Below, piece after piece: positions 1-64,000 of a stretch of 64,000 nt of DNA. The DNA is taken from the NCBI GenBank assembly GCA_905221615.1, contig CAJNDT010004557.1, positions 925,001-989,000 on the forward strand, written 5' to 3'. Origin of the DNA: Symbiodinium sp. CCMP2592. Lineage: Eukaryota; Sar; Dinophyceae; Suessiales; Symbiodiniaceae. Below the pieces are notes generated by a model that worked only from the letters and a program-made list of their open reading frames with translations, did not search any database and was not told where the DNA came from. Each line of letters opens with the position of its first letter. Within the stretch, counting starts at the first letter, position 1. The position numbers and the translations under genes are program-made.

Positions 1-1573
1 GGATCCGAAGCCACGTCTTTACGTCCGAAACTCTGAGCCCCTGGAGCCTTGAGCTAGATCCTACAGTCCCTGAATTACTTAAGCCAAGAAGCACTGAACC
101 TATATTCGAAAGAAACTGAGCTATAGGCCTTGATTCCGGAATACTGGCAGAGGCTTTCTTGTTGTGCTCGCTGCATTGTTGTACCGCAAGTTGCAAGAAC
201 CGCAGGACACGCAGGGTTTTAGGGCGTATGGTCTTGGGAAGTTGAGGGTGTCACGGTTTGGGGTTAGGGATCTGCTTCGGCCAGGAAGTCTCTAGACAGA
301 TGATTGTTTGCGGGCTCGAACATCTAGTGTGTGTTCATTGGAGATTACTTGGGCCCATGGGGACTTCGACAGGTACCTTCTGCAGTTCCTGCGGCGCATG
401 ATGCAGCTTGCCGGCACTAGATCGCTGTGACGGCGTTTCGGCCTCGAAGGCATAGATACTCTTAGCCAATGGGAGAACCTATAGCCTATCACTCTGGCTT
501 TGCCTATTTTATCTGTCTGATAGAATGTGTGAAAGCTTTTTGGGCCCAGCTATGGAAGACGAGAGGACCCAACTACCCTCGATTATGACCGAAATTCCCA
601 CATCTAGTGGGGTCCTGGTAGACCCTAAACCCTAAACCCTACAAAAACCTTAAACCCTAAGCCTCAAATAGAAACCCGAAGATCAAGAGGACCCTAGAAA
701 AGAGGATAACCCCTCCACGAAGTTTCTCTGCATGGCGGCCCAGGCCAGGGAAGGCTGTGGGCGAGTTTGCGCAGACATCCTGGTCAGAATCTTAGGGCTT
801 TGCTGTTTTTTGGGTGGTCTTTGGTTTAAGGGCTTGTTCTGGGGTAGGTTTGTCGGGTTTAGGTTTTAAGTTGAATTAAGGCTGTAGGTTTTCTTGTTAA
901 TTGGTTAGGGCCTGTTCATGTTGGGACTTGGGCCTTTGCTGCTTCAGGGCCCGGGTGCAGGGGTGTTCGGGATCTTGTGAGATGGCTTTAGGGTTGGAAC
1001 TTAGGATTTGGGTTTACAGATTATAATTTTCTTTGTGCCTTCGTGTCTGCGCGCGCTTTTAGGCTTGAAGGGGCCTGCATGAGGCCTTTGAAGCCTCAAT
1101 GGCACTAGGCTTGAGGGCCAGGGGCTGATCCAGCCACCCAGGAGCAGGAATTGCATCAAAAGGCAGAGACTTCAATTGCGAGTTGCTCTATACAAGACGA
1201 TTCAGAGACGAGTCTGTCTGCAGAGTTCGCTACTGTGAGCCTGGAAGAGAGAGTTTTGAACAAACCGACCAAGCCCACCAGCTGCTAGACTCGAAAATAT
1301 AATCGCAAGCAGCACTCCCAGCGAAATCCCTCGCTCCGCGCCGTATAGCCCCCAAACTACAAGACCCGTCGAATGCTGTTCTTGGACATCACTCGCTCGT
1401 TCATCGCGTATAGCACAAGTGTCACGAGGGTTGGGAGTTCCAGGAACTACTTGAACGACTCCTTTCGCACCACACTTTGCTGCGAGTATCAACCGCACGA
1501 GATCGCTGCAGCCCATCCCTCAGAGTGTCATGCATTGTTCTTGGTTTCAGGATGTTTCAGGTTGTTTTTGCTA
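1..1573. other. intergenic, no recognised gene
   Basis: No domain, RNA gene or tandem array was recognised. Short CCCTAAA runs lie at about 623-660. A plus-strand frame is open from 1349 with an ATG at 1373 to about 1633, but its end runs into the fold-back element at 1576, so at most about 70 codons are independent of a repeat. It matches nothing I recognise. Confidence 0.5.
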
Positions 1574-1575
1574 TA

Positions 1576-1678
1576 TGGGTGGTTGTCAACATTAGGGTCC
1601 CTTTTTGGGTCCTTGTTATACTACGGCACCTAATATTTAGGGTACCCAAAAAGGGACCATAATTTTGACAACTACCCA
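1576..1678. mobile_element. family A fold-back element (Stowaway-like), type copy
   Basis: A 103-bp hairpin. The left arm starts TGGGTGGTTGTCAA and continues through GGGTCCCTTTTTGGGT; the right arm is its complement, ACCCAAAAAGGGACC to TTGACAACTACCCA. The arms pair over about 37 bp around a central asymmetric part reading ACGGCACCTAATATTTAGGG. TA lies immediately outside both ends (1574-1575 and 1679-1680), as expected for a target-site duplication of Tc1/mariner-type non-autonomous elements. Other copies: 8941, 9237, 13595, 45374, 48326 and 52734. There is no coding capacity. Confidence 0.85.
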
Positions 1679-1682
1679 TATG

Positions 1683-3698
1683 TCACTTGGGTACGTAGGG
1701 GTCTGTGATTCGTGTTTGGAGTTGGGTGCTTCCTAAATCCTGGTAAATCATGCCATGTACAGAATATGCATATTGCCCAAGCCCTAAACCCTAAAACTCT
1801 GGCCTCACAGTCGTTGAGCCAGGAATACCAAGAGGCCGGAGCGAATCGATGATTTGGACACTGTTGAACGACCGAAAAGCAAGCAAAAGCCTACGACCCT
1901 GAGCTGCAAAGGCAGCAGCGAACAACTACAAGGACCTGAAAGCATTGGAGCCTTATGAAACTGCACCAACCCCCTCCAACGAAGCACCCCACAACACAAA
2001 GAGCGCTTTTCTTTGCCTACATTAGTTGGGCCTGCCATACTGTAATCCGTGGAGATTTCAACTACACGCCAAAGCCCTATTCTGATAAAGTATAAAGTAC
2101 ACCCCCGAGCTGGTGTACTGTACCAGAAATTTCAGGTGGCTTGGTTTAAGGGGCGGGGGCGCCACCAAAACTGCGATGCTCAAGCATATTGCTAGCATTG
2201 CTACTGCCGTCATCGCTTTACTAATCTAATTGTAACTGAATGTAGTTGAACTACAATAGCTTCCAGTAATATTGTTTCACGGGTTTGCGCAGCCTTGCCA
2301 CTATCCCGTGTTTGTGTCTGTATCAAGAGCATAGTTATATTTCTATTCGATTGAGCATGTACCTGCACACTGCACATATTGCTATCATGATAAACTGAAA
2401 TCTCGAAGCACCCGATAAGCCCTCGAACCTACACTCTAAACTCGAAACTGTGCCAAGTGGAGGCCAGTATCTTCCTGGCCGCAGACAAGTTAGGGTTCGC
2501 GGCTCAGATTATCCTGGAAGCCCACTTCAGGGATCAGGGTTTAGTCCGTCTCTGGCCGATACAAAGCTATTATACAACTACTACAGGTATCGGAGACCTC
2601 TAGGACGTGTCCTTCCGGGGTGAACTCGGGTTCCGGCTACGAGCACAGGCTTTGCGGTTTAAAGGTTTATGTAAAGATTTCAATCATTCTGGGGTTCCAA
2701 GGATCGGAGCTCAGACTTCTCTGGCTCGGCCTGATTTGAGCTGGCTTCAGGGTTTAGGGCTTGCGGCGAGTTGGGTTCATAGCTATTTGGGCGTACGGAT
2801 GTTGGGAGCTTGTGGGTTATGCCATGCGCTTTGTAGATCCTATGGTACACCCGCCGGGCATAGAGTTCAGGGCATATGTAGGCCCTTAAAGCCTTCACCG
2901 TGAGAGTCAAGCTTCCAGCACAAGTGGATCGAGGAGCAGTATGTGACTGTAAGCAACCATCCTGCAACCACGATGAAGGTTTCTGTGCAAAAGCGATGAC
3001 TTCATAGTTGGGGCGGACTATATATAGGGACTACTATGGCGATCCATTCCCAAGTGACCGCAATCAAGCGGCTAACCATGCTCCGAATCTGTTGACTTGA
3101 AGATGCCACAGAGGCAGATCAAATTTGCCAACCGAAGAACCTAACCCTGCATTTATGCGGCTATTTCTATGCATCGCTACACCCACACCTAGACCCCCCA
3201 ACTACCCTCCACCATACCCCTATTACGGACCATAAGGGCCCTATTAAAGAGGGGCCCTTGAGGGGCCCTGGCCTACCGCCACCAACTTCAGGATAGAGCT
3301 TCCAAGCCAGCCTCCCTGGTGGAAAGACTGCCACACGCGATACGAGGACCGTCAAGTGCTGGGCTTTAAGGTCAAGGGCTTGCCCCTACATAGACCCTAA
3401 AGAACCTACATTTTAAAGGACCTGTATAAAACAAATCATAATAGGGGACCCTAAAGGTGGGATAAGCCCGAAACAGCATTTTCAGTTTTCTCTGATTATC
3501 GGAGAGATGCGTGTGAACTTCGGCGAAGCACCTTCACGTTATGATGCGGCACTATATGGTGTTGACCTGATTATGGACAGAAATATGAACAAAGCAGGAG
3601 ATTTGTGCAAGGCACGCCGACGCTGACACATGCATGTAAAACTCCGTCATTTGCCAGGCAAGCCACAGTCGCAACAAAAATTGCCAGCTGCGGACGAG
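1683..3698. other. intergenic, no recognised gene
   Basis: Mixed-sequence DNA with scattered single heptamers. Frames near 2600-2960 are open on both strands, with no domain. The stretch around 3230-3285 is rich in GGGCCC palindromes. I see no RNA gene and no TA-flanked hairpin here. Confidence 0.45.
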
Positions 3699-3809
3699 CC
3701 TATAATCTACATTGTAGTTCCTTTTCGGACTAAACCAGTTTTATGGTTAATGAAGATCCGCCAACGTGAACTAACGAAAAAGAAACTACAGTGGACACTT
3801 CACTATAGG
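3699..3809. mobile_element. family C fold-back element, degraded
   Basis: Arms CCTATAATCTACATTGTAG and CACTATAGG match the family C termini (CCTATAGTCTCCATTGTAG). The interior has many mismatches, and a small open frame across it is a by-product. TA follows the right end. This looks like an old copy. Confidence 0.6.
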
Positions 3810-3941
3810 TAGATCCCGTACGACACCATAAAAGTATTCAAAACGAAGCCATAGCGGGGACCAGATTGTGCAGCAACATCTGTGGACACCTTCTCAACTT
3901 TTCGTTAAGACATCTATCTGCTAAGTGCCGAAAAACCTATT

Positions 3942-4040
3942 GGTTCATGTACCTGTTATAGTATATACTTCTTGGCCGTTAAGTACCTATATAGGGACTA
4001 CTGGAATGCCAAAGTATATACTATTTAAGCACATGGACCC
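3942..4040. mobile_element. family M fold-back element
   Basis: Left arm TGGTTCATGTACC pairs with right arm GCACATGGACC. The interior carries inverted GTATATACTT / AAGTATATAC. Related copies at 11919 and 46428 share the GGCTCCATGTAC-like ends. Confidence 0.6.
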
Positions 4041-4136
4041 TTAGGGAAAGAGACCTTCAGGATATGGCGCACATCGCGACCACCATTACCGATCTGTACA
4101 GGTCAGGAACTTGGACCCTCGAATCCAGTGTTTCTA

Positions 4137-4200
4137 TGATTACTATAGGGGCCTGAATGATTACGTACCTATTTTGGTGTGGATGGTTCCTTAATATGAA
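4137..4200. mobile_element. family K fragment
   Basis: TATAGGGGCCTGAATGATTACG matches in part the left end of family K (see 12220) but no right arm follows. It is probably truncated by the adjacent microsatellite. Confidence 0.35.
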
Positions 4201-4225
4201 TCTACTCTCATGGGCGCCCAAACCT

Positions 4226-4320
4226 GTATGTATGTATGTATGTATGTATGTATGCATGCATGTATGTATGTATGTATGTATGTGTGTATATATATACATA
4301 TATATATATATATACACATA
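4226..4320 (+). repeat. (TATG)n / (TA)n microsatellite
   Basis: About 14 TATG units pass into an alternating TA run. The minus-strand frames across it, rich in Tyr-Ile-His-Thr, are translations of the repeat. Confidence 0.95.
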
Positions 4321-4330
4321 CATTAGAATC

Positions 4331-5262
4331 CTGTAAGAAGAATCTAGTGTAACCAAGAACAGGTTGGCTCCCAGGGAGTGTGTGGAGTTTAGGCAAGCGG
4401 AGGTTGGATGGTAGTAGTTTAGTAGGCGCGCGGAGTTACTAGCAACGTTAAGGCTCTATGGTGGTGGTATAGGACTGTTTAAGCTTTAAGCGGGTGATAG
4501 AGTTGTACGATGTTGTGCAGCGGACCAAAGAACCAGAATTCTTCGTGTTTTAGTGTCTGATAGAGTATATGTACGCAGGAGCTGTACTGATTCATGCTGT
4601 CATATGCTGGCTTTTACAAGCTTTTCATGGGGTGTAGGATAGGATTGAGGGCTGAAGGTGTAAGGATTCGGGGTGTAGGGCCAGGGCCTGCCGGGTTTTC
4701 TACTGCTCCTGCGGACATCTGCCACTTGAAAGTCCAGGTCCCGAACCTCACACCCAAAACGAGAAAAGGCCTAAACTGTACATAGCCTTATGCCGGAAGC
4801 CCAGAACTCTAGGCCCAGTGACCCCAAAACCTCCGAAAGCTAAGGCATCAATAGACCCGGACTCTGAACCCCGCAGCCAGCCCGCCCAGACCTAAAGCCC
4901 TCATTCTCCGACGCCCAAGTCCCCGGCAACAAACCGCTGGTGGTCTGAACGTACACCGCATCCTAACAAAGCACCATAAAATACCAGAGCCCTACCCTAA
5001 CCCCAAGCACCGAACGAGCTTGGGGTTACGTTGCAGGCGCGACTCATTATCATGACCATGACGGTTATCGTCTACTTTTATATTCTGGTTTTTGTTGTAT
5101 TCAAAATTTGCAATATTGCAGACATGACTGGTATTAGTGTCATTATCGCTGTTAACACATCCCCAGAGGGTCCACATATAATTACTAACATTATGGAATA
5201 AGGTACTCAAGACCATTTTAGAGATGGTCTTTTGGGACCTACTTCCACAATGTTAGTATAGC
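4331..5262. other. intergenic, no recognised gene
   Basis: No gene or array recognised. The part at 4800-5010 is C-rich, with degenerate heptamers. Confidence 0.45.
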
Positions 5263-5450
5263 ATAGTGGCCTCAATAATTACCTATACTATTTTGGGTGT
5301 TCCTTGTTGTAAGTACACTTTGATTGGCCCCGAAACCCTATTCTAGTTACTAAGGCCCCTATATCATAGTACCCTTATAGATTCCTTTATAGTAACCCTT
5401 ATAAGACCCCCTTTAAAGGAACCCTATTCTAATTATAAAGGCCCCTATAT
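5263..5450. mobile_element. family K fold-back element with a duplicated right end
   Basis: The left arm (ATAGTGGCCTCAATAATTACC) and right arm (TAAGGCCCCTATAT) form a family K hairpin ending at 5364. The last 31 bp, 5334-5364, recur at 5420-5450 with 3 mismatches. The 55-bp segment between them is the AAGGGATC/GGGTTCC block seen elsewhere (complement orientation), so this looks like an insertion with target duplication. Confidence 0.55.
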
Positions 5451-5481
5451 TACTGCATTCTTTGGACCCTTTGGGATCCCG

Positions 5482-5526
5482 ATATATATATATATATATA
5501 TAGATAGATAGATAGATAGATAGATC
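5482..5526 (+). repeat. (TA)n(GATA)n microsatellite
   Basis: About 10 TA units are followed by about 6 GATA units. It is joined on the right to a GATCCCTTATAG / CCCTTTAAAGGAACCC block and then to CCCTAAA units. Confidence 0.95.
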
Positions 5527-5736
5527 CCTAATCATAGATCCCTTATAGTAACCCTTATAGATCCCTTTAAAGGAACCCTATGATATACCCCGAACCCTAA
5601 ACCCTAAACTCTAAAACCCAAACCGTATGGAAGGATCGCGTTTTTGAGGCAGCCAGCTCCTCGGCTCCTTTTCGTGCATGGGAAGATGCAGGCGCCTCGG
5701 GGCGGCGCCAACTTTGGGCACCTGTCCGACAAGCCT

Positions 5737-6068
5737 ATAGAGTTTAGGGTTTAGGGTTTGGGGTATTAGAGTTTAATTGGGATCTGAGGTTTGGGGATTA
5801 GGCTTTAATTGGGATTTAGTGTTTGGGGGATTAGGGGTTTGGGGGATTAGGGGTTTGGGGGATTCGAGTTTAGGGTTTAGGGTTTGGGGGATTAGGGGTT
5901 TGGGGGCTTCGGGTTTAGGGGATTAAGGTTCAGGGGATAAGGGTTTGGGGGGTTGGGGGGTTGGGGTTTGGGGGGTGAGGGATTTGGGGATCAGGGTTCA
6001 GGGGATAAGGGTTTGCGGGATTAGTGGTTTGGGGGGCCTAGGGTTTAGGGGACTAGGGTTCAGGGGTT
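5737..6068 (+). repeat. degenerate telomere-like array (TTTAGGG strand)
   Basis: About 330 bp of TTTAGGG variants, mainly GGGTTTGGGGGATTA and GGGGATTAGGGG. Heavy divergence indicates age or relaxed copying. The Gly-rich frame translated across it is an artefact. Confidence 0.9.
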
Positions 6069-7254
6069 TAGCGTTTTGCGGTTGCCGACAGAGTCACACA
6101 GAACGAAACGCAAATATGGACCCAAGAATAGCAGTCGGGATAAGCCCTAAAACATCATTAGACCCCCGAACCCCGAATCCCCAACTTCTGCTTTGCCAGG
6201 ACCCCACGGATGTCCCTACCTTTATGCGCTCACCCTCTGACGATGGGCCTGCGTCTCAGCATGGGAATGAGGAGTTTGGAACTCTGTACCCTGCGGAAAA
6301 CAAAAACACTACCGATCCAATTGTTTAGCCGGTTTAGCCCCCGCCAACGGCCCCATTGCGCAGGGCTGCAGTCAGGTCCGGCGGTTTCAGTTGCTTGAAT
6401 TTCTGAAGGCTCTTTAGATAATCCTTAAACTACTTGTATGTGTAGCCAACAATCATTCCAGTGTATCCTACACACCCTTCACCTTATACCGTCAAGCCGC
6501 TTCAAGCCCTAAACTCCAAAAGCCCTAAACCCTAAACCCTGAACCGAACTCTGAACCTAGGAGCCGACAGAACCTTAAACCCCCAAACACCCGAAAACCC
6601 CGTAAACTCTACAATCTCAAAGCCCCAAAAACTCGGAATCAGCAGGTCTGGCAGTGGCCCAGCCCTCAGCAGCCTTGCCCGTAGAAGAGGGCTTTCGGCG
6701 TTCAGCGGTTCAGGGTTTTGCTTCAGGGTTTAGGGTTACAGGCTTCGGGCTTTGCTTGGCTCCCATGTTAATTTTGGGAGAGCCGATGGAGTGGGACGTG
6801 CAGCGACCAAGCCTCTACGAACGACCTCCTGAAACAGAACCGCGCACACGAGACCTGTTTGCGTTCCAGGAAGGTTTAGGCAATAGTGTGTTCGGTTTCG
6901 GGAGGCCTTTTTAACTTTCAATCCCCAATCAGTCTCGCGGTCTTCCTAAGATTCCCGCACTGCTCATACTCATGTAGGTCATGGGCCCTCAGAGGCTCAT
7001 CAACAGTATTACTGCGGAAAAGAGTGTCCCGGTATCTTCGTTCTTTGATCACTGCTTGAGCAGCAGAATCCTTGCCGGGAAACCTATTGAAAGCCCGTTG
7101 CAATACTTTTGCCCCGCCTACACTCTCGCACCCCTAAACCCCAACCTCTAAACCCTACTCGCTATATTCTACCCGAACCCCCAATAGCCGACCTTTTTAA
7201 AAATCTGTTTGCATTCTGACTAGGGATCCCTAAATGGTTGGTTTCAAAGGCTCC
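6069..7254. other. intergenic, no recognised gene
   Basis: Single or paired heptamers are interspersed with unassigned sequence. Frames of 60-90 codons at 6654-6914 and 6736-7103 overlap on opposite strands and show no motif. Confidence 0.45.
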
Positions 7255-7397
7255 AGCTAACCCTAAACCCAAAGCCCTTAAACCCTCGACCTCAAACCCC
7301 CTAAACCCCAAACCCCCAAAACCCTAAACCCCTAAACCCTACACCCCTAAACCCTAAACCCCTAAACTAACCCTAAACCCCTAAGCCCTTAAGTCGT
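7255..7397 (-). repeat. telomere-like array (CCCTAAA strand)
   Basis: About 140 bp of CCCTAAA, CCCCTAAA and CCCAAA units. Confidence 0.9.
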
Positions 7398-7836
7398 TTT
7401 AACCCTAATCCCATAAGAGCCTTCGCCGAAATGCCCTTGAGGTCTTCGCGCCTCCGCAGCTTCCTCAGCTGTTGCTTGCACCGGGAGGTGTAGGGTTTAG
7501 GAATCTCAAAACCCCTAAACCTTCTATACCTTTAAACCCTTTGGCCTTTAAGCGCTAAACTCGAAGCGGCTATTTTAACATGAGGAAACACGAAGTGCGT
7601 GCCGGCACCAGAAATAAAGAGACTTGTAAGCAAAGCAAGCAGGAAAGAACAAAGCGCTAAAGACTGAAAGATCGAACGAGAGAAGCACAGCAAACAGAAC
7701 CACCAGCACAGCCAAGCGAAACGAAAGCGCGCAAAAGCCTACACCCCCAACCCTAAACCCCCGAAGCCCTAGACCCTATACTGCAAACACGAAAATCCTA
7801 AACCCTAAATTTAAACCCAATTTCTGGCAGAAGGGG

Positions 7837-7971
7837 TGGTGGTGGGGGGGGGGGGGGGGGGGTTTGGTAGCCTTATTATAGATCCCTTATAGGAGCCCTG
7901 AAAGACCCCCTTTAAAGGAAACCCGAGGCTCCCACACGCGCGGGTGGGGGGGGGGGGGGGGGGGGGGGGGC
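7837..7971. repeat. two poly-G tracts around a GATCCC block
   Basis: Runs of about 20 or more G near 7846-7862 and 7947-7970 flank a block with ATAGATCCCTTATAGG and CCCTTTAAAGGAAACCC. Such runs can form G-quadruplexes and are also prone to assembly error. Confidence 0.8.
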
Positions 7972-8025
7972 GACGGTGCCAAGGCCAACGAAGGCCGACA
8001 GTCAGACCCCGAGGCTCACCTCTCT

Positions 8026-8235
8026 TAAGGGGGGTTTAGGGTTTTCAGTTTTGTAGTATTTATATAGGGCTCTTAGGGTTTAGGGGCTTAGAGTTTAAGG
8101 TTTAGGGTTTTTAAGGTTTATGTAGGGGTTTAGAGTTTTGTAGGATTTAGGGTTTTTAAGGTTTAGGGGTTTAGAGTTTTGTAGTGTTTACATAGGGTTG
8201 AAGGAATTTAGAAGTTTGATAGGATTTAGGGCTTC
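8026..8235 (+). repeat. degenerate telomere-like array (TTTAGGG strand)
   Basis: TTTAGGG units alternate with TTTTGTAG and TTTAAGG variants over about 200 bp. Confidence 0.75.
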
Positions 8236-8940
8236 GGGTGATTTGGAACTTTTGTTTTACGATGATGTGCAAGAGTTGTTTCCGGTTTTGGGGGGTTGGG
8301 CCCTTCTCGATATTTCAGCAGGGTTTGCATGCGATGTTTAAGGAGGTTTCACAATAGCGTTGTGTTATTCTTGCGGGCCTGCTTACGGGTTCGGGTTCTA
8401 GAAGGATTTTATGGGGTCTTTCAAGGTTTTTATCAGGTTGATAAGGATATACTAGTTATGCAGGGTCTTCGAGGGTCTAAACTTCTTTTTTTGTGGCTTT
8501 TTTCAGACGGTTCCTGAGGGCTCAGCAATAGTATTCCTAAGGGTGCGTAATATGACCATGGTCTAGACGCCGGCTGCGACTTCATCTGGTAGTTGTTCCG
8601 AAATTCCCATACTAGATGGTTACCTTAGGCCCTGAAGAGAAACTTGGAGTTTGAACAGAACGACACCTGAGGTTATCTAGACAGGTGGCACCATCTACAT
8701 ACTTTAGAAGCTGTCCCCCACCCTGTAATAGTGACTATAAGGATTATTTTAGGGCCCAATTATATTCCGATTATACCACTATTACCGGGTGGGGGCCCCT
8801 TCTAATACCTACAAGTACTACTCAGGGCCATTCTACGAACTACCCAGGACGTGGAGGCGCAGATGATTTGCTTCCGAGCCGGGCCTCATTTCTCCTGCAC
8901 TTGAATACCCAGACTCGGTCTTCGAACATAGGCAGCTATA

Positions 8941-9042
8941 TGGGTAGCTGTCAAAATTAGGGTGCCTTTTGTGCCCTTGTTATAGTACGGCACCTAATAT
9001 TTAGGGTACCCAAAAAGGAACCGTAATTTTGACAACCACCCA
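8941..9042. mobile_element. family A fold-back element
   Basis: TGGGTAGCTGTCAAAATTAG pairs with CGTAATTTTGACAACC...CCCA. TA lies on both sides (8939-8940, 9043-9044). Full-length copy. Confidence 0.85.
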
Positions 9043-9117
9043 TACAAACCGTCGGTTCAAGGAATCTTAAAATTTCGGAGGCACAGTCCACCTGTTCATC
9101 TCAATGCTAGATTGCCT

Positions 9118-9178
9118 CCTAAACCCTAAACCCTAAACCCAAAACCCTAAACCCTAAAACGCCCTAAACCCCAAACCC
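9118..9178 (-). repeat. telomere-like array (CCCTAAA strand)
   Basis: About eight heptamers with minor variants. About 70 bp further on, the array at 9252 runs in the opposite orientation. Confidence 0.85.
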
Positions 9179-9236
9179 CGGCATCCGCTTCGAACCTTGG
9201 GGTCACGAAAACCCCGCGCCCTCCCAAAGTCTTATA

Positions 9237-9382
9237 TGGGTCCCTTTTTGGGGTTTAGGGTTTTGGGTTTAGGGGTTTAGGGTTTAGGGTTTTATATGGG
9301 TCCCTTTTGGGCGTCCCTATCGTAATACGGCAGCTATTGTTTAGGGTACCCAAAAAGGGACCTTAATTTTGACAACTACCCA
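9237..9382. mobile_element. family A element interrupted by telomere-like DNA
   Basis: The right half is an ordinary family A end (ACCCAAAAAGGGACC to AACTACCCA, then TA). The left end carries TTATATGGGTCCCTTTTTGGG at 9232-9252 and again, with one base missing, at 9292-9311. A TTTAGGG tract of about 40 bp lies between, which indicates insertion with duplication of about 20 bp of target. Confidence 0.7.
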
Positions 9383-10025
9383 TATGAAGAAGCCGAAAGA
9401 TCTAGAAGCGATTCGGTTCATGGTTTTCGCTTTCCAAACCAGCTCACTGTTGAGCTGATTCCATACCAACGGGTATGCGTCTGGGTACGTCGGTAGATTT
9501 ATCTCGCTTTACCGGGCGGTCCTAAAGGATAGCTTTGGTCGTTGACAGCCTTAGAACTGTATGTACATCAAGCCCTACACTTGCCGTAAGCATTCAGTCC
9601 GATAAAAATAACTGAATTCCAGCACTTTGTTCCTGCAACCCAGCCCTAAGGCCCAAAGTACCTCGAAACTTCGACCCGGCGCTTTCTTCGGATCCCTTTC
9701 TCTTGCAGGATCGGGCATCACCGGAGCCCCAGGTGGTGGAGAGCTTGGGTGGTACAGTATATACAATGAGAGCAAAACCACTGAATAGGGTTTGGGGGTA
9801 GACTGTATTAGTACTATACGCACGTAATGGACTACCCTGAAAATGAGCATGTTCTGTGTTTTTTGGTGTGCTTCTATGCTGTAGGAGCCAGGGTAGCATT
9901 CAACAAGTGGCACTTGTTTATGCTTTAGGGCGTTGGAGGGCTTCGGGCTTTGGGCTTTACGCATCCGTTGAATACCCCCCCTCCCCAAGAACAAGGTGTC
10001 GGAGAGGGGGACGGGGCCACCCATA

Positions 10026-10151
10026 GGCCCCATACAGTAGTAATTCCGTTTGGGGTTCAGATTTAGAATCCTATAATGTAGAAATCCCAAAAAGGGCTTC
10101 ATACTTAGAATCGTATATAAGGTAATCCCTAAAAGGAACTACTCTGGGGCC
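10026..10151. mobile_element. family B fold-back element with internal duplication
   Basis: GGCCCCATACAGTAG at the left pairs with CTACTCTGGGGCC at the right. TA lies at both borders (10024-10025, 10152-10153). The interior ATTTAGAATCCTATAAT / ACTTAGAATCGTATAA segment occurs twice, which makes this copy 126 bp instead of about 78. Confidence 0.7.
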
Positions 10152-10157
10152 TATGAC

Positions 10158-10337
10158 GATGCTGGGAGCCGTGGAGTCAACTCTGACAGGCAGCGCGAGA
10201 AATCCGAGTTTTTCGATGCGATGGCGTGCACGAACGGGCGCAGCCGGGAGAGGAGGGGCGTCAACAGCATCCTCGGAACCGATGCCGTAGAAGACGAGGC
10301 GGCGCCGACTTTCGAGAAGATTCGAGGAGAGAGGTCC
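10158..10337 (+). pseudogene. unresolved protein-like open stretch (possible exon)
   Basis: Sixty codons open to a TGA at 10338, rich in Asp, Glu, Arg and Ser, with a segment KSEFFDAMACTNGRSRERRG and then GTDAVEDEAAPTFEKIRGER. The amino-acid mix looks more like a real protein than like a repeat. The region is GC-richer than its surroundings. However, the other plus frame (to 10564) and a minus-strand frame with an ATG at 10406 are also open, so coding strand and reading frame are not settled. It abuts a fold-back element at 10151. No family is recognised. Confidence 0.25.
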
Positions 10338-10598
10338 TGAAAACCAAGGCTGCAGATGAGCCGACCCAAGATGCAGCGCCACATGCACATCCTTTAGTGA
10401 AGCCATGCCCTACTTCACACTTGTTCTTGACCGTCTCATTAGCCATTCGTACGGAACCCCGAAGGTCTGAAAGTTGTTCCACTCTCTTTTCTGAGGGAGT
10501 ATGGGCCAACTTTCGTTTTTTAGGTAGTAGGGCCAGTATGGCGATAGGAGTTTCAGAGCCCTAAATTTCGGGTTTAAGGTTTAGGGTTTACCCTATAA

Positions 10599-10676
10599 GG
10601 CCCCAAAGTAGTTCCTTTTGGGGGTTCATATATAGAATCTTATTAGGTAATCCCCAAAAGGAACTACTTTGGGGCC
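10599..10676. mobile_element. family B fold-back element, type copy
   Basis: A 78-bp near-perfect hairpin: GGCCCCAAAGTAGTTCC at the left and GGAACTACTTTGGGGCC at the right, with a short loop containing ATATAGAATCTTATTAGG. Other copies: 10026, 20987, 37023 and 43258. Confidence 0.85.
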
Positions 10677-10764
10677 GAAGAGTTTTAGGGGACCTTCTGC
10701 ACAAGGCGAGAGGCTCGACTGAAATCGCCCTGAACACTACAAGCTGCACCCTGAATTCGAAAAC

Positions 10765-10871
10765 TCTACTTAAAGGCTCATGGGACTTAGTAACTGGGGG
10801 TTCCTCAAAGGGATCTATCTATAAGGTTTAGGGTTTAGGGTCTACTTAAAGGCTCATGGGACTTAGTAACT
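10765..10871. repeat. 31-bp direct duplication flanking a GATC/TTTAGGG insert
   Basis: Bases 10765-10795 are repeated exactly at 10841-10871 (unit begins TCTACTTAAAGGCTCATGGG). The 45 bp between begin GGGGGTTCCTCAAAGGGATC and end with two TTTAGGG heptamers. This is the footprint expected from a staggered break filled with new DNA. Confidence 0.8.
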
Positions 10872-10958
10872 AGGGTTATAAATAAGGTAACTGTACTTAT
10901 AATTACTTACAACCCCAGTTAGGGGACTTATAACTTATAACATTACTAAGTCCCACGA
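10855..10958. mobile_element. fold-back repeat with ATGGGACTTAGTAA ends
   Basis: CATGGGACTTAGTAACTAGGG at about 10855-10875 pairs with TTACTAAGTCCCACG at about 10943-10957. The interior carries inverted AAGTACAGTTACC / GTACTTATAATTAC-like segments. Confidence 0.5.
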
Positions 10959-11029
10959 TCCGAAAACTCTAGGGCGTGTGGGACTTGGCTTGTCATGGCT
11001 GTAGGAATTGAATTACCATGAGCCGTTAA

Positions 11030-11918
11030 ATCCTTCCGTAGACCGTAGTACATCCACACAAACACATACTTACATTTACATATAGGTAGATAAGTTCATG
11101 AGAACATACATACATACATACCTACATACTCTCAGAATGTTTACCTTATGAAACCCTGATCAAACTCTCATGGCTCTTGAGCCGTTGATTTCTTAAAAAA
11201 GACCCTCCCATGTGAACTTCGACCGCATGCATAGAGGCTCGGAGGAGTCGCAGCCGGAGCCCCGCAGCTCCAAAGCGGGCCTCTTCCTCGGGATGTGCAG
11301 AGGGTTTTTTCTTTTTTTGTGAAACTGAAGTTTAAAGGACTTCTAGGGTTGAATCTAGGGTTTCATAATGGGTGTTTTTTAAAATGGGGTTTCATAAGTT
11401 AGGGCACAGGGGTTCTGCAAGGGTTTGGAGGGTTTTGCGCAATTGTAGGGCGATGTAGGGTAGGTCCACAGGGTTTCAGTGAAACTCAGGGGGTAGACCT
11501 TAAACTGCTTGAAGTCTCTTGAGTTTACAGAATCTCGGTGTAGGCAAAACTGACAGCCTTGGCCTGTTCGGACTAGCGAACTCAGCAAAGAGGGCTTTGA
11601 TTGGGGAGTCCTCGCTCGGGTTAAAGTCTTCGGAAACTGCCATATGGGCTTAGATAGTGCACGGGGGAGCTTTAAACTATTTTGCCTTATATATGAGCTC
11701 TGTCTTAGAAAGTTTGAACTTTTTGGGCCCGGTTGTTGAAGAAGAGAGAGGGCTGTTGGTGGATCGCATGTGATGTGACTGTGGGAGATGATACAGTCAC
11801 GTGTGACGCCCCAACCCCCAAACTGCGTTGCCCAATAAACCCGGAAGCCTACACCCCGGCGCTGCAACGTTCGAAGACGACCTCTTTGTAGTTTGATTTC
11901 CACCTTTTGAAACCCAAT
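11030..11918. other. intergenic with CATA microsatellite; no recognised gene
   Basis: A short (CATA)n tract lies at about 11105-11130. The minus strand is open for 174 codons (11903 to 11379), but it starts with GTG, lacks any recognisable motif, and includes heptamer-derived residues. Confidence 0.4.
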
Positions 11919-12014
11919 GGCTCCATGTACCTTTATAGTAGATACTTAAGCCTCAAAGAGGTCCCTATATAGGTACTTTGAGGCCTAAGTAAATACTATG
12001 TGGGCACATGGAGC
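11919..12014. mobile_element. family M fold-back element, type copy
   Basis: GGCTCCATGTACC and GGGCACATGGAGCC are the complementary ends. The interior GAGGTCCCTATATAGG and TACTTTGAGGCC form a second inverted pair. Confidence 0.7.
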
Positions 12015-12219
12015 CTTAGGGAATTAGTTCGACGCAACTCCGCTGAATCGACGAACCCAAACTCAACGCACTCCAAATCACGATCCTGAACCCAGTGCCC
12101 GAAAGGCCCAACCCTACAAAAAGCTTCCTGAACCCCAACAACCTAAAGCCCTAGACCCTGCAAGCCCTCACGCCCTGGACCCTAAACAGCCTCAAGCCCT
12201 GGAAAAAGCCACCACGTAA

Positions 12220-12321
12220 TATAGGGGCCTAAATAATTACCTATACTATTTTGGGGGTTCCTTGTTATAACTATAATTTAATGGGCTCCAAAACCCTACT
12301 CTAATTATTAAAGCCCCTATG
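12220..12321. mobile_element. family K fold-back element, type copy
   Basis: TATAGGGGCCTAAATAATTA at the left pairs with CTAATTATTAAAGCCCCTAT at the right. The centre contains CTATACTATTTTGGGGG. Copies or fragments: 4137, 5263, 35175 and 38152. Confidence 0.7.
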
Positions 12322-12867
12322 TTAGTACAGTCGACTGAGGTTGTGCGGCTCACTCTTGGGGGGCCTCGCAGCACCCAGCGCCCGCGGTGAGAAAGAGATG
12401 AAAGTCGTTACTTCAGATTGTCTGCGACGGTGGCCTGGAATTCTTAAATCCAGCCATACGCACAACTTGCGCCTATACCGACTAGTATAAACAAAGTATA
12501 GTACTTTAGAGGCCATGCGGCCGTTTGCACCCTAAGCTTTCTGACTTTCAACCTGACAACCCTAGAACTGCGCCAAACCCTAAACTAGGCCCTAAACCTA
12601 CAGGCCATGACCCCCACCAGCCCTGGGTGTTCGGGTTTAGGGGTTGGGGCTTTCCCAAAGCCTGGACCCAAAGGCATAAACTGAAGTCCCAAACCCTGCA
12701 GCCCCAACAACTGGACCAACAGAGGACCCCCTCGGCGAGCAGCGCTGCCGCCAATGCCTTGGAGTGTTGCCCAGCGGGCACACATCACGCCCGAAGAGCC
12801 CGGAACCTCAGAAAGCCAAGAGAAGGCTTCCGAAGATGTTGTGGTGGTGACCCTTCTAGAGATTATA

Positions 12868-12976
12868 CCTAGAGTCTTCACTGGAGTTCCTTTTTTTGGT
12901 TAGCCAGTTTTATGGTTAGGATCCTCTAATGGAGATTTTGGTTAACCAAAAAAATAACTACAATGGAGACCATAGG
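12868..12976. mobile_element. family C fold-back element
   Basis: CCTAGAGTCTTCACTGGAG pairs with CAATGGAGACCATAGG, and TA lies on both sides (12866-12867, 12977-12978). The centre contains TTAGGATCCTCTAA. Confidence 0.8.
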
Positions 12977-13266
12977 TACTACAACATCTCCCAAGAACCT
13001 GGTCCGATCAGTTACTCGCCCCTTAACCCTAAGTGGTTTAGGGTTTAGATTTGGTCGGGTTTCAGCGTGTATGCGTTTACATTAGAAGCCCGAGACCGAG
13101 CCTGCAAACCGTTAGACCCTACGCCGGAACATGCAAAACAGGAACCCTGAATAGGCGATGTTGTTGTTTCTCTACGGCCTGAAGCCGTTTCTGCCAACAC
13201 CACCTTAAATTTGAAGTCCTCATGCCAGAACAGGAGAGTGTCAAATTCTTGCCTGACCGTATCATG

Positions 13267-13365
13267 CCTATAGTCTCCACTGTAGTTCCTGTTTTGGTTT
13301 AACCAAATATCGAATTACGATCCTATAATGTAACCTCAAGAAGGAACTACAATGCAGACTGCACG
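13267..13365. mobile_element. family C fold-back element, partly degraded
   Basis: The left end CCTATAGTCTCCACTGTAG is intact. The right end (GGAACTACAATGCAGACTG) is mutated. A TA follows the right border. Confidence 0.65.
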
Positions 13366-13375
13366 TATGCCGCCT

Positions 13376-13590
13376 TGCCTTATTTGGCATTAGTTTGGGG
13401 GTCCTTACAATAAGGACCGGACCCTACTATTTAGGGTATCATATTACAGCAAGCCCTATAAAGATGGAAACCGGATTAAGGCCAAATAGTGCTGGGATTC
13501 CCTATATGTGACTCTTCAGGATTGAGGCTACTGGGTTTCCAACTCTTAAGCTTCTACTGTAGGGTCCCCTATCTTCGGAAGTTCCCACAT
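13376..13590. mobile_element. family D element split by a family F insertion
   Basis: The left portion (GGGGGTCCTTACAATAAGG to TATCATATTA) and the right portion (GGGTCCCCTATCTTCGG) are continuous in the intact family D copy at 21152 (ACTATATTAGGGTCCCCT). Here they are parted by the 113-bp element at 13447-13559. Confidence 0.75.
13447..13559. mobile_element. family F element inserted into family D
   Basis: It starts CAGCAAGCCC and ends GCTTCTACTG, with TA at 13445-13446 and again at 13560-13561. Removing the element and one TA restores the family D sequence, which directly demonstrates insertion at TA with TA duplication. Confidence 0.85.
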
Positions 13591-13594
13591 CACA

Positions 13595-13700
13595 TGGGTG
13601 GTTGTCAAAATTATGGTCCCTTTGCGGGTACCTTAAATATTAGGTGCCGTACTATATTAGGGGGACCCCAAAAAGGGACCCTAATTTTGACGACCACCCA
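13595..13700. mobile_element. family A fold-back element
   Basis: TGGGTGGTTGTCAAAATTA pairs with TAATTTTGACGACCACCCA. TA follows the right end; the left flank is CA. It sits just after the split family D element. Confidence 0.85.
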
Positions 13701-13746
13701 TAAGGCTTAGGGCTGCAGTGGGGTCCCCTATTTTCCGAAACTCCCA

Positions 13747-13839
13747 TATGGCGCCTAAACCCTAACCCCTAAACCCCTAAACCCTAAACCCCTAAACCCC
13801 TAAACCCTAAACCCCTAAACCATAAACCCTATGGCGCCT
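13747..13839 (-). repeat. telomere-like array flanked by a 10-bp duplication
   Basis: Seventy-three bp of CCCTAAA/CCCCTAAA lie between two exact copies of TATGGCGCCT (13747-13756 and 13830-13839). Confidence 0.8.
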
Positions 13840-13914
13840 GCCCAGGAGCGCACCCCGAAGTCAACAACTTCCTTGCCCGCGACTTTGCTTGCCAGGCCAG
13901 TCTTCGTGTTCTTT

Positions 13915-14160
13915 GGGTTTAGGGTTTTATAGGGTTTATATAGGGTTTATATAGGGTTTTAGGGTTTTATAGGGTTTATATAGGGTTTATAGGGTTTAGG
14001 GTTTTAGGGTTTAGGGTTTAGGGTTTGAGGGTTTTAGGGTTTCAGGGCTTTAGGGTTTTAGGGTTTTTAGGGTTTGGGGTTTGGGGTTTAGGGTTTTAGG
14101 GTTTTGGGGTTTTTAGGGTTTGGGTTTGGGGTTCAGGGTTTTAGGGTTTGGGGTTTTAGG
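13915..14160 (+). repeat. telomere-like array (TTTAGGG strand)
   Basis: About 245 bp of TTTAGGG, TTTTAGGG and TTTATAGGG units. Only about 75 bp separates it from the oppositely oriented array ending at 13829. Confidence 0.9.
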
Positions 14161-14166
14161 GACCCC

Positions 14167-14278
14167 AAAAGCACATAAGCATAAGCATTTTATAGGGATA
14201 TCACTACCTTATTGGGCTTCACTATAAGGGGGTTTATGTGGGAGATCCCTCTCTTAATTGTTGCTTATGTGCTTTCAG
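14167..14278. mobile_element. fold-back element with AAAGCACATAAGCA ends
   Basis: AAAGCACATAAGCATAAGCA at the left pairs with TTGCTTATGTGCTTT at the right. The interior shows GGGATATCACTACC-type asymmetry. Only one clear copy is in the window. Confidence 0.6.
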
Positions 14279-14280
14279 CT

Positions 14281-14392
14281 GAGATCCCCAATTCCTAACC
14301 TTTAGACGTTTTGGGTTTGTAGGGTTCGTGGATTTTAGTAGGAATCGGAAAGTTTAACCTTTTGTTTTTGTGGCTTGTTGGGGTAGTAAGTT
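14281..14392 (+). repeat. dispersed repeat, copy 1
   Basis: GAGATCCCCAATTCC, then TAGGAATCGGAAAGTTTAA and TTGTGGCTTGTTGGGG, are shared in order and spacing with 34973-35063. Confidence 0.65.
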
Positions 14393-14439
14393 AGTCAGAA
14401 GCGGAGTTTGTTTACGGTCATAGTCCAGCATAGGACGAT

Positions 14440-14766
14440 TTGGCTTTTCTTTGGAGGGCTTCGGAGGGCCAATACAGGGACACTCTTGTCGATCACCCAT
14501 TAATATGGCTCAGGCTGAGAATGTGTTGTGCCTTTGGATGCAAGCTCGTTGTTTCAAGATTTCAGATGGAGGAGTTTTCCGATAGATGGGTTCATTCTGT
14601 GAGGTCAAAGAAGCTGGTGCAAAGCAGATGCTGGTTTGAGGAGCTTCGCTGTCAGCATCGTTGTTCTCAGTTCGTCCTATGTGCAATATTCCAGGAGTGC
14701 TTTCTGGCAGCGAAGGCAAGCTGCTCTCATACGTCTTCCCAAAACTCATCAGTTTACATACAGTAA
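14440..14766 (+). pseudogene. unresolved open stretch, Cys-rich
   Basis: About 108 codons are open, with several Cys in the second half (for example CWFEELRCQHRCSQF). The minus strand is open over 14510-14749 as well. There is no heptamer DNA inside. No domain is recognised and no splice context is convincing; it may be an exon, a relic or chance. Confidence 0.18.
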
Positions 14767-15450
14767 CCTGTAGCCCTAACCCCGAGAATTTTGCACAGCC
14801 ACATCATATCTTGGCTTTATCGCAAGGTCTGCGGCGGCCTGGGACACTGGTGGCGAAACTGCCGTTGTCTCAGGGGGCCCTTGGAGTTCGGGGGCTACGG
14901 GGTTCGGGATTTTGCGCTGTGAGGGGATAGGGTTTGGTCTTGGTTTCAGGATGGACATTGTCCCGATAATTGTTTAGTTTGGGGCCTTTGAGGCTTCTAG
15001 GCTCAGGGGTACCTTGAACTTCAGGCCTTATAATTTACGTGAACTTCAGGAGTGTGCACATGTTTCAGAGTTCAGGCCCTCCGAATAGCCTGCTTCCATC
15101 AGCATGAAACCTTGCCCTATCTCTGAGCAAGCCGGAAACCGAAGCCCTATAATGTACGGATTTATGTATTCTTCTGTGACAGTACCCTAGTAAATAGCTG
15201 TGAGAACAACGCAGGGTATGCCCGAAACCGGCGCCTAAACCGTTCACACAGCAAACTCGATCAGAAGCTCGAAAAAACATGCTAAAGCCCTCTCTGAACC
15301 GAAACAAAGCCCGAAGCCATGAACCTTCACCTGAAAACTCTGGAGTTTAGGGTTTAAACTAAACCCTAAATGTTCACGGTTTAGGGTGCCGGGTTTCGGG
15401 TTAAGGAACAGCAGTCCGTTACCTGAACAGCCTGAGGCCCCCACAGCGGA

Positions 15451-15742
15451 CTAGAGACCGTGGATATGGATCAGGCTGGTTCCTGCCTGCCGAGCCTTCG
15501 GTGTGGCGTTTACTCGAGGGGCCTTGGTGAAGAGAATAGGGCTTTGGGATCCTGAAAAGAACAAATATATTAGGGCACGCAAATCTGCAGGACTCCACCG
15601 CTGGATTTTGGGCCGAACTTTAGCCCGTTTTGCCAAACCTGGCACTGCCTCCTCCTCGGCCAGCTCGGGCGTCTTCGTGCCCGCTACCTCGCCGAAAGCT
15701 TTCGGATCGCCACGCACTCGGCTACAAACAGGCTACCCTTGA
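15451..15742. pseudogene. unresolved GC-rich open stretch
   Basis: Both strands are open for about 80 codons. The minus-strand frame reads protein-like near its start (KAFGEVAGTKTPELAEEEAV, then AKRAKVRPKIQRWSPADLRA). A 14-bp palindrome CCGAAAGCTTTCGG lies at about 15692-15705. No ATG begins either frame, so if real it would be an internal exon. Confidence 0.2.
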
Positions 15743-16319
15743 CAAAGGCTCGACTATGACTGGACATGTTAGAAGCGACTACCACTAGCAACCCTGATTG
15801 CGGTTGTGAGGCAGTGCATATAGTTCTGAAGAGGAGCCTTGAATTCGTAGGAATTACATTGGGGCAAGACGGTGGAACTCTAAACCCCCAAAGACGTGCT
15901 GGTTAGTGTTTGAGAGTTTGGGTCACACCCCAAATCCCTACATGCTGCAGCAACAAGTTTTTGCGTTACCCGGCAGGGCATAGACCCTAAACTCCCTCAG
16001 CTGAAGCCCGGGCACCCCTGAACACTAAACTCTCACCATAATCTCTAAAGCCCTTGATCCGAAACCCTAAACTTTCCTCTCCACACGCTGGGCCCCCAAA
16101 GGACCTCAAGGCAGTCTAATTCTAAAAAACAACGGTAACTAAAGAAGCCACACCCTTCCCCGACAATTCGCAGCATCACTATGCTTGAGAAGTTCGTTCA
16201 ACTTGTACCATGTTCACTGCTTACAATCACCATACCAGTGCCGATGCTTCCACGGTTGCTATGAAGATCACTTCTACTACTATTTACTGTCCTGATGCTG
16301 CTGGCAGTTTTCGCATTTT

Positions 16320-16470
16320 TACTAAACCCTAAACCCTAAACCCCTAAACCCCAAAACCCCTAACCCCTAAACTCTAAACCCTAGACCCCAAAACCCCTAA
16401 ACCCTGAAACCCTAAACCCCTAAACCCTAAACCCCTAAACCCCTAAACTCCTAAACCCTAAACCCCTAAA
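16320..16470 (-). repeat. telomere-like array (CCCTAAA strand)
   Basis: About 150 bp of CCCTAAA and CCCCTAAA units. Confidence 0.9.
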
Positions 16471-16567
16471 TCCCACCTCAGGCCGGTCAGGCGGAGTCGG
16501 AGCAGCGGCCATGGATGAGTGGCAGCCTGCGACCGACGCAGAGGAAGACCAAGGAGCAAAAAATTTA

Positions 16568-16753
16568 CCTTTGGTTAGTAGGGAATGGAAGAATGGTAGT
16601 AATGGGTTCCTCTAAAGGGATCCTTTAAGGGATCTATAGGGTTTAGGGTTTAGGAGTTCAGGGGTTTAGGGGTTTAGGGTTTAGGGAATGGAAGAATGGT
16701 AGTAATAGTAGGTATAAGTGTACCCCATTCCTCCAATCCCTACTAACAAAAGG
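16568..16753. mobile_element. family L fold-back element with inserted telomere-like DNA
   Basis: Ends CCTTTGGTTAGTAGGGAATG and CCCTACTAACAAAAGG pair, with TA outside each (16566-16567, 16754-16755). Inside, a 25-bp segment (16579-16603, TAGGGAATGGAAGAATGG...) recurs exactly at 16682-16706. The 78 bp between begin GGGTTCCTCTAAAGGGATCC and end in TTTAGGG units. Confidence 0.8.
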
Positions 16754-17300
16754 TAAGAAAATGGCCAGCGCTGTTGTTCGGAAATTTCGGGATTTAGAGT
16801 TCAGGGTGTGCAGCTGCGGTATAGTCAGCGCGCTCGGAGTTAGTTCAAGAATACACTTCCTTTCTCGATTTGATTTCGGTGCTATGCTAACTCAAAAACG
16901 AGTATGTTTGGGTATCCCGGTATCCCGGTGGGAAGATCATGAAAGTTTGCTCTGCACCCACACGACACCCTGCGCGCCAACCCCCAACTCTTTCCGCCCA
17001 TGCCGGCCCAGCTATCTCGCAGGCTGCACACAGAGGATCGGCCTTGACACTAAACTTGAAGCCCATACCACGAAGAGGCCCAAACAGGATCTGAACACCG
17101 AAGCCCAAAGACAAAAAACCCTAAACCTGAACCCCAAAGCCCTGATACCCAAGCCCCAAACACAGGAACCCCTGATACCCGAACTCCAAGGCCTCAACCT
17201 ATGATACCTAGCCTCGAGCCCCTCAGCCCCTGATACCCAGACCCTGAGTCCCGAACTGTAAATCGCTGCTGACCCAGCCATGGAGAGGGTCGGCAACTGA

Positions 17301-17687
17301 GAGATTGGCTTAGGGAGTTTGGAGTGGTTTAAGGTGCACGCTTTATTGGTTGGGGTCGAGGAGCTATGTTTCACAGACCTTGCAAAGAGGTACGGTGAGA
17401 GATATATGGTCACGCGCTCCACAGCCCCCCCCCCTCCCCACATGGGCAATGGTCCAGGTCCCTCTTCCCCCTGTGGGGTGGTGCAGAGCGAGCTTCTGCC
17501 ACGTTTAGCCCAGATCATGTTCCTCTTCAATGCCGCCATCAATGAGCGCGATGCCCTCGTCGCAGTGCGCGACGAGGCACCCCCCAACTCTCAGAGCACT
17601 AAAGATTTGAAGCGCAAGGTCTCGAAGGGTTACAATGGGTTCATGGGTTTTGGGGCTTTAATCCCCCCAAAACAGACTTCCATATGA
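17301..17687 (+). pseudogene. unresolved protein-like open stretch (possible exon)
   Basis: Open from 17301 after a TGA. The translation includes EELCFTDLAKRYGERYMVT, a Pro-rich linker, and ELLPRLAQIMFLFNAAINER followed by DALVAVRDEAPPN, which reads like helical protein. The longer minus-strand frame (17587-17012) contains residues typical of translated heptamers, so the plus strand is favoured. The first 30 codons lack an ATG. No family is recognised. Confidence 0.28.
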
Positions 17688-17794
17688 AAGTTACAATACG
17701 CAATCCCAAGAACCAGGTTGTACAAGATTAATGTTGGTGTTGAGGGCTCCGTAGCAGAGCATGGCGGGTTGAACAGCTCGACTGGTTCTGAAAC

Positions 17795-18590
17795 TCTGAA
17801 CCCTAAACCCTAAACCAAAACCCTAAACCCTAAACCCTAAACCAAAACCCTAAACCCTAAACCCAAAACCAAAACCCTAAACCCTAAACCCAAAACCAAA
17901 ACCCTAAACCCAAAGCCCAAAGCCAAAACCCTAAACCCAAAACCCAAAGCCAAAACCCTAAACCCTAAACCTAATACCAAAACCCTAAACCCGAAACCCA
18001 AAACCAAAACCCTAAACCCTAAATCCAAAACCAGACCCTAAACCCAAAACCAAAACCCTAAACCCCAAACACCAAACCAAAACCCTAAACCCAAAATCAA
18101 AACCCTAAACCCTAAACCCTAAACCCCAAACCAAAACACTAAACCCTAAACCCAAAACCAGACCCTAAACCCAAAACCAAAACCCCAAACCCCAAACCAA
18201 AACCCTAAACCCTAAACCCAAACTCAAAACCCTAAACCCTAAACCCCAAACCAAGACACTAAACCCTAAACCCAAAACCAAAACCCTAAACCCCAAACCC
18301 CAAACCAAAACCCTAGACCCTAAACCCCAAACCAAAACACTAAACCCTAAACCCAAAACCAGACCCTAAACCCAAAACCAAAACCCTAAACCCAAAGCCC
18401 AAAGCCAAAACCCTAAACCCTAAACCCAAAGCCAAAACCCAAACCCCAAAACCAAAACCCTAAACCCCAAACCCCAAACCAAAACCCTAAACCCTAAACC
18501 CTAAACCCAATACCCTAAACCCTAAACCCAAAATCAAAACCCTAAACCCTAAACCCCAAACCAAAACCCTAAACCCTAAACCCTAAACTG
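17795..18590 (-). repeat. 800-bp degenerate telomere-like array with CCAAAA units
   Basis: CCCTAAA alternates with CCCAAAACCAAAA and CCCCAAACCAAAA. A similar array lies at 20135-20420. Minus-strand frames giving repeated GFRVLVLG are translations of the repeat. Confidence 0.95.
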
Positions 18591-18594
18591 AGGC

Positions 18595-18750
18595 CGGCCC
18601 CACTTCAGGCTAAGGGGCCGGCCGCAGCAGGCGGACCGGAAGGCGCCTGCGGACCGTAGGCGAAGGCCGGAAGGCGAGCCGCAGGTCCCAGCCGATAAGG
18701 CTGCGCGGCTTCGCAAAGGCCGCTGGATAGCGAGCTAGCTATCCCTAGAA
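18595..18750. other. GC-rich hairpin segment
   Basis: GGCCGGCC and its near copy GGGGCCGGCC, GGCGCC, and AGCGAGCTAGCTATCC-type palindromes follow one another. There is no open frame of note. Confidence 0.6.
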
Positions 18751-18784
18751 TAAGTAACCCCAAACCTTGGTCTTGGACCGATGC

Positions 18785-18985
18785 AACCTTCCTTTAAAGC
18801 CTTAAAATTAAGGCCGGAAACTAAAATTAAGGACCCGGAGCCTAAAATTAAGGGCCCGGAGCTTAAAATAAGGACCAAAACTTAAAATTAAGGACCCGCA
18901 GCCGAAATTTAAGGGCCCGGAGCTTAAAATTAAGGGCCCGGAGCTTAAAAATTAGGACCCGGAGCCGAAAATTAAGAACCCGGCG
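18785..18985 (+). repeat. 20-bp minisatellite, AAAATTAAGGGCCCGGAGC
   Basis: About nine or ten units of roughly 20 bp with variants (GGACCCGGAGCC, GGGCCCGGAGCT). Confidence 0.9.
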
Positions 18986-18989
18986 GCCC

Positions 18990-19880
18990 CACTCAGGCAG
19001 GGATGCTTCGTCGTCCTTCTCTGTGAAGGACCAGCCCCTCCAAGGCACTCTGGAGCAGCCCCCCACCCAGGCAGGGACGCTTCGTCGTCCTTCTCTCTGA
19101 AGGACCAGCCAAGGCAGTCGGGAGCACCCCCACCAGAGCACCCAGCACCCAACAGAGCAGTCTTTGAAGGCCCCACCAAGGCCCCTCACAGCACGTTGCG
19201 CTGGCAGGGAGCCACGACCGCCGCAGTCATTGCTGTGATGGGCCCGGGCCCCTCTGCATAAGGGCACTTCGTCGTCCTTCTCAGTGAAGGACCAACCGGC
19301 CCAAGTGATGCTCCTTATAACGGCTTCGTTGTCCTTCCTTTTTCATGAAAGGGACCCCACTGTCCGTACAGGAACCCGCAGCCTTGGCCCTCACAGCACG
19401 TTGCGCTGGCAGGGAGCCACGACCGCCGCAGTCATTGCTGTGATGGGCCCGGGCCCTTCCGCATCAGGGTGTGAAGGACCAATGCTTCGTCGTCCTTCTC
19501 TGTGAAGGACCAGCCCCCTCTGGAGCGGACGCTTCGTCGTCCTTCTCTCTGAAGGAGCAAGGGCCCTCCAAGGCACTCGGGAGCACCCAGCACCCACCAC
19601 AGCAGCTGGGACGCTTCGTCGTCCTCCTGAAGGACCAGCCAAGGCAGTGGGGAGCACCCCCGCCAGAGCACCCCACCCACCAGAGCAGTCTTTGAAGGCC
19701 CCCCAAGGCCCCTCACAGCACGTTGCGCTGGCAGGGAGCCACGACCGCCGCAGTCATTGCTGTGATGGGCCCGGGCCCCTCCGCATGAGCGCCTCCAAGC
19801 AGCCCCGGAACCCACCAGAGCAGTCTATGCAGGCCCCACCCAGGCCCGTCACAGCACGTTGTGCAGGCAGGGCGCTAAAA
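18990..19880 (+). repeat. GC-rich composite tandem array
   Basis: Interleaved modules: GTCCTTCTCTGTGAAGGAC (a self-complementary 7-bp stem), CACCAGAGCA / CCAAGGCAGT, and a 75-bp module with CAGCACGTTGCGCTGGCAGG, CATTGCTGTGATG and the palindrome GGGCCCGGGCCC, present at about 19188, 19391 and 19712 with a partial copy near 19848. Overlapping frames of 70-130 codons on both strands reflect the absence of AT-rich stops and are not evidence of genes. Confidence 0.9.
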
Positions 19881-20134
19881 AACGTATGCGACGAGCAATC
19901 TATGTGCCATGCTTGAAGCATGCTCGCTCAATTTCTTGCTCTTCGACATTTTTTGAAGTTTAAACACCGAAATTGTGGTTGTTTGTTGTGTCTGCCCCCC
20001 TTGCTAGGGGGGTTGGGGGGTAGAAAACCCTAAACCCGGTAAGGTCGAGGTTTGGGTTGGGAGGGTGGGACTTCGGCTCCTGCGCCGACCCCCCAACCAC
20101 TCTATGGTGGGGGTCTGGGCGCACTCGCAGGGCA

Positions 20135-20425
20135 AACCCAATACCCTAAACCCTAAACCCCAAACCAAAACCCTAAACCCTAAACCCCAAACCAAAACAC
20201 TAAACCCTAAACCCTAAACCAAAACCCTAAACCCCAAACCCCAAACCAAATCCCTAAACCCTAAACCCAAAGCCAAAACCCAAACCCCAAAACCAAAACC
20301 CTAAACCGCAAACCCCAAACCAAAACCCTAAACCCTAAACCCAATACCCTAAACCCTAAACCCAAAATCAAAACCCTAAACCCTAAACCCCAAACCAAAA
20401 CACTATAAACCCTAACCCCTAAAGG
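20135..20425 (-). repeat. second degenerate telomere-like array with CCAAAA units
   Basis: Same unit style and orientation as 17795-18590, including CCCAATACCCTAAACCC and CCCAAAGCCAAAACCC strings. Confidence 0.9.
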
Positions 20426-20986
20426 CATAAGCTGGTCGCAGGTCCACGCAGAGATCCGCCAGGGCGGCCAGGCGGGGTTCGCGTATTGCCTGTTTTTTTT
20501 TCTACAGTCCCCTTAGGAATTTTCTTTTATTTTTGTTCATATAAAACCCCAGAGAAAATATCAAAAATATCGTGCTTAATGATTATGGTTCTAAGGGGGG
20601 TATAGTTTTTTCAGATGCCAGTAGTTTGCGGCATGAATTCCCATAGAAGATTGATTCTATGAAGCCAGCATGGTGATACCACACCAAACTCCCGTAATCG
20701 CAAGGGCACCAGGGATACACAGTATATAGTACGAGCGATGATGGCTTCCATCCGCGAGCCGTTTTCCTTCCCGAAGCCGCACATGGCACCTCAACGCGCT
20801 ATTCCCAATCCCGATAGAAACAGGATAGTATCCTACCCGTCTGGGGAAGCTTTCTGGATGTTGAAAAAGATGGTCGTATTCATAGGGCTTCAGAGAGTAT
20901 CTCAGGGCTTTCATGAGGGTTCGTAATGTATGTATGTAAGTAAGTATGTATGTCCACATATTGATGTGCATATAAATATGCCCAGA

Positions 20987-21051
20987 GGCCCCGTAGTAGT
21001 TCCTTTTTGGGATTACCTAATAAGACCCCCAAAAGGAACTACTTTGGGGCC
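20987..21051. mobile_element. family B fold-back element
   Basis: GGCCCCGTAGTAGTTCC pairs with GGAACTACTTTGGGGCC. The loop is short (ATTACCTAATAAG). Confidence 0.8.
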
Positions 21052-21151
21052 TTTGGGTAATTATTGGTATTTACAAACTCGCACGCAATGAAGCAGCCGG
21101 GAGGCCCTCACTGCACGACAGAAGGAGCTGACGAGCTGGCAGCAGGCCATC

Positions 21152-21249
21152 TGGGAGTTTCCGAACATACGGGGGGTACCTTATTTGGGGGTCCTTATAA
21201 TAAGGATCCTACTATTTCGGGTACTATATTAGGGTCCCCTATTTTCGGC
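21152..21249. mobile_element. family D fold-back element
   Basis: TGGGAGTTTCCGAACATACG at the left. The right side reads GGGTCCCCTATTTTCGG and then diverges before the last bases of the arm. The centre contains AAGGATCCTACTATTT. It provides the unoccupied sequence for the insertion at 13447. Confidence 0.7.
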
Positions 21250-21637
21250 GTTGCAGCTGCATGCTTCGGATGCGCGTTAGAGGCTCTTCAGGTGCAGGTT
21301 TGCCATGTGTTAGGCATATACGGTCTTACAGGGTTCCAACAATGAGTACCGGTTTTCAGAGGTTTGTGCTTATATAGGGTCTCAGCGGTTCTGCAGTAAG
21401 GTTAGGATGGTTGGGATTCCAGCATTCGGGGTGTATGCTGATCGAGTTCGTGTATATCGGTATAGGGTGTTTTCGTACACGCTTTCGGGTTGTAGGTTTT
21501 TGAGAGTTGATGGTAGTGTGCCTTGGGGGTTTACAACTTGCCGTGTTGAGATTCAGGCTTTGGCTGTGGCGGCCATGTGCAGTCGTATGATCCTACGAGT
21601 CTTCTTTGACTTTGTGCAGGGCTTTAGGCCTGGGTTT

Positions 21638-21772
21638 AGAGTTTAGGGTTCAGGGTTTAGGGGTTTAGGGGTTCAGGGTTTAGGGTTTAGGGTTCAGGGT
21701 TTAGGGGTTTAGGGGTTTAGGGGTTCAGGGTTTAGGGGTTTAGGGGTTCAGGGTTTAGGGTTTAGGGTTCAG
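21638..21772 (+). repeat. telomere-like array, TTTAGGG with TTCAGGG
   Basis: About 135 bp of TTTAGGG, TTTAGGGG and TTCAGGG. Confidence 0.9.
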
Positions 21773-21959
21773 CAGCTCTGGCTTTGAAAATTTCTTGTCA
21801 AGCTATTTCTCGTCAAGCTATCTTCAAGAAGAAACCCCACCCGCCCAGAGAATCCCCTAACATTAGAATTAACAGTTTTATATCTTTTGGCTTGATTGAT
21901 TAAACAATAACTTTCATACAACTCAAAGAATCTATTACAGTTTGTAAACCTTCACACTT

Positions 21960-22680
21960 TCGATCAGGCAGGCCACAGTGCTGTTTCTGTACAGTCGTTA
22001 AACCCTAGAAGAGTTGTCACCTCTCAAAACACGCTAAACCTTAAACAAATGTGTTATTCCTGCCGACGGATTTCCGAAGAGAGCTAGTTAAGAAAGAGAG
22101 CACCCCCCGAACCAACTGAAGCTGCGGTCACGCTATCGCTTTATGATAGCAACCACAGCTGTCAAATGTCATGACTTGCATCTCCTCAACTGTCGATCCT
22201 CAACAAAGCAAGGCCCACCGGATGTTCACCCTTCAGAGTACACTAAACTCTAAGAAAACTATGTTGTTCTTGTCGATGGATAAGAAAGCAGCACTGCCCA
22301 AACCAACTGCTGCGGTCACGACATCGCTTTACGATAGCAACCACAGCTATCGAATTCGATTTCATGTCTTTCAATGTTTCCACATCGGAGTGTGTCCGCT
22401 GATATCCACGTCATTGCCGCAAACAACAAGGTCAAAGTGCTGTTGCTCTACAGTCGTTAAACCTTAAAAAATGTGTTTCTCCTGCCGATGAGAACGGGCA
22501 TGAAAGCTATTTTCAGAAGAAAGCACTGCCCAAAGCAGCTGAGGCTGCGGTCACGTCATCGCTGTACGATAGCAACCACAGCTATCAGATTCGATTTCAT
22601 GTCTTTCAATGTTTCCACATCGGACTGTGTCCACTGATATCGACTTCATCGCCCTGCATAACAACAAGGTTACAGTGCTG
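21960..22680 (+). repeat. tandem repeat, unit about 190-235 bp, three copies
   Basis: Each copy carries CTGCGGTCACG, then ATCGCTTTACGATAGCAACC and CACAGCTATC (near 22128, 22310, 22546), and ACAGTCGTTAAACC. The last two copies also share TCATGTCTTTCAATGTTTCC. GATAGCAACCACAGCTATC forms a small hairpin in each unit. Confidence 0.85.
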
Positions 22681-22684
22681 CCTG

Positions 22685-23098
22685 GAGGGGCCCAGCTCTA
22701 GAAGACAAAGGCTCTGAGAGTTGACGAAGCTAGCCGTGCAAGCCAGATGTTTTGACCCCTGGAGGGGCCCAGCTTTAGAAGACAGATGTTTTAAGCTTTG
22801 AAGAAGCTAGCCGTGCAAGCTAGATGTTTTGACCCCTGGAGGGGCCCAGCTGTGCAAGACAGATGTTTTGAGCTTTGAGGAAGCTAGCCCTACAAGCTAG
22901 ATGCTTTGGCCCCTGGAGAGCGAAGACAGATGAGCTTCGGAGAGGCTAGCCGTGTAAGCTGGATGTTTTGACCCCTGGAGGGGCCCAACTGTAGAAGACA
23001 GATGTTTTGAGCTTAGAAGAGGCTAGCCGTGCAAGCCAGATGTTTTGACCCCTTGAGGGGCCCAGCTGTACAAGACACATGTTTTGAGTAAATACCGC
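22685..23098 (+). repeat. 78-bp tandem repeat, about 5.5 copies
   Basis: Units read GGGGCCCAGCTGTAGAAGAC, AGATGTTTTGAGCTT, GAGGCTAGCCGTGCAAGC, then CAGATGTTTTGACCCCTGG. The two halves are themselves related, pointing to an ancestral unit of about 39 bp. Confidence 0.9.
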
Positions 23099-23250
23099 GT
23101 TAAAACAACGGCCAGGGATCCCACGCATCTGCGGGCAAAATCTGGCGGAAGTGATCCGCCACCGAGCAAAAAGCCTGCAAATACCGCATTAAACAAAGGG
23201 CCAGGGATTTCACACATCTGTTGGCAAAATCTGGCGGAAGTGAGCAGTCG
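23090..23250 (+). repeat. two-copy direct repeat of about 90 bp
   Basis: AATACCGCGTTAAAACAACG...GGCAAAATCTGGCGGAAGTG is repeated as AATACCGCATTAAACAAAGG...GGCAAAATCTGGCGGAAGTG. Confidence 0.85.
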
Positions 23251-23280
23251 GTACTTCCGCCAGGTTGTGTGAAGTGGGAG

Positions 23281-23645
23281 ATGCTAGGGCCCAAACACTA
23301 GGCCCTAAAATTTGGCCCTAAGCCGTAGGGCCCTAAACTCGAGGGCGCCCTAAACCGTAGGGCCCTAAACCCGGGGCGGATCAACTCCCTAAACCGTCCG
23401 GCCCTAAACCCGAGGGGGCCCCTAAACCGTAGGGCCCTAAACCCGAAAGACCCTAAACCGTAGGCCTAAAAACCCGCGGATCAACTCCCTAAACTGTAAG
23501 GCCCTAAACCCGAGGGGGCCCCAAACTGTAGAGCCCTAAACCCCAGGGCGCCCTAAACCGTAGGGCCCTAAACCCCAGGGAGCCCTAAACCGTAGAGCCC
23601 TAAACCCCAGGCGCCCTAAACCGGCCCTAAACCACGGCGGGCATC
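23281..23645 (-). repeat. GC-rich heptamer-derived satellite (CCCTAAACCGTAGGG)
   Basis: CCCTAAACCGTAGGG and CCCTAAACCCGAGGGGG alternate, with GCGGATCAACTC at intervals. It resembles telomere-like DNA recombined with a GTAGGG/GAGGG motif. Confidence 0.85.
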
Positions 23646-23647
23646 AA

Positions 23648-23795
23648 CTCGCCACGAGTTTTGATCAAGTCGCCATGAGTTTTGATCAAGTCGCCACGAG
23701 TTTTGATCAAGTCGCCACGAGTTTTGATCAAGTCGCCACGAGTTTTGATCAAGAGCCACGAGTTTTGATCAAGAGCCACGAGTTTTGATCAAGTG
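23648..23795 (+). repeat. 19-21-bp satellite GCCACGAGTTTTGATCAAGT, seven copies
   Basis: Five units of 21 bp and two shortened units. Each contains the palindrome TTGATCAA. Three more units lie at 23952-24024. There are no unique spacers, so it is not a CRISPR array. Confidence 0.95.
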
Positions 23796-24025
23796 CCTAA
23801 ACCGTCAAGCCTAAACCCCACAGGGGCCCTAAACCGTAAAGCCTAAACCCCACGGGGGCCCTAAACCGTAAAGCCTAGACCCCACAGGGGCCCTAAACCG
23901 TAAGGCCGAAACCCCACAGGGGCCCTAAACCGGAAGGGCTAAACCCCGGCGGGGGATCAACTCGCCACGAGTTTTGATCAAGTCGCCACGAGTTTTGATC
24001 AAGTCGCCACGAGTTTTGATCAAGG
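23796..24025 (-). repeat. heptamer-derived satellite followed by three 21-bp units
   Basis: GGGGCCCTAAACCGTAAAGCC units (about four) are followed by GGATCAACTC and three GCCACGAGTTTTGATCAAGT units. This repeats the order seen at 23281-23795. Confidence 0.85.
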
Positions 24026-24218
24026 ACTTTTTGGTCATTAGGGTTTAAATATACATAGGTAAATATGTTCAGGGTTTAGGGTTCAGGGTTTAGGGGTTTA
24101 GGTGTTCAGGGTTTAGGGGTTCAGGGTTTAGAGTTTAGGGGGTTTCCCCTACTGTAGGTTAGTGTCCTCTGGGCATCTGGGGCCCCGCACAATCTGCAGG
24201 ACCTCTGGCATCCTGGAA

Positions 24219-24351
24219 TCAAAAGGGGAAAAGGAGGGACCCTTAATAAGGACCCCTAGGTATATACCCTTAATATATCTATTATATACCCATTATATAG
24301 CCCATTATAGGGTAAGGGTCCCCATTAAGGGTCCCTCCTTTTCCCCTTTGA
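24219..24351. mobile_element. family J fold-back element
   Basis: TCAAAAGGGGAAAAGGAGGG at the left pairs with CCCTCCTTTTCCCCTTTGA at the right, continuing through the GACCCTTAAT / ATTAAGGGTC stem. The AT-rich loop is TATATACCC-like. It is 133 bp; a copy in the opposite orientation lies at 29544. Confidence 0.85.
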
Positions 24352-25127
24352 TAGAATGCCTGAACATCCAAGGTCCCGAAAGTAGGTTTTTAAACCCTAA
24401 CCTACCAAGTCCTAAACCCTAAACCGGCCCCTGACCCCAAACTAAGCCCTAAACCCTAAACACTCAGCCTTGTCAGTCGGACATCGTCCCAAATGCTTTG
24501 GGCCTCTTCTTCGGCTGCGGCGCTATCATCCTGTGCCGAAGGCTCGCGGCCACAGGGATTACCTGTGACTGCAAAACACCTGTGTTCACTTAAAGGGTTG
24601 AGCAACACACTAGTAATAGCTGACCTTTGGAGTACCACACTTTAATACCTTTTGTGTAAGGAACGATTCATTATGAAATACAGTTTATATTTGTTCTCCC
24701 TGGTTGCTGAAAAAACCCAGATAATCTTGGGGCTTGCACTTACTTTGTTCTCTGTTCTCACATCTTGCTTCGCAAGGCTGCGTGGCTTTCTCTACAACGA
24801 CCCAAAACCTTGCATTTGCATGGGTTTACAAAGGTGTGCGAGGGTTCCAGGAGTTTACTGAGATTTACAGGGTTTTCCATTTGTGTAGGGTTTAGGGTTT
24901 AGAGTTCATGTAGGGTTTATGGAAGTATTTCAGGCCAGGGTCCCGACCCGGGATTCGAAAGTCAGAGTGTTGTTGGGTTCTGGAGGGTTAAAGGGATCAG
25001 GGTGCAGAGTCTAGCGTTCCTTTACTTCTGCATGTTAGGGCCATGAGACGGGCACATGAAGTCACACAGAATGCAATGCCACTTTACCCGACGTACCCAA
25101 ATCGCCTGCACCCCCAAACCCTAAATT

Positions 25128-25218
25128 ACCCAAACGCTACTGTAAGGTCCCTAAACCCTAAACCCTAAACCCCTAAACCCTAAACCCTTAACCCTAAACC
25201 CAAACGCTACTGTAAGGT
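25128..25218 (-). repeat. telomere-like insert with perfect 21-bp flanking duplication
   Basis: The 21 bp at 25128-25148 (CCCAAACGCTACTGTAAGGT preceded by A) recur exactly at 25198-25218. The 49 bp between are seven heptamer-length units of CCCTAAA/CCCTTAA. This is the clearest insertion footprint in the window. Confidence 0.9.
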
Positions 25219-25387
25219 TCTGAACTCTAAACCCCGAAAGCCTGAACCTGGAAGTCCTTGCAATTCCCTGCCAAAGCTCAACAGGGTTTAGGGTTTAGGG
25301 TTTAGGGTTTCGACGGAAGGATGGGCTACCTGTCCAAAGCACCGAGGCCGGTTCGAATGCCAACAGCCGTTTCGGGTTTAGGCGCTA

Positions 25388-25487
25388 CCTATAGTCTCCA
25401 TTGTAGTTCCTTTTTAGGGTTACCTTATAGGATCCTGATTACATATGTGGTTAAACCAACAAAAGGAACTACAATGGAGACTCTAGG
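25388..25487. mobile_element. family C fold-back element
   Basis: CCTATAGTCTCCATTGTAG pairs with CTACAATGGAGACTCTAGG, with TA on both sides. The centre contains ATAGGATCCTGAT. Confidence 0.85.
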
Positions 25488-25911
25488 TACATTACCTTTT
25501 TAAGGCTACTTACTTTGGTTTACGGATACAAGTCCTTGAAAAGGTAAGGCATTTGGGGTGAAGGTAGGATCTGGGGGTGTGACATACAAGCCTCGTTCTC
25601 GTAAGCCCATATTGAGCATCCGACGTCACATACATACACAGAAGTCGAAGTATGTAGTACACGGGGAAGCCAAGACCTCTTCTGCTTGGCAATCTCAGTC
25701 CTCCCGCCCATCCCCCCACACATCCACATGCCTGTACATGCATTACGTAATATACATACATGCATACATGCATACATGTATCTGCATATGTATGTTTTTC
25801 ATGCTCGTTTACTTTCACCCAGTACGGACAGGGACTATGCAAGCTTTATACTTCTGTGCCAAAAGAAGAGGCGATGGGGTTGCTTCGGTAGCCCTACACC
25901 TGAAAACCCTA

Positions 25912-26007
25912 CAGTAGAAGCAATAGCCTGAATCCTTCAGAGTACTGTATAGGCGATCCCAGCACTATTTGGTCTTAATCCGGTTTCCAACTTTATGGGG
26001 TTTGCTG
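25912..26007. mobile_element. family F element with internal deletion
   Basis: CAGTAGAAGC at the left and GGGTTTGCTG at the right, with TA at 25910-25911 and 26008-26009. It is 17 bp shorter than the 113-bp copies; the loss is next to the left end. Confidence 0.8.
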
Positions 26008-26078
26008 TAGACCGTTACACTCCACACCCTAAAGCCCATGCCTGTGGCTACAGGCCTGGTCCAAAATCTTCAGTCTTA

Positions 26079-26181
26079 TGGGGGTTTCCGAAAACAGGGG
26101 CCCAAATATAGTACCCTAAGTAGTAGGATCCTGATTAGAAGAACCCCAAGATAAGGTACCCCTAATTTTGGGAAACTCCCA
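26079..26181. mobile_element. family D fold-back element
   Basis: TGGGGGTTTCCGAAAACAGG pairs with TTTTGGGAAACTCCCA. TA precedes the left end. The centre contains GTAGGATCCTGATTA. Confidence 0.8.
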
Positions 26182-26932
26182 AATCACCAGGGGCAAAAGA
26201 TGAGTCACCTCAAAAAGGGGCCCCAAACTTCACGTCAGAACCTCTCCGCAGCTTAACTCCTGAACCCTACGCCGTTGAAGCCGAAGCTGCGACGAAGGGC
26301 TCGGACTCGGACACCCCGGTTCTGGGATTCAAAGTTGAGGCTTTAGGGTTTAGGATCTTGGGTGGGGTTATCAGGGAAGAGCTTTGCTCATCTGAATCTG
26401 CTACGGGCGCTCCGGATTGTTTGTTGTCAGGGCTATTTAATAGTCCCTAAACCCTAAACCCCAAAATCAGCACACCCCTATTGTAAGCCCTAACAATCCA
26501 AGGGTTGAGGCGAGGGTCTCGATGCGTCAGTCAACCTAGGCCAGATTGCCTACTCACTCCTGAGAGTCACTTCGACGGTCTATTCGTTTCAAGCTTGGGC
26601 CACCGCTTTAGGGGGGTTTCAGGCTCAGGGTTTAGGGTAATGTTTCGGTCCCTTAATGGTCGTGCCCTTTGTTACTTCAAAGCGAAGGCGAATCCCTCAA
26701 TCCTTGATCCGACTCATCTGTTCATTGCATGTACTCCTCTATGGCGAAGTCGACAGTCTACCCAATGATGCATTGCCAAGAAGACTGAATAATCGCTGGC
26801 TTTCTGGCCCCAAGCAAAACCCCCCCCCCTGAAAGACTTCAGAAAACCCTTCAACTTAAGCCGGCGACAGCGCCAAACCCTTAAGCCCTCTTAAACTTCC
26901 CCAAACTGGGACAGCGCAGAAGGGAGACTTGC

Positions 26933-27313
26933 ATGCCTCATGGGAAGCATGAAACTGTCCTTCTCCTTCGCCAAGACACTTGTCTGAAGATGGATTTTGC
27001 TCTTGGTCTCAGTCGCGTTTCCAACGATTGCCAGACAGTGCTCGTTGTGAGAATGTTGCACGGTGAGGCGTTCAAAACGTTTCCAGAAATTCTACACTCC
27101 GAACCTGATGCTTTTAGACAGCCGAGGAAAGCTGAGCCGAAGCGAGTCGTTGCAGCCCTGTCTACCAAGCCCAAGGAAGAAGCTTGGAAGCACTCTGCTT
27201 GCGTACTCCAGGGATCATGGGTAGACAGCGGTGAAGTTGTAAGTTGGGTAATGGCTTCGCTCAACAATCGCACACAACTCCAGCTGCTGTGCCTGCGCAC
27301 CAGTCCTCGGTAA
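26933..27313 (+). CDS. hypothetical protein-like open frame, 126 codons
   Basis: It begins with ATG and stays open to 27313 with no heptamer DNA inside, in a region free of telomere-like repeats from about 26,900 to 27,440. The translation has an ordinary composition, including DFALGLSRVSNDCQTVLVV, AFRQPRKAEPKRVVAALSTK and WVDSGEVVSWVMASLNNR. A minus-strand frame of 129 codons also spans it but begins with TTG. No signal peptide, transmembrane segment or known motif is seen. It could be a single-exon gene, an exon or chance; I recognise no family. Confidence 0.3.
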   Translation: MPHGKHETVLLLRQDTCLKMDFALGLSRVSNDCQTVLVVRMLHGEAFKTFPEILHSEPDAFRQPRKAEPKRVVAALSTKPKEEAWKHSACVLQGSWVDSGEVVSWVMASLNNRTQLQLLCLRTSPR

Positions 27314-27436
27314 TAGATGATATACAAGCCTTCATTCAGTTGTCACGTATCTGCGCCGCTAACTTTTCGAGTCGCGAGGGGGTGTAGGGGTTAGGTGTGT
27401 TTTATATTGTGTTGGTTAGTAGTTGGAGAATACTGT

Positions 27437-27492
27437 GTTATGTCACCTAAACCCAAAACCCTAAACCCTAAACCCTAAAGTTATGTCAACCT
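27437..27492 (-). repeat. telomere-like insert with 12-bp flanking duplication
   Basis: GTTATGTCACCT precedes and GTTATGTCAACCT follows 31 bp of CCCTAAA units (one inserted base differs). Confidence 0.75.
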
Positions 27493-27864
27493 CGAACATG
27501 GAGCAAAGTCTCGACCGCCACCCCCCGAAGCGATTTGCAAGCGCCAACCAGTGATTGAGACCTTGTAACTGGTCACCGTAAGCCGCCCATGTGCTAAATC
27601 CCCACATAAATCCTCAGTAAACCACCCCAGCCGCTGCTTTCTGGCGGGGGGGGCGTCAATACCTGCAGAAAACAGGCTTTTGAGTTTCCTGGGTAGGCCC
27701 TCTATGCTCCCTCGCCTGGCAGGTCTTTGTCAATGCCGCTGCTACTTAATGAGCCCAACACAAGGGTCTTGGAAGACGAAATGCGCACACCTTACAAGTT
27801 TTGGGGACAAGAGGCTCAAAAAGCTTAAACAACAGGCTCTGAACCCTAAAGCCTTAACACCATC

Positions 27865-28056
27865 ATGCCGAAGGATGAAGGCAGAGAAATCATCACCTCA
27901 CTGGAGGGCGGCGAAGTTCAGATAGATGGTACCTCGGCTGCTGGTGTCCCTGAAAAGTTTCTCTTTGGAGTGAAGCGTTGGGGCTTCATCGGCTTAGGGC
28001 TCAAAACTTGTGTTTGTTGGGGTTTAGGTTTTGGCTTCGTGCCTTTGCGAGTTTAA
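27865..28056 (+). pseudogene. unresolved open frame, possible first exon
   Basis: ATG at 27865. The first 35 codons read like protein (MPKDEGREIITSLEGGEVQI, then DGTSAAGVPEKFLF), followed by GTGAAG at about 27969, which could act as a splice donor. Beyond that the frame enters heptamer-derived GLGLKT/GLGFGF residues. There is no known domain. Confidence 0.25.
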
Positions 28057-28610
28057 AGTTATCTACCGCTCTAGGGGAGTGATGTGTGTAAGGGTTCCTT
28101 GCTGTAGAAAGCCGTTGGATTGTCTAAAGACCAGAAACCCCAAGTGCACGCCACCGTTTCTATCCAGCGTTCAGCATGTTAAGCATCATATACATGATGA
28201 CACGTGTGAGTGTGAGTGTGTCTGTATATTGTATACGAAAGCTGACTATGTATCTACTTGGTTAGGGTTGGTTGGTTGGTTGGTTGGCCGGTTGCCCAGT
28301 TATAGTTTGTTAGTAGGGTTGCTAATTAGTCACTTGCTTGGCTGTCCAGCCGAAAACCCTACATCTGAAAAATCCCAAAGCCTAAGCCGCCAAAACCCTA
28401 AAAAAGCAATCTTTAAATCCCTCAGCCCTCAAGCCCTAAAAGCCTAAGCCGCTCAAATACCAAGACCCCCAAAGTCTAACACCCTCGAGGCCTCAAACCC
28501 TAAACCCTAAACCCTCAAACTCGAACCCCGGAACCCCTCAAACCCTAAAGATCTGAACCCTTCAAACTCTAGCAACCCTGCGACCCCAAACCCTAAAGCA
28601 TTTCACCCTA

Positions 28611-28723
28611 CAGTAAACCCCATAAAGTTGGAAGCAGGATTAAGGCCAAACAGTGCTGGGATTCCCCATACATGACTCTGAAGGATTGAGGCTGTTGGGT
28701 TTCCAACTTGTAGGCTTCTACTG
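28611..28723. mobile_element. family F element, full length
   Basis: It starts CAGTAAACCCC and ends GGCTTCTACTG. It is 113 bp, with TA on both sides (28609-28610, 28724-28725). The interior is less palindromic than in families A-D, with GGATTAAGGCCAAACAGTGC and GGATTGAGGCTG facing the same way. Confidence 0.85.
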
Positions 28724-28749
28724 TAAAACCTTCAATCGCTGAAGCCCTA

Positions 28750-28850
28750 CCTTAAACTACCAAACCCTACTTTTCTGTAGGTTCTTGTCATAAACCCTAA
28801 TATGGAATTTGTAGGGACCCTACAACAAAGTAGGTTTTGGTAGGTTAAGG
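28750..28850. mobile_element. fold-back element, CCTTAAACTACC ends
   Basis: CCTTAAACTACCAAACCCTAC at the left is mirrored by GTAGGTTTTGGTAGGTTAAGG at the right; 101 bp. TA precedes the left end. Confidence 0.75.
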
Positions 28851-28852
28851 TC

Positions 28853-28960
28853 CCAGAGACTCCAATACCCCTTAATTAAGGAATATACCTTAAATTATAG
28901 TAGGATCCTTAATATGATTTAAGGAATATTCCTTAATTATGGGATTTTGGAGTCTCTGGG
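28853..28960. mobile_element. family N fold-back element
   Basis: CCAGAGACTCCAATACCCC pairs with GGGATTTTGGAGTCTCTGG. The inner pair is CCTTAATTAAGGAATATACC / GGAATATTCCTTAATTATGG. The centre is GTAGGATCCTTAATA. It is directly adjacent to the preceding hairpin. Confidence 0.8.
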
Positions 28961-29100
28961 GTAATCAAGCCCTGGAGCCCTAACCACCGAAACCCACAAA
29001 ACCCGACGGGTGCGGCGGGTTTGCGCCCACGTTTCGACGAGGTGCGGCAGAGGCCGCAAAAGCCTTCACCATCCCCTGCAAGAATCCGCTGGAGGCCGCT

Positions 29101-29226
29101 ATGGGTTTAGAGTTCAATCTTTAGGGTTTAGGGGTTTAGGGTTTAAGCTTTGACTCAGCTTTTAGGTTTTAGAGGTTAATCAGGGTTTAGGGTTGACGAT
29201 TTGGGGTTTAGGGTTTAGGCCTCTTT
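29101..29226 (+). repeat. degenerate telomere-like array (TTTAGGG strand)
   Basis: TTTAGGG with TTTAGAG and GATTTGGGG variants. Confidence 0.75.
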
Positions 29227-29329
29227 AGGTGTCGGTTGTATAGGGGTTCTAGAATGGATCTATGGGCTTGCTTGTTTCACTTTTCGGCTGATGAACTTTG
29301 GGTTTAGGGGGTACAATGCTTGGGATTTA

Positions 29330-29442
29330 CAGTAGAAGCCCAAAAGTTGGAAACCGCATAGCCTCAATCCTCAAGAGTAATGTATAGGGAATCCCAGCAC
29401 TATTTGGCCTTAATCCGGTTTCCAACTTTATGGAGTTTACTG
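29330..29442. mobile_element. family F element, opposite orientation
   Basis: It starts CAGTAGAAGCCC and ends GGAGTTTACTG. It is 113 bp, flanked by TA at 29328-29329 and 29443-29444. It is the reverse complement of the 28611 copy, 0.6 kb away. Confidence 0.85.
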
Positions 29443-29543
29443 TAATAGGCTGGGAGAAAGCTGCGTGCGGTCCATGGGTCAAGATTTTCAGATCAGATAA
29501 AGCTAAGCCTTGGGCCGAGACACATCAACAACGAGACGGATGT

Positions 29544-29677
29544 TCAAAGGGGAAAAGGAGGGACCCTTAATGGGGACCCCTACCCTATAATGGGCTCTAT
29601 AATGGGTATAGAATAGCTATATTAAGGGTATATATACCTAGGGGTCCTTATTAAGGGTCCCTCCTATTCCCCTTTGA
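29544..29677. mobile_element. family J fold-back element, opposite orientation
   Basis: TCAAAGGGGAAAAGGAGGG pairs with CCCTCCTATTCCCCTTTGA. The loop ATTAAGGGTATATATACC is reversed relative to the 24219 copy. Confidence 0.85.
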
Positions 29678-29679
29678 GA

Positions 29680-30625
29680 TATTTGCTTCACAACCCCAGG
29701 TCTACCGCAGCAGCAGTATAGTTTCCCCCCAAAGCCCACCGAACTCAAAAGTTCTGGGCCGTAAAGCCTTATAGGACCCTTCATAGCCACTCGCATAGAA
29801 CTCTTAGTATACACCCCTGAGCCCCAAAACGCATTCTATACACCCTAACCACGAAAAGAACTGAAACTCCGTGCACCCAGAAGTTCCTGAAACTTTGAAA
29901 TGGAACAGGCCAGCAAACTCCGACTTCGAAACACGAAGCCGGCAGAAGCCGCGGTGCCTCGTCAGCAGGGACAGATCCCGTTGCGAATCTTCGGTTTGTT
30001 CTCATAATGTAGGAGTCTGAATAACCAGTCATAATATGTTCTTACGGTCCCTGATACGTTGCTTCGTGCAAAGTGCTGAAAAGCCTCAAGGCCCTGAAAC
30101 TACTTCAAGAGTTGAGGTGCATATTCAGTTCTGGAGCAAGAACCCTGAATGAGCCCAGTACTCCTGAGACGAACGGCCTACTAGCCAACACAAAGGTTTA
30201 GGATGCAGGTAACCCAATAATTGAACCCTAAACCCTAATCCTCCAGCCGCAAACGCACTGCAGCCCTAAGCCTTATATACCCGCCTATAGACCTCAAACC
30301 TTAAAACCCTAAGTAATAGAACTAGGCCTTCAACCACCGAGGCTGAAAGCCTAGAAGCACTTCCTCGTATGACCTGTTATAGTTCCCCTTAAGGGCTCCT
30401 ACTTTAAAGAAGCCCTGAACGGATCCCTGAAAGTACTTTCATGGTATCTTTTACAGTACCCTTATGGTACCACTTTGTTGCACCTTGGAGTAACGCTTAT
30501 GAATGACCAACCAAACCCCTATGTAGCTGAAAGTTCGTCCGAAGTTCCTCGCTTTTAAACCTACAGATCCCAGAAGCTTTCAGTTCCAAATCCAGCGGGT
30601 GTAACATAGTTGTGTGAACATATAT
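29680..30625. other. intergenic, no recognised gene
   Basis: Scattered heptamers only. A minus frame at 29781-30032 shows no motif. A weak GATCCC/AAGGGCTCC block lies near 30380-30475. Confidence 0.4.
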
Positions 30626-30631
30626 AATGTG

Positions 30632-30720
30632 TGTGTATATATATATATATATACACATGAACATGCATATCGCGGTGTGTGTGTGTACATATACAACATA
30701 CTTATACGTATACACACACG
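30632..30720. repeat. (TA)n/(TG)n microsatellite
   Basis: A run of TATATA, then TGTGTG and ACACACGCAC, over about 90 bp. Confidence 0.9.
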
Positions 30721-30834
30721 CACACCCTGACACCTCAAGAAAGCCGTGTAATATTCGAACAACTAAGCTCGCAACCTCAAGTGCACCGAAAGGTCTACCC
30801 CAAAGCATAAATCCTAAACCCATAAGCCCGACTA

Positions 30835-30941
30835 GGATGCCCAGTAGTACCCTTATTCCCTTTTTTGTAGTCCTAGGTTCCTTATAAAGTTACCCAATAC
30901 CAAAAAGAGAGGCCTTTTTATTCTTAGGTTACTGGGTATCC
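30835..30941. mobile_element. family H fold-back element, type copy
   Basis: GGATGCCCAGTAGTACCC pairs with GGTTACTGGGTATCC. It is 107 bp, with TA at 30833-30834 and 30942-30943. The centre contains CCTTATAAAGTTACCC. Other copies: 52182 and 52591. Confidence 0.85.
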
Positions 30942-30944
30942 TAG

Positions 30945-32467
30945 CCGAACTAAGCCCTCCACATCGAGGGCATTCCTTCGAGACCCTTCAAATCTCGAGG
31001 TCTCCTGTGGGAAGACGTGATCAAAGCCGTTCGTTCCCCAACAAAACGTCGCCAAAAAAACGGGATAGAATCCCGGAGGAAACCCGATAAACCTACGTCA
31101 AAATCTCCATACAAGCTCTTTAACCCCATTAAAGATCGCTGAGGAGGCTGCACCGAAAGAATCCGAAGCTTCTGCTGCCATCGAGGATGGCAAGGCACCC
31201 CAACCCTAAACCCTAAACCCTATAGACTCTAAGAACCTAGACCCTTTAAACCCTGAACTCTAACCGTGTCTGCCCTCTTAGGGTTCTATAATGCAGAGGT
31301 TTGGATGATTAGGAATAGCAATAACGCAGCATCTTAGCCCCGGTATAGTTCGAAGATGGTCGAAGCGTATATAGCACACGCCAACGCTCAAACTGTTCTA
31401 GTGATGAAGCCCCCTAAGATAAGGGATTTTCTTTGGAGTTTGAGTGTTCGACAGTGGTCTACAATCCAAGCGGGTTCTGCAGGACTTTGGAGTTTGGAGT
31501 TCAGTGATTTCCTGATGGGACGTTCGGGTTTATGCATGTCCTGGCATGTTTCAGGGTTTGATTTGAGGGTTTAGTGTACTAGAGTTTGCTCAGGGTTTTG
31601 AGGCATGTTGTTGGTATGTTGTTTGAGCTGGACTCTTCTTCATGCACTTTCCCGACGTGGCTCAGCGCCACTCATGCTCTTGTAATCTACAGGTGCTAGA
31701 TGCAAGGTCCTGCCTGGACTCCTTCACTTTGTCATAGTCGGGTAACATTTTTGATTTTTGTGGGTACTTAAACCCAACAAAGGACCAGAAATTTACATTT
31801 TTTATTCCTATCCCAACTATGAACTAGTTTTATGGGTACTTAAAAACCCAATAAGGAGAATAAGTATACATGTTTATTCCTATCCCAACCATGAACTATA
31901 GTTCATGTATGGCAGCTCGGAGCTCTGAGCATTGACCTTTTCACCCTTGCAACCGCAAAAGCCGAATCCTCAAAAAGCTCTCAACTGCAGCCCCCCTTAG
32001 CGCTTAGTAACACGTCAGCCCAAGCCCTAATCCTTACCCACAGCCCTCAACCTGGTAATGACAATGTGTATCTGTTATCCTTCAAAACCCCTCTGTCCAA
32101 AAAATGCATGAAAGCGTTATGCTTCTACAACACCCCAAGCAGGAACTCGTCAGAAATTCCGTACATAAGCCACTAAGACTTGCTCATATACACTCATGCT
32201 ACTATCGCAGAACCCAGATCTCAAGAATTGGCAGCAATATGTGCCCGCGATTACCCTCACCCCGAAACCCCAAGCGTCCAAGTACCCAGTAATCACATAC
32301 TCTCCAAAAGCCTAACCTGCATAACTACTATCCTAAACCCAAGTACCTGATTATTGGGTCCTTTGGACCCTTGGGGAAACCTAAACCAGGGTGGGCTCGT
32401 TATCCCAAACATGCAGAAGCTGTCGGACGATGCTTCGAAGCTGCAGATGTCGTGGGTGGTACATCCT
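30945..32467. other. intergenic with a direct repeat; no recognised gene
   Basis: At about 31760-31895, TGGGTACTTAAA...CCAA and TTTATTCCTATCCCAACTATGAACTA recur (31795-31825 and 31865-31900), a two-copy direct repeat of about 70 bp. Frames at 30950-31198 (minus) and 31356-31574 (plus) have no motif. Confidence 0.45.
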
Positions 32468-32564
32468 TAGGGCTACTTAGAAATAAATTTTAATTTTTGG
32501 TTATTATAATCCCTAAGAAACAGCTAAAATTCCAATTTTTGCTAGGGTTCTAAGTTCAGTATAG
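32468..32564. mobile_element. family G element
   Basis: GGGCTACTTAGAAATAA at the left, CCCTAAGAAACAGCTAAAAT inside, and GCTAGGGTTCTAAGTTCAG at the right. The ends share inverted (T/A)ACTTAGA. Other copies: 33498, 39582, 41714 and 63845. Confidence 0.75.
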
Positions 32565-33212
32565 TATCGAAAGAAGAGTATCTTTAAGATGTGCTGTCAA
32601 CGTTGGTACTTGCCTAAGAGTGGTTCGTGAGGAGCAGCGTTTTATAGGTACAGCGTCGCAGATGGGCTTGGGGACCTTTTGGGTGCAGGCGTCGTCGGAC
32701 TTGCAAGGCTTACAGGCTTTCTGTGAGATGTCTTTGGACTCTTGAAGTCTTTCGGCTCTACGGTTTGGGATCTGCGGATGTCAAAACTTCGGGGTTCTTT
32801 GTCTGCGGTTTTCGTTCGGGTATGTTCGGGTCGGGTATCCTAGTTAAGTTTTTGTGTTGGCTACAGATAAGGCCCCCTTGCTGCAGACTCAGTCATCACC
32901 AAAGCTTCAATTCCTTTCTCTGTGTAAGCGCGATACATGAGATTCGCTCTGGGTTGTAATCTTGTAGGGCTGCACCAGAACCTGTCAAGCCGTATCGCCT
33001 GATGCCAGCAAGCCCGCGCAAGCTGTATTACAGTCTCAATTCGTTACGCTCTAAAATCTTACCGCCAGATGCCCCTCCCACCCCCCCAACGCCGATAGTC
33101 TTAAATCCAAGCCGAAAAGCCCACGCCCTTTATGCATGCCCTGCACGGCGAATCTTACGTACTGAAACACTCTGACCCGAATTGGAAAAGGTGTAAGTGT
33201 AGCAATAGCATG

Positions 33213-33256
33213 CACATGTATATATATATATACACATATATATATATATATATAAC
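33213..33256. repeat. (TA)n microsatellite
   Basis: Two TA runs separated by ACACA. Confidence 0.9.
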
Positions 33257-33340
33257 CCTAGAGCCTAAACCAAGTCCTAAACCACTTTAAACCCCCATAA
33301 ACCCCTAAATAAACCCCTAAACCCTAGGCTGGGCTCCATA

Positions 33341-33443
33341 TGGGAGTTTCCGCAAATGGGGGACCCTAATGTAGTACCCTAAATCGTAGGATCCTTATTA
33401 TAAGGACCCCCAAATAAGGTACCCTGATTTTCGGAAACTCCCA
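33341..33443. mobile_element. family D fold-back element, type copy
   Basis: TGGGAGTTTCCGCAAATGGG pairs with CTGATTTTCGGAAACTCCCA. TA precedes it. The centre is TCGTAGGATCCTTATTATAA. Confidence 0.85.
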
Positions 33444-33497
33444 GTTACCTGCTAAACCCTTATAAACCCCTATAAGCCTCTGAACCCAATCATAAAT

Positions 33498-33596
33498 TAG
33501 GGGTACTTAGAGAAATAACTTTTAATTTTTGGTTATTATAATCCCTAAGAAACAGCTAAAATTATAATTTTTGCTAGGGTTCTAAGTTCAGTATAG
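33498..33596. mobile_element. family G element
   Basis: GGGGTACTTAGAGAAATAAC to GGGTTCTAAGTTCAGTATAG, with CCCTAAGAAACAGC in the middle. It is nearly identical to the copy 1 kb upstream at 32468. Confidence 0.8.
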
Positions 33597-33702
33597 ATAA
33601 TCCAGACTCGGCCCCATATCCTAAAGCTTCCTTTTTTCAGACCACCCCGAGGATGCCGAAGCCATGCGGGAACTCCTGAAGGAGATCCCCAGCCGTGACA
33701 TA

Positions 33703-33803
33703 CGGTTGATGATATAAATCCTGCATTACCCATAATAAGGAATATACCATAATTCCCCCAGTTTAGGGTCCTTAAGGTAATGCAGGATTTATATGATCAA
33801 CAG
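33703..33803. mobile_element. family I fold-back element, type copy
   Basis: CGGTTGATGATATAAATCC pairs with GGATTTATATGATCAACAG. It is 101 bp, with TA on both sides (33701-33702, 33804-33805). The centre is AAGGAATATACC-like. Confidence 0.85.
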
Positions 33804-33900
33804 TAGGTTAGTAAGTAAGGTTATAAGTACCTTAATTGGGGTTATAAGTAGTTCTAAGTACGCCTTGGAGATTACGGGGTATAGTGTGCCCTAAACCCTA

Positions 33901-34000
33901 CCTATAGTCTCCATTGTAGTTACTTTTTTTGGTTTAGCCAATTCTATATTAGGGATCCTAAAAGGTAACCCCAAAAAGGAACTACAATGGAGACTATAGG
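33901..34000. mobile_element. family C fold-back element, type copy
   Basis: CCTATAGTCTCCATTGTAG pairs with CTACAATGGAGACTATAGG. It is 100 bp, with TA on both sides (33899-33900, 34001-34002). The centre is ATTAGGGATCCTAAAAGG, the same as in the copy at 41608. Confidence 0.9.
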
Positions 34001-34108
34001 TAGGTGGGCCTTTGGGACATTTCATGTTTGCCCTCATTGGGCTTAATAGGACCGTATTTGCGAATATTTTGTCAGAGGCTTTAAAGGGCCAACCTAGTGA
34101 AGGACTTA

Positions 34109-34190
34109 CCTCTGGTTAGTAGGGAATGGAGGAATCGGGTGCAATTATAACTACTATTACTACCGTTCTTCCATCCCCTACTAACCAAAG
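34109..34190. mobile_element. family L fold-back element
   Basis: CCTCTGGTTAGTAGGGAATG pairs with CATCCCCTACTAACCAAAG, with TA before the left end. It is an uninterrupted 82-bp copy, to compare with the interrupted one at 16568. Confidence 0.8.
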
Positions 34191-34195
34191 CCCCT

Positions 34196-34972
34196 TCGTG
34201 ACAGTTTAGGGATTTAGGGATTTATAGGGGTTTAGGGATTTAGGGGTTCAGGGGGTTCAGGGATTTAGGGGTTTAGGGTTTGGGGTGTAGGGTGCAGGGC
34301 TTACGACCCTTTCACGACCCTAAGTTTTACACTTATGAGCGTGGTGGCGTTTATAAAGAAGTTTAAGGTTTAGGGTGGTCTGTTACGTTGGCTAAAGCAG
34401 AAGGCTCAAAGGAATGAAAGTGCAATGTTCCAAACGATTTGAGGCTTTCTGGGCTGTTTTGAGCCTTCGAGTAAGGCTCCATATAAGGGTTCTAGGATTG
34501 CCGTTTATGGTTCTAACAGACTACGAGGGTTTCGTACTAGTCTTTCAATGGTTTACAGGTCCAAAGACCAAACAAAGTGCTGCCTGCGGTTGGACAGGTT
34601 GAAGGGGCTTTGGGGACACTAACTAACCAGATCCCTTCACGGATGAAAGGCAACACTGAACTTAGCCCTTCTCTTACGGAATTGAGAGCTGAACCTAAAG
34701 ATTCTAGGAAAGAGAGCCTAAGGTCTAACGACCTACATATTACGCCTTGCAAGAGAAAGCCAAATAGCATCTTCGTCGCCTAAACTGTGCTCCCTACCTG
34801 AACCCTAAAACCCCAACTCCTAAACTCAAAACCCTAAACCCTTAAGCCCTTAAAACCCTAAACACGGCCCATGTTGTGAGAGTTTTGGACGCTTTGCCAC
34901 TGAGCCATTGAACGGAAGGAGGCCGTACATGGCGAAGGCGAGTCCGTCCGAGAGGCCTTGTCCCAATGTCTT
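34196..34972. other. intergenic, no recognised gene
   Basis: A short TTTAGGG-type tract lies at about 34203-34290. Frames at 34414-34602 (plus) and 34537-34770 (minus) show no motif. Confidence 0.4.
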
Positions 34973-35063
34973 AGATCCCCAATACCAACTTTTTGGGTTC
35001 TTATAGTTTAATAGGAATCGGAAAGTTTAAGCTTTGATTTCTGTGGCCTCTTGGGGTTGTAAG
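34973..35063 (+). repeat. dispersed repeat, copy 2
   Basis: AGATCCCCAATACC, TAATAGGAATCGGAAAGTTT and GTGGCCTCTTGGGG correspond in order to 14281-14392. Confidence 0.65.
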
Positions 35064-35093
35064 ATGTGGGGCCTTGACTCATAAGCATAAAGA

Positions 35094-35276
35094 AGGGGCC
35101 TAAATCATTAGAACAGCGTTCCTTTTACGGGCTCTATATAAGGGTTCCTTTCAGGCTTCTATAATGGGATCTATATAGGGGCCTAAATCGTTACCAATAC
35201 TATTGTGGGGGTTGCTTATTACAAGTGTAGTTTAATATGCTCCAAAAAGTCTAATCTAATTATGAAGGCCCCTATA
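35094..35276. mobile_element. family K element with duplicated left end
   Basis: AGGGGCCTAAATCATTA at 35094-35110 recurs as AGGGGCCTAAATCGTTA at about 35177-35193. Between them is about 65 bp with GGGTTCC and GGGATC motifs. The second copy continues into a full family K hairpin ending GGCCCCTATAT. Confidence 0.55.
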
Positions 35277-35279
35277 TTA

Positions 35280-36260
35280 AAGTGCTACCCTTATGTACCA
35301 ACTTTTTAGGGTCATATCCCTTTTTTGAAGGATACATGGATTGCTCTAGGTAGGCTTGAGAGTGGTTCAAGGGCCTAGGCCTCGTGGTTCAGCAGTTCAG
35401 TCAGCGTGGGCAAGAGCTGAATCCCGATGCCGAATCCCGAAGCCGCTGAATGGGGCGTGTCAGTCAAGAACTCCATCATTTATGTATCCTCTATTGCGGA
35501 TCTGCTTTAAAAGTATTTAGAATTAGGATACTCGTGACCGTAAGCTGGATTCTCGTGAGGCCTGAATCAATGTACCAGGTTGTAGAAGCGCAGTCGGATC
35601 TGACAAGATATAATATGATTACTTGCCTTTACAGCATCAGCCACAGAGAACCTCCTCAGAACTACTGTAGTCCTGTTTCAGTTATGTGGACCATGTGTCT
35701 GAGGTGCTGTTTCAGCCAGAAGGAGGGTGTCCTGCGACAGGCAATATGTTTTTGTTACGACAAGCCTTATAGCTGATGGCATGTAAGGTACCGTAAATCG
35801 TAACCTGAACTAAACACTTTGCCTTGCCTGCAGCTCCATAAAATCTTGAAGTAATAGGCAATAGGTAGCTGAAGCCACAGGTAAACCCTCAACCCCGAGC
35901 CCTAACCACCCTGAGTTCTAGACGCTTATAGCCTACTTATAGCTCTTCTAGAGGCCTATGAAAATCGCAGAAAGCACCGCTGCAAATTTGACAGTACATC
36001 CTTTGGAATCCGAAACCCGCAACCCCCAAACCCTAAACCCCCGAAGCCCTAAACCTAGAGCCCTTATGCAGGTGGCACCGATCCTCATGCGGGAAAACTC
36101 CAAGAAAGCAAGAGAAGGCTCATCTGATGGAGCCCCGATTTCGTTTTAGGGTTGTAGGCTGTAGGACTTCGGGTTTAGGGTACAAGTTTTAGGACTTGGG
36201 GTTAGGTTTTAGGGCTTTAGGGGTCAAAGTAGAAGTACAGTATAGAGCTATCAGGGTCTG
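35280..36260. other. intergenic, no recognised gene
   Basis: A plus frame of 108 codons at 35450-35776 has an ordinary composition but no motif. Heptamers appear at 36020-36055. Confidence 0.4.
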
Positions 36261-36263
36261 CTA

Positions 36264-36849
36264 GTGCTAAATGGCCTGTGTTTGTTGTTTTGGGACTCGG
36301 ACCAGCTCAGGGTTTGCAGGAACTACGCAGCAAACACGGAGTTCGACAGTGATGAGTTCAACAATGCTGGTTGTATTTTCAGTCATACCTTCGTCCCAGA
36401 TTCGTGCAAAGTCTGGTACCTGCATCTCGGAGCTTATGCTTATGATAGAAATGGTGTTCTTGCTGACTTGTTGGTCGGGGTTGTGATGATGATCTCGACG
36501 TCGGCGGTGATTGTGATATCGGTGGCGGTTTAGAGGTGTCTGGAAGTGGTGCTAGGAGTTACAGTGTCGCCATTTCGGCACACGGCCTCACGGCCTGTTG
36601 CATTTCATGCGCCAAATGTTTTACCCTCCATGCAACGGCAAATTTTAACGCCGAAACAGCTTTGGCCATGAGTTCTGGATCCAAAAACTACTGGAATACG
36701 GGCCGCAAGACTCTCGGTAGTAGGAGACAGTAGCTGTAGCAGCAGTAGTAGTAGTTCTAGTAGTTTTAGTAGCAGCAGCAGTACCCGCAACCTAAGCACT
36801 GAGCCCTTGACTGTAATGAGTAGTGCTACTAGCAGCAGCATCGGTTATA
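36264..36849 (+). pseudogene. possible coding relic with poly-Ser tract
   Basis: In one plus frame, 195 codons contain only a TAG (36531), a TGA (36669) and the terminal TGA, fewer stops than expected by chance. Segments read YAANTEFDSDEFNNAGCIFS and KVWYLHLGAYAYDRNGVLAD, a hydrophobic stretch LLVGVVMMISTSAVIVISVA, and after the second stop a run of about 16 mostly Ser residues encoded by AGC/AGT. There is no ATG at its start. It lies in a stretch without telomere-like DNA. It may be a decayed gene, exons with short introns, or chance plus an AGC microsatellite. Confidence 0.25.
36738..36836 (+). repeat. AGC/AGT trinucleotide tract
   Basis: AGCAGCAGTAGTAGTAGT with TTTAGTAGCAGCAGC, and again AGTAGTGCTACTAGCAGCAGC at 36816-36840. 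Confidence 0.85.
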
Positions 36850-36963
36850 TAGGAGCCTGATGAAGAAGCTTTGGTTCTGTCGCCCCAACATATTAGGTCG
36901 CACACAAGGAAGCCTAATGGGGTCCCAACATGGCTTACTCAGGTTCCTATACTGGTAAGCTTA

Positions 36964-37022
36964 CATTTGGTTAGTAGGGAGTGGAAGAACGGTAGCAACA
37001 GTAGTTATAATTGTACCCCATT
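36964..37022. mobile_element. family L fragment cut by family B
   Basis: CATTTGGTTAGTAGGGAGTGG to ACCCCATTCCTCC is the left and central part of family L. The CTACTAACCAAAGG end is missing and a family B hairpin starts at this point. Confidence 0.7.
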
Positions 37023-37101
37023 CCTCCATAGTAGTTCCTTTTTGGGATCACCTCATAGGATTCTAAATATGAGCCCCAAAAAGGAACTACTATGGAGCCT
37101 C
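37023..37101. mobile_element. family B fold-back element
   Basis: CATAGTAGTTCCTTTTTGGG pairs with CCCCAAAAAGGAACTACTATG. The outer arm (CCTC / GAGCC) is less conserved. Confidence 0.75.
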
Positions 37102-37204
37102 TAGGTATACTGGTAAGTAGCGCATGCGATCCCCCAAAAGGCGGTGCAGAGGATGTCACTCGCGACTCCTACGAGAGGGTCCCCGTGGAGGTCGCCCTTC
37201 CTTG

Positions 37205-37590
37205 CACTTAGGGGGTTTAGTGTTTGGGGGTTAGGAATGTTTGGGGGTTAGGAAGGGTTTAGGGTTTAGGGCAGGTTAGGGTTTGGGAGTTAGGAAGGGT
37301 TTAGGGTTTAGGGCAGGTTAGGGTTTGAGAGTTAGGAATGGTTTAGGGTTTAGGGTTTAGGGCAGGTTAGGGTTTGAGAGTTAGGAAGGGTTTAGGGTTT
37401 AGGGTTTAGGGCAGGTTAGGGTTTGGGAGTTAGGAAGGGTTTAGGGTTTAGGGCAGGTTAGGGTTTGGGAGGTAGGAAGGGTTTAGGGTTTTGGGCAGGT
37501 TAGGGTTTGGGAGTTAGGAAGGGTTGAGGGTTTTGGGCAGGTTAGGGTTTGGGAAGGGTTTAGCGTTTAGGGCAGGTTAGGGCTTGGGGT
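37205..37590 (+). repeat. 42/49-bp minisatellite built of TTTAGGG
   Basis: About nine units, each GCAGGTTAGGGTTTGGGAG, TTAGGAAGGG, then TTTAGGG repeated. Units are 42 bp or 49 bp, differing by exactly one heptamer (the 49-bp units lie at about 37313-37410). Confidence 0.9.
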
Positions 37591-37599
37591 TAGGATAAT

Positions 37600-38150
37600 T
37601 GTACCAGCCCCCACAGGACTTTTGAGCCTATAACCTTAAAGGCAGAATCCAGGACCGACAGCCTAGCAATCAGAAGCCCACGCGCCCGCAGTAAGGATAT
37701 CAAAGCAACTGAAAGCCCATAGAAGAATGTCAGAACAACTTCAGCCCCTAGGGCTCGAAATAGCCCAGAAGCCTTACAGACTATCGTGCGGTGTATCTTG
37801 GAGCACTGTAATGTAATAGTAACAAAACGCCATGAAGCCTTCACGTAATGCAGAAGCCCTGAACCCTACCGGCCCAACACCCGATAACACCACAGGGCCA
37901 TGAAGTACGAACTCCGAACACGACACATATACCAATAGGACTATATTGACATGGAGAGGTCTTCTATATGCTTTGGGATATTGTTATATGTGTTGATGTC
38001 TGGAGGTAATGTTCACTCTCTATACATACTACGATGGCTATCATTAATGTAGCCCGAAACCCTAAACCTTAAACCGTCGGCGCATAGGCCCTTCTGAGAA
38101 AGGATTTAGGGTTGAAGGTTTGAGGGACAGTTTTCGGGTATGGCTCATAT
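37600..38150. other. intergenic, no recognised gene
   Basis: No repeat array and no motif. A minus frame at 37590-37844 is unremarkable. Confidence 0.4.
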
Positions 38151-38151
38151 A

Positions 38152-38262
38152 ATATACAGGGGCCTTAATAATTAGAATAGAGATTTGGAGTCATGGTACT
38201 ATGCTTATAGTAAGGATCCCCAGTATAGTTAGTATTGGTAATCATGCAGGCCCCTATAATAT
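38152..38262. mobile_element. family K fold-back element, divergent
   Basis: TATACAGGGGCCTTAATAATT pairs in part with GGTAATCATGCAGGCCCCTATA. The centre contains AGTAAGGATCCCC. Confidence 0.55.
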
Positions 38263-38524
38263 GCCCTAAGCCAGAAAACCCCAAGCCCTAAACCCATACA
38301 CCCTACCCTAAAACCTAAACCCCACACCCTAAACCCTAAGGCCTCAAACCCTAAGCTCTCAACCCAATTCGTCTCTTCTTGTTCCTTAGCACCGCTGTTG
38401 CGGAGGCGTTCGGCCTGGCCCTGCTCCGCGGCATGGGCCCCTTGGTCGCAGCACAGCACTTCGCAGATTCACGGTTTTGCTCTTATACCTTTAAATACTC
38501 ATACTTATACTTATACTAACACTT

Positions 38525-38527
38525 ACA

Positions 38528-38570
<43 letters not shown>

Positions 38571-38640
38571 GTATACACATGACACATATATATATAGAGA
38601 GAGAGAGAGAGATAGATCGACAGAGATATAAACGTTATGT
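38525..38640. repeat. (TA)n and (GA)n microsatellite
   Basis: Two TA runs are followed by GAGAGAGAGAGA and GATAGATCGACAGAGA. Frames on both strands across it, rich in Tyr-Ile, are repeat translations. Confidence 0.95.
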
Positions 38641-38644
38641 GTAT

Positions 38645-39580
38645 ACGTATCTACACAGAATAGTTGTTGCATAGCATGACTTTGTAAGTTGTGCAGGGAT
38701 TTTCTGGGTTTGTGAGCGTAATACAGGTGTCTGTTTAATTTGTGATGATACCCTTTCCTCAAGAACCCGATTGTAACTACTGCGGGCACCTGACTAAACC
38801 CTTTCTGCAAAGGGGTTTACCATGGGGGGAATATTGACCAGAGGTCTGCGATACAAACTACAGGGGCAATCAAAGGCTGCTGGAGGATTTAGTTAGGCTT
38901 TATGCGAAATGGTTTTCCGTTCAGTACTTTTGAGCACGCATTAGTTTTCGTGTATGGGCTTCGTGAGGGTGTTTATGCACGACAAGAGGCCAGGGAGCTT
39001 GACGAGTTAATGTTGTGAACTTTTGAGGCGTCGTACAGTATAATACCACATATCACGAACTTTTCCCCCTAAGCACGATTCTAGCGTTGTCCACAGCTTG
39101 GAACGTAGATCATGGTATGCGGATCCTTTCGTGCTGACTCTCGACTCGGTTAAAGGCGATTTTGTCGAGTTGAGGCACTATAGGGTGTAGGCATTGAAAT
39201 AACATCCCTCGACCCCTAAACCCGGCAAGCTGGAAGTACCGAATGGTGGCCCTGAGCCACCCCCAAACTCCAACCGTTAATATCTCAGCGCAGGTTACGA
39301 CCCCGAGAAGCACAAGACAAAGCCCATCTACCACGACAAGTAGATGGCCCAGTGTTTTTGGCTTCTTGGGGATTAGGAGGCTAGGGTCTAGGCTAGGCGG
39401 GATTGAGTTAGTGGTTTAAAGCTTGGAGGCCATGGGAGGAATTCACAGTTGCCGGGTTTGTTTTCATAGATGTGCAGGGTTTAGGGTGTCTCATTGAACG
39501 ATAGGGTGTGCAGTGTGTAGTGTTTTTTTTCGCTTTCTGCTTGGTTAAACCCTGCAAACCCTGAACCCTGCACCCTTGTC
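38645..39580. other. intergenic, no recognised gene
   Basis: No array or fold-back element was found. A minus frame at 39110-39334 shows no motif. Confidence 0.4.
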
Positions 39581-39581
39581 T

Positions 39582-39675
39582 TAGGGGTACTTAGAAATAG
39601 TTTTTAATCTTTGGTTATTATACCCCCTAAGAAACAGCTAAAGTTATAATTTTTGCTAGGGTTCTAAGTTCAATC
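39582..39675. mobile_element. family G element
   Basis: TAGGGGTACTTAGAAATAG at the left, CCCCCTAAGAAACAGCTAA in the middle, GCTAGGGTTCTAAGTTCAA at the right. Confidence 0.75.
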
Positions 39676-40141
39676 TGCGGGGGCAGGCTGTTGGGACCTA
39701 GGGGTCCAATGGGGGGTGGGGCTCCTTCGGAGGGTTTAGGGTTTCGGGGTTCTAGAGTTTGGGGTTTCGTGTAGGGTTTGTAGGGTTTGGGGCTCCTTTG
39801 GGCTGGAGTTTGGGGTTTGGTGTTGTGCCTTGCTTCGGTTTGGGGGAAGGGAACTTCGGGCAGAGATCCGGAAGTCGGGGGCAGTGCCATGAAGACCAAA
39901 CCCTGAACCCGAAAAATCCTAAAAGCCCTAACCCCTAAACCCTGAAACCCGAAAAGGAGCCCTCAAAAAAAAACCTAAAACCCCAAAGCCCTAATCCCTC
40001 CTTCTCCTGGCGATTACTGAGTCTCTGCATTACTTCGTCAGTGCCTAGGATCCTTGGGTTAGAAGAATACGATCCCCGAAAAAATCTACCACAAAAGCAC
40101 GTCCACCCCCCAAAACGGGTCCATACTTATGGTCTAGGGTT

Positions 40142-40301
40142 GAGGTTGCGCAGTTATTTCACGTGACTGCGACTCTCTCTATCTCGCGCGAACGTCTTCT
40201 ATATAGTTGTGTGTGCACAGCTGTCCAGCAGTCCGATCGTGTTTGTGTGGTTAGAGGTGGGCTGCTGTCGACAGCTTGTGCAGCCAGTTGATTTCATTTT
40301 C
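40142..40301 (+). repeat. direct repeat A1
   Basis: 160 bp, recurring at 40928-41087. It begins GAGGTTGCGCAGTTATTTC and ends CAGTTGATTTCATTTTC. The only difference noticed is GCGCGAACG here against GCGCGGACG in A2. Confidence 0.9.
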
Positions 40302-40620
40302 ATTGGTTCCCTTGAGATGGTGGCCCAACTGGCACTCATGATCGCACGGGCCAAAGTCTGCAGCCTGCCATGTGCGTACCGGGCGGTGCTGCGACAATAC
40401 AGTGATAACATGGGAGTGGTGGCATCGGTTTCCAAAGGTTTGGCCAGCAAGCCACCGATGTGCTGTGCGCTGGTCACGCTTTGCCTGTCTGCGGATGAAA
40501 TGCGACCTCTCACTTTCGCACATCGCCGGGGCGCGTAATGTGGAAGCTGACTACCTCAGTCGCATGAATTGCGCTTCGCAGCCTTTGGACCAAGCTATCG
40601 AATCTGCCTTTCCGAACCAT
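40230..40620 (+). pseudogene. retroelement RNase H domain, frameshifted
   Basis: In the frame open from 40209, the translation gives IGSLEMVAQLALMIARAKV, which fits the RNase H helix carrying the catalytic Glu (SLEMVAQLAL), then QYSDNMGVVASVSKGLAS, which fits the strand carrying the catalytic Asp (SDN). The frame then stops at 40538. The overlapping frame continues CDLSLSHIAGARNVEADYLS, the conserved C-terminal H-x-G-x-x-N-x-x-A-D-x-L-S-R motif of retroelement RNase H. A one-base shift near 40490-40505 therefore breaks the gene. The first catalytic Asp region and the upstream reverse transcriptase are missing. This motif style is typical of DIRS-like and Ty3-like elements. RNase H removes the RNA template during reverse transcription; this copy should be inactive. 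Confidence 0.8.
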
Positions 40621-40817
40621 AACAGAGTGGAGATCAGTGTCAAGGATGTGTTTGGGCCATGGAGAGACTTCATGTCCGGAGGACCCAAGTGTCTTTGACA
40701 GGTAGTCGTTTCTCGCGTCCTTTTGCCTCATGTGAGCTGCGTCGGTCATACCAGCCGCGGCTTCGCAGGGGATGTAGTGTTAGCGGCTGGGACATAGCAG
40801 GGACAGCAGGCGTTGTT

Positions 40818-40927
40818 GGGTGGAGTGGGACTGCTGTCCCTGGAGCCTGGAGGCTTCTGCTTAGGCTTTCGGACATCGTCCCATCATTCCAAAAAGGCCG
40901 CTTGTGTTGAGTGAGTGCGAGATTGTA
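40818..40927 (+). repeat. direct repeat B1
   Basis: 110 bp, recurring at 41107-41216. It begins GGGTGGAGTGGGACTGCTG and ends GAGTGCGAGATTGTA, directly followed by GAGG of A2. Confidence 0.9.
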
Positions 40928-41087
40928 GAGGTTGCGCAGTTATTTCACGTGACTGCGACTCTCTCTATCTCGCGCGGACGTCTTCTATATAGTTGTGTGT
41001 GCACAGCTGTCCAGCAGTCCGATCGTGTTTGTGTGGTTAGAGGTGGGCTGCTGTCGACAGCTTGTGCAGCCAGTTGATTTCATTTTC
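40928..41087 (+). repeat. direct repeat A2
   Basis: Second copy of A1, contiguous with B1. Near identity suggests a recent event. Confidence 0.9.
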
Positions 41088-41106
41088 CCACCCGCCCGCC
41101 CTTAAA

Positions 41107-41216
41107 GGGTGGAGTGGGACTGCTGTCCCTGGAGCCTGGAGGCTTCTGCTTAGGCTTTCGGACATCGTCCCATCATTCCAAAAAGGCCGCTTGTGTTGAG
41201 TGAGTGCGAGATTGTA
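41107..41216 (+). repeat. direct repeat B2
   Basis: Second copy of B1, followed by GAGG (41217-41220) and then by unrelated sequence GTTAAGGG. Confidence 0.9.
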
Positions 41217-41428
41217 GAGGGTTAAGGGTACTCATGGCATACTGGATTCATACTTATGATAAGGGTCTTGGGTTATATATATATATATATACAAACCCTG
41301 ACAGACTCGAAGCTTAACAAACCATTCGAACTCGTCGTCCCTCGCATGCTAGAAGCCCCAAGCCCCAAATAAAGAGCCCTAAACCATAAGCCCTGAGAGT
41401 GTTAACGACCCTAAACCACAACCTAATA

Positions 41429-41531
41429 CAGTAGAAGCCAGAAAGTTGGAATATCATTATCGTAACCCCTTTAAGGTAAATTATAGGGGATCCTACCATT
41501 AATCCATATTCCAACTTTCTGGCTTCTACTG
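41429..41531. mobile_element. family F-related perfect hairpin
   Basis: CAGTAGAAGCCAGAAAGTTG pairs exactly with CAACTTTCTGGCTTCTACTG. TA flanks both ends (41427-41428, 41532-41533). The centre contains GGGGATCCTACCATTA. A truncated relative lies at about 46755-46800. Confidence 0.9.
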
Positions 41532-41607
41532 TACCAAGGCAAAGAGATAACCTTCTGGGCCTTGGAGCATCGCCTTTGTGGCTTGACCGTCACTGCTTGA
41601 AGCTGTA

Positions 41608-41706
41608 CCTATAGTCGCCATTGTAGTTCCTTTTTGGGTTTAACCAATTCTATATTAGGGATCCTAAAAGGTAACCCCAAAAAGGAACTACAATGGAGAC
41701 TATAGG
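41608..41706. mobile_element. family C fold-back element
   Basis: CCTATAGTCGCCATTGTAG pairs with CTACAATGGAGACTATAGG, with TA on both sides. It is almost identical to the copy at 33901. Confidence 0.9.
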
Positions 41707-41713
41707 TACTACT

Positions 41714-41809
41714 CAGGGGTACTTAGGAGAATTTGCAACTTTGCTTGCTATAGTCCCTAAGAAACAGCTGAAAGCCATTGTTTGTGCTGGGGGTCTAAGT
41801 TCAGTTTAG
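41714..41809. mobile_element. family G element, divergent
   Basis: CAGGGGTACTTAGGAGAA to GGGGTCTAAGTTCAGTTTAG, with GTCCCTAAGAAACAGCTG inside. It follows the family C copy within 10 bp. Confidence 0.7.
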
Positions 41810-41814
41810 ACTAT

Positions 41815-43250
41815 GGGGGACCTCAAGAGTCATGCAAGTATTCCGGAGGGCTCCTAGGCCTAGGGACAGTACCCTATGCCCCAAACCCTACTCTGGTTAT
41901 GAAGGCGCATAGATCAAGGAGATTCGAGTGTTCGGGTTCTACATGGAAATAAGGGGTTCCGGGTTGCTGGAGACAGTCACTTTTGCAAGAACCGAGCTCA
42001 GCTTTCCAACAACATGGGTGGCAGGTTTACTGGTTCAGCGTCGGCACGGCTAACGAGTTTTCGAGTTTACGGTGTTCAGGGCTTTAGGTGTCTATAGCAC
42101 TGGGGCTCTGGTGCCTGTTCAGCTTATACAGTAGTTCAGACCTTTAAGGGTTTTAACTCTGTATCCCTGGCACTCAAAAAGTTCATGAACAAGTTTTTGC
42201 GTGCAAAGAAACAAGCTTGATTGAGGGGTTCTGCGTGTAGGTGCGTTTCACAGGGCCCCCACATATAAGCGCCAAAGAGATATCCGTGATCACCTGATGA
42301 AGTTCCTTTGATAAAACCAAGATCAAGTCAATCCCGATATTGTTTCCTGACGGCCTTCTTGAAAACCTTCGCAAGTCAGTTTAGGAGCCTCATTCCGAAA
42401 CCTTTAATGCTTGTATGCAATGAGGGGATTCCCGGACTTCATTTCTAAGAATGCTACGACTTCCGAAGACGGCTTCGGATGTCGGGGGATTGACCTCAAG
42501 TAGGCCTTAGACAGCCCTCAAGGCTCTGAAAGTAGCATGTCTGAAAACCAGGTCGTTACAGTTCTTCATCAAGCGGGTTTTGGGTTAAGAGGGCTTAGTT
42601 GGGACACCGAATTCCGATGCCTACAAGATTGCAGAAACACACAAGTCCCCAAGTCGAACGTCTGAAGCCCTGAACCCGAAGCCAGGGCCCTCGAAGCCTC
42701 AAACCCTAACCCACCTCCTCCCTCACCCAAAAAGCAAAAATCAAAGACATGCCCGCTCATATCCTGATCCGGACACTCAGCCCTAACCGAGCTCTCTCTT
42801 GCCATACACAACTCCAAGCTCTGACCCTCCACGCTTAACTTAGACTTGAGCATGTGGCCCCGGCATGTGTATTGTAGATTTAGGGCTTCGGTTTTTAAGG
42901 CTTTCAGGTAATTCAGAAACTCAGTCCCCTTCAAACTCAAAAGTTTTCAAGCACAATGAGAACTGTTGCCGTAGATCCCTTCAACATGACTGGTTAGTAC
43001 AAAAGAATATCCTTAAACAACTAGACCTATGTGCATGAAGTTGCTTTTAAAGCTCAGAGAAACCGCAGGCAAACCCTCTAGTATTGCTTATGCTGACACT
43101 TCTAGAACCCTGCAAAAGCATCCCTTAAAGGAGCCACCCCAGTTAACCCCGGGCCCTAAACCCTAATCCAAGGGCCCTTTAATAGAGACCTTACGGTGCT
43201 TAATAGTAGGTACAGTATTGGGGGTATGATAGAGAGTAGTTGGGGGCTCC
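41815..43250. other. intergenic, no recognised gene
   Basis: A short family K-like fragment (AAACCCTACTCTGGTTATGA) lies at about 41882-41902. Minus frames at 42183-42374 and 42569-42940 have no motif. Confidence 0.4.
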
Positions 43251-43257
43251 ACCCTAA

Positions 43258-43335
43258 AGCCCCAAAGTAGTTCCTTTTCGGGGTTCATATTTAGAATCCT
43301 ATAAGGTAGTCCCAAAAAAGAACTACTTTGGGGCC
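43258..43335. mobile_element. family B fold-back element
   Basis: GCCCCAAAGTAGTTCC pairs with GAACTACTTTGGGGCC. The centre ATATTTAGAATCCTATAAGG matches the copies at 10026 and 10599. Confidence 0.85.
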
Positions 43336-43442
43336 TAAACCCGAGGCTGCCCTCGGAGAAGAAGCCTCCACCAGGGAAGCGAAAGGGCCCCGATGCCGCG
43401 GCGGCCGGCAGCCCAGCAGACCGCAAGTCACCTTTAAGGCTT

Positions 43443-43535
43443 CAGGTGTTTAGGGTTTAGGGGTTTATAGGGCTTGACGGATTTATAGGGTTTACGGGTT
43501 TAGGGGTTCAGGGGTCGAGGGCTTAGGCCTTTGGG
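43443..43535 (+). repeat. degenerate telomere-like array
   Basis: TTTAGGG, TTTATAGGG and TTTACGGG units. Confidence 0.65.
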
Positions 43536-44124
43536 CTTTGAGGGTTGATTGAGGGCTTACGAATTCGGCGGTTGTTGGGACCTATGCGGATCAGGAATAA
43601 TTGGGGAATGGAGGGGAATAGGAAGTAGGGGTTGAGGGTTTGGGGAACTGGCGATTTAGGGTCTATAGGGGTTATACGGATTTTGGAGACAAGGAAGTAG
43701 GAATCCGGGTCCCTGAACCCTTAAAATGTAGATCCGCTGCAGGAGCCCTTGAAGGAGGGCCCCACTTACGACCGTAAACCCTAAACCCTGAACCCTAACC
43801 CCAAACACTAAACCCCAAGCCCTAAAGCCCTGAACCCCACACCTCTGCCCTCGGCCCTCTGCACTCTGCCCCCAGGCCCCCTGCTCTGCCCTGCTTGCCT
43901 TGCCTATTGACAAGCTTGAAGAAAGACAGAAAACCATGGAATGAGTTTTGGCTTCAACCCTAAAAGGAATAGGTTCGGGTGGTTGGTCGCCTTATACGGT
44001 GTGGGGTGGGAAAGAAGGGAAAGCCTTCTACAGACAGGCTTTGGCAGCTCATCGCCTTAGGACGATGCACTTGATATTGCCATGTCGCAAGATACCATCG
44101 CCTGCGCGCTCTTTCACGGCAAAC

Positions 44125-44212
44125 CCTTCACCCCAAACCCTAATCCCTAAACCGCTAAACCCTAAACCCCTAAACCCTAAACGCCAAACCCTTAACCCTA
44201 AACCCTACGCCC
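44125..44212 (-). repeat. telomere-like array (CCCTAAA strand)
   Basis: About ten heptamers with CCCCTAAA and CGCCAAA variants. Confidence 0.8.
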
Positions 44213-45373
44213 AAATTCAAACTACCGAGGCCGAGAAGAGGGCTCGACCGGACTCGGCGGGTGAGTCCCAAGGTGCACTGAGGTTTTGGGGTTTCTTTGC
44301 GCGTTTTCCTCTCAGGGTTCCAGAGGGGTTTAGAGTTTAGGGTGTCTTTAGGGGTTCCTTTAAGAGTTCCTTTTAAGGGTCCCTTTAAAAAAATCCGGTA
44401 GGGTTTAGGGTTTAGTTTGGCTTTTAGTCTGCGTTTTTTTGTTTGAGGATCCCTGGGTTTGTTTTTGTGACTGCACCGTTCTGTCTTTTAGGGCAAAGTT
44501 TAAGGGCTCCTTTCGAGGTTTAGGGGTTTAGGGTAGGGTTGGGATTGTAGTTGTTGTTGTAAAGGGTTTAGGATTCATTTTGCTTTTGAGGGCTCGGGGC
44601 TCTGAGGTATAGTTATTGTTGTTTTTAAGCCCGAAACCGCATACTCTCAAAACCAAAACAACCTGCAGGCCTAGCCAACCCGCACGATCCAGAACAAGCC
44701 AAGAGCTGCTGATACCCCCGAAAGCCTGCAAATACAAAGGGTGCACACCCACACCTCCTGTCACCCCAACAGTGGGCGCCAACATATGACACATATGCCC
44801 TTAGACCCGAAACCCGAGGCCACGTTGCCCAAAGCCACGGAAACCTCAATAAATGTCTAAACCCCGAGCCCGAAACCTCAGACTCCGAGCCGGCCTAGGC
44901 CCATCTAAACCTAAACCCGAAACCCTACACCCATTTACATAAACCCATCTAAGACTTGAGCCCTTAGCACCACTACACCCCTAAACCCCTAAACCCCCAA
45001 GCCTCTAAGACCCCGAAAGCCCTAAACCCCCAAAGCAGCCGGCTCTGCCGTGAAAAAGGCTTAAACCCTAAACCCTAAACCCTAAGGTGACATTTGGCCC
45101 TGCCGGGGCCTCGTGGTCCGGATCACCAGCCGCGCTGCGGAGCTCAAGGCTCCGCAGCTCCCCGGTTTAGGGTCTAAGGTGGAGAAAATTTAGGAGTTTA
45201 GGGCCTAGGGTTTAGGACGTTGCCTTCAAGGGTCGATTTAAGGGTGCCTTTACCGACTTTGCCGGTTCCTTTGAGGGCTTCTTGACGGCATAGATTCCTT
45301 TGAGGGGCTCCAGGCTTTGAGGAATTTAGGGTCTAGGGTGCACTAGAGGGACCTCAAAAATTGCATTAGGATT

Positions 45374-45484
45374 TGGGTGGTTTGTCAAAATTCTGGTACC
45401 TTTTTGGGTCCCTTGCGTCCCTAACATGGTACGGCACCTAATATTTAGGATACCCAAAAAAGGATTTTAATTATGACCACCACC
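45374..45484. mobile_element. family A fold-back element, degraded
   Basis: TGGGTGGTTTGTCAAAATTC to TTAATTATGACCACCACCA. The family A core ACGGCACCTAATATTTAGG is conserved. The overlapping minus-strand frame of 155 codons has its last codons in this element, which argues against it being a gene. Confidence 0.7.
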
Positions 45485-45489
45485 AATTT

Positions 45490-46420
45490 TGGAGTGTGCT
45501 ATAGCATGGCTGTGCAATAGTTGTTTATAGGGTTTTGTGGGGGCGGTTCGCCAGCTTCGGCTTCGGAATTCAGCTCGGTCATGGTAAGCACAAGCAGAGA
45601 GGTTGTCACAAGTATTGTGGCGTTTTGCCTTTCGGGCTGAGGGGTGCTCAAAGGGGCTTAACTTAGAGGCTGTGGTTCCATCGCATAGACTTAAGCATTC
45701 TAGGCCGTTACGGCATAGGGGTCTTGTCGCTGAGGACGCTAGGGGAGTGCTTAAGTCGTTCGCTTGGTGTTTTGGGTACGACGGCTCGAGTCTGTTTTGA
45801 TCATCTTCACCGTACTCCGTGTTATGTGCGGTGTTGTCAGGAATGCTTGATGGGCTGTAAGCAAACATGGGGTTTAGGATTCGTCTTGTTTCGAGAGTGA
45901 GCACTGGACGTGTGTTCGAGGTTGAAGGATTCAAGGCTGAATCAAGAGCCCTGCACAGGCCTCAGACCCTAAACCACGACCTTTGGACCTCTAACCCTCT
46001 GCCCTAAACCCTACGCCGTAAAGCTTCGACATAGAGGTCTGCAGAATCTGTAGCGTATGGCCTCTATGTCATGAAGATACCACCTAAACCCTAGTTGTTC
46101 TGATACTCGGTCCTCACTGGTTCGAGCTTCTGCTCTACAAGTCCTGCATCAACGAACACAGAAAGCTTACTTGAAGGACTTCGTCGGCGTGGATGGGGCT
46201 TCTCGGCCAGCGCTTACCTGTGGCGTGACAAGTGGGCTTTGACCAGACTATTCTAGTGGTTCCTACACTGAAACACGAAGCCTAGGCCCTAAACCGCCTA
46301 AGCCTATCTCCTACTTTAAGGGATCGGGCCCCTGCATTCGCGATAAGGCCAAGGGCCCAGTTTTCGGGCTCAGGTGTCTGAGTTTCGTCATAAGCACCAG
46401 CCACGGGGGCTGCCTAGCTA
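45490..46420. other. intergenic, no recognised gene
   Basis: The minus strand is open from 45934 to 45467. The translation has no motif and is low in hydrophobic residues. The plus strand is also open at 45603-45800. A small inverted pair, CATAGAGGTCTGC / GCCTCTATGTC, lies at about 46030-46068. Confidence 0.35.
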
Positions 46421-46427
46421 CCCCAAG

Positions 46428-46586
46428 GCTCCATGCACCCTAAAATGCACATATTTGGGCATTGCTGTACCCATAGGGGAACCCTTCCAAGGCCTATATG
46501 TCTATACTATATGCAAGGGGGCCTTACATCCTAAACCCTTCAAGGAACCCTGTAATTCAAGGGATACTCTGTAGCCACATGGAGCC
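46428..46586. mobile_element. family M element, enlarged
   Basis: GGCTCCATGCACCC pairs with GCCACATGGAGCC. The interior is longer than in other copies, with AAACCCTTCAAGGAACCC-type sequence. Confidence 0.5.
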
Positions 46587-46589
46587 TTA

Positions 46590-47898
46590 ATTCCCTATAC
46601 TCAATGGTCCTTACGCCTCAAGTTTCGAAGCTTTGAGGCCAACTCGTTTCACACCCCCAATCACCTAAACTGCCTAACCTCCTGAAACCTAAAGGCCTTA
46701 TATGGGCTTACAAGCCTCCGATAGTTTTGCGGTTCTTTACAGCAGTTATAGCAGAAAGTAGAGGCCAGAAAGTTGGAGCATCATTATCCCCCAAGCTTTA
46801 GGGTGGTAAAGTAAAGGGCTTGATGAGACGAATCATCCTTATCCAATGCGTTTAAGATCACTATTCTGGGAGCTCTATACTGAATTCTCCGAGCTCTATC
46901 TACTCCAAACCCTGAGCCTTTATTATGGTTTAGCAGATGTTCGACTTTCTTGTGTGGTTGCAAGCCCCGAGGTGCGAATCACAGCACAGGTCTGATTTAG
47001 GGTGTAGGTTTTGGGCGTAGAGTTGGGGGTTAGGTTTTGGGATTTAGGGCTGAGGGCTTCGGGTTCAGGTTTCAGGGTTTCGGGCTTCCTTTTCCTGCAA
47101 CCCAGGTCGTGCTTGAAGTTGACCCAGAGAGGCAGTCTTGGCCTCAGGGTTTCGTCTTGGGTTCCTTAGGGCGCAGGGACGAAGGTTTGGTCACAGGAAT
47201 GATTTAAGTCACGGTGTACGCCCTCTAGCCCCTTACTAAACTTCAAACCATCCTATGGCCCTAAAGTCTAAGGCTTTTGTCCATCGTTACTGTTGACGGT
47301 TATCACGGCTTGGGTTTTCGGAGGTAGGGTCTTCAGATTTGCGGCTGTAGGGCCTTGGCTGTCGGCATGAGTTCATACAACCCAAGGGTTTAGGGTGAAA
47401 GGCGTCATGTAGATAGTTATCAGCCTGACAGCCTGTTAATCGTGCTCAGAATTGCTGGAACCACAACCTCAGCATCATGCCCGGAAAGCTTACGCTCACG
47501 AAATCAACCCCAAAGCAAGCCCCTGCGCGAGTTTTGAAGCAGACGGCCTTTTTCCGAGAATCGCACTTGGGTTTTATCTTCAGAGCTCCACTTTCTGCGC
47601 CCTGAGTCCCCCTCAAACCCTAATCATAACCCTTCCTACCATGAACCAATGAAAGCCCCGTGGTATTAGAGTTGCAATCCTCTGGGTCCCTTGTATACCC
47701 ATACCACAACATGCCTTCGGGGTCTGTAAATATAGCTGCACTGTAGAATATGCCCCCAAACTGGCCCAAAACCCTATACCCCATTCCCCTAATATAGCTA
47801 TACTACAAATGGCCACCAAAACTATTGACCAAACAAGAACTACACTCCCTCATATAGTTATGACTATACTGCTATACTACGATAGGCTCCCAAGCCCT
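46590..47898. other. intergenic, no recognised gene
   Basis: A truncated family F-like arm (GAGGCCAGAAAGTTGGAGCA) lies at about 46760. Degenerate TTTAGGG units lie at 46995-47080. Small overlapping frames at 47452-47819 have no motif. Confidence 0.4.
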
Positions 47899-47909
47899 AT
47901 TTATTCATA

Positions 47910-48016
47910 TGGGAGTTTCCGAAAATAGGGGACCCCAATATGGCACGTTATATCGTAGGATCCTTTGTATAAGGACCCCCAAATAATAAGGTACACCGAA
48001 TTTTCGGAAACTCCCA
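47910..48016. mobile_element. family D fold-back element
   Basis: TGGGAGTTTCCGAAAATAGG pairs with GAATTTTCGGAAACTCCCA. The centre is TCGTAGGATCCTTTGTATAA. Three CCCTAAA units and a GATCCCTTATAGGAACCC block follow directly. ATTTATTCATAT occurs just before (47899) and again at 48092. Confidence 0.8.
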
Positions 48017-48325
48017 AACCCTAAACCCTAAACCCTATAGATCCCTTATAGGAACCCTTAAAGATCCCAGAAATGGAGCCCTAACTTTCCGATTTATTCA
48101 TATTGGACCCTGCTTCGGAAGTTCCCCCCAGGCGCTGCAAGGTCAAAGCGCGCAGTGCAGCGGCAAAGAAGAGCCAGGCACGGGATGGGAGTTAGGATTA
48201 GGGGGACCCTTGGGAATATAGACCCTCTCAATACGGCCCCTTTTAAGAGAGCCAGAAGTAGGGTTCAGAAGGGGTACCCTTCATGGGCTCTCCCTAATTA
48301 TACTACCTACGGGACCGGATCTTCC

Positions 48326-48501
48326 TGGGTAGTTCTCTATATGGGGCTCCGTCTAAAGGGATCTATAAGGGTTCCCTTAAGGGCTCCTAGAAGGGATCTT
48401 TAGGTTGTCAAAGTTAAGATCCTTTTTTGGGTCCCTAGTATGATACGCCACCTATGATTTAGGGTACCCGAAAGAGAGACTTTTATTTTGAGAACTGCCC
48501 A
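48326..48501. mobile_element. family A-like element interrupted by a GATC/AAGGG block
   Basis: The left end TGGGTAGTTCTC matches the complement of the right end GAGAACTGCCCA. Between TTCTC and GTTGTCAAAG lies an AAAGGGATCTATAAGGG / CTCCTAGAAGGGATC block of about 65 bp. The core CGCCACCTATGATTTAGGG is family A. Confidence 0.55.
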
Positions 48502-48917
48502 TATGAGGGTCCCTTTTAGGGAAGAAGGGACCCTACCACCCACCGATGCCAACCCCAGGGACAGATAGAGGTAGTTTCCTATTTCCGGCCCTTTCGAAAA
48601 AGGGTTCCGTATTAAGATGAGGACCTCAGAGGGCACTCTACTTTAGAGAACTACCCATCCAAGCAAACAGGAAGACTAAAGCCTCAAGCCTACACCTCAG
48701 GACAGATTTCATCATAAGAAATGAAAGACTCAAAGGACTCATCCCATTTGTGGCTTTGGGCTTTGGGGTTCAAATGCCATATACGCTATCAGGCTCTCGG
48801 AGTTAAGGTTAGCCTTAGGGCAAACCCTCCATTTTAGGGTTCAGGATAGAGCCTCAAATGAGAAGCCTCTCCGTGCACAGCGGGCCTCTCCTTGGGACCC
48901 GAGGTCAAAAAGGCTTT

Positions 48918-49080
48918 GTAGCTACCTGATTACGAGAGTAGCTAGCCATTAACCAAACCTTTTTGGGGTACTACAAGACCTAAATAACCTCACAGGTAAG
49001 TATGTAGTTACCTTATTACGAGAGTAGATAGAACCGTTTTGGGGGTACTACAAGACCTATATAACCCCGCAGGTAAGTAA
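48918..49080 (+). repeat. two-copy tandem duplication, each ending CAGGTAAGTA
   Basis: Unit 1 (48918-49003) and unit 2 (49004-49080) share GATTACGAGAGTAG / TATTACGAGAGTAG, GGGGTACTACAAGACCTA and CAGGTAAGTA. The unit end is a perfect match to the eukaryotic 5' splice-site consensus. Confidence 0.75.
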
Positions 49081-49084
49081 TGAC

Positions 49085-50300
49085 AGGTTCCTCACTGAAA
49101 GATCTGAAAGGGTTTGGAAGTTCACGAAACCTTGCAAAGCAACCCAATACAATGCTGCAGGCTCGTCGGTCTAGCCTCCAGCAGAGCCTGCAAAGCACTA
49201 ATCCTAACAATCCTAAACCCTCAAGTAGGAGTCTAGCCCAACCTTTACGCCCGTGTGAAATTCAGAGGCCGAAAACCTTATAAGACCCTTACACAGCTCT
49301 TGCAGCAACAATAAAACTTGTATACGAGCCTTCCAGAAACCTTCGAGAGTACCTTATAAAACTTACAACGACCCTCACAGAATGCTCGCCTATACAGCCC
49401 TATACAGCCCTTAACAAAGAAACGTGTTGCAAACCACGTTGCAGAGCCTGTCTTAAACCCTTGCAGAGGCTTGTGGAACCCTTGCGGAACCCGGACAGAA
49501 TAGAAGCTATGTGCACCCCTTGTAGAACCTTCATCAGTAAAACCTCTCTGCAGAACGTGTCTGCAACCGGTAAAACCCGCTTACAACCTTTCTTGAGCCC
49601 TAATGTAACAGTTACTGAACCCCTGTAAATTAAATCCTCATTGGACCGGAGCCCTAAAGCCTGTAACCAAGCCGCCCGAACCCCCGAAACTCTAAAAGCT
49701 AAGCTCCGGTGGACCTTATCGGATCCTTCGAGAACCGAAAGGTTCTCCCCGACATCCGCATTGCTGACCTCGAGTGCCGAACTTATGAGTTCCGGTTTTT
49801 GTTAGGTTTCCAGGCTAGTTTAGAGGGAAACCTAGGGTTCAGGTCAGTGTGGGTTTAGGGATTCGGGAATTCAGGCTGTCGGGTTTAGGTTGTTTGGGTT
49901 AGGCTTTCAGGATTTCGGGGATCAGGGGTTGTTGGGCCAAGGATGGCTTGGGATTTGGGGTTCATGGTTGACCAGAAGAAGAGTATTATTTGCATAGTTC
50001 CGGCCGGGGTACAAGATTTTTGATTTGGGGGTTAAGGATTCCAGGTCAGGGTTTAGAAAACATCGGGCTGTGCACAGCCTCCTGCTCTCTCCGCTGCATC
50101 CTTTTCAATTTGTGGTTATCCGTCTCGGTGGTTTGGGTCCTATTATGTCAAAAAAGCAAGGTAATGTAGAGTTCTTAATACAAGGCCCCCCCCGGTTGAT
50201 TTCAAGCCCCGCCCCGGGTCCAGTAGCTGACTTTCTCTGCGACTCTGGGAAGGCTGACAAACAGGCAGTCGGAAGCTCTAATTGCTCTCCTTGCAGCACC
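49085..50300. other. intergenic, no recognised gene
   Basis: From 49260 to 49620 there is a loose, degenerate motif (CTTACAGAACCCTTGCAG-like) without clear period. Overlapping open frames at 50025-50357 and 50105-50311 lie on opposite strands and show no motif. Confidence 0.4.
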
Positions 50301-50316
50301 GCAGCAGCCACACATA

Positions 50317-50422
50317 CGGTTGATGATATAAATCCTGCACGACCCGTTATAATATGAGGAATATACCATAATTTCCATAGTTTCGGGTCCTTAAGGTAAT
50401 GCAGGATTCATATCACCAACAG
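50317..50422. mobile_element. family I fold-back element between short direct repeats
   Basis: CGGTTGATGATATAAATCC pairs with GGATTCATATCACCAACAG. TA flanks it. AGCAGCCACACAT occurs immediately before (50303-50315) and after (50424-50436). Confidence 0.85.
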
Positions 50423-50439
50423 TAGCAGCCACACATTCA

Positions 50440-51210
50440 GCGTTTGTCTCTGCTCCTTCTCTGCTGCTTCTGAACCAGGCAGATAACAACAGCCGGTTCA
50501 ACAAGTCAGCCAGGGTTTAGGGTTTAGGGCGGATTTTCAGGATCGCTGTTGGAATTGAGGGAGGGTTTATTGTGTATGTTCTTGATTTTCGCCTATCGAG
50601 GGAGCGTTTGAAATTAACAACTCAACATTCACCAACACAAGGAACATCAATGGGGACCCTAAATCCTGAACCCCACGTCGTGGGCTTTATGTACTTATGG
50701 CATCGGCTTATTTCCAGCTCCGGCACTCCGGGCTTCGAAGTTTCTGAAGCCTTCACCTTCTTGAGCCTTTGCTTTGGCGTTCCGCCCTTCGGGGATTGCG
50801 GGTGCCGGTAATGCAGAAGCCGGAGAAATGACCACACGATTCCTGATGGCTCCTTGCTACGATGTTAGTATAATATTTGCCTCCCCAAAACCCCGTTCCA
50901 AGTCTTCAGGCCCCAGCTATGAGGTTACATTCAACTACAGGTCTTTGGTGAAAAGGGCTTAGATTGGTGAGCCTTTCTAGGTGGCTTGCTTCTAGAAGGA
51001 GCTTAGAAGGGCTTTGGGGTCCAGGATGCAAAACGGAGAGGGTTTCGAGCCATGGATGGGTGGTTAAGCCATTGTGGGCGTGTGAACTCCTCCGAAATCC
51101 GTGGGGTCGAGCATACGATGCTAGTCGCAAGCAGACAAATTTGCCTAGCTTCTAGTTTCAATCCTTAATTCCCAAACCCTAAACCCTAAACCACATCCTT
51201 GAACCGTACA
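50440..51210. other. intergenic, no recognised gene
   Basis: Several overlapping frames of 60-80 codons on both strands (50572-51155), none with a motif. Heptamers appear at 50515-50530 and 51175-51192. Confidence 0.4.
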
Positions 51211-51214
51211 AAAA

Positions 51215-51239
51215 ACACATATATATATATAGATATGTA

Positions 51240-51277
<38 letters not shown>

Positions 51278-51278
51278 A
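51215..51278. repeat. (TA)n microsatellite
   Basis: TA runs interrupted by GA, GT and CA. Confidence 0.95.
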
Positions 51279-51535
51279 GCCCTTGAGCATCCCAAAGCTT
51301 CTTCGACTCTTTGCGCTTGAGGCCTCGTGTCAGCGGACAGTGCCAGGAGGTTCAGATCATACGGGGCCCCAAGAAAGGAGCCAGGGTTTAGGGGCTAGGG
51401 TTTAGGATTTACGATTTCCGGGTTTAGGGTCTAGGGCTTGGGTTTGCCAGGCTAATATGGCTTGTAATAGCATTTTGTAAAGGCTGTGATCGTGCTTTTG
51501 TCAGGGGCCCCAAGAAAGGAGCCTGACGTATACAT

Positions 51536-51660
51536 GGGTAGTTCTCCAAATTAGAGGATCCCTTCCGGGGGGGGTTCCTTTTTTTTATGAAGGTGCCGTA
51601 CTATTTTGGATCCTTTTTGGATTTTTTTTGAGGGTGCCGTACTGTTTGGGGGACCTGAAG
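51536..51660 (+). repeat. degenerate family A-like fragment with duplicated GGTGCCGTACT
   Basis: TGGGTAGTTCTCCAAATTAG resembles a family A left end. TGAAGGTGCCGTACTATTTT and TGAGGGTGCCGTACTGTTTG follow as a direct repeat; no right arm is found. Confidence 0.4.
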
Positions 51661-52181
51661 AGGGACGAAGACAGAAGCCTTACACAGGCTTGTGCTTGTT
51701 GCAAAGGTGTGATGGTGCTCTTAGTTGTTTATGGAGGTTTCCTGCGGGTTCTCCGTGGTTCTTTTAATTGTCCCGAAGTTGAAACACAAGCCGACCATAG
51801 GACCTTACTACAGATGCCAGTGGTTTCATGCATTTTGCACGACATGAAACTAAGGGAGCTACGCCATGCCTTCACAAGGGCTGCATGGCCCGGGTTTTAA
51901 AAGGGTCTGTGAAAAAGGTGTTCTTCATACCGATGTTGGTGAGCCGACTTAACTGTCGGTACTTGATTCAAGTCGTTCAAAACGATGAGAAGCTCAGGTG
52001 TAAGCCCACCCGAACCCTAAACTCCAAACCCTAAGTCGTCATCCTAGACTCTAGACTCTAAACCACACCAAAAGCCCTCTACTACAGAAGCCGAGAAAAT
52101 TAGAAGCACTATTTCGTAGGGCATCCCAGACTACGAGCCCCTTCTATATGGCCACTATACCAACAATTCGAAAGGCTACTA

Positions 52182-52286
52182 GGACCTAGAGTAGGCCCTT
52201 ATTCCCTTTTTTAGGGTTCAGGTTCCCTTATAAGCCCCATTAAACCAAAAAGGGCACCCTTTTTATTCCTAGGTTACTCTTGGGTC
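52182..52286. mobile_element. family H fold-back element
   Basis: GGACCTAGAGTAGGCCC to CTAGGTTACTCTTGGGTC, with TA on both sides and the CCCTTATTCCCTTTTTTAGG core of family H. Confidence 0.7.
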
Positions 52287-52590
52287 TAGGCTAAAGCAAG
52301 GTTCCAAAAATGCCTCCTTTTAGGGGCCTTACTCGCGAGTGGCAAACCCTTCGAGGAGCCGAAGTATTTCCGAACAGCTTCAATCCCTAAACGAAACGAA
52401 TAAACCGAAGCAGTCACAAAAGGTGCTGACAAGACCGACGAAATCTGGGCCAAATCCTAAACTACAACCCTAAGCACTAAACCCTAAACTCTACCCGGTA
52501 AAAGCAAAGCCCTAGCCTAAACCCATCAGAACCTAAAACCCATCTGTCCTATGCTCTCCGGCTCCTTTCTGTCTCCCACTTACGACCCTA

Positions 52591-52697
52591 GGATGTCCAG
52601 TAGTACCCTTATTCCCTTTTTGTAGTCCTAGGTTCCTTATAAAGTTACCCAATACCAAAAAGAGAGGCCTTTTTTCTTCTTAGGTTACTGGGTATCC
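52591..52697. mobile_element. family H fold-back element
   Basis: GGATGTCCAGTAGTACCC pairs with GGTTACTGGGTATCC. It is 107 bp, very similar to the copy at 30835. TA precedes it; the right flank is TG. Confidence 0.85.
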
Positions 52698-52733
52698 TGG
52701 GACCGTAAATCCTAAACTCCCCAAAGCCCTATA

Positions 52734-52836
52734 TGGGTGGTTGTCAAAATTCGGGTCCCTTTTTGGGTACCCTAACTATTACGTGCCATATTATAATTGG
52801 GACCCAAAACCGGACCCTATTTTTGACAACAACCCA
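52734..52836. mobile_element. family A fold-back element
   Basis: TGGGTGGTTGTCAAAATTCG pairs with CTATTTTTGACAACAACCCA, with TA on both sides (52732-52733, 52837-52838). Confidence 0.85.
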
Positions 52837-52839
52837 TAT

Positions 52840-53585
52840 AACCCCAAGCCATAAACCCCTAAACACCAAACTCTGAACCCTAAACCCCAAACCCTATGCA
52901 CTCAAGAGCCCGAGGCCCTTTAACTCGCAACCCTGTTTAGTCCCCGGAACCCCGGAAGGTCTTCAGGAATGAAAAGACATTTAGAACCCTAAAGACCCCA
53001 TAAGCGTCCAGGGCTCCTGAACCAAGTTTTAGAGCACTATATTCACTCAAGGGTTTGGGTAGACTTATTGCCGTAATTCCTTCCAGAACTGGGCCCCCAT
53101 CCCCCTTCCAAACCTCAGCCCCAAACTCTAAGCCCTCATGCGCAGAAAAGGCCACTCTGCCTTAGAACAGCCTAAGCCTTCAACCTCAACCCTAAACCCT
53201 GGACCGTAAACCGCCCGCCTACGTCCATTGTGCGAAGGAGAGGTCGCCAAGCTCATCAAGCGCGACGTCAACTCGGGAGAGGTCGAGGCTGGAAGTTGCC
53301 TTCTAAAGATCATTGAAAAAAGTAGTAGTGATAGCACTATGAACTACTAACCAGTCACAGTAAGAATAATGATGAAACTTGATCATAGCAATCATACTGC
53401 AAGATTGTTATTGCGAGTAGTGCCATTAGTAATAGTTAGTAGTAACAGTTAGTATTAAGAGTGACGCCTAGATAATGGGACGTAGGGTCAAGCCTTTTGG
53501 GTCTCGGTTTCAGGGTTTAAGCCCAAAACGATTCAACCTTAAAAGGGCTTTTGTAGTGGCTCCGTATCAATCTGTATTGTATCTG
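52840..53585. other. intergenic, no recognised gene
   Basis: Scattered heptamers at 52845-52895. AGTAGTAGTGATAG-type degenerate trinucleotides lie at 53320-53460. Minus frames at 52937-53337 show no motif. Confidence 0.4.
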
Positions 53586-53599
53586 TATACATCGTATAC

Positions 53600-53774
53600 A
53601 TATATATATATGTATATGTATGTATGTGTAGGTATGTATATGTATGTATATGTATGTATATGTATGTATGTATGGATAGATGTATGTATGTCTGTATGTA
53701 TGTATGTATGTATGTATGTATGTACTTATGTGTGTATGTATGTACATACGTAGGTATGGAAGTATGTGTATTTC

Positions 53775-53805
<31 letters not shown>

Positions 53806-53850
53806 GTATACATACAATATATGTAATATATATATATATATATATATATA
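53600..53850 (+). repeat. (TATG)n / (TA)n microsatellite
   Basis: About 250 bp. Tyr/Met/Cys-Val or His/Thr/Tyr-rich frames on both strands are translations of the repeat. Confidence 0.95.
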
Positions 53851-54078
53851 TATGGTCACCCCCCCCCATGACAGACCATCCCCTTCAAAACATCGCTCCC
53901 ACCGGCGTGTTCGTGCTTTTTCCGGGGTATCGAGTTTGAGCCCTCCGAACGTATCCCTGGAACCACCAAAAGACTGAGACCAGAAAGCAGCACGATAAGG
54001 CGAGCGGGTGTCCTACCAAGAAAGGAATTACAGAGCACACGTGTATGGATGAGGGTTGTGCTGATACACTACATAGTA

Positions 54079-54424
54079 AGCATTACACAGTAATTTTACT
54101 TGAGTCATATATAGAGCAGATTCCAGCATTTCCAAAATTTCCAAAATTCTCTCCCCTAACTTTCCGGATTTCCAAAATTTCCAAAATTTCCAAAAAGTCC
54201 GCCCTTATGTTTTGGAAAAATCCTGTCGACTAGGTCGGGAAATTTTGGAAATTTTGGAAATTTTGGAAATTTTGGAAATTTTGGAAATTTTGGAAATTTG
54301 GAAATTTTGGAAATTTTGGAAATTTTGGAAATCCGGAAAGTTAGGGGAGAGAATTTTGAAAATTTTGGACATGCTGGAATCTGCTCTATATATGACTCAA
54401 GTAAGAGTACTGTGTAGTGCTTTT
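54079..54424. repeat. large inverted repeat with GGAAATTTT minisatellite
   Basis: The left arm (54079-54196) and right arm (about 54303-54424) match over about 115 bp: ATTACACAGT...TTACTTGAGTCATATATAGA, GCAGATTCCAGCAT, CTCTCCCCTAACTTTCCGGA and the complements. The right side of the loop carries about eleven GGAAATTTT units; the left carries about six of the complement. Confidence 0.9.
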
Positions 54425-54429
54425 AACAC

Positions 54430-56004
54430 TAACGTTGACATTTATATTAATGCTTTTATTACGAATATGCACATTACTAATACTATTATTAACGTTAATA
54501 TTCCTACGCCTACCAATAGTCATATTCATATTGATATTAATGCCAATACTAACAGACACCTGCGTATACTAATGTCCGCAGATATACATACCACTATCTG
54601 AAAAGCAAATATATCAATGCATTCGTGTACTAACGTAGTATATTCGTCTTTAATTTGGCATATACCCAGTTTCCAACGTGACAATATACTACTTGTTAAC
54701 GTCTGGTTATACTGTATTGATATGCTAACTTGCTAAGACACGAATACTGTAATATGCAAGTACACTGACACATGGCAATGGTATACTAACATACGGATAT
54801 ACCAAAAAAGTTGTTAGATAATATACGAATATGATAAATGAAGTAGCATACCAGGGTACTCATACATTAATATGTTAATAATCGAAGATAATAGCACACC
54901 AATATACTAATGTACTCATGCACGAACGTACGCATGCATTAATATACTAAGAGCATACAAACATACAGGTATACAAACATATTACTGTTCGAATACATTA
55001 TAATGTGTTGGTATACTAAGCTGTTTTTATAATCTATCAGTATACTAATATGTCAAAACTAATTATAGTATTGATACGCATACTAGCACGTCCGCGAATA
55101 TTACACTGATGTTAAATTCATCATTAAGACTGATTAAAACTGACATCGACATTGGCACTGGCATTAACACTAATTATCACTAAATATGCTAGTGTACTAA
55201 TATACGAATACTGTAAAAGGCAAGTACACTGACATGTTCACATGCCATTATGCCAACATATTGATATACCTATAAGCTATTAGGGAAAATACGAATATAG
55301 TAAATGTAGTAATAGACCACTATAATAATATACTAATATACTACTACGTTAACATACGAATATCATGATACACCAATATACTAATGTACTCATGCACCAA
55401 CGTACTAATATATTCGCGCAATCTTCAACTATGCAAATATACTTTTGTTCGAGTACATTACTGTATTATATTAAGCTAAAAATTTACGAATCAATCAGTA
55501 TATTCACATATCAAAACTATTTCTAATACTGACACTAATACCAGCACTTCTGTGAATAATAAACAGATACCAAAACCAGCATTCAGACTGATACTAATAC
55601 TAACACGAGTACTATTACTGACATTGACATCGACACTGGCACTAACACCAGCACGAACATAATCACGAGTTCATATTTACTATTATTGCTATGTATACTT
55701 TTATTCAACACTAATACTAATGCTGATGCTAATACTAATACTAAATACCAATACCAATACTAGTACTGAAGCAGTACCCATCCTAATATCAATACTACCA
55801 CAAAACTATTACCCATATGAACACTGATACCCGGATTAGGACTACTACGAACAATGACAGCAGTACTAAGAATAGAACCAAGAACAATACATATTAATCC
55901 TAACACTAATACTAGTACTAATACTAGCTACTAATTCTAATACTCATACTCAGACCAATACTAATGTCACCACTACTGCTGCTACTGCTACTGCTACTAC
56001 TACG

Positions 56005-56035
<31 letters not shown>

Positions 56036-56380
56036 GTACACATAGTTAATACTAAAACTAATACTGATACTCATACTAGTCACTAATGCTAATACTAATA
56101 CTCATACTAATACTAATACCAATACTAATGCTACCACTACTACTACTGCGCGACAACTATTGCTAGTACGACGACTACTACTATTAACATCAATACACAT
56201 ACTTAATGCTAATACTAAGAGTAATACTAATTCGAATACTATTACTAACACGAAACATCCTAATATCAATACTACCACAAAACTAATACTAATGCTAACA
56301 CTGATACAAGAATTAAGATCTACAAACAGTAATAGTGGTACGAAGAGCAGAATTGAGATTAAGATTGGGACTAGGAGCGC
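54430..56380 (+). repeat. degenerate ACTAAT / TACTAA low-complexity tract
   Basis: About 1.95 kb dominated by (T)ACTAAT, ATACTAATAC and CATACTAATATAC on the plus strand, with marked depletion of G. A clean (CTA)n run lies at about 55975-56035. Frames rich in Leu/Val (minus) or Asn/Thr (plus) are repeat translations. Confidence 0.85.
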
Positions 56381-56551
56381 TGCATGCATGTGAAGAAATT
56401 TCCAAAAATTGCAAACCATCTAAAAGAACATTTTGGAATTGAGTTTGGGAGAAGTGTCTGTCGCCTATCCGTTGACAGATCCTGCCTGGGGACGCACGCC
56501 ACCCTTCCCCTTCCCCACGACGGTCTGTCATGGGGGGGGGGGGGGGTGAGC

Positions 56552-56552
<1 letters not shown>

Positions 56553-56582
<30 letters not shown>

Positions 56583-56722
56583 CATACATATGTACATACA
56601 TTATATATATATATGCACACATGCATGCATGTATACATACGTACATACATATGAATATATATATATACACACACACACATATACATACATAACTTTATAC
56701 ATACACACACATATATATATAA
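56553..56722. repeat. (AT)n / (CATA)n microsatellite
   Basis: The inverted counterpart of 53600-53850. Confidence 0.95.
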
Positions 56723-56779
56723 GATCATATATTCAGGTTCATACTCGTGACCCATGGTTCTGGCTTAACAGGGCTTAGT

Positions 56780-57430
56780 ATACCTGAAACCACATCCAGC
56801 AGGTGGAGATTAATGGGTCGAACCAGACGATGCCAATGCAGAGCGTGTGGCGAACTCAGACTGCGGCGGCGTCTCTTTTCTTGGGGGAGGATCTGCCCCA
56901 AACACTGAAGTGCTGATTTGGTAATTTCAGATCCTCTTATTGGATTCCCAAACGGTCCGGTAAACTGCCCTAAACCCCTAAACCCGAAATCCTAAACACT
57001 GAAACCCTGAGCCATAAACCCCTGAGGACCCTTTCTTTGTGCAAGATCCTCGGAGCATTGGCAGACTGTAAGGCCGAAAGCCCAGCCCCAAGCCAGCCCT
57101 CCACATCATAAGCCCTAACAAATACCATGCTGTTCAGTGGTACGCTTTTTTACTTTCAGGTTTCTGGGCTTCTATTCTAAGATAAGAAGCCTCAAAAGTA
57201 TATACTTTTTCCCAGTGGGTTACTGAACAGCCTAGAATAATCGAGGTAGGGGTTAGATGTTTTGGATTTTAGGAACAGAGGGGCCATGGGGACTAGGTGT
57301 TTAACCTAAAACCCAAAAACCCTAAGCCCCTAACCTCCTAAGCCTTAAACCCTTAAAGACGAGCCGAGACTTCGATGAAAGGAAAGGCAGATGAATGAAT
57401 GAAGCGAAACCCTCGTAGAACCCGTAAAGT
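56780..57430. other. intergenic with a TGCTGTTCAGT hairpin
   Basis: At about 57139-57230, CTGTTCAGTGGTACGC and CCCAGTGGGTTACTGAACAG face each other around GGCTTCTATTCTAAGATAAGAAGCC, a fold-back element of about 90 bp. The rest is unassigned. Confidence 0.5.
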
Positions 57431-57435
57431 TTCCC

Positions 57436-57565
57436 GGTTTAGGATTTAGGGTTTAGGGTTTTAGGGTTTAGGGTTTTAGGGTTGTAGGGTTTTAGGGTTT
57501 TAGGGTTTAGGGTTTTAGGGTTTTAGGGTTTAGGGTTTTAGGGTTTAGGGTTTAGGGTTTAGTGG
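57436..57565 (+). repeat. telomere-like array, well conserved
   Basis: About 18 units of TTTAGGG or TTTTAGGG with very few other variants; one of the cleanest arrays in the window. Confidence 0.95.
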
Positions 57566-57799
57566 GGCCCTGAAAGAAACCCCATGAAACACGAAAGCGG
57601 ACTGTGACTGGAGCCCCAAACACAAACCGCTGGGAATGAAACCCCCTCGGGGTGCAGGGTCTGTAACTTTTCTGGTCAATAATATCGAAGCACCCTAAAC
57701 CCTAAACCCTAAACCCCCTGAAGCCTGAAATTCCAAATAGCTGGGTTCGGGTCAAGGAGTTAAAGTTTTAGGGTCAGGGTATGAGGACCTATAGTTCCA

Positions 57800-57900
57800 C
57801 GGTTGATGATATAAATCCTGCATTACCTTAAGGGCCCTAAATTATGGGAATTATAGTATATTCCTTATTGTGGCTAATGCAGGGTTTATATCATCAACCG
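57800..57900. mobile_element. family I fold-back element
   Basis: CGGTTGATGATATAAATCC pairs exactly with GGTTTATATCATCAACCG (apart from one base). TA follows at 57901-57902; the left flank is CA. Its interior is inverted relative to the 33703 copy. Confidence 0.85.
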
Positions 57901-57985
57901 TAGTATTATTGAGGCCTTGCCTTGGGCTGGCGCAGTCCTATACCCTAAGAACTAAAACTTCACAAACTCTACCCACTGCCTAGGC

Positions 57986-58056
57986 CCCCAAAGTATGTAG
58001 AATAATCGCCTTTGAAAGGTTTTGGGCCTGTGTTTTACATACTTCTGGGGTCTAGG
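57986..58056. mobile_element. short fold-back repeat
   Basis: TAGGCCCCCAAAGTATGTAG pairs with ACATACTTCTGGGGTCTAGG. The inner part is CCTTTGAAAGG. Confidence 0.6.
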
Positions 58057-58214
58057 TGAACCCTAAACTCAAACTGAACCTTTATGAAACGCTACACCTA
58101 CCACCTTCTAGGTGCCAGTTCATGGCGTGACCGCGACTGTCAGCTCCCTCTTGCCGGACCTCTCTCTTTGCCCTGCACCTACGGTGTTGATCCGTCAGAG
58201 ACGACCACCCATGA

Positions 58215-58350
58215 ACCATTGTGTATACGCATGTGTATGCATGTATATTTATATGTATGTATACAAGTATATAGAGAAAGAGGGAGACAGAGAGAGAGAG
58301 AGAGAGAGACAGATTCTTGTGTATACATATGTGTATGTGTATACAGGTAT
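58215..58350. repeat. (TATG)n / (GA)n microsatellite
   Basis: TGTATGCATGTATA, then GAGAGAGAGAGAGAGAGA, then GTATACATATGTGTATG. Confidence 0.9.
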
Positions 58351-58399
58351 GGGAGCATGTATGCACAGACTATGTAGACATAGATCTTGTGGATACGGC

Positions 58400-60040
58400 G
58401 CAACATAGAGCTCTTCCTAGCGGCTACAACGATTAGTCTCGTGAAGAAAAGGTTGTTATTCACTTTTTCTAGCGTGGTTACTGCAGGTCCCACTGGCAGT
58501 AGGCTACAATGAAGGTTCTCTGTGGCTTCCTGGGGTCTTGAAAACGCTAGTGTAGATTCGATGCGAGAAGGCTTGGTTGAAAGAGTCATTAGTTTACGGA
58601 TGTTGTAGGACTTAAGCCTTTCTCCAGAGCCGAGCGACCACCTCGCTCTCAATAGCGAAAAAGGGTTCTGTGATCAAGTCGCTGCAAACTGAGAACTCTG
58701 GTCCCAGACCCTAGCCCCTGCAGCCTTAAACCATCTTACACGTATACAACCTGAAAGCCTATAGGCACCTAAACCCTACATGAGTCATCGAGGACTTCGG
58801 TGCACTGACGAGGGCTCCGCCGGCTGGCACTCGCGAAGCCATCGTCGCAAAAGTTGGCCACTGCCTTGTAATTGTTGGGCCAAGCCTGAATAGACCCGCT
58901 ACACCTGCGAATGAATACTCTATATCCGAAAACTCTAGAGCCCTAGACTTTAGGGTACTGTGGGACTTGGCTTGCTAGCCTGATCCCAATCTGTTTTCCG
59001 CAGAAAACTAACTGTAAGAAGATATGAGAAATTTTCAAGTTCGTGTTTTAGGGTTTAGGGGGTTTTGGTTCATCATAACAAGGTGCCCGAAACTTGGAGC
59101 AGGTAAAGCCTCTGCGCGTCATAAAGAAGGAACCTGATTAGCCCTAAACGGCATTGTACCTTGGTAGTATATGTATGTTGACCCTGGTTTACCTTCAACT
59201 GACTTAGGAACCCTCTTGACGGCCAAAAGCACAAAAGCATCGGTACATGGATCCTTTGGCCTCTTACTCCAAAGTTCTTACTGCAGAACCCTCAACATGC
59301 CCCGCTAGAATCCCGAAAGGAACCCCATAATGGACCCTGGGAAAAAAGCTCCCCTATCCTATGTCCAGGCTGGTTGTTCTGGCGCCAGCCCTTCCCTGCT
59401 TCATGCTGCCGTATCAGGCCGGCAGTAAAGGTTTAGGAGGAGTTTGGGGGGCTTAGGGCTTCTTGTTACCATCCCTAGTCTGATGTCTAGTCTACAAACC
59501 CCTTGAGCGCAGCAGCCGGGTGTGAATCAGGGGTCTACCCTGCTAAGCACCAAGAGGATTCCCTGCATCAATCAGAGGAGTCGGAATAGTCGGGAAGATT
59601 GTTGCTCAGTGTGTTTTGTCTCTGTGTGGTGTAGTAGCATACTGTACCCCAAACCCTATTCATGGAGTTACGGTCCCCAAACCAAAACCAGCATGGCTTT
59701 TCGTGACCTAATTTGCATGCACAGCCCCACCTTGAACAGGTGGCCTTCCACATACGGGAGGCGGAGTATCTCATCGCCGCTTGTCGGTTGGCAAGGCGTT
59801 CGGGTGCTTCATGGTCTTGGATTTTCGTGTTTTGAGGTTTAGGAGAGTTTAGGTACCGTGAGGTTCCCAGTACTACGGTTTACGTTGGGTTTTGGTTGCA
59901 GGGTTCAGTGATTCGCTCCGCCGAATACTTGAATACTACTATCGTAAACCGGCGTGTTTACCAGCTCAGGGCGTAGGAAGCCGATCCTGGATGTACAAGT
60001 GCACTCTGCACTCGCCGGAAATTCCAAAACTCTAAAACCA
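58400..60040. other. intergenic, no recognised gene
   Basis: The minus frame from 58652 and the plus frame at 59522-59842 are open but show no motif. Heptamers occur only sporadically (59050-59065). Confidence 0.4.
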
Positions 60041-60049
60041 AAAGACCCA

Positions 60050-60155
60050 AATCCTAGACCCCAAACCCCAGACCCCAAACCCCAGACCCTAAACCCTAAA
60101 CCCCAAACCCCTAAACGCTAATCTCCCAAACCCTAAACCCCTAAACCCAAACCCC
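60050..60155 (-). repeat. telomere-like array, CCCAGACCCCAAACC type
   Basis: CCCCAAACCCCAGA units pass into CCCTAAACCCC. Confidence 0.8.
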
Positions 60156-61029
60156 TAAAGCCTCTTACAGGACCCAGCCCTCGAAAGCCCACGACCCTCA
60201 ACTCCAGAACGCCTTGTGGGCTCTTGGGCACCTAAGTTTATACGATAATACACACCAATCAAGCCATAGGATCGGGTTATGATAGGGGTTAAGGGTTGGG
60301 GCTTGGGGAGAACATGCACAAATGCGATGAAAAGAACCAAAAACCTGTTCCAATTTTCAAGGCCTCTACGTTGCAGAAGATATTGTTTGGGGCTTCTGCT
60401 CGATGTTGTTCTGAGGAGATGATGCGCGAGGACGTGGCGATTCAGGGTTTTGGGTTTTGTTTCTTATAGAGTTAAGTTTACGGTGCTAGATCTCGGGCTC
60501 TTCCGGTTTACGGTTCTAGCTTTTGATCTGCGAAGCTTCGGGCTTCACTCCTCAAGGTCTTGTTTGCGGCTTTGGGGTTTTTGTGCAGGGTGTGAGGTGA
60601 GCCTTATTCTCAGACAGGCTCGTCGTAGCACCATCCTTGCAACTCTTCAACTGTCCCCGACCCAAAAAAAGCCAAAGCCTCTCATAGACCCAGACTTGAA
60701 GCAGTAGCATCTATAACGACTTCTTTGGCAGAAACGACCGCGATTTGGCGAGTCGTGAGTGCAAGTCAGCGGCACTGTTTCAAGGCTTGTCTATGCCTGA
60801 CGTCTTACTGGCCGAACGGTGCAAAACTGCTTGTGAAAAACCCTAAACGCCAAACCCTAACCTCTAGACCCTAAACCCTAGACCCCAAACTCGAAACTTA
60901 AACCCGAAACCCAAGCCCACAGCATTTAGAGCCACAGAAGTTGACGCAGGACAGGCCGAAGTTCGCGAAGCGCTTGCGAACAAAGTTTGAGGCCTCAACT
61001 GGGGTCCATGAGGAGACGTTACAAGAGTT

Positions 61030-61285
61030 TCTGGCTAAGGGTTTAGAGGGCTTAGGGTTCAGGGCTTAGGGCGTAGGGTTTATAAGGCTTATATAGAGTC
61101 TGGAGTATATGGGGTTTTAGGGCTTGGGGCTTATAGGGCTTAGGGTTTATAAGGCTGATAAGGATACATAGGGTTTATAGAGTTTACAAGGTTTAGGGTT
61201 CAGGGCTTTTTGGGCTTAGGGTACATAGGGCTTAGGCTTAATAAGGCTTATGAGGGTTCAGAAGGGTTAGGGTTCATAGGGCTTA
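61030..61285 (+). repeat. degenerate heptamer/nonamer tract (GGGCTTAGGGTTTATAAGGC)
   Basis: GGGTTTATAAGGCTTATA, GGGCTTAGGGTTCAGGGC and similar; a related tract lies at 61500-61650. Confidence 0.75.
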
Positions 61286-61495
61286 GGGTTTTTGGTTTGG
61301 GATTAGGATTTGTTAGGGGCCTTGGCGGTCTTTGGTGGAGGGCGTAGGGTTTAGGCTCGAGACTTGCCTAGGGTGTTTGTCTCCATGCAGTGTGTCATGT
61401 GTGCAGAAGATGATGTGGGAAGAGGTATTAAGGTATATGGAGACAGGAGTATCACTGTCGCTGTAAGGCAGTGTCGATATGGTCGCTCCGCCTTT
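61265..61495 (+). pseudogene. decayed upstream copy of the 61630-61850 segment
   Basis: CTTGGCGGTCTTTGGTGGAGG, TTTAGGCTCGAGACTTGC, GTCTCCATGCA, TCATGTGTGCAGAAGATG, TGTCGCTGTAAGGCAG and TGTCGATATGGTCGCT match the downstream copy in order, with small gaps that shift the reading frame and a TAA where the other copy has a Gln codon. Confidence 0.6.
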
Positions 61496-61754
61496 GTAGG
61501 GCTCAGGGCAAAAAGGGCTTGGGGTTTATGAGGCTTCGGGTTCGTGGAGCTTAGGGCCTAGGGTTTAGGGTTTATTTATAGGGCTTAAGGTACATAGGGC
61601 TCTGGGTTTTTGAGGCTTAGGGCTCATATGGCTTTGGGTTTGGGGTTTAGGATTTCTTCGACGTGAGGCTTTGGCGGTCTTAAGTGGTGGGCATAGTGTG
61701 TAGGCTCGAGACTTGCTTATCTGTCTCCATGCATAATATGTCAGGGTATGTGTC

Positions 61755-62114
61755 ATGTCTCAGAAGATGTTGGAAGAGCGTTTGGAGACTGAAGTATCAG
61801 TTGCATCCCTGTCGCTGCAGCGCAGCGTCGATATGGTCGCTAACCCTGTTGGATTGGCCCTGCGGTTGAAGAATACAAACTTACAAACCCTCAAAGCACC
61901 AAATCTTCTCCTCTTCCTGCGCCAGTTGGCCAGCGGCGGCAAAGGGGGTTCTGCAATCCTGGAGGAGCTCGAGGCATCGGAGCGGGGGTTTAGATGTTGT
62001 TCATTTTTTATATTGTTTTTTTCAAGTTGCGTTGGGTTGATACTCCGAGACTCTCAGTCCCAAGTATCCAGGGTTAACTCCACAAGATACCCGAAACATG
62101 TCTCTGTAATGTAA
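61755..62114 (+). CDS. hypothetical protein-like open frame, 119 codons
   Basis: ATG start. The first 75 residues look like a soluble helical protein: MSQKMLEERLETEVSVASLS, then LQRSVDMVANPVGLALRLKN, then LLLFLRQLASGGKGGSAILE. A Cys/Phe-rich tail from about residue 80 may be intron read-through. A partial, frame-disrupted duplicate of the 5' part lies 0.36 kb upstream, which supports this being a distinct sequence unit. No known family is recognised; it could be a first exon. Confidence 0.35.
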   Translation: MSQKMLEERLETEVSVASLSLQRSVDMVANPVGLALRLKNTNLQTLKAPNLLLFLRQLASGGKGGSAILEELEASERGFRCCSFFILFFSSCVGLILRDSQSQVSRVNSTRYPKHVSVM

Positions 62115-62119
62115 GGTGC

Positions 62120-62695
62120 AGTACTTTGTGGAGTCCTCGGTTTAGGGTTTAGGGCCAAAGATGACATAGAACTTGTAACATCTCCCACGCATGATCCAGT
62201 CGGGCTACGACATCGATGAGAGCGTCGAGTAGCTCTGAGACGAACGGGCGACAGGTCCAAAGAGGGTTGACCATGATTGTCCAAACAAAGTAGACTAGCC
62301 TGCTGGCATTTCATGCACAATTCCCATGCAGACGTGATTATACTGTTTGCTACTGTTTGCGTGCTTTGGTGGAGCTTAGGCTAGGACCCAAGACCGTCGA
62401 GAGGGTTCTTTCCTCGTGCGACTGCATGCATGATTGATCGACCTTTCGAAACTCGTGCTCGTGAAACTGCATCTGCGCTCCATGTGATTCAGGCCCATGT
62501 GATTTAGGCTGCTTCGGGACACTTCACTAGCCAATGATGTTATTAGGGTGAAGTTGCTTGGCATGTGGGGTGGTCCGACATGCACTGCACAGCAACCGCG
62601 TTGTGGCCACTGTGTGTGCTCTGTGCTTCGGAACCTGAGGGCACGTCATTCATGGAAAGCGGCTCAGGGTTGCAGGTTCAGGCTGGAGGTGCTAG
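62120..62695. other. intergenic, no recognised gene
   Basis: Minus frames at 62054-62320 and 62376-62585 show no motif. A short direct repeat TACTGTTTGC occurs twice at about 62340-62360. Confidence 0.4.
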
Positions 62696-62697
62696 AT

Positions 62698-62855
62698 TCT
62701 AGGTTTTGGGGTTTAGAGTTTCAGGGTTCAGGGTTTAGGGTTTAGGGGTTTGGGGTTTCAGGGCTTAGGGTTTAGGGTTCAGGGTTCAGGGTTTAGAGGT
62801 TTGGGGTTTCAGGGCTTAGGGTTTCAAGGTTTAGGGTTTCAGGTTTCAGGTCTAG
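62698..62855 (+). repeat. telomere-like array, TTTAGGG/TTCAGGG
   Basis: It includes a direct repeat of GGTTTGGGGTTTCAGGGCTT at about 62747 and 62799. Confidence 0.85.
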
Positions 62856-63464
62856 GACATGAGTTTTGGCCAGTCCCTTGGGCGAAGCTGCTGCAGAGCT
62901 CCCATCAAGAGTTTGCGCTCCTGTCCGCAAGCTCACAACCTCCTCTTCTCATTTAGGAGTCAGGGTTTAGGGTTCAACGGTTCCCATGTGCTGGTGTAGC
63001 GATTAGAGGGCTTGTAAGCCAATTTCGGCGCCGAACGGTGCAACATCGTGAAGAAAAAGCTCCCAACTCCAAACGTTGCAGACGTCGAAAGGGCTGGAGG
63101 TGCGATCGGGTTGCATTGACATGTCTCTCACAGGAGCAAGTCTTGCATGAAGCGGATCTCGACTTTTCCGCTTCTCCTCTGAGCCGAAGTTTCTGAAGCC
63201 CAAAGCCAAGAGCCAGACTTTAAGCACAACTCTTCCCCTCGGTTTTTGGGCAATGCCAATGGATCCGAAGTTCATGAGTCCTAAAACCAAGAGCACCGTC
63301 ACCTAGAGCACCGAAACTGTAAGTTAAAAAGCTGAGCAACTCAAAAATCAACCAAGACCTTTCAACCCTAAGCCTTAAGCCCTAAAGACACAAACCGTCC
63401 GATGACATCTCGCACAGAAACACAAACCCCTCCACACACTTGACCCTTTAACCCCTCAAGCCCT

Positions 63465-63530
63465 TAAACCCTAAACCCCTAAACCCTAAACCCTAAACCC
63501 TAAACCCCTAAACCCTAAACCTGCAAAAAC
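63465..63530 (-). repeat. telomere-like array (CCCTAAA strand)
   Basis: About nine heptamers, mostly exact. Confidence 0.9.
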
Positions 63531-63844
63531 CTTTGAGCTCATCGATCCGACATGGAGGGCACCGAGGCTCGAAGAACTGCTGCATGTCTTTTTTTCTGCC
63601 CTTGTATGCTTCGGCTCCTTGTTAACAAAGGTTCCTAGTGTTTAGGGTTCATGTAACGCCGATCCCTATGTTTTGCAGCGTTCTACTTTCGTGCTGTTGG
63701 TTTACTCTTTGGTTTTGGGGTTGCGGATTTCGGGTTTGGTTTTGGGGCTATAGGGCTTGGAGTTTGGGGCCTCGGTCTAGACTAGAGCTCAAGGTTTGTG
63801 ATCCAGTCGTTGTTCTTCTGTAACCTTACACCCTAATCGTACCT

Positions 63845-63940
63845 TAGGGGTACTTAGAAATAATTGTAATTTTTGGTCATTATGATCCCTAAAAAACAGC
63901 TAAAACAATAATTATTGCTAGGGTTCTAAGTTCAGTATAG
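63845..63940. mobile_element. family G element
   Basis: TAGGGGTACTTAGAAATAA to GGGTTCTAAGTTCAGTATAG, with CCCTAAAAAACAGCTAAAAC in the middle. Confidence 0.75.
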
Positions 63941-64000
63941 GTATTTTTGTGGGTTGAACTGACGACTCGAAGTGTGGGTCTTCGGCTTAGGACTCTGTCA

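Follow-up and report, generated by a model that had tools for sequence, protein, structure and literature searches.

A group of repeats at 40145-41219 of the 64,000-nucleotide stretch of Symbiodinium sp. CCMP2592 DNA analysed here (the window) is, in our judgement, probably one young insertion of a split-direct-repeat tyrosine-recombinase retrotransposon that has lost an internal part, perhaps through a stop during its copying. The copy in the window lacks everything between the end of its first A repeat and the RNase H region. Its relatives elsewhere in the genome include two full-length elements, a large set of solo repeats and several further copies with internal deletions, most of which begin at or close to the end of the A repeat. 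A preliminary description of the locus, made from the local sequence alone, is partly supported by these results.

Structure of the element in the window

The preliminary description placed the feature at 40142..41220 and read it as a retroelement remnant in which split repeats surround a broken RNase H domain. This layout is real, and the order of A1, an internal piece, B1, A2, 19 bp and B2 stands in the position first given (Table 1). A repeat search of the window returned an A pair of 163 nt with 99% identity (40139-40301 and 40925-41087) and a B pair of 114 nt with 100% identity and 0 differences (40818-40931 and 41107-41220). Two differences fall within the 163-nt A pair, the first of them beyond the element boundary; measured from G|TTGCGC, A1 and A2 of this copy differ at 1 of 157 bases. 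By our judgement rather than by calculation, repeats of such length and identity far exceed what could arise by chance.

The repeat proper starts at 40145, and the preceding GAG is flanking sequence. The single G between GTAGAG and TTGCGC is common to B1 and A2, and the element is therefore delimited as 40145-41219 with one ambiguous end G. The internal remnant opens with the deletion junction TTTTC|ATTGG. Its RNase H piece is indeed broken, by a 5-bp difference that is also present in the full-length copy L010, and a 9-bp stretch is absent from the window copy, as it is from the other full-length copy, L009.

Table 1. Coordinates of features in the window copy and in L064, an element of a second family
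Feature	Position	Strand	Remarks
A1 repeat, left end of the element (starts G|TTGCGC, ends ...GATTTCATTTTC)	40145..40301	+	Left boundary same in copies elsewhere
Internal remnant: putative 3' RNase H region and 3' untranslated part	40302..40817	+	Matches L009 6620-7140, L010 and L011
ORF fragment with HIAGARNVEADYLSR, which we take to be the C-terminal box of RNase H; the upstream part is in another frame	40342..40698	+	Frame shift as in L010
B1 repeat, ends GTAGAG	40818..40930	+	Next G (40931) common to A2
A2 repeat	40931..41087	+	Repeat comparison
(C3N)4 tract CCCACCCGCCCGCCC at the A2/spacer boundary; minus-strand G-quadruplex motif	41087..41101	+	Same tract in L009 and L011
Spacer of 19 bp, CCACCCGCCCGCCCTTAAA, between A2 and B2	41088..41106	+	Repeat comparison
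B2 repeat, right end of the element	41107..41219	+	G at 41220 is element or target
L064, A1 repeat	1351-1509		
L064, putative tyrosine recombinase ORF	1489-3300		
L064, Gag-like ORF	3629-4849		
L064, putative RT-RNase H region	to 7215		
L064, B1 repeat	7423-7543		
L064, A2 repeat	7546-7700		
L064, spacer of 72 bp between A2 and B2			
L064, B2 repeat	7773-7893		

Full-length, split and solo copies

A search of the 1.098-Gb assembly for the parts of this element (family 1) returned at least 38 matches to A, at least 41 to B and at least 5 to the internal piece, and the same ends were found at many unrelated loci. Split copies account for four A1 and four A2 matches (on contig C4556, which is the window copy, and on C1313, C397 and C5028), and a decayed copy on C2413 for one A1. 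A full 19 of the 38 A matches belong to solo A-spacer-B units with a gap of 19-33 bp, and in 6 of these 19 the B match spans just the first 37-40 bases of B. A further solo, on C4501, has an internal deletion; the rest are four interrupted pieces, one match with B 88 bp off and four without B nearby. The short form of family 1 is the solo A-spacer-B unit and not the deletion seen in the window. The earlier proposal that the window copy represents a very small non-autonomous family could not be upheld, since the 516-bp internal piece has five matches and is joined to A1 at this junction in one of them, the window copy itself.

Two of the split copies, L009 (C1313) and L010 (C397), are about 6.7 kb long, 99.5% identical from A1 to B1 and 98.9% identical over the whole element. 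Both have the order A1 - ORF1 - ORF2 - ORF3 - B1 - A2 - spacer - B2, with the ORFs on one strand and, in this complete form, a spacer of 19 or 22 bp between A2 and B2. L010 has an open ORF1 and a shifted ORF3, L009 shows the converse, and neither copy has both ORFs open. The fourth split copy, L011 (C5028), is 2.05 kb long. In the larger copies A and B lie at the ends, outside nearly all coding sequence, and are not the ordinary internal coding sequence that would have spoken against an element of this kind. The preliminary description had likened the repeats to those of the DIRS order, and the two 6.7 kb relatives, with their putative tyrosine recombinase (YR), Gag-like and RT-RNase H ORFs, the last recognised by motifs, agree with that comparison.

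The split copies share the layout A1 - internal - B1 A2 B2, and the two members of each repeat pair are almost identical. In the window copy and in L009 the two A repeats differ at 1 of 157 bases, in L010 and L011 at 0, and a private base of L010 is present in both its A copies. B1 and B2 are identical in these copies, save for an internal duplication in B2 of L009. Such concerted change of A1 and A2 is expected if one template served for both repeats, and it speaks for a recent insertion, as had been proposed from the window alone.

The distribution of the repeats is itself uneven. Contigs C5028 and C221, which make up 0.77 Mb of the 1,098 Mb, hold 25 of the 38 family-1 A matches (19 of 20 on the plus strand in C5028 and 5 of 5 in C221) and 34 of 43 matches to another repeat, family 3, all on the plus strand. 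These contigs (loci L011, L012, L014-L019 and L022-L026) hold an oriented cluster of solo repeats. Solos of family 1 (for example L015:1072-1357) and a family-3 solo (L017:7667-7974) start with GT and end with AG, and would thus form GT-AG introns if they were transcribed. Roy and others (2023) reportedly described introners in dinoflagellates. For an introner reading of our solos, one orientation is shared in two contigs, exons were not established, and a LINE-like RT (in L011) and other repeats lie beside them. Introners are treated in passages of PMC9860276 and PMC11453091.

Two family-1 copies (L026:788-2867 and C5028:86390-87908) sit within family-3 repeats at the same point, the end of a C-tract, and are either related copies of one event or the products of a target that was used repeatedly. 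C1719 has six family-3-like matches, all partial and on the minus strand and for the most part spaced at about 4.4 kb, which look like a tandem array.

Ends and integration

The window copy has GAGG at its left end, at the B1/A2 junction and at its right end, and this had been taken to be a common sequence at which integration occurs. Across the family, GAGG is present at 3 of 24 true left ends, and the three bases ahead of G|TTGCGC are otherwise variable; the true right ends (n=19) comprise 14 with GAGG, three with GAGA, one with GAGT and one with AAGG. These hand counts cover the window and the fetched loci, a subset of the 38 places, with the B1/A2 junctions of the four split copies excluded and the paralogous pairs L022/L023 and L024/L025 entered separately. 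The left ends do not support a crossover at GAGG.

The most direct view of an insertion comes from related repeats of which one is filled (L015) and one is empty (L019). The empty site GACCTC|GGTTCACAAG becomes GACCTC|GTTGCGC...GTAGAG|GGTTCACAAG with no bases duplicated or lost and one G ambiguous, and an indel lies about ten bases rightward. Insertion without a target-site duplication, as first suggested, is therefore observed on one clean filled/empty pair, which likewise gives no support to GAGG as the crossover. A comparison of L026 with L017 and L022 agrees in place and is not clean at the single-base level. Inspection by eye of the listed flanks of the fetched copies revealed no target duplication. 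For the window copy, the corresponding empty site would read TTGAG|GGTTAAGGG.

Predicted proteins

ORF1 matches PF00589 with an E value of 0.043, and a related ORF matches PF02899 (integrase N-terminal domain) with an E value of 0.016, both below the curated cut-off. All 14 aligned ORFs, which were picked from 32 ORFs of the genome and are 24-40% identical to the first, have the same five residues (R287, K314, H389, K392 and Y428) without exception. The remaining ORFs also carry HSLK, except for HSSK in the decayed L040 and for the truncated L036 and L063, which end before this box. In an hhalign comparison of the ORF1 profile with Escherichia coli XerD, the boxes fall in the same order, in a weak match (E 0.032, probability 1.6%); the YR profile found no match among PDB sequences. 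The motifs taken together, with no single strong match among them, suggest that ORF1 encodes a tyrosine recombinase, which is a trait of the DIRS order, rather than a DDE integrase.

A Lys probably occupies the place of Arg II in these predicted recombinases. We say no more than probably because hhalign set the His of HSLK against a His four residues past that of H-x-x-R, with Arg II in a gap, and the match of HSLK to HVLR was made by eye.

ORF2 may encode a Gag-like protein, given a CCCH zinc finger, matched below the curated cut-off (E 0.00037), and a CCHC motif near its end that was identified by eye. Comparison of ORF3 with Pfam, NCBIfam and PDB sequences gave nothing relevant. Inspection by eye reveals YVDD and what we take to be RNase H boxes, and ORF3 is conserved in L063 and L064; on these grounds ORF3 is a putative RT-RNase H. 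A Pfam scan of the three ORFs detected no methyltransferase or DNMT domain, and no relatives were confirmed in IMG/VR.

A second family and the C-rich tract

The element L064 (C4913) has A and B repeats unlike those of family 1 and the same anatomy (Table 1). The internal-B1-A2-spacer-B2 end of L064 recurs on C5064 and C2179, and solos of this family 2 lie on several contigs. Families 3-5 are further short repeats, known as repeats only, each present in at least two fetched loci and all with a C-tract inside.

In both families A2 is followed by a C-rich tract, which is CCCACCCGCCCGCCC in family 1, where the first C belongs to A, and CCCGCCCGCCCGCCCC in family 2, where the first CCC belongs to A. 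A1 has no such tract, and in six family-1 solos the C-run is altered, with GG interrupting it. Tracts of this kind number 15 on the plus and 2 on the minus strand in 51 kb of C5028, and 5 and 0 in 12.5 kb of C221, compared with 0 in each of 60 dinucleotide shuffles, although the tracts in these two contigs are not independent because many are copies of the same families. The background is 2 on the plus and 3 on the minus strand in the 64-kb window (this tract included) and 3 and 1 in 44 kb of other loci. No paper on a C-rich tract at the point where A and B are split in elements of this type came up among the open-licence titles and abstracts searched.

We considered self-priming by a hairpin at the spacer and rejected it. 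The spacer and the start of B fold well in family 1 (z -3.5, and z -2.9 with a variant spacer), and those of four other repeat families do not (z -0.8, +0.8, -1.5 and +1.8), so that such a hairpin is no general feature.

Deletion junctions and the mode of copying

The sequence that follows A1 is TTTGCTTTC in L009 and L010, ATTGGTTCC (RNase H region) in the window copy and TCAGTTCTT (RT region) in L011, and A2 passes directly into the spacer. The window copy and L011 both exit A at TTTTC| with 0-1 base of homology, which means that two independent family-1 deletions share their point of exit to the nucleotide. In family 2, L071 and L072 (identical in flank and counted as one event) exit A at CTCAATT and resume at about 2488 of L064 with 2 bases of homology, and L073 exits at CTCAATTTCG and resumes in B with 1 base of homology. 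Relative to the first C of the C-tract, the junctions lie at 0 or +1 in the window copy, +1 in L011, -8 to -10 in L071/L072 and -5 to -6 in L073, the family-2 junctions thus being near the repeat end and not at it. In all, four of the six junctions that we examined coincide with the end of A or precede it by no more than 10 nt. The other two do not fit a start of deletions at this point: L013, an older copy that is about 96% identical, is missing 483 bp inside ORF1, starting 280 bp past the end of A; in the solo L027 the break lies within A, at position 98.

In published models of these elements, the RNA would be reverse transcribed, the cDNA would be circularised through the B/A junction, and the circle would be inserted by the YR. 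For the shortened copy in the window we would add that strand synthesis halted on reaching the end of an A copy and was taken up again at a template's RNase H region; what halted it would presumably be the C-rich (in the minus strand, G-rich) tract directly after A2. With low to moderate confidence, we infer that the deletion arose from strand or template switching at this stop. Besides the two junctions that do not fit, the occurrence of similar tracts elsewhere in the window and in other loci and the altered C-run of six family-1 solos speak against this reading. A more specific form of the proposal, which we put forward as speculation and consider rather unlikely, is that the (C3N)4 tract is a replication signal. 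A G-quadruplex in the minus-strand cDNA would stop the second strand at the end of A, and strand transfer would then close the circle and homogenise A1 and A2.

The competing explanation that deserves most weight, even if we lean against it, is that the deletion took place in DNA after insertion, by replication slippage or end joining and with no reverse transcription, such that the common left breakpoint is a coincidence. Deletions in transposons are common, the junction homology of 0-2 bases would be in keeping with such an origin, the window deletion is carried by the window copy alone, and those of L013 and L027 begin elsewhere. However, coincidence would have to account for two independent family-1 deletions that begin at the same nucleotide, which is the exact end of A, and for two family-2 junctions no more than 10 nt from the C-tract. 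For three junctions in the 10-nt zone, the value under a uniform model over 5.5 kb is 6e-9, which serves only as a rough guide given that L013 and L027 were left out, that the zone was picked after the data were seen and that the copies were found through A. Furthermore, a deletion at the DNA level would begin in A1, which has no C-tract.

We regard it as improbable that the element is instead a composite, in which the YR joined a one-unit circle (A-internal-B) to the left end of a solo A-spacer-B that was already resident. The element can be read as two A-X-B units with a common B/A junction, solos are abundant, and one repeat unit can insert into another. Nevertheless, the near identity of the A and B pairs within four copies and the presence of the private base of L010 in both its A repeats favour the making of both units in one cycle, and a single-unit A-internal-B copy was not established. 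An origin of the deleted copies as reverse transcripts of spliced RNAs, in which the end of A always served as the splice donor, is very unlikely indeed: a fixed left boundary with variable right boundaries does look like splicing, but TTTTC (TTTGC in the parent) is not followed by a GT, GC or GA donor and AG does not directly precede the resumption points GGC|ATTGG and GAA|TCAG, and this absence of splice signals led us to reject splicing as the cause. Least tenable of all is the alternative named in the preliminary description, a tandem duplication of a retroelement piece with an internal deletion and no ends of its own, with which the local sequence alone is compatible; its deletion part stands, but the duplication part is contradicted by identical ends at many unrelated loci and in the 6.7 kb copies, the repeats being the element's own.

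Relationship to known elements

By its structure, family 1 can be assigned to the DIRS order. Ngaro elements of this order run Gag - RT - RNase H - YR. The YR ORF comes first in L009, L010 and L064, and because of this difference we do not file the family under Ngaro, although the apparent lack of a methyltransferase domain in the three ORFs is a trait that it shares with that group. According to extracts of PMC8547959, Ngaro elements such as those of Cafeteria burkhardae resemble family 1 in having the layout A1-[ORFs]-B1A2B2, a length of about 6 kb, isolated AB repeats and no methyltransferase; family 1 differs from them in that its YR precedes the Gag-like and RT ORFs and a spacer separates A2 from B2.

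SymbioDIRS-Dnmt3 and other Symbiodinium DIRS elements, as described in portions of PMC5890265, also come from a dinoflagellate, have the order A - coding - B - A - B and carry the YR in an ORF of its own. The same portions report two forms with the order of the integrase and Pol ORFs shuffled, and RTs that align poorly with Pfam. SymbioDIRS-Dnmt3 has a Dnmt3 domain in Pol, whereas none was found in the three ORFs here, and DIRS elements free of DNMT are mentioned as well; these portions of PMC5890265 make no mention of a C-tract or of deletion breakpoints.

The trypanosome element VIPER likewise has the layout A1 ... B1-A2-B2, and SIRE, which corresponds to A2 and B2 of VIPER with about 30 bp between them, parallels the solo A-spacer-B units described here (extracts of PMC6681497). 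VIPER belongs to another host lineage and has its ORFs in the order Gag-like, YR and RT/RH (same extracts), whereas the YR comes first in family 1. Split direct repeats are also a feature of the PAT group, which includes Kangaroo and in which Pat1 has a Gag zinc finger and YR position and orientation vary (parts of PMC4157794). PAT carries a methyltransferase and Kangaroo an inverted YR according to the same parts, in contrast to family 1, where no methyltransferase was found by the Pfam scan and the ORFs are on one strand.

Surroundings of the window copy

The window copy is embedded in telomere-like sequence, with 416 CCCTAAA or TTTAGGG words in window positions 1-64000 (6.5 per kb) compared with 0.08 per kb in 51 kb of C5028. 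Beside the insertion lie short elements at 41427-41533 and 41605-41709 that have inverted repeats of 28 nt (100%) and 38 nt (95%) and are foldback- or MITE-like. A dispersed repeat of 93 bp is present in four copies (32466-32558, 33498-33590, 39580-39672 and 63842-63934), and an inverted repeat at 54078-54422 has arms of 123 nt that are 94% complementary and 99 nt apart. No tRNA or Rfam matches were found in the window. The 21-mer of the dinoflagellate spliced leader occurs at 429 exact places in the assembly (217 forward and 212 reverse), compared with 0 for the same sequence written backwards, and the host was accordingly treated as a dinoflagellate.

Implications

Taken as a lone insertion, the feature in the window is ordinary, and the type of element to which it belongs is known already. 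It is the start points of several internal deletions that hint at the way in which such elements are copied. To our knowledge, the copying of split-direct-repeat elements has been described mainly by models. Deletions that start at or beside one point in two unlike families, near a tract that both have kept, would point to a definite intermediate that could be tested for in vitro. Likewise, if a recombinase can be active with Lys at the Arg II position, those described here would bear on a rule about the active site. Were the C-rich tract indeed a replication signal, the A repeat would be a strong-stop product whose extent is set by where the polymerase stops, and the deleted copies would be misfires of that process. 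If true, this would provide a physical explanation for why these retrotransposons have split direct repeats.
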